Origin: an uncultured Pseudomonadota bacterium
GTDB lineage: Bacteria; Pseudomonadota; Gammaproteobacteria; Steroidobacterales; Steroidobacteraceae
Assembly (NCBI GenBank): GCA_902826575.1
Contig: CADEFJ010000016.1
Location: 4,471 to 44,115, forward strand
DNA length: 39,645 nucleotides
Direction of reading: 5' to 3'
Of this stretch, positions 1-39,645 are shown piece after piece. A program made the translations under genes and the position numbers. The notes under the pieces are model-generated. The model was not told where the DNA came from. It searched no databases and saw only the letters and a program-made list of their open reading frames with translations. How positions within the stretch are numbered: the stretch's first letter is position 1; each line of letters opens with the position of its first letter.

Positions 1-1632
1 TATGCGCAGACGCCGATGGAAACGGTGTTCGGCATCAACATGGTGGCGCTGGTCGACGGCCAGCCGCGCCTGTTGTCGCTCAAGGAAATGCTCGAGGCGT
101 TCCTGCGCCATCGGCGCGAGATCGTCACGCGGCGCACGATCCACGACCTGAGCAAGGCGCGCGAACGCGCCCATATCCTCGAGGGCCTCACGGTGTCGCT
201 CGCGAACATCGACGAGGTGATCGCGACGATCAAGGCGGCGAGTTCGCCGGCCGAGGCGCGCGTGGCGCTGACCGCGCGAGCCTGGCCGCCGGGTGGCGTG
301 CCGGCACTGCTCGCGCGCGCCGGCGAAGTCGCTACCCGGCCCGAAGGTGCGGGGGCGGACACCGGGCTCGTCGACGGCGGCTATCGCCTCTCCGATGCGC
401 AGGCGCAGGCCATCCTCGACATGCGGCTCAACCGCCTGACCGCGCTCGAGCAGGACAAGATCGTCGCCGAGTACCAGAGTCTGCTCGACTTGCTCCGTGA
501 TCTCAGCGACATCCTCGCGCGGCCCGAGCGGCTTGCGGACGTGATCCGCAACGAGCTGATCGAGATCCGCGAACAGTACGGTGATGCGCGCCGCACCGAA
601 ATCAACCGCGACCACCTCGATCTCACCACCGAGGACCTGATCGAGCCGCAGGATGTCGTCGTCACGCTGTCGCACGCCGGTTACGCCAAGTCGCAGCCGG
701 TGACCGAATACCAGACGCAACGGCGTGGCGGCCGCGGCAAGTCCGCTACTGCGGTCAAGGACGAGGACTTCATCGAGAAGCTGTTCGTCGCACACACGCA
801 CGATACGCTGCTGTGCTTCTCCAATCGCGGCCAGGTCTACTGGCTCAAGGTGTACGAGCTGCCGCAGGCCGGGCGCAATGCGCGCGGCAAGCCCATGGTC
901 AACCTGCTGCCGCTGCGCGAAGGCGAGAAGATCAACGCCGTGCTGCCGATCAAGCAGTTCGACGACACGCACTTCGTGTTCATGGCCACGAGCCAGGGCA
1001 CCGTGAAGAAGACCCCGCTGTCGGCATTCTCGCGCCCGCGCGCCAGCGGCATCATCGCGGTGGACCTGCGCGACGCCGATCGTCTGGTGGGCGTCGACCT
1101 GACCGACGGCGCGCGCGAGATCATGCTGTTCACGAGTGGCGGCAAGGCGATACGCTTCGACGAGAACGAAGTGCGCGCCATGGGCCGCGACTCGGCCGGC
1201 GTGCGCGGCGTGAAGCTCGAGACGGGCCAGGAACTCATCGCACTGATCGTCGTGCGCGAGGGCCACGTGCTGACTGCGTCGGAGAATGGTTACGGCAAGC
1301 TCACGCCGCTCGATGATTTCCCGGTGCATGGGCGCGGCGGGCAGGGCGTGATAGCGCTGCAGACCACCGAGAGGAATGGTGCCACCGTGGCAGCCCTGCA
1401 GGTCGAAGTGTCGCAGGAGCTGATGCTGATCAGCTCGAACGGCACGCTGGTGCGCACGCCGGTCGCGGACGTGTCGGTGGTCGGCCGCAACACGCAGGGC
1501 GTACGGCTGATCCGGCTCGATGACGGCGAGCGCCTGGTGGGCGTCGAGCGTATCGAGAGCCTGGACGACGATGGCCAATCCGCGGACATGGACGACAGCA
1601 CGGAAAGTTCTGACGGCCCGGCGCCGCCTTGA
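1..1632 (+). CDS. gyrA: DNA gyrase subunit A, C-terminal part (5' truncated by window)
   Basis: This is the C-terminal part of the type II topoisomerase subunit that breaks and rejoins DNA during negative supercoiling. The frame is open from base 1, so the gene begins upstream of the window. The first residues (YAQTPMETVFGINMVAL) match the end of the breakage-reunion domain. A coiled-coil tower follows (about residues 30-190), then the beta-pinwheel DNA-wrapping domain. The GyrA box QRRGGRG at about residues 240-246 separates GyrA from ParC. The insertion before YRLSDAQAQAIL is typical of gammaproteobacterial GyrA, and the tail is acidic (DDDGQSADMDD). The stop is TGA at 1630-1632. The quinolone-resistance region lies outside the window. 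serC follows about 50 bases downstream, as in Pseudomonas-type gene order. Confidence 0.97.
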   Translation, partial: YAQTPMETVFGINMVALVDGQPRLLSLKEMLEAFLRHRREIVTRRTIHDLSKARERAHILEGLTVSLANIDEVIATIKAASSPAEARVALTARAWPPGGVPALLARAGEVATRPEGAGADTGLVDGGYRLSDAQAQAILDMRLNRLTALEQDKIVAEYQSLLDLLRDLSDILARPERLADVIRNELIEIREQYGDARRTEINRDHLDLTTEDLIEPQDVVVTLSHAGYAKSQPVTEYQTQRRGGRGKSATAVKDEDFIEKLFVAHTHDTLLCFSNRGQVYWLKVYELPQAGRNARGKPMVNLLPLREGEKINAVLPIKQFDDTHFVFMATSQGTVKKTPLSAFSRPRASGIIAVDLRDADRLVGVDLTDGAREIMLFTSGGKAIRFDENEVRAMGRDSAGVRGVKLETGQELIALIVVREGHVLTASENGYGKLTPLDDFPVHGRGGQGVIALQTTERNGATVAALQVEVSQELMLISSNGTLVRTPVADVSVVGRNTQGVRLIRLDDGERLVGVERIESLDDDGQSADMDDSTESSDGPAPP

Positions 1633-1681
1633 TAAAATCAGGGCATTCCTTTCGACCACCCTGACTCCCGAAAGCAAACTC

Positions 1682-2761
1682 GTGCGCGTATTCAATTTCG
1701 CCGCGGGGCCGGCGACGCTGCCCCTCGAAGTCCTGGAACAAGTCCAAGCCGAAATGACCGACTGGCAGTCGAGCGGCATGTCGGTGATGGAAGTGAGCCA
1801 TCGCAGCAAGGCGTTCATCGCCGTGGCGCAGGAGGCCGAGGCCGACCTGCGCGAGCTCCTCGGCATTCCCGCCAACTACAAGGTGCTGTTCCTGCAGGGA
1901 GGCGCCACCGGGCAGTTCTCCGCAATCCCGATGAACCTCGCGACCCAGGACGCGACCGTCGACTACATCAACACCGGCGCCTGGTCGAAGAAGGCGATCG
2001 GCGAGGCCCGCCGCTACGCAAAGGTGAATGTCGCCGCCGACGAGTCGGCGAGCAACTACAGCACGGCGCCGGGGCAGCCGGCCCTCAAGCTCACCGCGGG
2101 CGCGGCCTACGTGCATTACACGCCGAACGAGACCATCGGTGGCGTCGAGTTTCCGTACGTGCCTGCCACCGGCGAGGTGCCGCTGGTCGCGGACTTCTCC
2201 TCGACGATCCTGTCGCGCCCCATCGACGTGTCGAAGTACGGCCTGATCTACGCCGGCGCGCAGAAGAACATAGGTCCTTCAGGAATCGTCGTCGTGATCG
2301 TGCGCGATGACCTGATCGGCAAGGCCCGGCCCGGTACGCCGATGGTGCTCGACTACAAGGGCATGGCCGACAACGATTCGATGCTCAATACGCCGCCGAC
2401 CTTCGGCTGGTACTTTGCCGGCCTCGTGTTCAAGTGGCTCAAGCGCCAGGGCGGGCTCACCGCGATCGCGGCGCGCAACCGTGCCAAGGCCGAGCGGCTC
2501 TACGGCGCGATCGACGCCTCGGGCTACTACCGCAATCCGGTCGCAAAGGAGGCGCGTTCGTGGATGAACGTGCCGTTCACGATTCCGGACACCGCGCTCG
2601 AGAAGACCTTTCTCGCCGAGGCCGGCAAGGCGGGACTCACCAATCTCGAGGGCCACCGATCGGTCGGCGGCTTTCGCGCGTCGATCTACAACGCGATGCC
2701 GCTCGAAGGTGTCGAGGCGCTCATCGCATTCATGAAGGAGTTCCAGCGGCGCCACGGCTGA
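1682..2761 (+). CDS. serC: Phosphoserine aminotransferase
   Basis: This PLP enzyme transaminates 3-phosphohydroxypyruvate with glutamate to phosphoserine, and also serves pyridoxal phosphate synthesis. The 359-residue product has the usual family length. The N-terminus VRVFNFAAGPATLP aligns with the family start (xxIFNFSxGPAxLP), so I chose the GTG at 1682, although the frame is open upstream into gyrA. The PLP lysine is K195, in the motif YAGAQKNIGPSG. The C-terminal EGHRSVGGFRASIYNAM motif is intact. The gene heads a run of amino-acid genes. serA begins 21 bases after its stop, so the two enzymes that make phosphoserine are adjacent. An AT-rich stretch at about 1628-1640 (TTGATAAAAT) could hold a promoter, but I see no good -35. 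Confidence 0.96.
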   Translation: MRVFNFAAGPATLPLEVLEQVQAEMTDWQSSGMSVMEVSHRSKAFIAVAQEAEADLRELLGIPANYKVLFLQGGATGQFSAIPMNLATQDATVDYINTGAWSKKAIGEARRYAKVNVAADESASNYSTAPGQPALKLTAGAAYVHYTPNETIGGVEFPYVPATGEVPLVADFSSTILSRPIDVSKYGLIYAGAQKNIGPSGIVVVIVRDDLIGKARPGTPMVLDYKGMADNDSMLNTPPTFGWYFAGLVFKWLKRQGGLTAIAARNRAKAERLYGAIDASGYYRNPVAKEARSWMNVPFTIPDTALEKTFLAEAGKAGLTNLEGHRSVGGFRASIYNAMPLEGVEALIAFMKEFQRRHG

Positions 2762-2782
2762 GAGCCGGCGCTGCCATCGACC

Positions 2783-3952
2783 ATGACATTCAGGATCCAG
2801 ACTCTCAACAACATCAGTGTAAAGGGCCTCGAGCGGCTGCCGCGCGAGCGCTATGAAGTGGCCTCCGACATCGCCAGGCCCGATGCCATCCTCGTGCGCT
2901 CGGCCGACATGCACGCGATGCAGGTCCCGGACAGCGTGCTCGCCGTCGGGCGCGCCGGCGCGGGGGTCAACAACATCCCGGTCGCGGCGTTGTCGCAGCG
3001 CGGCGTGCCGGTATTCAATGCCCCGGGCGCGAACGCCAACGCCGTCAAGGAACTGGTGATTGCCGGCATGCTCATCGCCGCCCGCAATGTGTGCGCCGCC
3101 TGGGACTTCGCGCGCAACGTGAGCGGCGACGACAAAGCCATCGACGTTGCGGTCGAGAAGGGCAAGAAGGGCTTTGTCGGCTTCGAACTGCCCGGCCGCA
3201 CCCTCGGTGTCGTGGGCCTTGGTGCCATCGGTGTCGAAGTGGCCAACTCGGCGCTCGGGCTCGGCATGAAAGTGCTGGGCTTCGACCCGCAGATCACCGT
3301 GCAGCGCGCCTGGCAGCTGTCGTCGAATGTGGAGCAGGCGCTGTCGCTCGACGACCTGTTCGCCCGCGCCGACATAGTGAGCGTACACGTGCCGCTCAAC
3401 GATCATACCCGCGGCCTCGTCAACGAGGCGCGCCTCGCGTTGATGCGCAAGGGCGGCGTGGTGCTCAATTTCGCGCGCGCGCCCATCGTCGACGACCAGG
3501 CGGTCATCGCCTCGCTCGATGCCGGCCACCTGCGCGCCTATGTGTGCGACTTCCCGAAGAACGGCCTCAAGGATCACCCGCGCATCGTCACGCTGCCGCA
3601 TCTTGGCGCATCGACCGGCGAGGCCGAGGAGAACTGCGCCGTGATGGTCGCCGAGACCGTGCGCGATTTCCTCGAGAACGGCAACCTGCGCAACTGCGTC
3701 AATTTCCCCGAGTCGGTGCTGTCGCGCGTGCCGGGCACCTCGCGCATCGCGATCGCCAACAGCAACGTGCCGAACATGGTCGGCCAGATATCGACCTGTC
3801 TCGCCGAGGCGAAGCTCAACATCGCCGACCTGCTCAACAAGTCGCGCGGCGAGTATGCCTATACGCTGATCGATGCCGACAGCGAGGTGCCGGCGGGTGT
3901 CGTGGAAAAGATCCGCGCCATCGACGGAGTACTATCCGCTCGCGTCGTGTGA
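2783..3952 (+). CDS. serA: D-3-phosphoglycerate dehydrogenase, short ACT-domain type
   Basis: The predicted reaction is NAD-dependent oxidation of 3-phosphoglycerate, the first step of serine synthesis. The product has 389 residues: a split substrate-binding domain, a Rossmann domain with GVVGLGAIG at about residues 147-155, and a C-terminal ACT domain (about residues 318-389, starting SRIAIANSNVPNM) that probably binds serine. The PHLGAST motif with the catalytic histidine is present, as is the arginine in NFARAPIVDD. At the position of the conserved glutamate (family pattern DFPxxEL), this protein reads CDFPKNGLKDHP, with no glutamate. The overall form resembles the clostridial-type ACT-PGDH rather than E. 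coli SerA. Its place directly after serC supports the function. The start is ATG, with only a weak ribosome binding site. Confidence 0.9.
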   Translation: MTFRIQTLNNISVKGLERLPRERYEVASDIARPDAILVRSADMHAMQVPDSVLAVGRAGAGVNNIPVAALSQRGVPVFNAPGANANAVKELVIAGMLIAARNVCAAWDFARNVSGDDKAIDVAVEKGKKGFVGFELPGRTLGVVGLGAIGVEVANSALGLGMKVLGFDPQITVQRAWQLSSNVEQALSLDDLFARADIVSVHVPLNDHTRGLVNEARLALMRKGGVVLNFARAPIVDDQAVIASLDAGHLRAYVCDFPKNGLKDHPRIVTLPHLGASTGEAEENCAVMVAETVRDFLENGNLRNCVNFPESVLSRVPGTSRIAIANSNVPNMVGQISTCLAEAKLNIADLLNKSRGEYAYTLIDADSEVPAGVVEKIRAIDGVLSARVV

Positions 3953-3968
3953 CGCGCGGCAGGTCGCC

Positions 3969-5114
3969 ATGGCAGGACGCAAGACAGCGGGCAAGTCGAA
4001 GGCGGGTGCGAAGCGATCGGCGCCAGGCAAGTCGATCGCGCTCGAGGGCGTGCGCCGGCGCATCGACGCCATCGATGCGCGCATCCACGCACTGATCAAC
4101 GAGCGCGCCGGGCTTGCGCAGCAGGTCGGCATTTCGAAACACAAGGACGGCCACACCGTCGACTTCTACCGTCCGGAGCGGGAGGCGCAGGTCTTGCGGC
4201 TCGCCCTCGAGCGCAACAAGGGCCCGCTGCGCGACGAAGAAGTGCTGCGTCTGTTCCGCGAAATCATGTCGGCGTGCCTTGCCCAGCAGGAGCCGCTCAA
4301 GGTCGCCTTCCTCGGGCCCGAGGGCACGTTCACGCAGTCTGCGGTGCTCAAGCACTTCGGGCATTCGGTGCGCGCGCTTGCGCTCGCCTCGATCGACGAA
4401 GTGTTCCACGAAGTCGAGGCGGGCAGCGCCGACTTCGGCGTCGTGCCGATCGAAAACTCGAGTGAAGGCACTGTCAACTACACGCTCGATCGCTTCCTGA
4501 GTTCGCCACTGCACATCTGCGGCGAGGTGGAACTGCGCATCCACCACTTCCTGATGGGGCGCATGGACAACCTCCGCAAGGTGAAGCGCATCTGCTCGCA
4601 TCCGCAGTCGCTGGCGCAGTGCCGCGACTGGCTGCGCGAGCACCTGCCGGACGTGGAACTCGTACCGGTGGCAAGCAACGCGGAAGGGGCGCGTCGCGCG
4701 CGCGACGAGCTGGGCACCGCGGCGATTGCCGGCGACACCGCGGCCGAGGTGTACGGCCTCGGTATCCTGGCTGCGCAGATCGAGGACCGGCCCGACAACA
4801 CGACCCGCTTCCTCGTGATCGGCCGCAAGCTGTTCGCGCCGAGTGGCGTCGATCGCACCAGTTTCATCGTCTCGGGTGGCCAGACCGATGCGCCGGGTGC
4901 ACTCTATCGCCTGCTCGAGCCCCTCGCGAGACATCGCATCAATGTCACGCGCATCGAATCGCGCCCGTCGGGGCGCCGCAAGTGGGACTACGTGTTCTTC
5001 CTTGATATCGAGGGTCACGCCGAGGATGCGGGCATTGCCAAAGCGCTCGCCAGCCTGAAGAAGCGTGCGTCGCTGTTCCGGGTCCTCGGCGCCTACCCGC
5101 GCGCGATCCTGTGA
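3969..5114 (+). CDS. pheA: Bifunctional chorismate mutase / prephenate dehydratase (P-protein)
   Basis: This enzyme converts chorismate to prephenate and then to phenylpyruvate, committing carbon to phenylalanine. The 381-residue product has a basic, lysine-rich N-terminal tail (residues 1-18), an AroQ-type chorismate mutase domain (about 20-105, RRRIDAIDARIHALINER), a prephenate dehydratase domain (about 115-290, VAFLGPEGTFTQSA; catalytic TRF at 279-281) and an ACT domain (about 297-375). The Phe-binding motifs GAL and ESRP are both present, so feedback inhibition by phenylalanine is expected. The start chosen is the ATG at 3969, 16 bases after serA. An in-frame ATG lies further upstream inside serA. 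The stop TGA overlaps the GTG start of hisC (GTGA), which suggests translational coupling. Confidence 0.96.
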   Translation: MAGRKTAGKSKAGAKRSAPGKSIALEGVRRRIDAIDARIHALINERAGLAQQVGISKHKDGHTVDFYRPEREAQVLRLALERNKGPLRDEEVLRLFREIMSACLAQQEPLKVAFLGPEGTFTQSAVLKHFGHSVRALALASIDEVFHEVEAGSADFGVVPIENSSEGTVNYTLDRFLSSPLHICGEVELRIHHFLMGRMDNLRKVKRICSHPQSLAQCRDWLREHLPDVELVPVASNAEGARRARDELGTAAIAGDTAAEVYGLGILAAQIEDRPDNTTRFLVIGRKLFAPSGVDRTSFIVSGGQTDAPGALYRLLEPLARHRINVTRIESRPSGRRKWDYVFFLDIEGHAEDAGIAKALASLKKRASLFRVLGAYPRAIL

Positions 5115-6253
5115 CCACGGAGCATCCCGCCGAGCTGGCCAGCGAAAGCGTGCGGCGCATCGCGCCGTACACTCCCGGCAAGCCGGTCAGCGAACTCGCG
5201 CGCGAGCTGGGGCTGGCCGACATCATCAAGCTCGCCTCGAACGAGAATCCGCTCGGTGCGAGTCCCGCCGCGCTCGCTGCAATGCAGGCCGCACTGGCGG
5301 AATCGGCCACCTATCCGGACGGCAGCGGCCATGCATTGAAGCAGGCGCTCGCTGCCGGCCTCGGCCTCTTGCCCGCACAGCTGACGCTCGGCAACGGTTC
5401 GAACGACGTACTGGTGTTGCTTGCCGAGGCGTTCCTCACGCCCGGCACCGAGGCGCTGTTCTCGCAGTACTGTTTCGCGGTCTATCCGCTCGCGGTGCAG
5501 GCGACCGGCGCACGCGCGATCGTCGTGCCGGCACTTCCCGCCGACCACGCGCAGATGCCGCTGGGCCATGACCTCGACGCGATGCGCGCGGCCGTGACCG
5601 CGCAGACGCGGCTGGTGTTCGTCGCGAACCCCAACAATCCGACCGGTACCTGGGTCGGCGCGGCGGCGCTCGAGGCATTCATCGCGAGCCTGCCGTCGAG
5701 CACGATCGTCGTGCTCGACGAGGCTTACTTCGAATATGCGCGCCGTGAAGGCTGCGGCGACGGCATCGCGTGGCTCGTGCGCTACCCGCGGCTCGTCGTC
5801 GTGCGCACCTTCTCCAAGGCCTATGGCCTCGCGGCGCTGCGCATCGGCTATGCGGCAAGCCACCCCGAAGTGGCCGACGTGCTGAATCGGATCCGCCAGC
5901 CCTTCAACGTCAATTCCATCGCGCTCGAGGGCGCGCGCGCGGCGCTCGGCGACGTCGGGCACATCGAGCGCTCGGTCGCATTGGTGCAGGCGGAGCGGCC
6001 GCGGCTCGCGCGCGAGCTCGCCGCACGCGGTTTCACGGTGCTGCCTTCGGCCGGCAATTTCCTGCTCGCACACATCGGCAGTGCGTCGCGCGCCGCGGCG
6101 CTCGATGCGCACCTGTTGCGCGGTGGCGTGATCGTGCGACCGGTCGGCAACTATGGCCTCGCCGGGTACCTGCGCATCACGATCGGGCTGCCGGCCGAGA
6201 ACACGCGCCTGCTCGCGCTGACCGATGCCTGGCTCGGGGGCGCCGCGCGTTGA
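5111..6253 (+). CDS. hisC: Histidinol-phosphate aminotransferase (class I/II PLP aminotransferase)
   Basis: This PLP enzyme is predicted to transaminate imidazole-acetol phosphate in histidine synthesis. In gammaproteobacteria with this gene order, the same protein is thought to serve as a broad aromatic aminotransferase as well, which fits its place between pheA and aroA. The 380-residue product shows ANPNNPTG (cofactor binding), VLDEAYFEY (Asp that holds the pyridine nitrogen) and TFSKAYGLAALRIGY, with K236 as the Schiff-base lysine. The start is GTG at 5111, overlapping the pheA stop by 4 bases. The stop TGA at 6251-6253 overlaps the aroA start. No other his gene is nearby. Confidence 0.93.
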   Translation: MTTEHPAELASESVRRIAPYTPGKPVSELARELGLADIIKLASNENPLGASPAALAAMQAALAESATYPDGSGHALKQALAAGLGLLPAQLTLGNGSNDVLVLLAEAFLTPGTEALFSQYCFAVYPLAVQATGARAIVVPALPADHAQMPLGHDLDAMRAAVTAQTRLVFVANPNNPTGTWVGAAALEAFIASLPSSTIVVLDEAYFEYARREGCGDGIAWLVRYPRLVVVRTFSKAYGLAALRIGYAASHPEVADVLNRIRQPFNVNSIALEGARAALGDVGHIERSVALVQAERPRLARELAARGFTVLPSAGNFLLAHIGSASRAAALDAHLLRGGVIVRPVGNYGLAGYLRITIGLPAENTRLLALTDAWLGGAAR

Positions 6254-7551
6254 ATCCGGACGCCCGCTACCTCGTGCAGCCCGGCCGTCGCGTGGGCGGC
6301 GAACTCACGATTCCAGGTGACAAGTCGATCTCGCACCGTGCCCTGATGCTCGGCGGCATTGCCGAGGGCCGCACCGAGATACACGGTTTCCTGCCGAGCG
6401 AGGATTGCCTCGCCACGCTCGCGGCGCTGCGCGCCATGGGAGTGAAGGTCGATCTGCCGCGATCGACGCAGGTCGTCGTGCACGGAGTCGGGGCGCATGG
6501 CCTGTCCGCGCCATCGCAAGTCCTCGACCTCGGCAACTCCGGCACCGCATTGCGCCTGTTCATGGGGCTGCTCGCAGGGCAGTCATTCGACTCCACGCTG
6601 ACCGGCGACGCTTCGCTCGTGAAGCGGCCAATGGAGCGTGTGGCCGAACCGTTGCGCGAAATGGGTGCGTTGATCGAGACCCACGCGGGCAAGCCGCCGG
6701 TGCGCATCTCGGGCGGGCGCACGCTGCGCGCCATCGACTACGACCTGCCGGTGCCGAGTGCCCAGGTGAAGTCCGCGATCCTGCTCGCGGGCCTGCAGGC
6801 CGCGGGCACGACCCGGGTGACCGAGCCCGCGCCGACCCGCGATCACACCGAACGCATGCTGCAGGGTTTCGGTGTGCACGTGAGCCGGGATGGCGCCACG
6901 GTGGCCCTCGAGGGCGGCCAGCGGCTCACCGGGACGCGCATCGATGTGCCGGCGGATATTTCCTCGGCGGCCTTCTTTCTGGTCGCCGGCGCTCTCGCGG
7001 CACACGATGGGCTCGTGCTGCGCAATGTCGGAATGAATCCCACGCGTACCGGTGTCATCGACATCCTGCGCCTGATGGGTGCTGACATCCGCATGGAGAA
7101 TGCCCGCGTGAGCGGTGGCGAGCCGAGTGCCGACCTGCGGGTGCGCGCGAGTGCCTTGCGGGGCGTGCGCATTCCGGAGGCGCTGGTGCCGCTTGCGATC
7201 GACGAGTTTCCGGTGCTGTTCATCGCCGCCGCGGCCGCCGAGGGTGTCACTGAACTGCGCGGCGCCGGGGAACTGCGCGTGAAGGAAACGGATCGGCTCG
7301 CGGTGATGGCCGAGGGCCTGGGAAGTCTCGGCGTGGTCCACGAACTGCTGCCCGACGGCATCCGCATCCAGGGCGGGTCGATCGGCGCCGGCGTGGTCGA
7401 CAGCCATGGCGATCACCGCATCGCGATGGCGTTTGCGGTCGCGAGCCTGCGCGCGACGGGGCCCCTCGAGATCCTGGACGTGGCGAATGTGGCCACCTCG
7501 TTTCCCGGCTTCGCGCCACTTGCGCAGGCCGTCGGACTCCTCATTACGTAG
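6250..7551 (+). CDS. aroA: 3-phosphoshikimate 1-carboxyvinyltransferase (EPSP synthase)
   Basis: This enzyme transfers the enolpyruvyl group of PEP to shikimate-3-phosphate, the sixth step of the shikimate pathway. The 433-residue product has the family length. It contains GDKSISHRALM near the N-terminus, the PEP-binding LGNSGTALR at 94-102, KETDR at 345-349 and a C-terminal GDHRIAMAF. The frame stays open far upstream within hisC. I chose the TTG at 6250 because the protein then begins just before the family N-terminus, the TTG overlaps the hisC stop (TTGA), and a G-rich ribosome binding site (CTCGGGGGC) lies just upstream. In Pseudomonas a tyrA domain stands between hisC and aroA. Here it is absent. 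Confidence 0.95.
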   Translation: MNPDARYLVQPGRRVGGELTIPGDKSISHRALMLGGIAEGRTEIHGFLPSEDCLATLAALRAMGVKVDLPRSTQVVVHGVGAHGLSAPSQVLDLGNSGTALRLFMGLLAGQSFDSTLTGDASLVKRPMERVAEPLREMGALIETHAGKPPVRISGGRTLRAIDYDLPVPSAQVKSAILLAGLQAAGTTRVTEPAPTRDHTERMLQGFGVHVSRDGATVALEGGQRLTGTRIDVPADISSAAFFLVAGALAAHDGLVLRNVGMNPTRTGVIDILRLMGADIRMENARVSGGEPSADLRVRASALRGVRIPEALVPLAIDEFPVLFIAAAAAEGVTELRGAGELRVKETDRLAVMAEGLGSLGVVHELLPDGIRIQGGSIGAGVVDSHGDHRIAMAFAVASLRATGPLEILDVANVATSFPGFAPLAQAVGLLIT

Positions 7552-7560
7552 GATGCGGGC

Positions 7561-8244
7561 ATGGATGCCGTCCCCATAGTCACCATCGACGGGCCGAGCG
7601 GCTCGGGCAAGGGCACGGTCAGCCGCGAAGTCGCGCGGCTCGCCGGGTGGCACCTGCTCGACAGCGGCGCCCTGTATCGCCTGGTCGCACTGCTGGGGGC
7701 CCGCGCGGGGCTCGACCCGCAGGATGTCGACGGTCATGCGGCTCTCGCCCGCTCGATGGAGGTCGAATTCGGCAGCGACGCGTCGGGCGGCGAGCGGGTG
7801 CGGGTCGGGGCAGACGACGTGACCCGCGCGATCCGCTCGGAAGAGGCCGGGCAGGGGGCCTCGCGGGTGGCGGCCTGGCCGGCCGTGCGTGATGCGCTGC
7901 TCGAGCGCCAGCGAGCCTTCGCCCGCCCGCCCGGGCTGGTCGCGGACGGGCGCGACATGGGCACCGTGATCTTCCCCGCGGCGGCCCTCAAGATCTATCT
8001 CGTCGCCACCGCCGAGGAACGCGCCCTCAGGCGCTATAAGCAGTTGAAACAAAAGGGGTCTGGTGCTAACCTCGCCGCCCTTTCGCGTGAGATAGCCGAA
8101 CGGGACCAGCGAGATTCGACCCGCGCGGTCGCGCCGCTGATGCCCGCGTCCGACGCGCGCATCATCGATTCGACCGGCATGAGCGCCGCCCAAGTCGTCG
8201 AAGCGGTGCTGTCGCAGGGACGCAGTCTCGGCCTGTGGAGCTGA
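7561..8244 (+). CDS. cmk: Cytidylate kinase
   Basis: This kinase phosphorylates CMP and dCMP with ATP. The 227-residue product has a P-loop GPSGSGKGT at residues 11-19, then the LLDSGALYR motif that contacts the nucleotide, and the VADGRDMGT motif with the CMP-binding Arg-Asp pair. The lid region is rich in arginine and lysine (about 155-185). The start is ATG at 7561, 9 bases after aroA. It is the last gene of the tightly packed block. A terminator-like hairpin at 8266-8290 separates it from rpsA, as expected if rpsA needs independent, higher expression. Confidence 0.96.
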   Translation: MDAVPIVTIDGPSGSGKGTVSREVARLAGWHLLDSGALYRLVALLGARAGLDPQDVDGHAALARSMEVEFGSDASGGERVRVGADDVTRAIRSEEAGQGASRVAAWPAVRDALLERQRAFARPPGLVADGRDMGTVIFPAAALKIYLVATAEERALRRYKQLKQKGSGANLAALSREIAERDQRDSTRAVAPLMPASDARIIDSTGMSAAQVVEAVLSQGRSLGLWS

Positions 8245-8265
8245 TTGCGCGAGGAACTTAACGTG

Positions 8266-8290
8266 GCGCTGCAGGACGCAGTGCTTTTTT
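8266..8290 (+). terminator. Intrinsic-terminator-like hairpin between cmk and rpsA
   Basis: A 7-bp stem (GGCGCTGC side at 8266-8272 with GCAGTGC at 8278-8284, one G-U pair) has a 5-base loop and is followed directly by six T residues (8285-8290). This is the normal form of a Rho-independent terminator or attenuator. It lies 21 bases after the cmk stop and about 76 bases before the rpsA start. The remaining spacer 8291-8366 would then have to contain the rpsA promoter, but I see no clear -35/-10 pair there. Confidence 0.6.
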
Positions 8291-8366
8291 CAGGTTTCCC
8301 CAGGGCCCATGGAACGGGTCGGGGTGTGACAGCGCGGCAAGGCTGCGCATGCAGGATATCAACCAC

Positions 8367-10052
8367 ATGACTGAAAGTTTCGCCCAACTCTTCGAGCAGA
8401 GTCTCGCCAACCAGCGCATCCGTCCGGGGATGATCCTCACCGGACTCGTCGTCGGCCTCACCGACGATATCGTCATCGTGAACGTGGGCCTCAAGTCCGA
8501 GGCCGTGATCGGCATCGATCAATTCAAGAACGAGCGCGGTGAGCTCGAGGTCGCGGTCGGCGACGAAGTGGAAGTCGCACTCGATGCCGTCGAAGATGGC
8601 AACGGCGAGACCCGCCTGTCGCGCGAGAAGGCCAAGCGTGCCCGTACGTGGACCCGTCTCGAGAAGGCATTCGAGGCGAGTGAAATCGTCTCCGGCGTGA
8701 TCACCGGCCGCGTCAAGGGCGGCTTCACCGTCGAGATCGAGACAGTGCGGGCGTTCCTGCCAGGTTCGCTGGTCGACGTGCGCCCGGTGCGCGACACCTC
8801 GTATCTCGAGGGCAAGCCGCTCGAGTTCAAGGTCATCAAGCTCGACCAGAAGCGCAACAACGTGGTCGTGTCCCGTCGCGCGGTCGTGGAACAGGAATTC
8901 TCCGCCGAGCGCAGCGCGCTGATGGACAACCTGCAGGAGGGCGCAGTCGTCAAGGGCGCGGTCAAGAACCTGACCGATTACGGCGCATTCGTCGACCTCG
9001 GCGGCATCGACGGCCTGCTGCACATCACCGACATGGCGTGGAAGCGCGTCAAGCACCCGTCGGAAGTCGTCAAGGTGGGTGACGAGATCGACGTACGCAT
9101 CCTGAAGTTCGATCGCGAGCGCTCGCGCGTCTCGCTCGGCCTGAAGCAGCTGGGCGCGGATCCGTGGGAGAACATCGCGCGCCGCTATCCGCCCAACACC
9201 CGCGTGTTCGGCAAGGTCACCAACATCGCCGACTACGGCGCGTTCGTCGAGATCGAGGATGGCGTCGAAGGCCTCGTGCACGTGTCCGAAATGGACTGGA
9301 CCAACAAGAACGTGAATCCGGCGAAGGTCGTGCAGACCGGCCAGGAAGTCGAGGTCATGGTGCTCGACGTCGACGAGGAGCGTCGCCGCATTTCGCTCGG
9401 CCTGAAACAGTGCCAGGCGAACCCGTGGAAGGAATTCGCCGAGAACAGCAATCGCGGCGAGAAGGTCTCGGGGCAGATCAAGTCGATCACCGATTTCGGT
9501 ATCTTCATCGGCCTGCCGGGCGGCATCGACGGTCTCGTGCACCTGTCGGACATTTCCTGGGACGTGCCCGGCGAGGAAGCCGTGCGCAGCTACCAGAAGG
9601 GCCAGCTCATCGAGGCGATGGTGCTGTCGATCGACCCGGAGCGCGAGCGCATTTCGCTCGGCATCAAGCAGCTCGCGAAGGATCCGTTCTCGGCCTTCAT
9701 CGCCGAGAACCCGCGCGGTACGATCGTGCGCGGCGTGGTCCGTGAAGTGGACGCGCGCGGTGCCGTGATCGACCTGGGCAATGGCATCGAAGGGCAGCTC
9801 CGCGCCTCCGAACTCAGCCGCGACCGCGTCGAGGACGCGCGCACCGTGCTGAAGGAAGGCGAGGAAGTCGAAGCGAAGTTCACCGGCGTCGATCGCAAGA
9901 CGCGCACGATTTCGCTGTCGATCAAGGCGAAAGAGGTCCACGAAGAGGCCGAGGCCGTGTCGAGCTACCGTACCGACCAGGGCGCTGCTTCCTCCGGCAC
10001 TTCGCTCGGCGACCTGCTGAAGGAACAGATCGGCTCGTCGGACCGGTCCTGA
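8367..10052 (+). CDS. rpsA: 30S ribosomal protein S1
   Basis: S1 binds mRNA on the 30S subunit and helps initiation on messages with weak ribosome binding sites. The 561-residue product contains six S1 (OB-fold) repeats in tandem. The later four carry the typical endings RISLGLKQ or RVSLGLKQ. I chose the ATG at 8367 because [13 protein letters not shown] matches the conserved S1 N-terminus, and AGGA at 8353-8356 is well placed. An in-frame ATG at 8349 would add six residues. S1 genes are often autoregulated through the leader. The 122-base leader here holds a terminator-like hairpin, but I cannot identify an S1 site by eye. Confidence 0.98.
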
Positions 10053-10079
10053 TACGCTGACCAGCAATGACAAGGGCGA

Positions 10080-10106
10080 GGCGCCCGGACCGGTGGTCCG
10101 GGCGCC
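10080..10106. repeat. Perfect 12-bp inverted repeat between rpsA and ihfB
   Basis: GGCGCCCGGACC (10080-10091) and its exact complement GGTCCGGGCGCC (10095-10106) are separated by only three bases. The RNA would form a very stable GC hairpin 27 bases after the rpsA stop. No T-run follows, so it is not a classical intrinsic terminator. It could protect the rpsA 3' end from exonucleases or reduce read-through into ihfB. Confidence 0.7.
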
Positions 10107-10131
10107 GACGCGCCGGGGGTGAAAGCAGCGC

Positions 10132-10434
10132 ATGACGAAATCGGAACTCATCGAAATCATCACTGCGAAGCAGAAGCACCTGCCGGCGAAGGACGTCGAG
10201 CTGGCGCTGAAACAGATCCTCGAAATCATGAGTGATGCACTGGCGACCGGCGATCGCATCGAGATCCGCGGTTTCGGCAGCTTCTCGCTGCATTTCCGTC
10301 CGCCGCGCCAGGGGCGCAATCCGAAAACGGGCGAGGCGGTGGCGCTCGCCGGCAAGTACGTGCCGCATTTCAAGCCCGGCAAGGACCTGCGCGAGCGCGT
10401 CAACGATGGCGCAGACAAGCCGATTCGCGACTGA
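10132..10434 (+). CDS. ihfB: Integration host factor subunit beta
   Basis: This is one half of the IHF heterodimer, which bends DNA sharply at specific sites and supports promoter architecture and recombination. The 100-residue product has the HU/IHF fold: two N-terminal helices ([13 protein letters not shown]), the signature region [12 protein letters not shown], and the DNA-contact arm with [10 protein letters not shown], where the intercalating proline is present. Its position after rpsA is the standard one for ihfB (himD). The alpha subunit gene, usually next to pheT, is not in this window. Confidence 0.96.
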
Positions 10435-10583
10435 GCTTCCGCCCGACCGGTTCGATTCCCATCGCGGTCAAGCGCTGAAGGGACACGTTTACCGCGCTTT
10501 CGGCGCTCGGAACCGCTTGCCTGCCACGCTAACGTGACTCCCCATGCGGCCGCCGGTCGCCACCTATCCGAAAGGGGAGAGCC

Positions 10584-10961
10584 ATGCGTTCCATCATTGC
10601 CTGCCTGCTGCTGTGCCTTGCACTGCCGCTCACCGCGCACGCCGATCCGGTCAACATCAATACCGCCGACGCCGCCACGCTCGATCGCGAGTTGAAAGGC
10701 ATTGGACCATCGCGCGCTGCAGCGATCGTCGCCCATCGCACGCAGCATGGCCCGTTCAAGAGCGTCGACGAGTTGGCGCTGGTCGCCGGCATCGGGCAAA
10801 AAGTCATCGACGACAATCGCGAAGTGCTGCGCGTCGATCGACCCGCCGGCAAGGCGGCGCCGGCGGGCAAGACAGCACCGGCCGGCAAGGCGGCGCCGGC
10901 CGCGGGCAAGCCGGCCAACAAGCCAGCCGCCAAGCCCGCGGGCAGCAAGTCATCCCGCTGA
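10584..10961 (+). CDS. Secreted ComEA-like helix-hairpin-helix protein
   Basis: The product has 125 residues. A signal peptide (about 1-20, MRSIIACLLLCLALPLTAHA) is followed by a ComEA-type helix-hairpin-helix domain (VNINTADAATLDRELKGIG ... IGQKVI, about 23-85). In the ComEA family this domain binds DNA without sequence specificity during uptake into the periplasm. The last 40 residues are low-complexity Ala/Gly/Pro/Lys with repeated AGKAAPAGK units, a basic tail that could bind DNA or cell wall. The ATG has a good ribosome binding site (AGGGGAG). No competence membrane gene is nearby, so a role in DNA uptake is inferred from the domain only. galU starts 40 bases downstream. Confidence 0.85.
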   Translation: MRSIIACLLLCLALPLTAHADPVNINTADAATLDRELKGIGPSRAAAIVAHRTQHGPFKSVDELALVAGIGQKVIDDNREVLRVDRPAGKAAPAGKTAPAGKAAPAAGKPANKPAAKPAGSKSSR

Positions 10962-11001
10962 GTGGCGGCCGGGCAGGTGGGCGATACGCTAACATCGCCG
11001 C

Positions 11002-11886
11002 ATGCCAAGGAAATCCTTGATCAGAACCGCGGTCTTCCCCGTGGCGGGCCGCGGTACCCGCTTCCTGCCGGCGACCAAGGCGAGCCCCAAGGAGATGCTG
11101 CCGGTAGTCGACAAGCCGCTGATCCAGTACGCGGTCGAGGAGGCGCTGAAAGCGGGCGCGCGCCGGCTGGTGTTCATCACCGGCGCGTCGAAGCGGGCGA
11201 TCGAAGATCACTTCGACTCCGACCAGGAACTCGAGAAGCTGCTCGAGGCGCAGGGCAAGAGCAAGCTCGTGCGCCAGCTGCGCAGCGTGCTGCCCTCGTA
11301 TGCCTCCTGTATCTATATTCGCCAGCCCGCGCCTCTCGGCCTCGGCCACGCCGTGCTGTGCGCTGCGCCGGCCGTGGGCTTCGAGCCCTTTTTCGTGCAC
11401 CTGGCCGACGACCTGATCAGGGGCGAGCCGGGTTGCCTTGCACAGATGGCGGACGTGTATTCCGAAGTGCATGCGAGCGTGCTGGGCGTCGAAGAGGTGC
11501 CGAGAAAGGAAACCGACAAGTACGGCATCGTCGCGGTCGAGCGCGGATCCGGGCCGGTACGCCGCCTGCGCAGCATCGTCGAGAAGCCGAAACCGGCAGC
11601 GGCGCCTTCGAACCTCGCCGTCGTCGGCCGCTACGTCCTCACGGCAAGCATCTTTGCGCACCTCGAGCGCATAGGGCGTGGCGCGGGCGGCGAAATCCAG
11701 CTCACCGACGCCATTGCGCGGCTGATGCAGGACGAGCCGGTGTATGCCTATCGCTTCGAAGGCAAGCGCTACGACTGCGGCAGCAAGCTCGGTTACCTGC
11801 AGGCGACCGTCGAGCACGCGCTCGCGCACGAGGAACTCGGCGATCCGTTTGCGGCGTACCTGCGCCGCCTGGCGAAGCGTCTCTAG
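11002..11886 (+). CDS. galU: UTP-glucose-1-phosphate uridylyltransferase
   Basis: This enzyme makes UDP-glucose from UTP and glucose-1-phosphate for lipopolysaccharide, trehalose and exopolysaccharide synthesis. The 294-residue product has the nucleotidyltransferase signature [20 protein letters not shown] (about residues 15-34), the VDKPLIQY motif, the metal-binding region HLADDLI and the sugar-binding [18 protein letters not shown]. The length and all key motifs are normal for GalU. The gene ends with TAG at 11884-11886. A sigma-factor gene with its own promoter-like box starts 77 bases further on. Confidence 0.96.
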
Positions 11887-11926
11887 CGCGCGACCCACTG
11901 CGAAAGCGGGGCAACGAACCCCGTCC

Positions 11927-11955
11927 GGGAACGCCGGACCACCCAGATGCATCGA
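11927..11955 (+). promoter_or_regulatory. Candidate ECF promoter box 1 (sigma-factor autoregulation)
   Basis: GGGAACG (11927-11933) is followed after exactly 15 bases by GCATCGA (11949-11955). The same two elements at the same spacing occur at 12638 and 22510. GGAAC is the usual -35 core of ECF sigma factors, so this looks like the autoregulatory promoter of the sigma gene at 11964. A start site 6-8 bases after the second element would fall almost on the ATG, giving a leaderless or nearly leaderless message. Confidence 0.6.
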
Positions 11956-11963
11956 ATGGGAGC

Positions 11964-12647
11964 ATGAACACCTCCGCCCTTGAAGGCCTGCACACGGGCC
12001 TGTCCGATGCCGAGATCGCACGCCGGATTGGCGCCGGCGATGAACTTGCCTTGCAGTTCATGATGCGGCGTTACAACCAGACGCTGCACCGCACGGCGCG
12101 CAGCATCCTCAAGGACGACGCGGAGGCGGAGGATGCCGTGCAGGAGGCATATTTCCTCGCCTATCGCTCGATCGGCAGCTATCGCGGCGACGCGCGGTTG
12201 TCCACCTGGCTCGTGCGCATCGTGGTCAACGAGTCGATCGTGCGTCTGCGCAAGCGCAAGCGCCGGGCCGAAGTGATCGACCTGGGTGGTGAACTGGCGG
12301 CGGGAGGTGGAGAACCGATGGAGCTTCCTGATCTCGCAGCCGCACGCGGCGAGGCCCGACGCCTGCTCGAGGCGAAGATCGATGCGCTCCCCGATGTGTT
12401 TCGCACGGTGTTCGTGCTCCGGGGCATCGAGGAATTCACGGTGGAGGAAGCCGCGCAGTCGCTCGGCATACCCGAGGCCACCGTACGCACGCGGTACTTC
12501 CGCGCCAAGGGTCTGCTGCGCGAATCGATCGCGCGTGAGATCGATGGCGTGTTCGAAGACGCTTTCGCGTTCGATGGGGTGCGATGCGACCGCATCGTTG
12601 CGCACGTGCTCGCGAGAGTGCGCGCGGAGCGCACGACGGGAACGTAG
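11964..12647 (+). CDS. ECF-family RNA polymerase sigma factor with C-terminal extension
   Basis: The 227-residue product has sigma region 2 (about 31-100: LALQFMMRRYNQTLHRTARSI, DDAEAEDAVQEAY, STWLVRIVVNE) and region 4 (about 133-190: LPDVFRTVFVLRGIEEFTVE, SLGIPEATVRTRYFRAK). There is no region 1 or 3, as in group 4 (ECF) sigma factors. After region 4, a tail of about 35 residues ends FDGVRCDRIVAHVLARV, with C208 and H214. No anti-sigma gene is adjacent on either side. Box 1 lies directly upstream, and box 2 overlaps its stop codon and faces the cytochrome gene, so self-activation and control of the next operon are likely. The ATG at 11964 follows GGGAG too closely for an ordinary ribosome binding site. 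Confidence 0.92.
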   Translation: MNTSALEGLHTGLSDAEIARRIGAGDELALQFMMRRYNQTLHRTARSILKDDAEAEDAVQEAYFLAYRSIGSYRGDARLSTWLVRIVVNESIVRLRKRKRRAEVIDLGGELAAGGGEPMELPDLAAARGEARRLLEAKIDALPDVFRTVFVLRGIEEFTVEEAAQSLGIPEATVRTRYFRAKGLLRESIAREIDGVFEDAFAFDGVRCDRIVAHVLARVRAERTTGT

Positions 12648-12666
12648 CGCGGTCGGCGTGCATCCA
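12638..12666 (+). promoter_or_regulatory. Candidate ECF promoter box 2 (cytochrome-folE2-oxidoreductase-patatin operon)
   Basis: GGGAACG (12638-12644), a 15-base spacer, then GCATCCA (12660-12666). The first element overlaps the sigma-factor stop codon. It is the same bipartite box as at 11927 and 22510, placed so that transcription would start about 14 bases before the ATG at 12687. Here and at 22510 the similarity extends beyond the two elements (spacer GTAGCG.GGTCG.CGT), so those two copies share recent descent. Confidence 0.6.
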
Positions 12667-12689
12667 TTGCGCGGTCTTTGCAATGGATG
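12661..12689. repeat. 9-bp inverted repeat over the downstream promoter element and start codon
   Basis: CATCCATTG (12661-12669) and its exact complement CAATGGATG (12681-12689) are 11 bases apart. The related site at 22533-22562 keeps 8 of 9 pairs with a 12-base gap. The left arm lies in the proposed -10 element and the right arm contains the ATG at 12687. A protein bound here as a dimer could block the promoter. Because the first arm is upstream of the expected RNA start, a DNA operator is more likely than an RNA hairpin. Confidence 0.45.
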
Positions 12690-13919
12690 AACGCCATGTC
12701 GAAACACTCCCCGGGCAAGTTGCTCGCGCTGGCCGCGGCGCTCGCGACATCGCTCCTCGCCGCCTGCGGCGATGACTCCACTGCCGGGCGCAGCGATGTG
12801 CCGGATGCTGCGCTCGTCGCGCAAGGCAAGGAGATTTTCCGCAACGACACCTTCGGCGATGAGTCGCAGTGGACAGATGCCCTGCGCATGCACGAGGTCA
12901 TCAGCGCGGCGGTCGATCCCGTGACAGCGCTGTCCGTGGGGCTCAAGGTCGACTCCGAGGCTCTGCCGGCCGAAGTCGTGCAGGGCATCCAGGACGGCAG
13001 TATCAGCCTCACGAGCCCGGCGACGACCGTTGCGTTGCTGAAGCTGAACGCGGTGGTCGGAGTCAGGGGCACTGTCGAGAACATCAGTGGCAAGGACACG
13101 CTGACGCGGGTCGGCATCACCTGTGCGCTGTGCCACTCGACGGTCGATGATTCGTTTGCGCCGGGCATCGGCAAGCGCCTCGACGGGTGGCCCAATCGCA
13201 GCCTGAATCCCGGCGCGATCATCGCCCTGTCGCCGGCGCTGACGGCCGATCAGAAGGCAGTCTACAACTCCTGGGGTCCGGGCATGTACGACCCGCGCTT
13301 CAACTTCGACGGTGTGAACGGGCCGCAGGTGATCTCGCCGGCCTACGGGCTCGAGGGAATTCATCGCATCACTGCGACGGGCGATGGCGAGGACATCGCA
13401 TACTGGAACCGCTATGTCGGTGTGACGCAGATGGGCGGCCACGGCAGCTTCATCGAGCCGCGCACGGGAGTGTCGGTCGTCAACGGCTCCGACGACCTGA
13501 TCAGCAGCAAGCTGCCGGCGCTGCAAGCCTACCAGTTGACGCTCGAGGCGCCGCCACCACCGCCAGGCAGCTTCGATGCCGCGGCCGCGATGCGCGGCAA
13601 GGCGCTGTTCGACGGAGTCGCGCGCTGCGCCAGCTGTCACAGCGGGCCGGAGTTCACCGACGCGAACCTGCGCCTGCACTCGCCGGATGAGGTGGCGAGC
13701 GAGCCGGAGCCGAACGGCGTGCCGAGTTACGCGTCGCGCAGCGCCACGAAGATGTATCGCACCGCGCCGCTGAAAGGCGTGTGGCAGCATCCGCCGTACT
13801 TCCACAACGGCTCGGCCGCCACGCTCGACGAGGTCGTGCAGGCGTACAACACCCGGCATGCCCTCGGGCTGGGTGCGGACGAGATGGCCGATCTCGTCCA
13901 GTACCTGAAGTCGCTGTAG
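12687..13919 (+). CDS. Di-haem cytochrome c peroxidase-like lipoprotein
   Basis: The 410-residue product has a lipoprotein signal (LLALAAALATSLLAAC, lipid-anchor Cys27) and two haem c sites: C146-x-x-C-H150 and C314-x-x-C-H318. The C-terminal YRTAPLKGVWQHPPYFHNGS resembles the MauG/CcpA di-haem family, in which this segment lies over the second haem. Likely roles are periplasmic peroxide reduction or oxidation of a small substrate. The exact activity cannot be read from sequence. Start choice: ATG 12687 and ATG 12696 are both possible. The related sequence at 22560 keeps both ATG codons in the same spacing, which favours 12687. It is the first gene of a compact run; folE2 begins 9 bases later. 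Confidence 0.88.
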   Translation: MNAMSKHSPGKLLALAAALATSLLAACGDDSTAGRSDVPDAALVAQGKEIFRNDTFGDESQWTDALRMHEVISAAVDPVTALSVGLKVDSEALPAEVVQGIQDGSISLTSPATTVALLKLNAVVGVRGTVENISGKDTLTRVGITCALCHSTVDDSFAPGIGKRLDGWPNRSLNPGAIIALSPALTADQKAVYNSWGPGMYDPRFNFDGVNGPQVISPAYGLEGIHRITATGDGEDIAYWNRYVGVTQMGGHGSFIEPRTGVSVVNGSDDLISSKLPALQAYQLTLEAPPPPPGSFDAAAAMRGKALFDGVARCASCHSGPEFTDANLRLHSPDEVASEPEPNGVPSYASRSATKMYRTAPLKGVWQHPPYFHNGSAATLDEVVQAYNTRHALGLGADEMADLVQYLKSL

Positions 13920-13928
13920 GCCCTGTCC

Positions 13929-14702
13929 GTGTTGCCCGACATCCAGTCGCAGGCGGACGAGCGCGAACTGCCGATCGACGCAGTCGGTGTGAAGGGTGTG
14001 CGCCACCCGGTGACGATTCGTTCAGGCGGCCGGTCGGCGGCGACGGTGGCGGACTTCGCGATGTCGGTGGCGCTCCCGGCGCGCCACAAGGGCACGCACA
14101 TGTCGCGCTTCATCGAGCTGCTCGAGTCGCACACCGGCGCGCTCGACTTCGTCACGTTCGAATCCCTGACCCGGGCCATGCTGTGGCGGCTCGACGCCGC
14201 CAGCGGCGCGATCGACATGTGTTTTACCTGGTTCCTTGAAAAGTCGGCACCGGTGTCGGCGGTGCGCAGCCGCCTCGATCTGCCGGTGCGCTGGCAGGGC
14301 AGTGTCGACACGCAGGGGCGGTATCGGTTCCGGATGTCGGTGACCGTTCCGGTGACCAGTCTGTGCCCGTGCTCGAAGGAGATCTCGGCCTACGGCGCCC
14401 ACAACCAGCGTTCACACATCCGTATCGAGGCCGGGTTCATGCACGAGATGGCGATCGACGCCCTCGCCGCGCTCGCCGAGCGCAATGCGTCGTCCGAGGT
14501 ATATGGCCTCCTCAAGCGGCCCGACGAGAAGTACGTCACCGAGCGCGCCTACGAGAACCCGAAGTTCGCCGAGGACCTCGTACGGGACGTCGCACTCGAC
14601 CTGCGACGCCAGACTGGCGTCAGCGAATGCGTCGTCGAGGCCGAGAATTTCGAATCCATCCACAACCACTCCGCCTACGCCCGAATCGGGCAGGCGGGCT
14701 AG
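13929..14702 (+). CDS. folE2: GTP cyclohydrolase I type 2 (FolE2, type IB)
   Basis: This enzyme opens GTP to dihydroneopterin triphosphate, the first step of folate synthesis. FolE2 can work with metals other than zinc and typically replaces zinc-dependent FolE under zinc limitation or oxidative stress. The 257-residue product shows GVKGVRHPV near the N-terminus and the active-site segment SLCPCSKEISAYGAHNQRS (cysteines 146 and 148, then the His), plus a C-terminal NFESIHNHSAYA. The start is a GTG at 13929, 9 bases after the cytochrome gene, with no in-frame ATG near the expected N-terminus. I see no Zur-like site directly upstream. Its place in the run under box 2 suggests sigma-factor control instead. 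Confidence 0.93.
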   Translation: MLPDIQSQADERELPIDAVGVKGVRHPVTIRSGGRSAATVADFAMSVALPARHKGTHMSRFIELLESHTGALDFVTFESLTRAMLWRLDAASGAIDMCFTWFLEKSAPVSAVRSRLDLPVRWQGSVDTQGRYRFRMSVTVPVTSLCPCSKEISAYGAHNQRSHIRIEAGFMHEMAIDALAALAERNASSEVYGLLKRPDEKYVTERAYENPKFAEDLVRDVALDLRRQTGVSECVVEAENFESIHNHSAYARIGQAG

Positions 14703-14718
14703 CCGCGGGAGCTCATCG

Positions 14719-15438
14719 ATGCCCCAATACTCGACCACAATGTCCCGGCAGGAGGGCGTGGCGCGCGACACGATCGCGTTCCACATCGAGAAGCCGGCGG
14801 CCTTCCGTCACCAGCCGGGGCAGGCCATCGATGTGGTTCTGTCGCGCGCGGGTGCGGGCGACGCGCAAGAGCTTCGCCATGCCTTTTCGATTGTCAGCGC
14901 GCCAGGCGAGCCGCAGATCGTGTTTGCGACACGGATGCGGGCCAGCGAGTTCAAGCGGGCACTCGGCGCGCTTCGCCCCGGGTCGCGACTCACGATCTCG
15001 GGGCCGTTCGGCTCGATGACGCTGCATCCGGACGGGCAGCGGCCCGCCGCTTTGATCGCCGGCGGCATCGGCATCACTCCGTTCATGAGCATGCTGCGCT
15101 GGGCCCGCAGTGAACGCACGGCGCGCAGCTTCCTGCTCCTCTACTCGAATCGAAGCCCGCAAGACAGCGCGTTCCTCGATGAGCTTCGGCAACTCGAGCA
15201 CTCGCTGCCGGCGTTTCGGCTCATGGCAACGATGACCGATATCGGGTCGTCGACCGCCTGGGACGGCCCGACCGGGATGATCGACGCCGCCATGCTGCGC
15301 AAGGCCGTCGGCTCGCGGCAGTCCCCCATCTACTATGTCGCGGGACCGCCCTCCATGGTCACAGCGATGCGCGGGGTGCTGGAGAGCCTCGGTGTTGTGA
15401 GTGACGATGTCCGCAGCGAAGAGTTCTACGGCTACTAG
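14719..15438 (+). CDS. FAD/NAD(P)H-dependent ferredoxin reductase-type oxidoreductase
   Basis: The 239-residue product is a minimal ferredoxin-NADP reductase module: a flavin-binding barrel (about 1-100) with R53-H-A-F-S57 in place of the usual RxYS, and a nucleotide-binding domain with GGIGITPFMSML starting at 115 and VAGPPSM at about 207-213. It ends in EEFYGY, a typical C-terminus of this family. It lacks its own ferredoxin domain, so it must pass electrons to a separate partner, possibly a redox protein elsewhere in the genome. The start ATG has a clear ribosome binding site (GGGAG, 8 bases away). It lies 16 bases after folE2 and 4 bases before the patatin start I chose. Confidence 0.88.
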   Translation: MPQYSTTMSRQEGVARDTIAFHIEKPAAFRHQPGQAIDVVLSRAGAGDAQELRHAFSIVSAPGEPQIVFATRMRASEFKRALGALRPGSRLTISGPFGSMTLHPDGQRPAALIAGGIGITPFMSMLRWARSERTARSFLLLYSNRSPQDSAFLDELRQLEHSLPAFRLMATMTDIGSSTAWDGPTGMIDAAMLRKAVGSRQSPIYYVAGPPSMVTAMRGVLESLGVVSDDVRSEEFYGY

Positions 15439-15442
15439 CGCG

Positions 15443-16426
15443 ATGGGCGGGGTCGGCAAGACAGCGTTGGTGCTCGCCGGCGGAGGCAGCTACGGCGCCG
15501 TGCAGGTCGGCATGCTCCGTGCCCTGTGCGAGAACGGTGTGCGGCCGGACTTCGTGACGGGGTCCTCGGTGGGCGCAATCAACGGTGCGTTCTATGCCGG
15601 TGCACCGGACCTCGCGGGCATCGCCAGACTGGAGGCGGTGTGGCGCACGCTCAGGCGGCGTGACGTGTTTCCGATAAGGCTGGCACAATTGCTGCGCGCT
15701 CTCGGCAGTGCCGATCATCTCTTTGACCCACGCGGCCTGCGCCGGCTGCTCACCGCCCATCTCCCGTTCAGGTTGCTGGAACAAAGCGTCCTCCCGATGC
15801 ACGCCGTGGCCACGGATTTGCTGACCGGGGCTGCCGTGTGCCTGTCTGCGGGTCCAGTGGTTGAGGCAGTGCTCGCGAGTTGTGCCATTCCCGGGATCTA
15901 TCCGCCGGTGCGCTACGGCGATCGGCAGCTCATCGACGGGGCCGTAGCCTGCAACACACCCATTCGTACCGCCGTCGGACTCGGCGCAACGCGGCTGATC
16001 GTGCTGCCAACGGCATTCGCCTGCCCGCATGCCGCTCCGCCACGCGGGGTGTTTGGCACCGCATTGCACGCCATGGACCTGATCGTCACGCAGCAGCTCG
16101 TTCAGGACACGGCGCTCTACGCGACGCATGCGGAGGTCATCATGGTGCCACCGCATTGTCCGCTGGCGGCCCCACGTTACGACTTCTCGCATGTCGAGGA
16201 GCTGATCGACGAGGCGGCGCGCAGCACGCGGCGCTGGCTCGAGTCGGGTGGGCTCCGCGATCGGGAGCGGCCGGTCATGGCGCAGGCACGGTCCGGCGCC
16301 AATGTGGCGACACCTGCGCGGCGGCTATTGCCGGCACGCGAAATGGGCTGCGGCGCAGGGCTGCCGTCGTGCCCCGATCGCGGGTGCCTTGCCGGCGACC
16401 AGAGAAACTCATGGACAAAGCCTTGA
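15443..16426 (+). CDS. Patatin-like phospholipase
   Basis: This is a predicted serine lipid acyl hydrolase. In the 327-residue product, the oxyanion loop is GGGSYGA (13-19), the nucleophile elbow is GSSVG with Ser42, and the catalytic Asp is D165 in LIDGAVACN. All parts of the Ser-Asp dyad are present. No signal peptide is seen, so the protein is probably cytoplasmic or peripheral at the membrane. The C-terminal 60 residues after STRRWLESGG are rich in Arg, Pro, Gly and Cys and look less conserved. Start choice: ATG 15443 lies just before the conserved fold. In-frame GTG 15401 and ATG 15407 would overlap the reductase gene. A diverged copy of its 3' end stands at 22585-22793. Confidence 0.9.
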   Translation: MGGVGKTALVLAGGGSYGAVQVGMLRALCENGVRPDFVTGSSVGAINGAFYAGAPDLAGIARLEAVWRTLRRRDVFPIRLAQLLRALGSADHLFDPRGLRRLLTAHLPFRLLEQSVLPMHAVATDLLTGAAVCLSAGPVVEAVLASCAIPGIYPPVRYGDRQLIDGAVACNTPIRTAVGLGATRLIVLPTAFACPHAAPPRGVFGTALHAMDLIVTQQLVQDTALYATHAEVIMVPPHCPLAAPRYDFSHVEELIDEAARSTRRWLESGGLRDRERPVMAQARSGANVATPARRLLPAREMGCGAGLPSCPDRGCLAGDQRNSWTKP

Positions 16427-16471
16427 CGCGGGTCATGTTGCGCCGGCCCCGGGAGGCGTAGGATCAGCAGC

Positions 16472-16804
16472 ATGAAGATGCGCCGACAGTCCGGCCTGCG
16501 CATCGCCCTCGCGGCGGCGTTGTGCCTGCTTTTCCAGCAACTGGCGCTGGCGGGCTATGCTTGTCCCGGGCCGTCGTCCGCCCAGGGTGGCGAGGCGAGC
16601 GCACTGTGCGCCAGCCATTGCGCGCCCGATTCGCCCGTTTCGACCGATCCCGGCAAGACGCCCGCGCCAGCGGCCATCCTCGCTCTACGCGCCAGTTTTC
16701 CGGTTGCGGAGACGCCGGTTGCCACGGTGGTCACCCGCGTCGAACCCCCTTGCTCAACCGCAGACCCTCCACCGCGTCTGCGCTACTGCACTCTCCTGAT
16801 CTAG
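16472..16804 (+). CDS. Small secreted Cys-containing protein of the copper-efflux operon
   Basis: The 110-residue product has a signal peptide (about 1-27, ending QQLALA) and a short mature part with CPGP, C-A-S-H-C and two more cysteines near the C-terminus, which ends RLRYCTLLI. I do not know a defined function. Short proteins of this form, with LCLLFQQLALA in the signal and a few Cys/His, are found ahead of heavy-metal RND operons in related bacteria. A periplasmic metal-binding or sensing role is an inference from position and the C/H residues. The start ATG has AGGAT nine bases upstream. cusC follows 73 bases downstream. Confidence 0.75.
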   Translation: MKMRRQSGLRIALAAALCLLFQQLALAGYACPGPSSAQGGEASALCASHCAPDSPVSTDPGKTPAPAAILALRASFPVAETPVATVVTRVEPPCSTADPPPRLRYCTLLI

Positions 16805-16877
16805 ATACCTCTGGTGACACGCGAATTGGTGCCGGCACGAATCTGCCGGCCCGTGCCCGTCCGCTCCCGGAGGTTCC

Positions 16878-18149
16878 ATGACACACCTTTCACTTGCCGT
16901 TGCGCAGCGTTACGCGCGTTCGGTGTCGTGCTGGTTCGCGGCCGCCCTGTTCGCGATTGCGGCGGGCAGCGTATCCGCGGGCGAGCTGACGCTCGCCGAG
17001 GCAGTGCGTCGCGCCGTCGAGATCGCGCCGCAGCTCGAAGCGAGTCTTGCCACCGTCGAGGCGGCCTCGCAGGAATTGCGCCGCGCCGGCAGCCTGCCCG
17101 ATCCGATGCTTGCGATCGGCTTCGACAGCCTGCCGATTTCGGGCGCGGACGCATTCGACTTCGACGCGGATGCCATGACAGAGAAGACCATCGGGCTGCG
17201 CCAGGAGTTGCCGGGGCGGGCCAAGCGCGCCGCGCAACGCAGGGTCGCCGAACGTTCCGTCGAACTTGCGCAGGTCGACGTTGACGTTGTGCGCCGCGAT
17301 GTCGCCCGGGCGGCCGCGCGTGCCTGGGTCGATGTCTGGTCAGCCCAGCGCGAAATCGAAACCCTGGGTTCGCTGCGCGCACAGGCGCAGCTTGCGGCTC
17401 GCCTGGCGCGTGCGCGCATTGCGGGCGGCGGTTCGGCGCTCGATGCGCTGGCGGCGCAGGCGGGTGTTCTCGAAGTCGACAGTGAAGGCGCCGCCGCCGA
17501 GGGCGCCGCAGGCGAGGCCATGGCCGAACTGCGCCGCTGGATTGGCGACGACGCCGCCACGATCACGGAAACGGCGCCCGACTTCGACCGCGCTCCCCGC
17601 CCGGAGGGCGAGACGCTCGCAGCGCTCGACCGGCTGCCCACGCTGCGTTCGGCCGAGGCGAGAGTGGCGTCGGCTGCCGCCGCGGTCGATGCAGCGCGCG
17701 CCGAGCGGCGTCCCGACTGGGATCTCACGGCGAGCTATGGGCAGCGCAGCGGCTACAGCGACATGCTGATGGTGGAGGTGGGCGTGAGCCTGCCGCTCTT
17801 TGTGCGCACTCGCCAGGCGCCGGGAATCGCAGCGCGCACGGCGGAGCAGCGCGTGGCACTCGCGGAACAGCAAAGTCAACGCCTCGAGGTGACCGCGCGT
17901 ATTCGAGCGCTCTACGCGAGGTGGGAGGGCCTCAGGCGCCAGGTGTCCGTGCACGATCAGGTCCTGCGTCTGGCGCGCGATCGCAGCGCCGCGGCCCTGG
18001 CGTCCTACCGCGCGGGCGGCGAACTGCAGCCCTGGCTCGACGCGCGCCGTGACGAGACGACCGCACATCGCACACATGCACAGCATCTCGCCGGCCTCGG
18101 CCGTGCCTGGGTCGATCTGGCCTATCTGTTCGGGGAGTCGACCCCATGA
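16878..18149 (+). CDS. cusC: Outer-membrane efflux channel of the TolC family (CusC/CzcC type)
   Basis: This is the outer-membrane exit duct of a tripartite metal pump. The 423-residue product has an N-terminal signal peptide (about 1-35, ending SVSAG) and two OEP repeats, with the long helices at about 38-220 and 235-415, rich in Ala, Glu and Arg as usual. The motif SLPDPMLAIGF and the GLRQELPG segment match the CzcC/CusC branch rather than drug-efflux TolC. The ribosome binding site is excellent (GGAGG before the ATG). The stop TGA overlaps the ATG of cusB (ATGA), so the two are translationally coupled. Confidence 0.88.
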   Translation: MTHLSLAVAQRYARSVSCWFAAALFAIAAGSVSAGELTLAEAVRRAVEIAPQLEASLATVEAASQELRRAGSLPDPMLAIGFDSLPISGADAFDFDADAMTEKTIGLRQELPGRAKRAAQRRVAERSVELAQVDVDVVRRDVARAAARAWVDVWSAQREIETLGSLRAQAQLAARLARARIAGGGSALDALAAQAGVLEVDSEGAAAEGAAGEAMAELRRWIGDDAATITETAPDFDRAPRPEGETLAALDRLPTLRSAEARVASAAAAVDAARAERRPDWDLTASYGQRSGYSDMLMVEVGVSLPLFVRTRQAPGIAARTAEQRVALAEQQSQRLEVTARIRALYARWEGLRRQVSVHDQVLRLARDRSAAALASYRAGGELQPWLDARRDETTAHRTHAQHLAGLGRAWVDLAYLFGESTP

Positions 18150-19353
18150 CGATCAACAAACGCGGTCCCGTGATCGTGGCCGTGGCTGCACTCGTGGCAC
18201 TCGCCGGCGTCGTTGGCTGGTGGAGCGCCACACGCGACGGTCATTCCACCGGCCCGGCACCCGCAGGCGAACGCAAGATCCTCTACTGGTACGACCCGAT
18301 GGTGCCGGACCAGCATTTCAGCCAGCCCGGCAAATCGCCGTTCATGGACATGCAGCTGCAGCCGAAATACGCGGATGAGGACACGAAGGCGGGTGTCGAG
18401 GTGTCCCCCGTCACCCAGCACAGCCTGGGAGTCCGCACGGTTGCGGTCGAGAAGGGTCGGCTCGGCAGCGAAATCGTCGTGTCAGGCACGATCGCCTGGG
18501 ACCTGCGACTCGAGCGCGTCGTCAGCGCGCGCACCGAAATCATCGTCGATCGCCTGTACGTCAAGGCACCGTTCACGAAGGTCCAGCGAGGCGAGAGGCT
18601 TGCGAGCGTGATCGCTCCTGCGTGGAGCAGCGCGCTCGCGGAGGCACAGGCCATCGCGCAATCCGCCGAGGTCGGTACGCGCGAGCTCTCGGCAGCCGCG
18701 CAGGCACGTTTGCGCGCGCTCGGCGTGCCGGACGGCACTCAGCCTGGCCGCGACGGTCGGATCGTGCTGACCGCGCCCGAACAGGGCGTAGTCAGCGAGA
18801 TCGGTGTGCGGGAGGGTGAAGTCGCTCCCGTCGGCTTGACGCTGTTTCGGGTCAACGGCACCCGCACGGTCTGGTTGCAGGCGGCCATACCCCAGGCGGA
18901 CGCGGCGGGCATCGCGGCGGGCGCTCGCGCCATCGCCGAAGTGGGCGGTATCGCGAATCCTGTCGTGGGACGGGTCGAATCGGTGTTGCCGGCGCTCGAT
19001 CCGGCGAGCCGCACCCAGCAGGCACGCATCGTGCTCGCCAATCCCGACGGCGTGCTCGCGGCGGGACAACAGGCGCGCATCGTCCTGCGTTCGGACGCTG
19101 GCGCGGAAAGCCTGTTGGTGCCGAGTGACGCCGTGATCGGCAGCGGCGAGCGGGCGCATGTGATCGTGCGTCACGGCGATGCGCATTTCATGCCGATGGC
19201 CGTGCGCACCGGCCGCAGCAGCGGTGGGCGCACGGAAGTCCTCTCGGGCCTGAAGGAGGGCGAACAGGTGGTCGTGTCCGGGCAGTTCCTGCTCGACTCG
19301 GAAGCGAGCCTCTCGGGGGCGCTCGAGCGTCTCGGCGGGAATGGGTCGCAGCC

Positions 19354-19357
<4 letters not shown>
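18146..19357 (+). CDS. cusB: Periplasmic adaptor (membrane fusion protein) of the Cu/Ag efflux pump
   Basis: This adaptor links the RND pump to the outer-membrane channel. The 403-residue product has one N-terminal membrane anchor (about 8-28). A small heavy-metal-binding domain follows (about 45-75) with YWYDPM (47-52) and FMDM (66-69); these methionines are the type that bind Cu(I) or Ag(I) in CusB. Then come the lipoyl/barrel-sandwich halves, a short helical hairpin and the beta-barrel and membrane-proximal domains. The stop overlaps the cusA ATG by 4 bases. The preserved methionines and the Cus-type partner make copper or silver the most likely substrate. Confidence 0.9.
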
Positions 19358-22488
<3,131 letters not shown>

Positions 22489-22509
22489 CACGGATTTCGG
22501 GTCTTGTGC

Positions 22510-22538
22510 GGGAACGTAGCGAGGTCGACGTACATCCA
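22510..22538 (+). promoter_or_regulatory. Candidate ECF promoter box 3, in front of the patatin remnant
   Basis: GGGAACG (22510-22516), 15 bases, then ACATCCA (22532-22538). This third copy of the bipartite box has 24 of the 29 bases of box 2, and the similarity continues through a start region with the same double ATG spacing (22560 and 22569). No intact gene follows, only the patatin remnant, so this is probably a relic or an orphan promoter firing toward the minus-strand gene end at 22821. Confidence 0.5.
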
Positions 22539-22584
22539 TTGGGCAGTGTGTGCCAATCGATGAGTGCAATGTTGAAATTCCCTC

Positions 22585-22793
22585 TCCACGGCGCTATACG
22601 CGAACCACATGGAAGTCATCATGGAGCCGCCGCTCTGTCCACTGGAGGCCCCGCGTTACGACTTCTCGCATGTCGACGAGCTGATCGACGAGGCGGCGCG
22701 CAGCACCAGGCGCTGGCTCGCAGGGGGTGGGCTCCACGCTCGGGAGACACCTGCACGGGCACAGGCAAGGTCCATTGCCACCGCGGAGATACT
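22585..22793 (+). pseudogene. Remnant of a patatin-like phospholipase gene (3' part only)
   Basis: Translated in its frame, this stretch reads like the last fifth of the patatin protein encoded at 15443-16426: EVIMEPPLCPLEAPRYDF and DELIDEAARSTRRWL against EVIMVPPHCPLAAPRYDF and EELIDEAARSTRRWL. The match begins at about 22585 (source about 16106) and fades after about 22793. The oxyanion loop, the nucleophile elbow and the catalytic Asp are all missing, so it cannot be an enzyme. The frame stays open into the antisense of the next gene, but only this part has homology. The preceding bases resemble the start of the cytochrome gene at 12687, so an internal deletion in a duplicated block is likely. 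The intergenic space from 22489 to 22820 holds only this and box 3. Confidence 0.8.
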
Positions 22794-22820
22794 ACGAGTG
22801 AGGCCATGTGGCCGGGCGAT

Positions 22821-23798
22821 TCACGGCGCCGGACACTGCGCTGCAGGGTCGGCACCGCGTGATTCGATCTCCGCGGCGGTCTGCGCGATGGCGGGTGCAA
22901 GCGGGCTGCCCTGCGCGGCAGAGCGCGCGAGTTCGATCTGCGCGAGTGCGGCATCCCGGCAGCCGCGCAGCGACAGCAACTCGGCGAGATTGTTGCGCGC
23001 GGCGGCGTCGGCGGGCGAAATGCCCAGCAATGCCGTCAGTGCCGATTCGGCCGCAGGCATGTCGCCCTGCGCGAGCAGGGCGTTGGCGGCGCCGAGGCGC
23101 AGCAGCGGTGATTCGGGCCAGCGCGCGATGCCGGCTTCGTATGCGAGGAGCGCGGCGGCCGGATCGACACCCTCGAGATCCGCGACCGCGGCGGCATAGC
23201 GCTCGCCGCTGCCGCGCACCGGCAATTCCCCGGGGCTCAGCGCCACGTAGGCCCAGTGGTCCGCCCGTGACCACGCACCCGAAAAGCGGCGCAGCGACAT
23301 GCGCTGGCGTTCTGTCGTGCCGGAGCGCAACAGCAGGGCATGCGTGTCCTCCTCGTAGCCGATGACCACGGCGTAGTGCCAGATCGGCCACGATCGCACG
23401 CCGAGATTGAGCAGCACGAGCACCGGACGCTGGGCCGCGAGTTCGTGGACCAACGCCGCAATGGACGGCTCGAGCACGTAGGCAATGCGCCCGCGCTGGC
23501 GCGTCGCGGCGAGCATTTCGGTCTGCAGGCTGCCCTTGCGGGCGGGAATATAGACCTCGGCGACGAGGTCTTCCGGCGCCACCGCGATGCCGCTTGCGCC
23601 GAGCAGCGTCGCGAGCGCCGCCGGGCCACACTGGTATTGGTCCTGGGGGTGGAACGGGACACCCGCCAGTTCGACCGCAGGCGGCGCGTCGGCGGGCCAC
23701 GGCGCGTCTGCGCCGGGCCCCCGATCGTGGGTGGACAACAAGCTGCAGCCGCTCGCCAGCAATGCGACGGCAACTGCCCCCAAGCAGACGCGCTGCAA
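22821..23798 (-). CDS. PA2778-family cysteine peptidase lipoprotein with C-terminal TPR region
   Basis: The 325-residue product starts with a lipoprotein signal (LLASGC, anchor Cys18). A C39-like peptidase domain follows: QYQCGPAAL with C57 as nucleophile and WHYAVVIGY with H141. From about 200 onward it is helical with TPR-like repeats (ALLAYEAGIARWPES, LRLGAANALLAQGD, AARNNLAELLSLRG). This matches the PA2778 family of Pseudomonas, which is usually paired with a PA2779-type gene, as here. The function of the family is not established; cleavage of a secreted peptide or a partner protein is an inference. The start is uncertain: the TTG at 23798 is the best of the usual codons, 16 bases after the upstream gene. 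Confidence 0.88.
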   Translation of the reverse strand: MQRVCLGAVAVALLASGCSLLSTHDRGPGADAPWPADAPPAVELAGVPFHPQDQYQCGPAALATLLGASGIAVAPEDLVAEVYIPARKGSLQTEMLAATRQRGRIAYVLEPSIAALVHELAAQRPVLVLLNLGVRSWPIWHYAVVIGYEEDTHALLLRSGTTERQRMSLRRFSGAWSRADHWAYVALSPGELPVRGSGERYAAAVADLEGVDPAAALLAYEAGIARWPESPLLRLGAANALLAQGDMPAAESALTALLGISPADAAARNNLAELLSLRGCRDAALAQIELARSAAQGSPLAPAIAQTAAEIESRGADPAAQCPAP

Positions 23799-23814
23799 GG
23801 CGCGCCAGCCCGCC

Positions 23815-24195
23815 TCAGGCCTTCTTGAAGATGTCGATGACGCCGGTCAGCTCCAGGATCAGCAGCACGACGAACACGATGCCGATCACCGCGAGGATGT
23901 CGCCGCCGGCAGGTGCCTGCTCGAGTTGCTCGGCGAAGCTGGCGAGTTCCGCGTCGCTCAGCGCCGCGGCGCGTGCCCGTGCGGCACTGGCGTCAACGCC
24001 GAGATCGGTGAGCCGCTGCTGCACATCGGCGCGTGCCAGGACGCTGTCGACGCGTGCGAGGTTCGCGGTGCGTGCACCCGCGGCCACGGCGGCCTGGGTG
24101 CCGATCATCGCGGCGCTGGCAGGGGCCGGAGCCACCGAGGCAACAAAAGCCACGAGGGTCAGCGCGACGATACCGCGCCGAAGGTGCATGATCAT
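23815..24195 (-). CDS. PA2779-family small membrane protein
   Basis: The 126-residue product has a signal peptide ending near ASA (about 30), a central helical region (LARVDSVLARADVQQRLTDL and ASAARARAAALSDAELAS) and one C-terminal hydrophobic segment (ILAVIGIVFVVLLILELTGV). It ends in a short charged tail (DIFKKA). These are the features of the PA2779 family. It is the first gene of the pair and probably the partner or substrate of the cysteine peptidase encoded next. The start chosen is ATG 24195, five bases from a perfect AGGAGG; a second ATG at 24189 is less well spaced. It is divergent from the subtilase gene at 24319. Confidence 0.87.
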   Translation of the reverse strand: MIMHLRRGIVALTLVAFVASVAPAPASAAMIGTQAAVAAGARTANLARVDSVLARADVQQRLTDLGVDASAARARAAALSDAELASFAEQLEQAPAGGDILAVIGIVFVVLLILELTGVIDIFKKA

Positions 24196-24318
24196 GTAGG
24201 CCTCCTGATTTGAACGGTCGCGCAACGCGCGCCTCGCAGTCTAGGCGTATGCGCGACGCGCTCACAAGCCGTGCCCGCGCCGACACCATTGTAGGAGAAT
24301 GACGACAAGGAGAGGGCC

Positions 24319-25548
24319 ATGCAGGACGAGAGCTTCTCCGTACTACTCGAACTGGCGCCGACCCGTGCGCATGCCACCCCGCTGCCGGGCGTTGATTCTG
24401 ACTTCGACCCCGTACCTCTTGCGCGCGGCTTGAGGCGGGACGCCGGTGCGGGCGATTCCGGCCCGACGATCGTGGTGCGCGCCGATATTCGCAGGGCCGA
24501 CCTCGCGCGGCTGCGCGCCCATCGCGACGTCGTCGCCGTCTGGTCTGATCCGCGGATCGCGGCGGTCCACATCGACTCTGCCGCCGCGATCGATTGCACC
24601 CCGCAGGTGCCGACGGGCGACGCGACCGATGTCGCGCGGGCGCTGGGCGCCGACCGCGTTTGGCAGGCGAGCGGCTATCGCGGCGATCACGCGGTCATCG
24701 GCATCGTCGACGGCGGGATCGATGGCACGCGCTTCCCGGTGATCGGCGGCTGGTCTCCCGATCCCGCCTCGCCACCCGGAAGCGCGCGCGTCGCCTGGGA
24801 CGCGCACGGCAACATGTGCGCCTTCGACGCATCGATCGCCTGCCCGCGGGCGCGCTTTCTCGACTACTCGATCGGCAAGACGGCGCCGGGCGCAGGTATC
24901 GGCGGCCTGCTCTCGAGCGCGTTGCAGGCCTTTCATCGCGCACTGGTGCAACACGCGGCGGACGGCACCCCGCAGGTACTGTCGAACAGCTGGGGCCTGT
25001 ACCAGGAAGCCTGGGATCCTTTTCCGCCGGGCGATCCGTCGAACTACACGCGCAATCCCGACCATGCCTTCACGCGCAAGCTCATCGAGTTGCTGGACGC
25101 CGGGCTGTTGGTCGCCTTCGCCGCCGGCAATTGCGGTGGCGCCTGCGCCGATCCGCGCTGTGGCGCAGACCAGGGTCCGGGCCGCGGCATCTGGGGCGCA
25201 GGCGGGCATGCGCGCGCGATTTGCGTCGGCGCGGTGAACCTGCGCCGCGAGTGGATCGGGTACAGCTCCGAAGGGCCCGCGTCGTTGTCGCCCGAGAAGC
25301 CTGATTTCTGCAGCTATAGTCATTTCGCGGGCTTCTTCGCCAGCGACAACGGTACCTCGGCCGCATGTCCGGTCGTGGCTGGCGTGCTCGGCCTGCTCGC
25401 CGGTGCGCGCGCAGGAGTCGATCAGGACCGCGCGCGTGCGGTATTGCGGGCCACCGCACAGCGCGCCCCCGCGGCCACCGCGTGGGACCCGCGCTTCGGC
25501 GCAGGCATCGTCGATGCCCATGCGGCCTGGTCGGCGCTTGCGGCATGA
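24319..25548 (+). CDS. Subtilisin-like serine peptidase (S8) without signal peptide
   Basis: The 409-residue product has a complete S8 triad: D131 (GIVDGGIDG), H163 (DAHGNM, HGN rather than the common HGT) and S347 (NGTSAACPVVAG). The oxyanion Asn is in FAAGNCG. A pro-region of about 100 residues precedes it, with VVRADIRRADLARLRAHRDV, like the end of an I9 inhibitor fold. No signal peptide or membrane segment is visible, so it may act in the cytoplasm or leave by another route. Cysteines are unusually frequent (about ten), many in the region 155-330. The start ATG has AAGGAGA upstream. The stop TGA overlaps the next small gene (ATGA). Confidence 0.9.
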   Translation: MQDESFSVLLELAPTRAHATPLPGVDSDFDPVPLARGLRRDAGAGDSGPTIVVRADIRRADLARLRAHRDVVAVWSDPRIAAVHIDSAAAIDCTPQVPTGDATDVARALGADRVWQASGYRGDHAVIGIVDGGIDGTRFPVIGGWSPDPASPPGSARVAWDAHGNMCAFDASIACPRARFLDYSIGKTAPGAGIGGLLSSALQAFHRALVQHAADGTPQVLSNSWGLYQEAWDPFPPGDPSNYTRNPDHAFTRKLIELLDAGLLVAFAAGNCGGACADPRCGADQGPGRGIWGAGGHARAICVGAVNLRREWIGYSSEGPASLSPEKPDFCSYSHFAGFFASDNGTSAACPVVAGVLGLLAGARAGVDQDRARAVLRATAQRAPAATAWDPRFGAGIVDAHAAWSALAA

Positions 25549-25796
25549 TGCGTACCGTGCAGCTGGAAATCATCGCGGACAGTTCGGCGGCGGCGATCAC
25601 CTCGCGGCTCGAAGCGGCGGGCGTCGCGCGGCTGCCGGGCTACCAAGACGTGCCACTGCGGGGTGCGGGCGGGCGTCCGGGTACTGTCGTCGTGACAGTA
25701 ATGGTGCCCGCCGGCATTTCCCTCGAGAGCCTGCACGACATTCCCGGCGTAGTGCGCGTCGCGCGCGACGTACCGGTCGGCCCGATGGCCCGATGA
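25545..25796 (+). CDS. Small protein coupled to the subtilase, possible propeptide-like inhibitor
   Basis: The 83-residue product overlaps the subtilase stop by 4 bases (ATGA), a sign of coupled translation. I do not recognise a named family. It has no signal peptide. Its composition suggests a compact alpha-beta fold: VQLEIIADSSAAAITSRLEA, then VVVTVMVPAGISLESLHDI, ending PGVVRVARDVPVGP. The last part resembles the end of I9 propeptides (IPGVVxVxxD). I infer a possible separate inhibitor or folding helper for the peptidase; other roles cannot be ruled out. The next gene begins 13 bases later. Confidence 0.7.
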   Translation: MMRTVQLEIIADSSAAAITSRLEAAGVARLPGYQDVPLRGAGGRPGTVVVTVMVPAGISLESLHDIPGVVRVARDVPVGPMAR

Positions 25797-25809
25797 ACAC
25801 GAGGTCAGC

Positions 25810-26733
25810 ATGAAGTTTCCGTTGGCATTGCTCGCCATGTTGCCCGTCGCGGGACTTGCCCAGTCACCGGCCACACCGCCGAACTGCGCCGCAGGTGAGC
25901 ATCGCGCATTCGATTTCTGGATAGGCCTGTGGACCGTCACGGATGCCGCCGGGAAATTCGCGGGCATCAACCGGATCCAATCCATCAACGGCGGTTGCGT
26001 GCTGCACGAGCAGTGGACCAGCGCGCGCGGCGGCTACACCGGCTCGAGCCTCAACTGGTTCGGTGCCGATGGGCGTTGGCACCAGACCTGGGTCGACTCC
26101 ATGGGGCAGTCGCTGCAGCTCACCGGCGGCCGGGTCGGCGACAGCATGGTGATGGAAGGCGCGCCGAAGCAGCGTATCACCTGGACTGCGCTCGACGTCG
26201 ACACCCTGCGTCAGCACTGGCAGATGTCGGCGGATGCCGGCAAGTCCTGGGTCACGGCGTTCGATGGCACCTATCGCCGCGTGCGCGCTGCCACACCGGA
26301 TCAGGCGACCGGTGGGTCGCTGCTGTCGCAAATTGGCGGGGAGTGGATTGGTCGAGGCGTCGTGAACAAGAGCGATGTTGCCGTGCGCCTGACGATCGCG
26401 CCGGCGCTTGGAGGCCGCTACACCGAGTTGCACTGGATGAACCTCGGCGCGGGGGCCGGCAGCGAACTGTTCGAGGGGCGCGCGCTGTATGCGCCCGCGG
26501 GAACAGGGCGCTATGCCGCGACATGGCGCGACTCCGCAGGCGGCGAGCACGCCATCGTGGCGACGGAACAAACGGGTCGTGCGCTCGAGGCGCTGTGGGG
26601 CGCTGCGGGCCGCACGCTCTATACACTGCTGCCGGGCGGCGAACTCGAAGTCATCGACAGTGCACGGCGCGATGACGGCAGCTGGGCGGAGTTCGGGCGC
26701 TCGCGCCTCGCGCGCGCGGCGTTGCCACGGTGA
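25810..26733 (+). CDS. Secreted DUF1579-like protein (lipocalin-type fold predicted)
   Basis: The 307-residue product has a signal peptide (about 1-18, MKFPLALLAMLPVAGLAQ). Its first half contains HRAFDFWIGLWTVTD and GGCVLHEQWTSARGG, a pattern known from DUF1579-type domains that fold as small beta-barrels. The second half (about 165-300) looks like a second, diverged barrel, starting SLLSQIGGEWIGRG. No catalytic motif is visible. Binding of a lipid or other hydrophobic ligand is only a guess from the fold. The stop TGA overlaps the AT-rich site in front of sodB. Confidence 0.78.
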   Translation: MKFPLALLAMLPVAGLAQSPATPPNCAAGEHRAFDFWIGLWTVTDAAGKFAGINRIQSINGGCVLHEQWTSARGGYTGSSLNWFGADGRWHQTWVDSMGQSLQLTGGRVGDSMVMEGAPKQRITWTALDVDTLRQHWQMSADAGKSWVTAFDGTYRRVRAATPDQATGGSLLSQIGGEWIGRGVVNKSDVAVRLTIAPALGGRYTELHWMNLGAGAGSELFEGRALYAPAGTGRYAATWRDSAGGEHAIVATEQTGRALEALWGAAGRTLYTLLPGGELEVIDSARRDDGSWAEFGRSRLARAALPR

Positions 26734-26751
26734 TAATGCTGATTCATTCTC
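26732..26751 (+). promoter_or_regulatory. Candidate Fur-type site upstream of sodB
   Basis: GATAATGCTGATTCATTCTC resembles the Fur box: one perfect GATAAT hexamer, a second imperfect one (GCTGAT) and a reversed GAGAAT, with one extra base. It is one of the few AT-rich stretches in this GC-rich region. It lies 52 bases before the sodB start. A weak promoter, TTCATT-N16-CATACT at about 26744-26771, overlaps its right half. Confidence 0.35.
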
Positions 26752-26802
26752 AGCCCTGATTGGCCATACTCGGAGACCCCCGCACGATGTATGGAGAGCC
26801 CC

Positions 26803-27405
26803 ATGGCCGTCACACTTCCCCCTTTGCCTTATCCGCCCGAAGCGCTCGAACCGCATGTCTCGAGCAAGACCCTCGCCGTGCATCACGGCAAACACCATGC
26901 CGCCTATGTCGACAAGACCGTCGCGCTGGTGAAAGGCACGGCGCTCGAATCCGCATCGCTCGAGGAAATCGTGCGCGCGCAGGCGGGCAAGCCCGGGCCG
27001 CTGTTCAATTCGGCGGCGCAGGCCTGGAACCATGACTTCCTCTGGAAGAGCATGCGACCGGGCGGTGGTGGCGATGCGACCGGGCCGATTGCCCAGCGCA
27101 TCGAGAAGGATTTCGGCAGCCACGATGGCTTCCGGCAGCAGTTCAGCAAGGCGGCAGCCGATCAGTTCGGCAGTGGCTGGGCCTGGCTCGTGCTCGACGG
27201 CGATGCACTGCGCATCGTGGCCACATCGAATGCCGCGACACCGCTCACCGGCAGCCAGGTGCCGCTGCTGACGCTCGACGTCTGGGAGCACGCGTACTAC
27301 CTCGACTACCAGCAGCGCCGCGCTGATTACATCGCTGCCTTCCTCGCGCACCTCGCGAACTGGGACTACGCCAACGCGAATCTCGCCGCCCGGGCACCAC
27401 GCTAG
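26803..27405 (+). CDS. sodB: Superoxide dismutase, iron type
   Basis: This enzyme converts superoxide to oxygen and hydrogen peroxide. The 200-residue product carries all four metal ligands: H27 (VHHGKHHAAYV), H77 (AWNHDF), D159 and H163 (LDVWEHAYYLDY). Q73, in AAQAWNH, is the glutamine of the Fe-type enzymes; Mn-type enzymes have a Gln at another position. No signal peptide, so it is cytoplasmic. Start choice: the ATG at 26803 matches the family N-terminus and has GGAG upstream; the ATG at 26791 would add four residues. A possible Fur site and promoter lie in front. Confidence 0.95.
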   Translation: MAVTLPPLPYPPEALEPHVSSKTLAVHHGKHHAAYVDKTVALVKGTALESASLEEIVRAQAGKPGPLFNSAAQAWNHDFLWKSMRPGGGGDATGPIAQRIEKDFGSHDGFRQQFSKAAADQFGSGWAWLVLDGDALRIVATSNAATPLTGSQVPLLTLDVWEHAYYLDYQQRRADYIAAFLAHLANWDYANANLAARAPR

Positions 27406-27574
27406 CGTTGCCGGGAAGCGGACCAGGGACGGTCCGGTCCCGGGCAGGGGCTTCCAGCAGGGCGCGCGGCATTATGTCGCATGCGCAGTGTGCTGCGGCC
27501 ACGCTCGGTTGTTGAATCCCCTTTCCCGTGGGAGTAGGTTCGCCGTACTGACAACTAGAACCGGGGATAGGGAA

Positions 27575-30500
27575 ATGTCACAGGTTGTTCGCGTGGCGCG
27601 TTCAAAGCTCGCGCTCATGTTGTTTACTGCGGCCCTGGTTGCCGCGCCCCTCTCACAAGCCGCAGACCAGGGCAAGCATCGCTCGGCCAACGTGAGCCGC
27701 GCATTGAGCATGCACGGCAAGAACGTCACGCGAAACCCGAATCGCGTGCAGGTGTTCGTGCGACTCGACGAGCCCGCCGTGGCCGAACTCAACGCCGATA
27801 GCGTTGCGCGTACCGGAGCGTACGCACCCGCAGCCGCGCAGCGCGCGCAGGCGCAACGTGTGTCGCAGCAGCAGGCGCGTTTTCGGCCGTCGCTGGAGAG
27901 CGCCGGCGCCGAGATCCTCTCGACCCAGCGCGTGGGTGCCAATGGCTTTCGCGTCAATGTGAGGCCGTCGGAGATCGCGACATTGCGCTCGCTGCCCGGC
28001 GTGCGCTCGGTTGGTCGGGTGGAGATCCACACGCTCGACAACGCCGAGAGCGTGCCGTGGATCGGCGCTCCGGCAGTGTGGGCGGCGCTAGGGACGGGCG
28101 AGGGCGTCTCGATCGGTGTCATCGACACCGGCATCGACTACACCCATGCCAACCTCGGCGGCAGCGGCAATCCCGCCGACTACGCGGCCAACGATCGCAA
28201 CATCGTCGAGCCCGGCACTTTCCCCACCGCGAAGGTCGTGGGCGGCTTCGACTTCGCCGGTGCGACCTACAACGCCAATGTGGCGGGCTCCGTCCCAACG
28301 CCTGACGGCGATCCACTCGACCGCAACGGCCACGGCAGCCATGTGGCCGGCTCCGCGGCGGGCCTCGGCGTGGCGGACAGCATTGGCCCGGGCGTGGCGC
28401 CCGGTGCCGATCTGTACGCGCTGAAGGTGTTCGGCGACGGCGGTGGCAGCACCGACCTCACTTCGCTCGCGATCGAGTGGGCGATGGACCCGAACGGTGA
28501 CGGCGACATGAGCGATCACCTCGACGTGATCAACATGAGCCTCGGCTCGCCATTCGGCCAACCGGACGATCCGTCGGCGATCTCGACCAACAACGCGGCG
28601 GCTGTCGGCATCATCGTCGCGACCTCGGCCGGCAACGAAGGCAACATGCCCTACGTGACCGGTGCGCCGGGCGTCGCGAGTTCGGCCATCTCCACCGCGG
28701 CCAACATTCCCGGCGGACGGCTTTCGTCGCGCTTCACGGTGACGGCGCCCGCTGCTGTCGCCGGTACTTATCCCTCGCTCGAAGGGGCAGGCCCCGTGAC
28801 CTTTGCAGAGGTCGGACCGATCTCCGGCAACCTCGTGGCGGCCGCCCCGGTCAACGGCTGCGCGGCGCTGACCAATGCCGGTGCGATCGCCGGCAACGTG
28901 GCGCTGATCCGCCGCGGCGTTTGCAGCTTCCTCGTCAAGTACCAGATGGCGCAGGCCGCCGGTGCCTCGGCCATCGTCGTGTTCAACGACGGAGCGGACG
29001 CGACGCGCGTCGATCCCATCGTGATGGGTGGCCTCGACGGCAGCGTCACGATCCCTGGCCTGATGATCTCGAGCACGGTCGGTGACGTGCTGGTGGCCAC
29101 CGCAGGCGTCACCGTGACGCTGGATGCCTTTGCCGATCCGGCGGACGACGACCAGATCGCGGCCTTCTCGTCGCGCGGTCCCGGGCATGGCGGTTCCACG
29201 TTCAAGCCGGACATCTCGGCGCCGGGCGTCGCGATCGTCTCGACGGGCGTAGCCACGGGCACGGGCAGCGCCAATTTACAGGGCACGTCCATGGCGGCGC
29301 CGCACGTCGCGGGCGCCGCGGCATTGTTGAGGCAGAAGCATCCAGGCCTGGACCAGAGCGCCATCAAGGCGCTGCTGCAGAACTCGAGCGTCGATTCGAA
29401 TGCGACGGGCGATACCGATCTCGCGCGCCAAGGCGTGGGTGCGCTGCGCGTCGATCGCGCGGTCGCGCTCACGAGTTATGCCTCACCGGGTGGCGTGTCG
29501 TTCGGGCGCCTGAATCCGATCACCAGCGCCAACGTGAAGGAGGACGTCAGGCTCACCGACCTCAGCGGCAAGCGCCGCACCTTCGGTGTGACCCATGTGC
29601 CGAACCAGACCTATCCGGGCGTCAGCGTCGAGTGCCCGCGCGACATCAAGGTCAATGGCAAGGGCAGCGCGAAGTTCACCATCAGGCTCAAGTTCGATCC
29701 GCGCCAGGCATGGCGAGAAGATGTGTACGACGACGCCATCGTGAGCCAGACGGAAGTCGACGGCTGGTGCGTCCTGGACGACGGCAAGGACAGCTTGCGC
29801 GTCGGCTACATGGCCGTGGTCGATCCGGCCTCGGCGGTGCTGGTGCTGCCCGACAACGGGTTCGGCGGCGCCAAGTTGCTGAACATCGGGCCCACCATCG
29901 GCTGGGCGGAAGGCTTCACGCTGGCAAAGCTCGGCGGCGAGGAACAGGACCGCACCTACGGGTCGATCGCGGCGACCGGCTTCCGGCTCGCCGATCCGGC
30001 CTCGCCCAACTATGGCGGCCTGCGCGTTCTGGAGCTCGGTTTCGCGATGGAGCGCTCGTTCGAGCATCTGTCGAACCTGAACTTCCTGCTGGAAATCGAC
30101 GTCGACAGTGACGGCGTGCCGGATGCCTTCCTCGAGGGTACCGACATGTCGGATTACTTCGACGTCGATCCGGGCCAGTTCATCACGCTGCAGTTCGACG
30201 CCGCGGGCGGTGGCTTTGCCGACTGGCTCGCCAACTCGTGGGACTTCAACGACCGCACGCTGATCCTGCCGTTCACGCTCTCCACCGATCCCGACTTCCC
30301 GGGTTTCGTGCCCGAGAAGTTCGACTATGTGTTGAGCGTCACGGCGCGCGATGGTGCGACAGACGTGCAGCGGGGCACGGTCGACCTGTCGAAGGAAATC
30401 GTGCCCGACGTGAACAGCTTCGGCGTCGAACCGTTCGATCATGTCGATGTCGACTTCACCGGCCCCAACGGGACGACCCTGTGGCTGCTGCAGAACAACG

Positions 30501-30592
30501 TGTCGGCCGCGCAGCCGGCGCTGGCACTGCACCATGCGCACAAGAAATCGGGCAAGGACAGCAAGAAGAAGACCCACCGCAGGGGCCGTTGA
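27575..30592 (+). CDS. Large exported subtilisin-like serine peptidase with PA domain
   Basis: The 1005-residue product has a signal peptide (about 1-30, ending PLSQAA) and an I9-like pro-region (about 45-145, RVQVFVRLDEP). The S8 catalytic domain has D184 (GVIDTGIDYTH), H253 (NGHGSHVAG) and S572 (QGTSMAAPHVAG), with the oxyanion Asn in SAGNEGN. A PA domain is inserted between H and S (about 405-515: LIRRGVCSFLVKYQMAQAAG). After about 640 come beta-rich C-terminal domains. The last 22 residues are very basic (HKKSGKDSKKKTHRRGR). Extracellular or periplasmic protein degradation is likely. It is not related in detail to the smaller subtilase at 24319. A strong terminator follows. Confidence 0.92.
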   Translation: MSQVVRVARSKLALMLFTAALVAAPLSQAADQGKHRSANVSRALSMHGKNVTRNPNRVQVFVRLDEPAVAELNADSVARTGAYAPAAAQRAQAQRVSQQQARFRPSLESAGAEILSTQRVGANGFRVNVRPSEIATLRSLPGVRSVGRVEIHTLDNAESVPWIGAPAVWAALGTGEGVSIGVIDTGIDYTHANLGGSGNPADYAANDRNIVEPGTFPTAKVVGGFDFAGATYNANVAGSVPTPDGDPLDRNGHGSHVAGSAAGLGVADSIGPGVAPGADLYALKVFGDGGGSTDLTSLAIEWAMDPNGDGDMSDHLDVINMSLGSPFGQPDDPSAISTNNAAAVGIIVATSAGNEGNMPYVTGAPGVASSAISTAANIPGGRLSSRFTVTAPAAVAGTYPSLEGAGPVTFAEVGPISGNLVAAAPVNGCAALTNAGAIAGNVALIRRGVCSFLVKYQMAQAAGASAIVVFNDGADATRVDPIVMGGLDGSVTIPGLMISSTVGDVLVATAGVTVTLDAFADPADDDQIAAFSSRGPGHGGSTFKPDISAPGVAIVSTGVATGTGSANLQGTSMAAPHVAGAAALLRQKHPGLDQSAIKALLQNSSVDSNATGDTDLARQGVGALRVDRAVALTSYASPGGVSFGRLNPITSANVKEDVRLTDLSGKRRTFGVTHVPNQTYPGVSVECPRDIKVNGKGSAKFTIRLKFDPRQAWREDVYDDAIVSQTEVDGWCVLDDGKDSLRVGYMAVVDPASAVLVLPDNGFGGAKLLNIGPTIGWAEGFTLAKLGGEEQDRTYGSIAATGFRLADPASPNYGGLRVLELGFAMERSFEHLSNLNFLLEIDVDSDGVPDAFLEGTDMSDYFDVDPGQFITLQFDAAGGGFADWLANSWDFNDRTLILPFTLSTDPDFPGFVPEKFDYVLSVTARDGATDVQRGTVDLSKEIVPDVNSFGVEPFDHVDVDFTGPNGTTLWLLQNNVSAAQPALALHHAHKKSGKDSKKKTHRRGR

Positions 30593-30622
30593 TCCGGCAA
30601 CCCGATTCGAATCTGAACATGA

Positions 30623-30647
30623 GGGCCGCCTTCGGGCGGCCCTTTTT
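30623..30647 (+). terminator. Rho-independent terminator after the large subtilase
   Basis: GGGCCGCC (30623-30630) pairs perfectly with GGCGGCCC (30635-30642) around a UUCG tetraloop, followed by five T residues (30643-30647). This is a textbook intrinsic terminator, 31 bases after the subtilase stop. The T-run touches the stop codon of the opposing lipoprotein gene at 30647. Confidence 0.92.
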
Positions 30648-31282
30648 CATTCCGCGTCGATAGCCGGGCAGGGGCGCAGGGACACGCGATCCGTGTGATA
30701 GAAGTACAGGCGCCCACGGTAGCGCAGCGCGAGCACGAGTCCGTCGACAGGACCCGCCTCGATCGTCTCGTCCTGCAGCGGACAGCCGAGGCTGCTGTCG
30801 GGCCACTGCTGGCCTTTCACGCCGTCGAGGCGGATCTGCGCCGGGTCCGCGCGCAGACGCTGCGCCAGATCCTGGCGTGCGCGTTCCATCAGGACATCGA
30901 TGCCTGTCGCACGGACCGCGGGCGATCGGTCGCGGCGCACGAGGCCAGCGTTTCCGCACACCAACGCGTTCTCGCCGGACACGTGCACGTCATACGCGCG
31001 TCCCTGTACGGTGGCCGACACGGCGTAACCTTCGGTGATCACGGTCAAGGCCATCGAGCCCGGCTGGCCGCAGCCCATGCTCGAGTCGCTCCAGGTCCGC
31101 GCCTCGACGCCGGCGACGGTCACCTCGTCGACCGACAGGTCGAGATGCTGCGCGAGCGCCTCCCTGGCGCGTTGCGCAGCTTGCGCTTGCGCCGTGGCTG
31201 GTTCGTTCGACGGCACGGCCTGCGAGCAGGCGCCCAGCAAGAGCGCCGCCGCAGACATCGATGCGATTGCGAGCTTGATCAG
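30647..31282 (-). CDS. Lipoprotein with two WPDSSLGC-type repeats
   Basis: The mature protein has about 190 residues. Two similar units are present, TWSDSSMGCGQPG and QWPDSSLGCPLQDE, each after a stretch that resembles LAxxLxxxxxxIxLxGVxxxxW. Function unknown. Start choice: a standard ATG lies at 31258, but it gives only MSAAALLLGAC, with no positive charge. The CTG at 31280-31282 overlaps the upstream stop (CTGA), has GGAAGG eight bases upstream, and gives a complete lipoprotein signal (IKLAIASMSAAALLLGAC). I prefer the CTG, with moderate confidence. It is cotranscribed with the beta-barrel gene in front. Confidence 0.8.
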   Translation of the reverse strand: MIKLAIASMSAAALLLGACSQAVPSNEPATAQAQAAQRAREALAQHLDLSVDEVTVAGVEARTWSDSSMGCGQPGSMALTVITEGYAVSATVQGRAYDVHVSGENALVCGNAGLVRRDRSPAVRATGIDVLMERARQDLAQRLRADPAQIRLDGVKGQQWPDSSLGCPLQDETIEAGPVDGLVLALRYRGRLYFYHTDRVSLRPCPAIDAE

Positions 31283-31869
31283 AACGTGAACCTTCCGTAC
31301 AGGCCGAAATCCGTCTGGTCGTCGGAGAAGGATACCTCGGCGCCGACCGCCCAGGCAGGCGTGAAGTAGTAGCGGGCACCGAGGCGCGCCGCCGTGTCAT
31401 CGCCCGAGTCGTCGAGATCGGTGTAGTCGAGGAAGGCGTCGAGCTCGAACTGCGCGCGCGGCCGCGCGCGCACCCCGACGCTCACGGCATAGCCGTTGTC
31501 GTCGAACGATGCGCCGAACGGGCCATCCGCCGAGACATCGACATAGCTCAGGCGCGCCACACCGTCGACGATGTTGGACAGCGGCAGATGGCCGCCGAGA
31601 CCGACTTCGACCAGGTCGAGATCGAGATCATTGGCGCCGACATCGAAAGAAATCTGCCGGTAGCCAACGGCCGCGAACCAGTTCTCGCCGAAGCCCACCG
31701 AGCCACGCAGGAACATGCCATCGCCGTCCTCGTTGATGTCATCGAGGTCGGTCTGGGCCCAGCCGGCGTCGACATACGAGTAGCCGATATCGTCCGCAGC
31801 GGCGGCGCCGGTCGCGGCGCCCAGGGCCAGTGCGGCAAGAACACCGCAAACGAGGGGGTTACGAGTCAT
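31279..31869 (-). CDS. Small outer-membrane beta-barrel protein
   Basis: The 196-residue product has a signal peptide (about 1-24, ending GAAAA) and then alternating hydrophobic residues through about eight strands, for example GMFLRGSVGFGENWFAAVGY and FTPAWAVGAEVSFS. It ends in FGLYGRFTF, with the C-terminal Phe needed for insertion into the outer membrane. It is rich in Asp in the loops. Function is unknown; the form is that of the small OmpX/OmpA-type barrels. Start ATG 31869 has AGAGGA upstream; an ATG ten codons earlier has no support. A possible RpoE-type promoter lies upstream. Confidence 0.85.
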   Translation of the reverse strand: MTRNPLVCGVLAALALGAATGAAAADDIGYSYVDAGWAQTDLDDINEDGDGMFLRGSVGFGENWFAAVGYRQISFDVGANDLDLDLVEVGLGGHLPLSNIVDGVARLSYVDVSADGPFGASFDDNGYAVSVGVRARPRAQFELDAFLDYTDLDDSGDDTAARLGARYYFTPAWAVGAEVSFSDDQTDFGLYGRFTF

Positions 31870-31901
31870 GAAAGTTCCTCTGGGTTGCAAGCAAGGCAAT
31901 G

Positions 31902-31930
31902 TTCCGACACGCGGGGCGGGCGGCGGTTCC
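31902..31930 (-). promoter_or_regulatory. Possible RpoE-type promoter for the beta-barrel gene
   Basis: On the minus strand, GGAACC (31930-31925) is followed after 17 bases by TCGGAA (31907-31902). RpoE promoters have GGAACTT and TCNNA at similar spacing and often drive outer-membrane protein genes. The match is partial. The rest of the 31870-32084 spacer shows nothing else clear. Confidence 0.25.
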
Positions 31931-32084
31931 GTTTGTCAGTAAAGTGCGACAGGCATCACGCGACGCGGCGGATCGTCGATGCGGTCGCAATGAGTCATCG
32001 CCTCGGAATGGAATGCGCACGAGCTTGCTGCCGCCGCAAGTAGACAACAACGGGACCCGGGCATCGCAGCAGCAATGTGAAACT

Positions 32085-32159
32085 TGGCTCCCCGGGTTGG
32101 ACTCGAACCAACGACCAACGGATTAACAGTCCGACGCTCTACCGCTGAGCTACCGGGGA
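32085..32159 (-). tRNA. tRNA-Asn (anticodon GTT)
   Basis: The minus strand folds into a complete cloverleaf of 75 bases including the encoded CCA. Acceptor stem TCCCCGG pairs with CCGGGGA. The anticodon arm CGGACTGTTAATCCG has GTT in the loop, and the T arm has GGTTCGAGTCC. The discriminator base is G, as is usual for tRNA-Asn. Confidence 0.96.
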
Positions 32160-32181
32160 ACGGGAGGCTAGAAGGGCGCGA

Positions 32182-32210
32182 ATTCTCGTGGACCCGGGCA
32201 GATGCGTCAA
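32182..32210 (-). promoter_or_regulatory. Sigma-70-type promoter of tRNA-Asn
   Basis: On the minus strand, TTGACG (32210-32205) and GAGAAT (32187-32182) are 17 bases apart, followed by the GC-rich discriminator TCGCGCCC. The tRNA starts 22 bases after the -10. The -35 overlaps the stop codon of the DUF2784 gene. The tRNA-Val promoter has the same TTCGCGCCC sequence after its -10. Confidence 0.6.
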
Positions 32211-32587
32211 GCGACAGGCGCACGCCGCCTGCGCCGGCGTCGCCACAGGGCCCCGTAGGCGAGCAGGTTGAGCCCGATCAGCCCAGCGGCGAGCAAGGCC
32301 TGGAAGCCGCGGGTGAGGCCGGCCGGATAGATCACCGGCGTGATGTAGCGTTCGATGAATCCGCCCGTGTAGCCGAGGCCGCCCGCCCGCACGCGCCAGG
32401 CATTCTCGAGCGGGGTGAGTGGACAGAGGGCCCCGGTGGCGAGGATCCAGAGGCCCCACGCGAGGGCGATACCATGCAGCCATGCGGCCCGTGGCCAGCG
32501 CCAGGTGAGGAAGCCACCTGCGGCGACGAACACGATGAACGCGAAGTGCAGCGCGACGACGAGATCCGCAAGGACTCGCCAGTTCAC
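32207..32587 (-). CDS. DUF2784 family membrane protein
   Basis: The 126-residue product has three to four membrane segments (about 4-22 LADLVVALHFAFIVFVAAG, 28-50 WLHGIALAWGLWILATG, 90-115 LLAAGLIGLNLLAYGALW). Between them lies the loop CPLTPLENAWRVRAGG, the DUF2784 signature, and GGFIERYITPVIYP. The C-terminus is very basic (RRRRRRR). Function unknown. The start is GTG 32587 (VNWRVLADL), five bases after the aminotransferase stop; a longer frame upstream is only a shadow of that gene. Confidence 0.85.
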   Translation of the reverse strand: MNWRVLADLVVALHFAFIVFVAAGGFLTWRWPRAAWLHGIALAWGLWILATGALCPLTPLENAWRVRAGGLGYTGGFIERYITPVIYPAGLTRGFQALLAAGLIGLNLLAYGALWRRRRRRRAPVA

Positions 32588-32591
32588 ACCA

Positions 32592-33794
32592 TCAGGCGGT
32601 CTTGACCGCCGCCCCCGCGAGCACCCGCTGGATGCGATCGATCGCCTTTTCCAGCGTCTCCATGCTGCACGCGAACGAAATGCGCACATGGCCCGGCGCG
32701 CCGAAGCTCGAACCGGCCACCAGCGCCACGCCACCTTCGTTCAGCAGCAGCTCCGCAAAGGCGTTGTCGTCGCGGCAGCCGGTCGCGGCCATTGCGCCCG
32801 AGACGTCGGCGAACGCATAGAAGGTGCCGGCGCCGGGCAGACAGGATATGCCCGGCAGCGAGTTGAGCCCCGCAACGATGTAATCGTGACGCTTCCTGTA
32901 TTGCACCACCATCTCGGCGACGCTCGCCTGGTCGCCGTTCAGGGCGACGACCGCGGCGCGCTGCGAAATGCTCGACGCGTTCGAGGTGCTCTGGCCCTGG
33001 ACTGTCGACATGGCGGTGACGATTTCCTTCGGTCCGCCACAGTAGCCGAGCCGCCAACCCGTCATTGCGTAGGTCTTCGAGCAGCCGTTGATCGTGACGG
33101 TGCGGTCGTGGAGTTCGGGCACCGCCGTCAACAGGCTGCAGAACGGTTCGTCGGCCCAGTAGATCTTCTCGTACATGTCGTCGGTGCCGATGACGATGCG
33201 CGGGTGCTGCAGCAGCACCTCGCCGAGCGCCTGCAACTCGGCGCGCGTATAGGCCGCTCCGGTCGGGTTGCAGGGGCTGTTCAGCAGCACCAGGCGGGTC
33301 CTCGGCGTGATCGCCACTTCGAGCTGGCGCGGGGTGATCTTGTAGCCCTGGCTGGCGCCCGCGAACGGCATGACCGGCAGGCCGTCCGCCAGCATGACCA
33401 TGTCGGGGTAGGACACCCAGTACGGCGCCGGGATGATGGCCTCATCGCCCGGATCGAGCACGGCCATGCACAGGTTGTAGATCGTCTGCTTGGCGCCGCT
33501 CGAGACGAGGATCTGCGAGCGCTCGTACTCGATGCCGTTGTCGCGGCGGAACTTCGCGATGATCGCGTCCTTCAGTTCAATGATGCCGTCGACGCTGGTG
33601 TAGCGCGTGTGGCCGCGTCGGATCGCTTCGACGCCGGCAGCGGCGATGTGCGCGGGCGTGTCGAAGTCGGGCTCGCCGGCGCCGAGCGAAACGATGTCCT
33701 TGCCCTCTGCCTTGAGCTTCGCGGCGCGCGCGGTGACGGCCAGAGTGGGGGAGGGCTTGACGCGTTGCACGCGTCGCGAGACGGGTAATGACAC
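32592..33794 (-). CDS. Aspartate-type aminotransferase (class I, PLP)
   Basis: The 400-residue product resembles the bacterial aspartate/prephenate aminotransferases of subgroup Ib. Motifs: [13 protein letters not shown] near the N-terminus, NSPCNPTGA, the Asp of [12 protein letters not shown], the Schiff-base lysine in [16 protein letters not shown], and the carboxylate-binding Arg in [10 protein letters not shown]. Likely substrates are aspartate/oxaloacetate and 2-oxoglutarate; prephenate is also possible in this subgroup and would fit the lack of a separate enzyme in the amino-acid operon. The start is GTG 33794. The gene is divergent from uvrB, with 76 bases between them. Confidence 0.9.
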
Positions 33795-33870
33795 GTTGGG
33801 GAACCTGCAGGTGAGTAGACGCTGGAACAGCGCTATATTAACCGATCGTGTTCAAGCTTCGTATCGACAC

Positions 33871-35916
<2,046 letters not shown>

Positions 35917-35953
35917 GACGGGGTGCTAACGTCTTGAAATCCCGTGGATTCGA

Positions 35954-35983
35954 TTGCCTACAGGGCGCGCGTTGCGGTATCTT
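35954..35983 (+). promoter_or_regulatory. Promoter of tRNA-Val
   Basis: TTGCCT (35954-35959) and TATCTT (35978-35983) are 18 bases apart, followed by the GC-rich discriminator TCGCGCCCC. The tRNA begins 12 bases after the -10. The discriminator matches that of the tRNA-Asn promoter, as expected for stringently controlled stable-RNA promoters. Confidence 0.55.
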
Positions 35984-35995
35984 TCGCGCCCCTAT

Positions 35996-36070
35996 AGGCG
36001 CGTAGCTCAGTGGTAGAGCACTTCCTTGACATGGAAGTGGTCGGTGGTTCGATCCCACTCGCGCCTACCA
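35996..36070 (+). tRNA. tRNA-Val (anticodon GAC)
   Basis: A complete 75-base cloverleaf including encoded CCA. Acceptor stem AGGCGCG pairs with CGCGCCT. The anticodon arm CTTCCTTGACATGGAAG carries GAC, and the T arm has GGTTCGATCCC. The discriminator is A. Confidence 0.96.
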
Positions 36071-36098
36071 TCTTGTTTTGGGTGACACGAGTATCGCC

Positions 36099-36428
36099 AT
36101 GATCGGTGCGGCCGGCGTCCAGGAAAATTTGCAGTTGCGTCGCGAGGAATTGCTGGCGCGCGCCAATCGCGCGCGCGACGATGCCGCGCATCGCCGGCAA
36201 GCGGTCAGCCCCGATTTCTCCGAGCAGGCCGCCGAGCGGCAGAACGACGACGTGCTGCGCGGCATCGAGACCGCAGCGCGCGAGGAGATCGCACAGATCG
36301 ACAGCGCGCTCGATCGCCTGCAACGCGGCGAGTACGGCATCTGCGTCGAGTGCGGACGGGAAATCGAAGCCGCGCGGCTCGAGGCGGTTCCGTACGCGGA
36401 TCGCTGCCTCGCGCACGCCGGAACCTGA
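36099..36428 (+). CDS. TraR/DksA-type zinc finger protein
   Basis: The 109-residue product has a helical coiled-coil region (about 5-75, rich in Arg, Ala, Glu) with SALDRLQRGEYGICVECG leading into the finger. The zinc site reads C-V-E-C ... R-C-L-A-H, so the last ligand would be His instead of the Cys of classical DksA. DksA-type proteins bind in the RNA polymerase secondary channel. The acidic residues at the coiled-coil tip needed for DksA activity are not obvious here, so this is a paralogue, not DksA itself. Start ATG 36099; a TTG at 36078 is possible. thrS begins 6 bases after its stop. Confidence 0.85.
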   Translation: MIGAAGVQENLQLRREELLARANRARDDAAHRRQAVSPDFSEQAAERQNDDVLRGIETAAREEIAQIDSALDRLQRGEYGICVECGREIEAARLEAVPYADRCLAHAGT

Positions 36429-36434
36429 GCCCTC

Positions 36435-38363
36435 GTGCCGGTCATCACGCTGCCCGACGGTAGCCAGCGCAGCTACGACGCGCCGGCCTCGATCGACGCG
36501 ATCGCCGCAAGCATCGGCGCGGGCCTGCGCAAGGCGGCACTCGCCGGGCGAGTCGACGGCAAGCTGGTCGATACGAGCTTCGTGCTCGATCACGATGCGA
36601 AGGTCTCGATCGTCACGGCGAAAGACCCGGACGGGCTCGAGATCCTGCGTCACTCGACTGCGCACCTGCTCGCGCAGGCCGTGAAGCAGCTTTACCCGCA
36701 GGCGCAGGTCACGATCGGCCCGGTGATCGACGACGGCTTCTACTACGACTTCGCCTACTCGCGCCCGTTCACGCCAGAGGATCTCGCGGCGATCGAGCAG
36801 CGCATGAAGGAACTCGCCGAGCAGGATGCGCAGGTCACGCGCCGCGTGTTGAGCCGTGACGACGCCGTGCGCTTCTTCCAGGACATCGGCGAGTTCTACA
36901 AGGCCGAAATCATCGCCAGCATCCCGGGCAACGAGGAGATCAGCCTCTACGGGCAGGGCGACTGGGTCGACCTGTGTCGCGGGCCGCACGTGCCCTCGAC
37001 CGGCAAGCTCAAGGTCTTCAAGCTGATGAAGGTGGCCGGTGCCTACTGGCGCGGCGATTCCCGCAACGAGATGCTCCAGCGCATCTACGGCACGGCCTGG
37101 GCCGACAAGAAGGAACTCGACGCCTACCTGCACCGCCTCGAGGAAGCCGAGAAGCGTGACCACCGGCGCATCGGGCGCGAGCTCGACCTGTTCCACATGC
37201 AGGAGGAGGCGCCGGGCGCGGTGTTCTGGCATCCGAAGGGCTGGTCGATCTTCCAGGGCCTGATCGAGTACATGCGCGAGAAGCAGCGCGCGGCGGGCTA
37301 TGAGGAAGTGAACGCGCCCGAGATCATGGACGCGACGCTGTGGCAGCAGTCGGGGCACCTGGAGAAATTCGGCGAGAACATGTTCCTGACGCAGACACCT
37401 GACGAGCGTGTCTATGCGATCAAGCCGATGAACTGCCCGGGCCACGTGCAGATCTTCAAGCAGGGCATCCGCAGCCACCGCGAGCTGCCGCTGCGCTATG
37501 CCGAGTTCGGCAAGGTGCACCGGTATGAGCCCTCCGGAGCGCTGCACGGCCTGATGCGCGTGCGCGCGTTCACGCAGGACGATGCGCACATCTTCATCAC
37601 CGAGGACATGATCACCGGGGAGTCGGTGCGGGGCATCGAGCTGCTGCTGTCGATCTACCGCGACTTCGGCTTCGACGACGTGAAGGTCAAGTACTCCGAC
37701 CGTCCGGAGAAGCGCGTCGGCAGCGACGAGGTGTGGGACCGCGCCGAGCAGGCGCTGATCGACGCCACCCGGGCCGCCGGCATCGAGTACACCCTGAACC
37801 CGGGCGAGGGGGCCTTCTACGGCCCCAAGCTCGAATTCGTGCTGCAGGACGCCATCGGCCGGGACTGGCAGTGCGGGACCTGGCAGGTCGACCTCAACCT
37901 GCCGGGGCGGCTCGGGGCCCACTACATCGACGAGCACAGCGCCAGGCGCACGCCGGTGATGCTGCACCGGGCGATTTTCGGCTCCCTGGAGCGGTTTTTC
38001 GCGATCCTGCTCGAACACCATGCCGGGCGCCTGCCGGCCTGGCTGGCGCCCGTGCAGGCCGTCGTATGCACCATTACCGACCGCCAGGACGAGTACGCCC
38101 GGAAAGTCACGGATTCGCTTAAAAATCAGGGATTTCGGGTCGAAAGCGACTTGCGGAACGAAAAGGTGGGCTTTAAGATTCGCGCCCACACGCTGCAGCG
38201 CGTGCCATATTTGTTGGTCGCGGGGGACAAAGAAGTCGCCGCGAATCTGCTTTCCGTGCGTACCCGTAGCGGCAAGGACTTGGGCACAATGTCGCCGGAG
38301 ACGTTTTCAGAGCGCCTTCGCGACGAGCTCGAGAGCCGCGGGCGCCGAACTTTGGAGGACTGA
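36435..38363 (+). CDS. thrS: Threonyl-tRNA synthetase
   Basis: The 642-residue product has a TGS domain (about 1-63), the editing domain (about 64-225, with [16 protein letters not shown] and the [12 protein letters not shown] site), the class II catalytic domain (about 245-535) and the anticodon-binding domain (about 540-642). The three zinc ligands C334, H385 and H511 fall at exactly the E. coli positions. Both halves of the bifunctional enzyme, charging and removal of mis-charged serine, look intact. The start is a GTG six bases after the zinc-finger gene, so there is no room for an E. coli-like operator. The stop is followed directly by infC. Confidence 0.97.
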
Positions 38364-38366
38364 TTT

Positions 38367-38888
38367 ATAGCCACTGCAAGCAAGCGCGTCCGGCGCAATG
38401 ACGATATCAGCGCACCGCAGGTGCGCGTGATCGCAGCCGACGGCTCCCAGGCGGGAGTCATGTCCCGGTACGACGCGCTTCAGATGGCACTGGCCGCCGG
38501 GCTCGATCTCGTGGAAGTGTCGCCCACGGCGGAACCGCCGGTGGTGCGGGTGATGGACTACGGCAAATTCCTGTTCGAGCAGAACAAGAAGGCCCACTCC
38601 GCGAAGAAGAAGCAGAAGCAGATCCAGGTCAAGGAAGTGAAATTTCGTCCCGGGACGGACGAGAACGATTACCAGGTCAAGCTGCGCAATTTGACGCGCT
38701 TCCTGACCGAAGGTGACAAGGCCAAGGTAACCCTGAGGTTCCGCGGCCGTGAGATGGCGCATCAGGAGATCGGGCGCAAGCTTCTCGATCGGGTGGTGCT
38801 CGACCTTGCCGGCGTCGGCGGAATCGAGCAGAACCCGCTCATGGAAGGGCGCCAGATGGTGATGGTCTTCGCGCCGAAAAAGAAGTGA
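38367..38888 (+). CDS. infC: Translation initiation factor IF-3, ATA start codon
   Basis: IF-3 checks the start codon and keeps 30S and 50S apart. The 173-residue product has the N-terminal domain ([42 protein letters not shown]), a lysine-rich linker and the C-terminal domain ([27 protein letters not shown]). Upstream of a GTG at 38421 the reading frame still encodes typical IF-3 residues ([10 protein letters not shown]), so the start must be earlier. The frame is closed by the thrS stop at 38361-38363, so only TTT and ATA are left before the protein begins. ATA 38367 has GGAGGA seven bases upstream. A non-AUG start is the known basis of IF-3 autoregulation (AUU in E. coli). Confidence 0.93.
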
Positions 38889-38889
38889 T

Positions 38890-38938
38890 CGGCAGGTAAC
38901 TGCCGGTCCGCAGGCAAGCGAGCCCACCGGGGCTTTGC
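38890..38938 (+). promoter_or_regulatory. Leader hairpins between infC and rpmI, possible L20 control region
   Basis: Two RNA hairpins can be drawn in this 77-base spacer: CGGCAG-GTAA-CTGCCG (38890-38905), closed by a GUAA tetraloop, and AGCCC-ACCG-GGGCT within GCAA...TTGC (about 38914-38938). In E. coli the rpmI-rplT genes are repressed by L20 binding in the leader. A similar role is possible here, but the known L20 pseudoknot is not demonstrated. Confidence 0.4.
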
Positions 38939-38965
38939 GAGCCTTTGCTACAACAGGAGATGAGC

Positions 38966-39169
38966 ATGCCCAAGTTGAAAACCAACCGGGCGGCAGCGAA
39001 GCGTTTTCGCAAGACTGCGAAAGGCTTCAAGAGCTATGCCGCCGGCCGTCGACACAACCTCGGCCACAAGGCCCCCAAGGTCAAGCGGCACGCCCGTTCG
39101 GGCGGCAGCAGCCTCGTACACGAGAGCGACGTCGGTCGCCTCGTCCAGCTGCTCCCCAACCACAAGTAA
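38966..39169 (+). CDS. rpmI: 50S ribosomal protein L35
   Basis: The 67-residue product MPKLKTNRAAAKRF...VKRHARSGGSS is very basic and matches L35 over its length. The start ATG 38966 has AGGAGA upstream and matches the family N-terminus. It lies between infC and rplT, the universal arrangement. Confidence 0.96.
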   Translation: MPKLKTNRAAAKRFRKTAKGFKSYAAGRRHNLGHKAPKVKRHARSGGSSLVHESDVGRLVQLLPNHK

Positions 39170-39188
39170 CGGCACGAGGTAAGAAGTC

Positions 39189-39551
39189 ATGGCACGAGTC
39201 AAGCGTGGCGTGACGGCCGGGCGCCGTCACAAGAAAGTTCTGGGCAAGGCGAAGGGTTATTACAACGCCCGTCGCAAGGTCTATCGCACCGCGAAGCAAG
39301 CGGTCATCAAGGCGGGCCAGTATGCCTACCGCGATCGCCGCGCGAAGAAGCGCGATTTCCGCGCGCTCTGGATCACGCGTATCAACGCCGCGGCGCGCCT
39401 GTACGAAATCTCGTACAGCCAGCTCGTGAACGGCCTGCGCAAGGCCGGCATCGCGATCGACCGCAAGGTGCTGGCGGATATCGCCGTGCACGACGCCCCG
39501 GCATTCGAGGCGATCGCGAAGCAGGCAAAAGCGGCCCTCGCAGCGGCGTAA
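39189..39551 (+). CDS. rplT: 50S ribosomal protein L20
   Basis: L20 binds 23S rRNA early in 50S assembly and represses its own operon in E. coli. The 120-residue product begins [18 protein letters not shown] and has the conserved [15 protein letters not shown] and [14 protein letters not shown] segments. The start ATG has GAGGTAAG upstream, 19 bases after rpmI. Confidence 0.97.
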
Positions 39552-39557
39552 GTCGCC

Positions 39558-39645
39558 GTGGGGGAACTGGCCCGTCTCACCGGTGAGGCACTCGCGGCAA
39601 TCGGCGCGAGCGGCGACCTGTCGTCGCTCGACGCCGCGCGAGTGC
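39558..39645 (+). CDS. pheS: Phenylalanyl-tRNA synthetase alpha subunit, N-terminal fragment (3' truncated by window)
   Basis: A GTG six bases after rplT opens a frame that runs to the window end: VGELARLTGEALAAIGASGD and SLDAAR. This helical start is compatible with the coiled-coil arm of PheS, and pheS follows rplT in most gammaproteobacteria. The identification rests mainly on position, since only 29 codons are present. Confidence 0.65.
   Translation, partial: MGELARLTGEALAAIGASGDLSSLDAARV

Follow-up and report, generated by a model that had tools for sequence, protein, structure and literature searches.

The analysed stretch of 39,645 nucleotides (the window) carries on its forward strand a compact run of five genes. 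The first one (11964..12647) encodes a sigma factor of 227 amino acids, assigned here by its sequence to group ECF29, with a C-terminal extension containing the motif F-x-F-x-G-x-R-C-D. It is followed by the genes for a di-haem c-type lipoprotein with two CXXCH motifs (12696..13919), a GTP cyclohydrolase IB (folE2, 13929..14702, GTG start), an NAD(P)-binding oxidoreductase similar to BenC/MmoC reductases (14719..15438, PF00175) and a patatin-like phospholipase (15443..16426, PF01734). The gene order and the gaps of 9, 16 and 4 bases reported in the preliminary description held when the open reading frames were rechecked. For the cytochrome, 12696 is the probable start, and a further in-frame ATG is located at 12687. 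FolE2 scored 267.5 bits on NF010200 (cut-off 215) and is the second GTP cyclohydrolase of this genome, in which folE (PF01227) is located elsewhere (G000:C131). The oxidoreductase gave no match to a ferredoxin domain and reached the cut-off of none of the NCBIfam models listed.

Two putative promoters of the ECF29 type are found in this run. Box 1 (11927..11955, GGGAACGCCGGACCACCCAGATGCATCGA) comprises a -35 element GGGAAC(G) and a -10 element GCATCGAA and ends 8 nt upstream of the sigma ATG, so that the sigma mRNA would be nearly leaderless. Box 2 (12638..12666, GGGAACGTAGCGCGGTCGGCGTGCATCCA), with the -10 element GCATCCAT, overlaps the sigma stop codon and would serve the four following genes. 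Both sites had been recognised before and were confirmed at 11927 and 12638, but a third one at 22510 had been overlooked. The pattern GGGAACG-N15-RCATCSA has exactly these three matches in the window and none in 100 dinucleotide shuffles of it. The genome-wide search that had been suggested as a check likewise returned these three exact matches alone from the draft genome (89% complete, 225 contigs), compared to zero for the reversed pattern. The third box (22510..22538, forward strand) lies directly 3' of a cusA-like gene. Its surroundings at 22509-22577 match 12637-12704 by 81%, and 22587..22773 on the same strand matches 16108-16294 by 82%, corresponding to a fragment of the patatin C-terminus only (residues 222-300). 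Judged from these alignments, the third box looks like the head of a decayed copy of the operon.

The promoter type itself is already known. For RpoE8 of Sinorhizobium meliloti, the transcription start of rpoE8 was mapped and an ECF29 promoter with -35 GGGAAC and -10 GCATCCAA was published (PMC6180224). Both boxes of the window show the identical -35 element, GCATCGAA and GCATCCAT each differ from GCATCCAA by one mismatch, and the spacer of 16 in both boxes is one base longer than the 15 in rpoE8. The sigma factor scored 277.6 bits on NF008888 (PRK11922; cut-off 204), and RpoE8 scored 323.1 bits on the same model, whose equation with ECF29 is inferred from the membership of RpoE8. By sequence, sigma factor and promoter thus belong to a described but uncharacterised group. 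A literature search on PRK11922 found no paper, the term ECF29 is absent from the text of Rhodius 2013, and a PHROGs search with the sigma factor returned a general sigma family.

The C-terminal extension of the sigma factor covers approximately residues 197-227, past the last helix of region 4, with a helix predicted for 205-225. It contains the only cysteine of the whole translation, Cys208, which is invariant across 36 aligned sigma factors. This alignment comprises 36 of 42 sigma-like rows: L061 and L052 were omitted as outside the family by eye (L061 also having no family match), and L067, L071, L041 and L057 due to long tails or as near copies. ECF29 is placed among the groups with regulatory extensions in a review table (PMC8999054). 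A comparison of the sigma model with the PDB yielded general ECF folds, which do not illuminate the extension. No anti-sigma gene was found among the immediate neighbours, which are a nucleotidyl transferase gene (PF00483) upstream and the cytochrome operon downstream.

The box is conserved in other genomes. Of 23 distinct sigma genes with an identity of 50% or more, the one of the window included, 19 carry the strict form GGAACG-N16-CATC within 110 nt upstream, compared to 0 of 168 control windows. The exceptions are L108 and L198 with neither box kind, L192 with GGAACA, and L096 with the other -35 type. Sigma genes remote from a cytochrome showed GGAAC-N17-CATC upstream in 11 of 12 cases at the same identity, and at locus L034 the box stands at the same place before the sigma gene. 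Distant ECF29 sigma factors often show TGTCACC as -35 element with an unchanged -10 element. The sigma tree was built by a quick method and has long branches; its B pattern (the other -35 type) is looser than in the count of 19 of 23, five of its rows (L204-L208) were assigned to type A manually according to the operon head, whereas the two near copies L057 and L197 were dropped. The box also precedes relatives of the cytochrome and folE2 genes, and these recurrences support the control by a lone ECF sigma factor that had been proposed. For the patatin gene this extends to one sister species only (G005), in which an unlinked relative (70%) carries its own box. Among 75 regions upstream of cytochrome genes, 60 lack the A-type box, 55 of them lacking the other type as well; some of these genes may be inner operon genes. 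In G010, the cytochrome gene has a box, yet no sigma factor above the cut-off was found.

A large regulon was rejected. The own genome adds just two loose matches, both within long open reading frames, and the pattern matched 41 times in 15 other genomes compared to 41 for the reversed control, and 29 times in six genomes of the same genus compared to 34. As a side observation, a loose match in G006 (L178), possibly due to chance, is located 3 nt upstream of the start of a gene judged ccmB-like by reading its translation, inside the last part of the ABC-ATPase gene that precedes it.

The gene content of the cluster is partly conserved. Haem gene and sigma gene occur together in 18 of 19 searched haem-gene holders; these are all but L059 of 20 loci chosen by hand, ten having a box close to the cytochrome or folE2 gene and ten lacking one there. 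In a sample of 98 relatives, the sigma gene was present in 6 of 8 haem-gene holders compared to 4 of 90 others, the Fisher test ignoring phylogeny. Among the related loci L034-L113, i.e. the best 80 of 153 places, many of them on short contigs, folE2 and reductase genes recur beside the haem gene in other orders. A patatin match at 1e-5 was found in 0 of these 80 loci, and the patatin was rejected as a member of the conserved cluster.

The di-haem lipoprotein resembles bacterial di-haem peroxidases weakly. The best TM in the fold search was 0.36 to the query, a weak match, and the sequence matches to known di-haem enzymes cover the C-terminal third only. Tyr384, invariant in 49 rows, aligns within a column or so with the Met of the peroxidases 1nml, 3o5c, 1eb7 and 2c1u, which we take to be their axial ligand of the second haem. 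MauG and MbnH use a Tyr at the corresponding haem-ligand position. With the Met apparently lost, an ordinary di-haem peroxidase was rejected as identity. The cut-offs of the MauG/MbnH families were also missed, with 41.1 bits on TIGR03791 (cut-off 443.85) and 29 bits on TIGR04039 (cut-off 362.85). Both sequence and structure matched 6e1c ('MauG-like protein associated with microbial copper homeostasis'), and MauG (3sle) and peroxidases were likewise among the structure matches.

Altogether, we consider it probable that the locus represents a one-component ECF29 sigma factor with a small regulon. Transcription of its own gene and of the cytochrome-folE2-reductase-patatin operon from GGGAACG-N16-CATC promoters is very likely in view of the cross-genome conservation. 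The activity of the sigma factor might be gated by its own C-terminal extension with the invariant cysteine, which we regard as plausible but somewhat short of an even chance. The envelope would receive a di-haem enzyme, seemingly Tyr-ligated like MauG/MbnH, that would oxidise a protein or copper partner at the expense of peroxide. The cytosol would receive, besides a reductase, a GTP cyclohydrolase of flexible metal use, and the two would sustain the supply of folate and the redox balance upon failure of the zinc enzyme FolE. Copper or oxidant stress appears as the likeliest signal, although this is a guess that we hold with reservation. As a purpose, metal or redox stress is possible; the oxidised lipids previously suggested find no support apart from the patatin itself.

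The box pair could also reflect chance or a recent duplication without promoter function, and the third box indeed sits in a decayed duplicate. However, many genera have retained the box at this position although the spacers have diverged, and it is identical with a mapped ECF29 promoter (PMC6180224), which makes this reading hardly credible. A weightier objection concerns the gating: the sigma factor could be constitutively competent and its level set by another regulator, with autoregulation as amplification and a merely structural extension. Transcriptional control is one class for lone ECF sigma factors (PMC8999054), and the lone EcfQ of B. japonicum is considered to be controlled in this way (PMC3420878). 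On the other hand, the upstream regions of close relatives have, by eye, only the ECF29 box in common, and RpoE8 overexpressed 126-fold showed no detected target (PMC6180224), which fits a gated sigma factor. In sum, this alternative seems rather unlikely. Against the main reading, the box-bearing neighbour SMb20593 was not induced on RpoE8 overexpression (PMC6180224), so that a box is no guarantee of activation.

The cluster could also belong to an envelope copper response, with an MbnH-like haem enzyme, a possibly co-transcribed CusA/CzcA-type efflux operon and, as kin, the cupredoxin targets of other ECF29 sigma factors. In the window, CusA/CzcA-type genes follow directly downstream, and no terminator-like site was found between the patatin gene and the next open reading frame. 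A box of the same type accompanies DUF4142-cupredoxin-sigma operons of Caballeronia, Paraburkholderia and R. leguminosarum, and 6e1c is the copper-related match of the cytochrome. Against this, the same-genus loci L034 and L035 have no cus-like genes beside the cluster, the other matches of the cytochrome point to MauG and peroxidases as well, and the evidence is one of gene neighbourhood. We regard the copper response as a tentative option, doubtful but worth keeping beside the small ECF29 regulon.

As to the family as a whole, a joint reading can be offered as speculation. ECF29 sigma factors may be single-protein sensors, in which the C-terminal cysteine would bind metal or react with an oxidant and thereby release the sigma factor; the family output may be periplasmic redox protein chemistry (a cupredoxin or a Tyr-ligated di-haem oxidase) plus a metal-independent folate bypass; and -35 recognition may have switched between GGGAACG and TGTCACC with a constant -10 element. 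We consider this joint reading rather improbable as it stands. A conserved, compact, box-marked regulon with tractable enzymes and a single invariant cysteine makes targets and signal of ECF29 testable, and the relatives in other bacteria support the pairing of sigma factor and operon and offer candidate targets for the family. One regulon would also bring together a MauG-like enzyme and a second GTP cyclohydrolase, and the family would provide a natural example of an altered -35 element with a retained -10 element.

Literature searches found no paper joining ECF, folE2, patatin and cytochrome, and none on the pairing of DUF4142 and cupredoxin. EcfQ/ECF33 of B. japonicum was rejected as the closest lone sigma factor, as the accessible part of its paper gives other promoter motifs, without GGAAC (PMC3420878). 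The CorE-like metal-sensing sigma factors (ECF238, former ECF44) also have no anti-sigma factor and carry cysteine in a C-terminal extension (PMC8999054). Their Cys-rich domain and CXC linker motif are both absent from the window sigma factor with its single Cys, and the comparison may hold for the way of working only. Regarding the cytochrome, the best PDB sequence and fold matches are the di-haem peroxidases (CcpA, BccP), whose Met appears to be replaced by the invariant Tyr. MauG and MbnH share similarity in the C-terminal haem domain and apparently the Tyr at the aligned ligand position, whereas the window neighbourhood shows no MADH or MbnP partner. The closest system is RpoE8 (SMb20592) with its SMb20593-amcY locus, whose regulation was termed a mystery in the one experimental study of an ECF29 sigma factor that was found (PMC6180224). 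RpoE8 shares NF008888 and 43% identity over sigma residues 33-219, the same -35 and -10 elements, the motif F-x-F-x-G-x-R-C near the C-terminus, and the lack of a known anti-sigma factor. The layout is also the same, comprising box, sigma gene, second box at the sigma stop (1 nt past the rpoE8 stop) and target genes. The earlier statement that no such system is described consequently does not hold for sigma factor, promoter and layout, but it does for the targets: DUF4142 and cupredoxin proteins follow the second box of RpoE8, whereas di-haem enzyme, folE2, reductase and patatin follow that of the window.

The two boxes of the pattern GGGAACG-N15-RCATCSA, at 11927 before the lone ECF29-type sigma gene (11964-12647) and at 12638 before the operon of di-haem cytochrome, folE2, reductase and patatin, were located in the window sequence together with the gene run, as the preliminary description had placed them. 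The exact pattern showed three matches in the window; the rest of the draft genome (3.1 Mb, 89% complete) contained none. Neither shuffled sequences nor the reversed pattern gave a match, and the looser GGGAACG-N16-CATC added two genome matches, both within long open frames. The third box (22510-22538), overlooked before, lies just 3' of a cusA-like gene. Together with its downstream flank it resembles the cytochrome promoter over 69 columns (81%), and 9 bases further 187 bases resemble the patatin gene end (82%). Since the flank matches first this promoter and then the patatin end, the region appears to be what is left of a second operon copy whose middle was lost. The putative decayed copy (promoter and patatin C-terminus) comprises 22509-22773, directly 3' of the cusA-like gene. 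Between operon and remnant, and thus bracketed by them, lies a CusA/CzcA-type efflux operon (16878-22488) with an outer membrane factor, a CusB-like adaptor and a CusA/CzcA pump scoring above its cut-off. In L034 and L035, loci from the same genus, no such efflux genes adjoin the cluster.

The sigma factor reached 277.6 bits on the NCBIfam model NF008888 (cut-off 204), and folE2 also exceeded its cut-off. Patatin was matched by PF01734 and the reductase by PF00175, the latter scoring below every NCBIfam cut-off listed. The cytochrome comprises two CXXCH motifs and is weakly similar to di-haem peroxidases and MauG-like enzymes; its AlphaFold model (pLDDT 87) gave TM scores to the query of just 0.36 for BccP and 0.25 for MbnH. 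In 49 homologues an invariant Tyr occupies the position of the peroxidase Met. Since folE (PF01227) is present elsewhere in this genome, as in six other same-genus genomes searched, folE2 is a second enzyme. FolE is zinc-dependent and FolE2 metal-flexible.

Among sigma genes of at least 50% identity, GGAACG-N16-CATC was found at most 110 nt upstream in 19 of 24 rows (23 distinct genes including the window sigma, as L197 equals L108), compared to 0 of 168 control windows. The genes without it were those of loci L108, L198, L096 (other -35 type) and L192 (GGAACA). A test set comprised 18 sigma genes fetched from elsewhere in cytochrome-bearing genomes, two of which (L197, L199) turned out to adjoin the cytochrome. 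Here, GGAAC-N17-CATC preceded 11 of 12 remote genes at 50% identity or above (exception L198) and none of five at 44% or below. Upstream of the cytochrome, where 350 nt were available in 75 of 80 loci, a loose A-type box (GGGAACG-like -35) was determined in 15, a B-type box (TGTCACC-like -35, same -10) in 5 and neither in 55, while the reverse-strand control gave 2 and 1, respectively. In L047 and L064 folE2 is headed by the box.

Below 50% identity, 15 of 34 sigma rows (Cupriavidus, Acidovorax, Ramlibacter and others) showed TGT[CA]AC with a -10 of [CG][AG]TC[CT]A and seven (Rhodanobacter, Lysobacter) GGAACC with CATC; 12 matched neither pattern. The five Cupriavidus loci in which the cytochrome adjoins a B-type sigma (L077, L080, L084, L085, L087) carry the B type 5' of both genes; a sixth Cupriavidus locus, L074, is without sigma and has none. 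On a tree of 61 sigmas (51 typed rows) the promoter type requires 2 changes, compared to 16 in shuffles. In the Rhodanobacter loci L041, L049, L054, L067 and L071, the sigma promoter follows the form GGAACC...GCATCCAA. Close to the sigma, these loci carry a gene for an ABC-transporter ATPase (PF00005 in L067) whose translation resembles ccmA of a cytochrome c maturation cluster. In L178 of genome G006, a box-like match (1501-1527, minus strand) lies 3 nt before a ccmB-like start, where it falls within the terminal part of the upstream ABC-ATPase gene, and could be a further target or chance.

A scan for cytochrome relatives gave 153 places, and the best 80 showed 57-89% identity in the best segment. 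They belong mostly to beta- and gammaproteobacteria, and by record title also to Gemmatimonadetes, Myxococcota and Bacteroidota. Among these best 80, a sigma match (E <= 1e-15) was found in 39, folE2 close to the cytochrome in 9 (L034, L040, L045, L047, L064, L066, L069, L072, L076), the reductase in 5 (L034, L040, L045, L046 in part, L108; weaker matches at least 5 kb away in L048, L066 and L109 omitted) and patatin in none. Gene order is not fixed: sigma-cytochrome-folE2-reductase occurs in the window and L034, sigma-folE2-reductase-cytochrome in L040, sigma-folE2-cytochrome in L072, cytochrome-folE2-reductase in L045 and cytochrome-reductase-sigma in L108. In Acidovorax, Simplicispira and Comamonas loci, sigma and cytochrome are separated by a ferritin-like protein gene (PF13668) and one for a small cytochrome c. 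In the sister genome G005, a 70% identical patatin on a separate contig has its own GGGAACG-N16-CATC 8 bases 5' of the ATG. Cytochrome relatives of about 42% identity were also observed on Sinorhizobium and Rhizobium megaplasmids (plasmid records H4-H12).

Twenty cytochrome-bearing genomes were chosen, and 18 of the 19 searchable ones contain exactly one sigma at E <= 1e-30; in the exception, G010, a box lies 5' of the cytochrome and all family matches are below the cut-off. Among 98 relatives, the cytochrome is present in 8 (E <= 1e-60), and 10 have a sigma that exceeds the family cut-off: both in 6, cytochrome only in 2, sigma only in 4 and neither in 86 (Fisher p = 5e-6, uncorrected for phylogeny). 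The cytochrome-only relatives are G010 and G036, the latter with a partial sub-cut-off sigma match (model positions 94-228). Within the genus, all three genomes with cytochrome have a sigma over the cut-off, compared to none of the four without. Sigmas above the NF008888 cut-off without the di-haem cytochrome were observed in G009, G015, G017 and G032 (loci L218, L215, L214, L212).

At the level of sequence, the promoter code is shown by its conservation, and the operon genes are likely members of the sigma regulon. The earlier assumption that the sigma controls the operon via the box holds. The sigma may be gated by its own C-terminal extension. Of 42 sigma-like rows, all but L061 and L052, which resemble other sigmas, have the Cys of this extension (40 rows), and it is invariant in the 36 aligned sigmas. 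The signal can be guessed to be copper or an oxidant. Copper would fit the adjoining efflux genes, the cupredoxin partners of kin sigmas and the cytochrome similarity to MbnH, and an oxidant would fit the haem enzyme in the operon. A spare GTP cyclohydrolase that is not zinc-dependent would suit both alike.

According to PMC6180224, RpoE8 of S. meliloti is assigned to ECF29, for which a cross-species promoter with -35 GGGAAC and -10 GCATCCAA is given; one mapped rpoE8 start carries this promoter, and a second match lies 1 nt past the rpoE8 stop. The same paper reports no known anti-sigma and no target detected upon 126-fold overexpression. The review PMC8999054 counts ECF29 as one of the groups that have terminal extensions with a mechanism still to be studied. 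In the rpoE8 locus, the second box, a DUF4142 gene and a cupredoxin gene follow the sigma gene. The encoded sigma shares 43% identity with the window sigma over residues 33-219 of the latter, reaches 323 bits with NF008888 and has DAFPFAGKRCERL near the C-terminus. Caballeronia and Paraburkholderia plasmids carry DUF4142-cupredoxin-sigma operons headed by GGAACG-N16-CATC, and in R. leguminosarum the same genes are headed by GGAACC with GCATC. On a Methylocystis plasmid the box precedes a gene without Pfam match, which precedes the sigma (L206, 4037-4729, ECF29-like). Beyond these genes, the plasmid carries an encapsulin shell gene on the upstream side and a gene of the NnrS family on the downstream side. 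Searches of an open-access library gave no paper describing the sigma-cytochrome-folE2-reductase-patatin regulon. The preliminary description of an undescribed system applies to the regulon and not to sigma and box, which are already known as ECF29 and its promoter.
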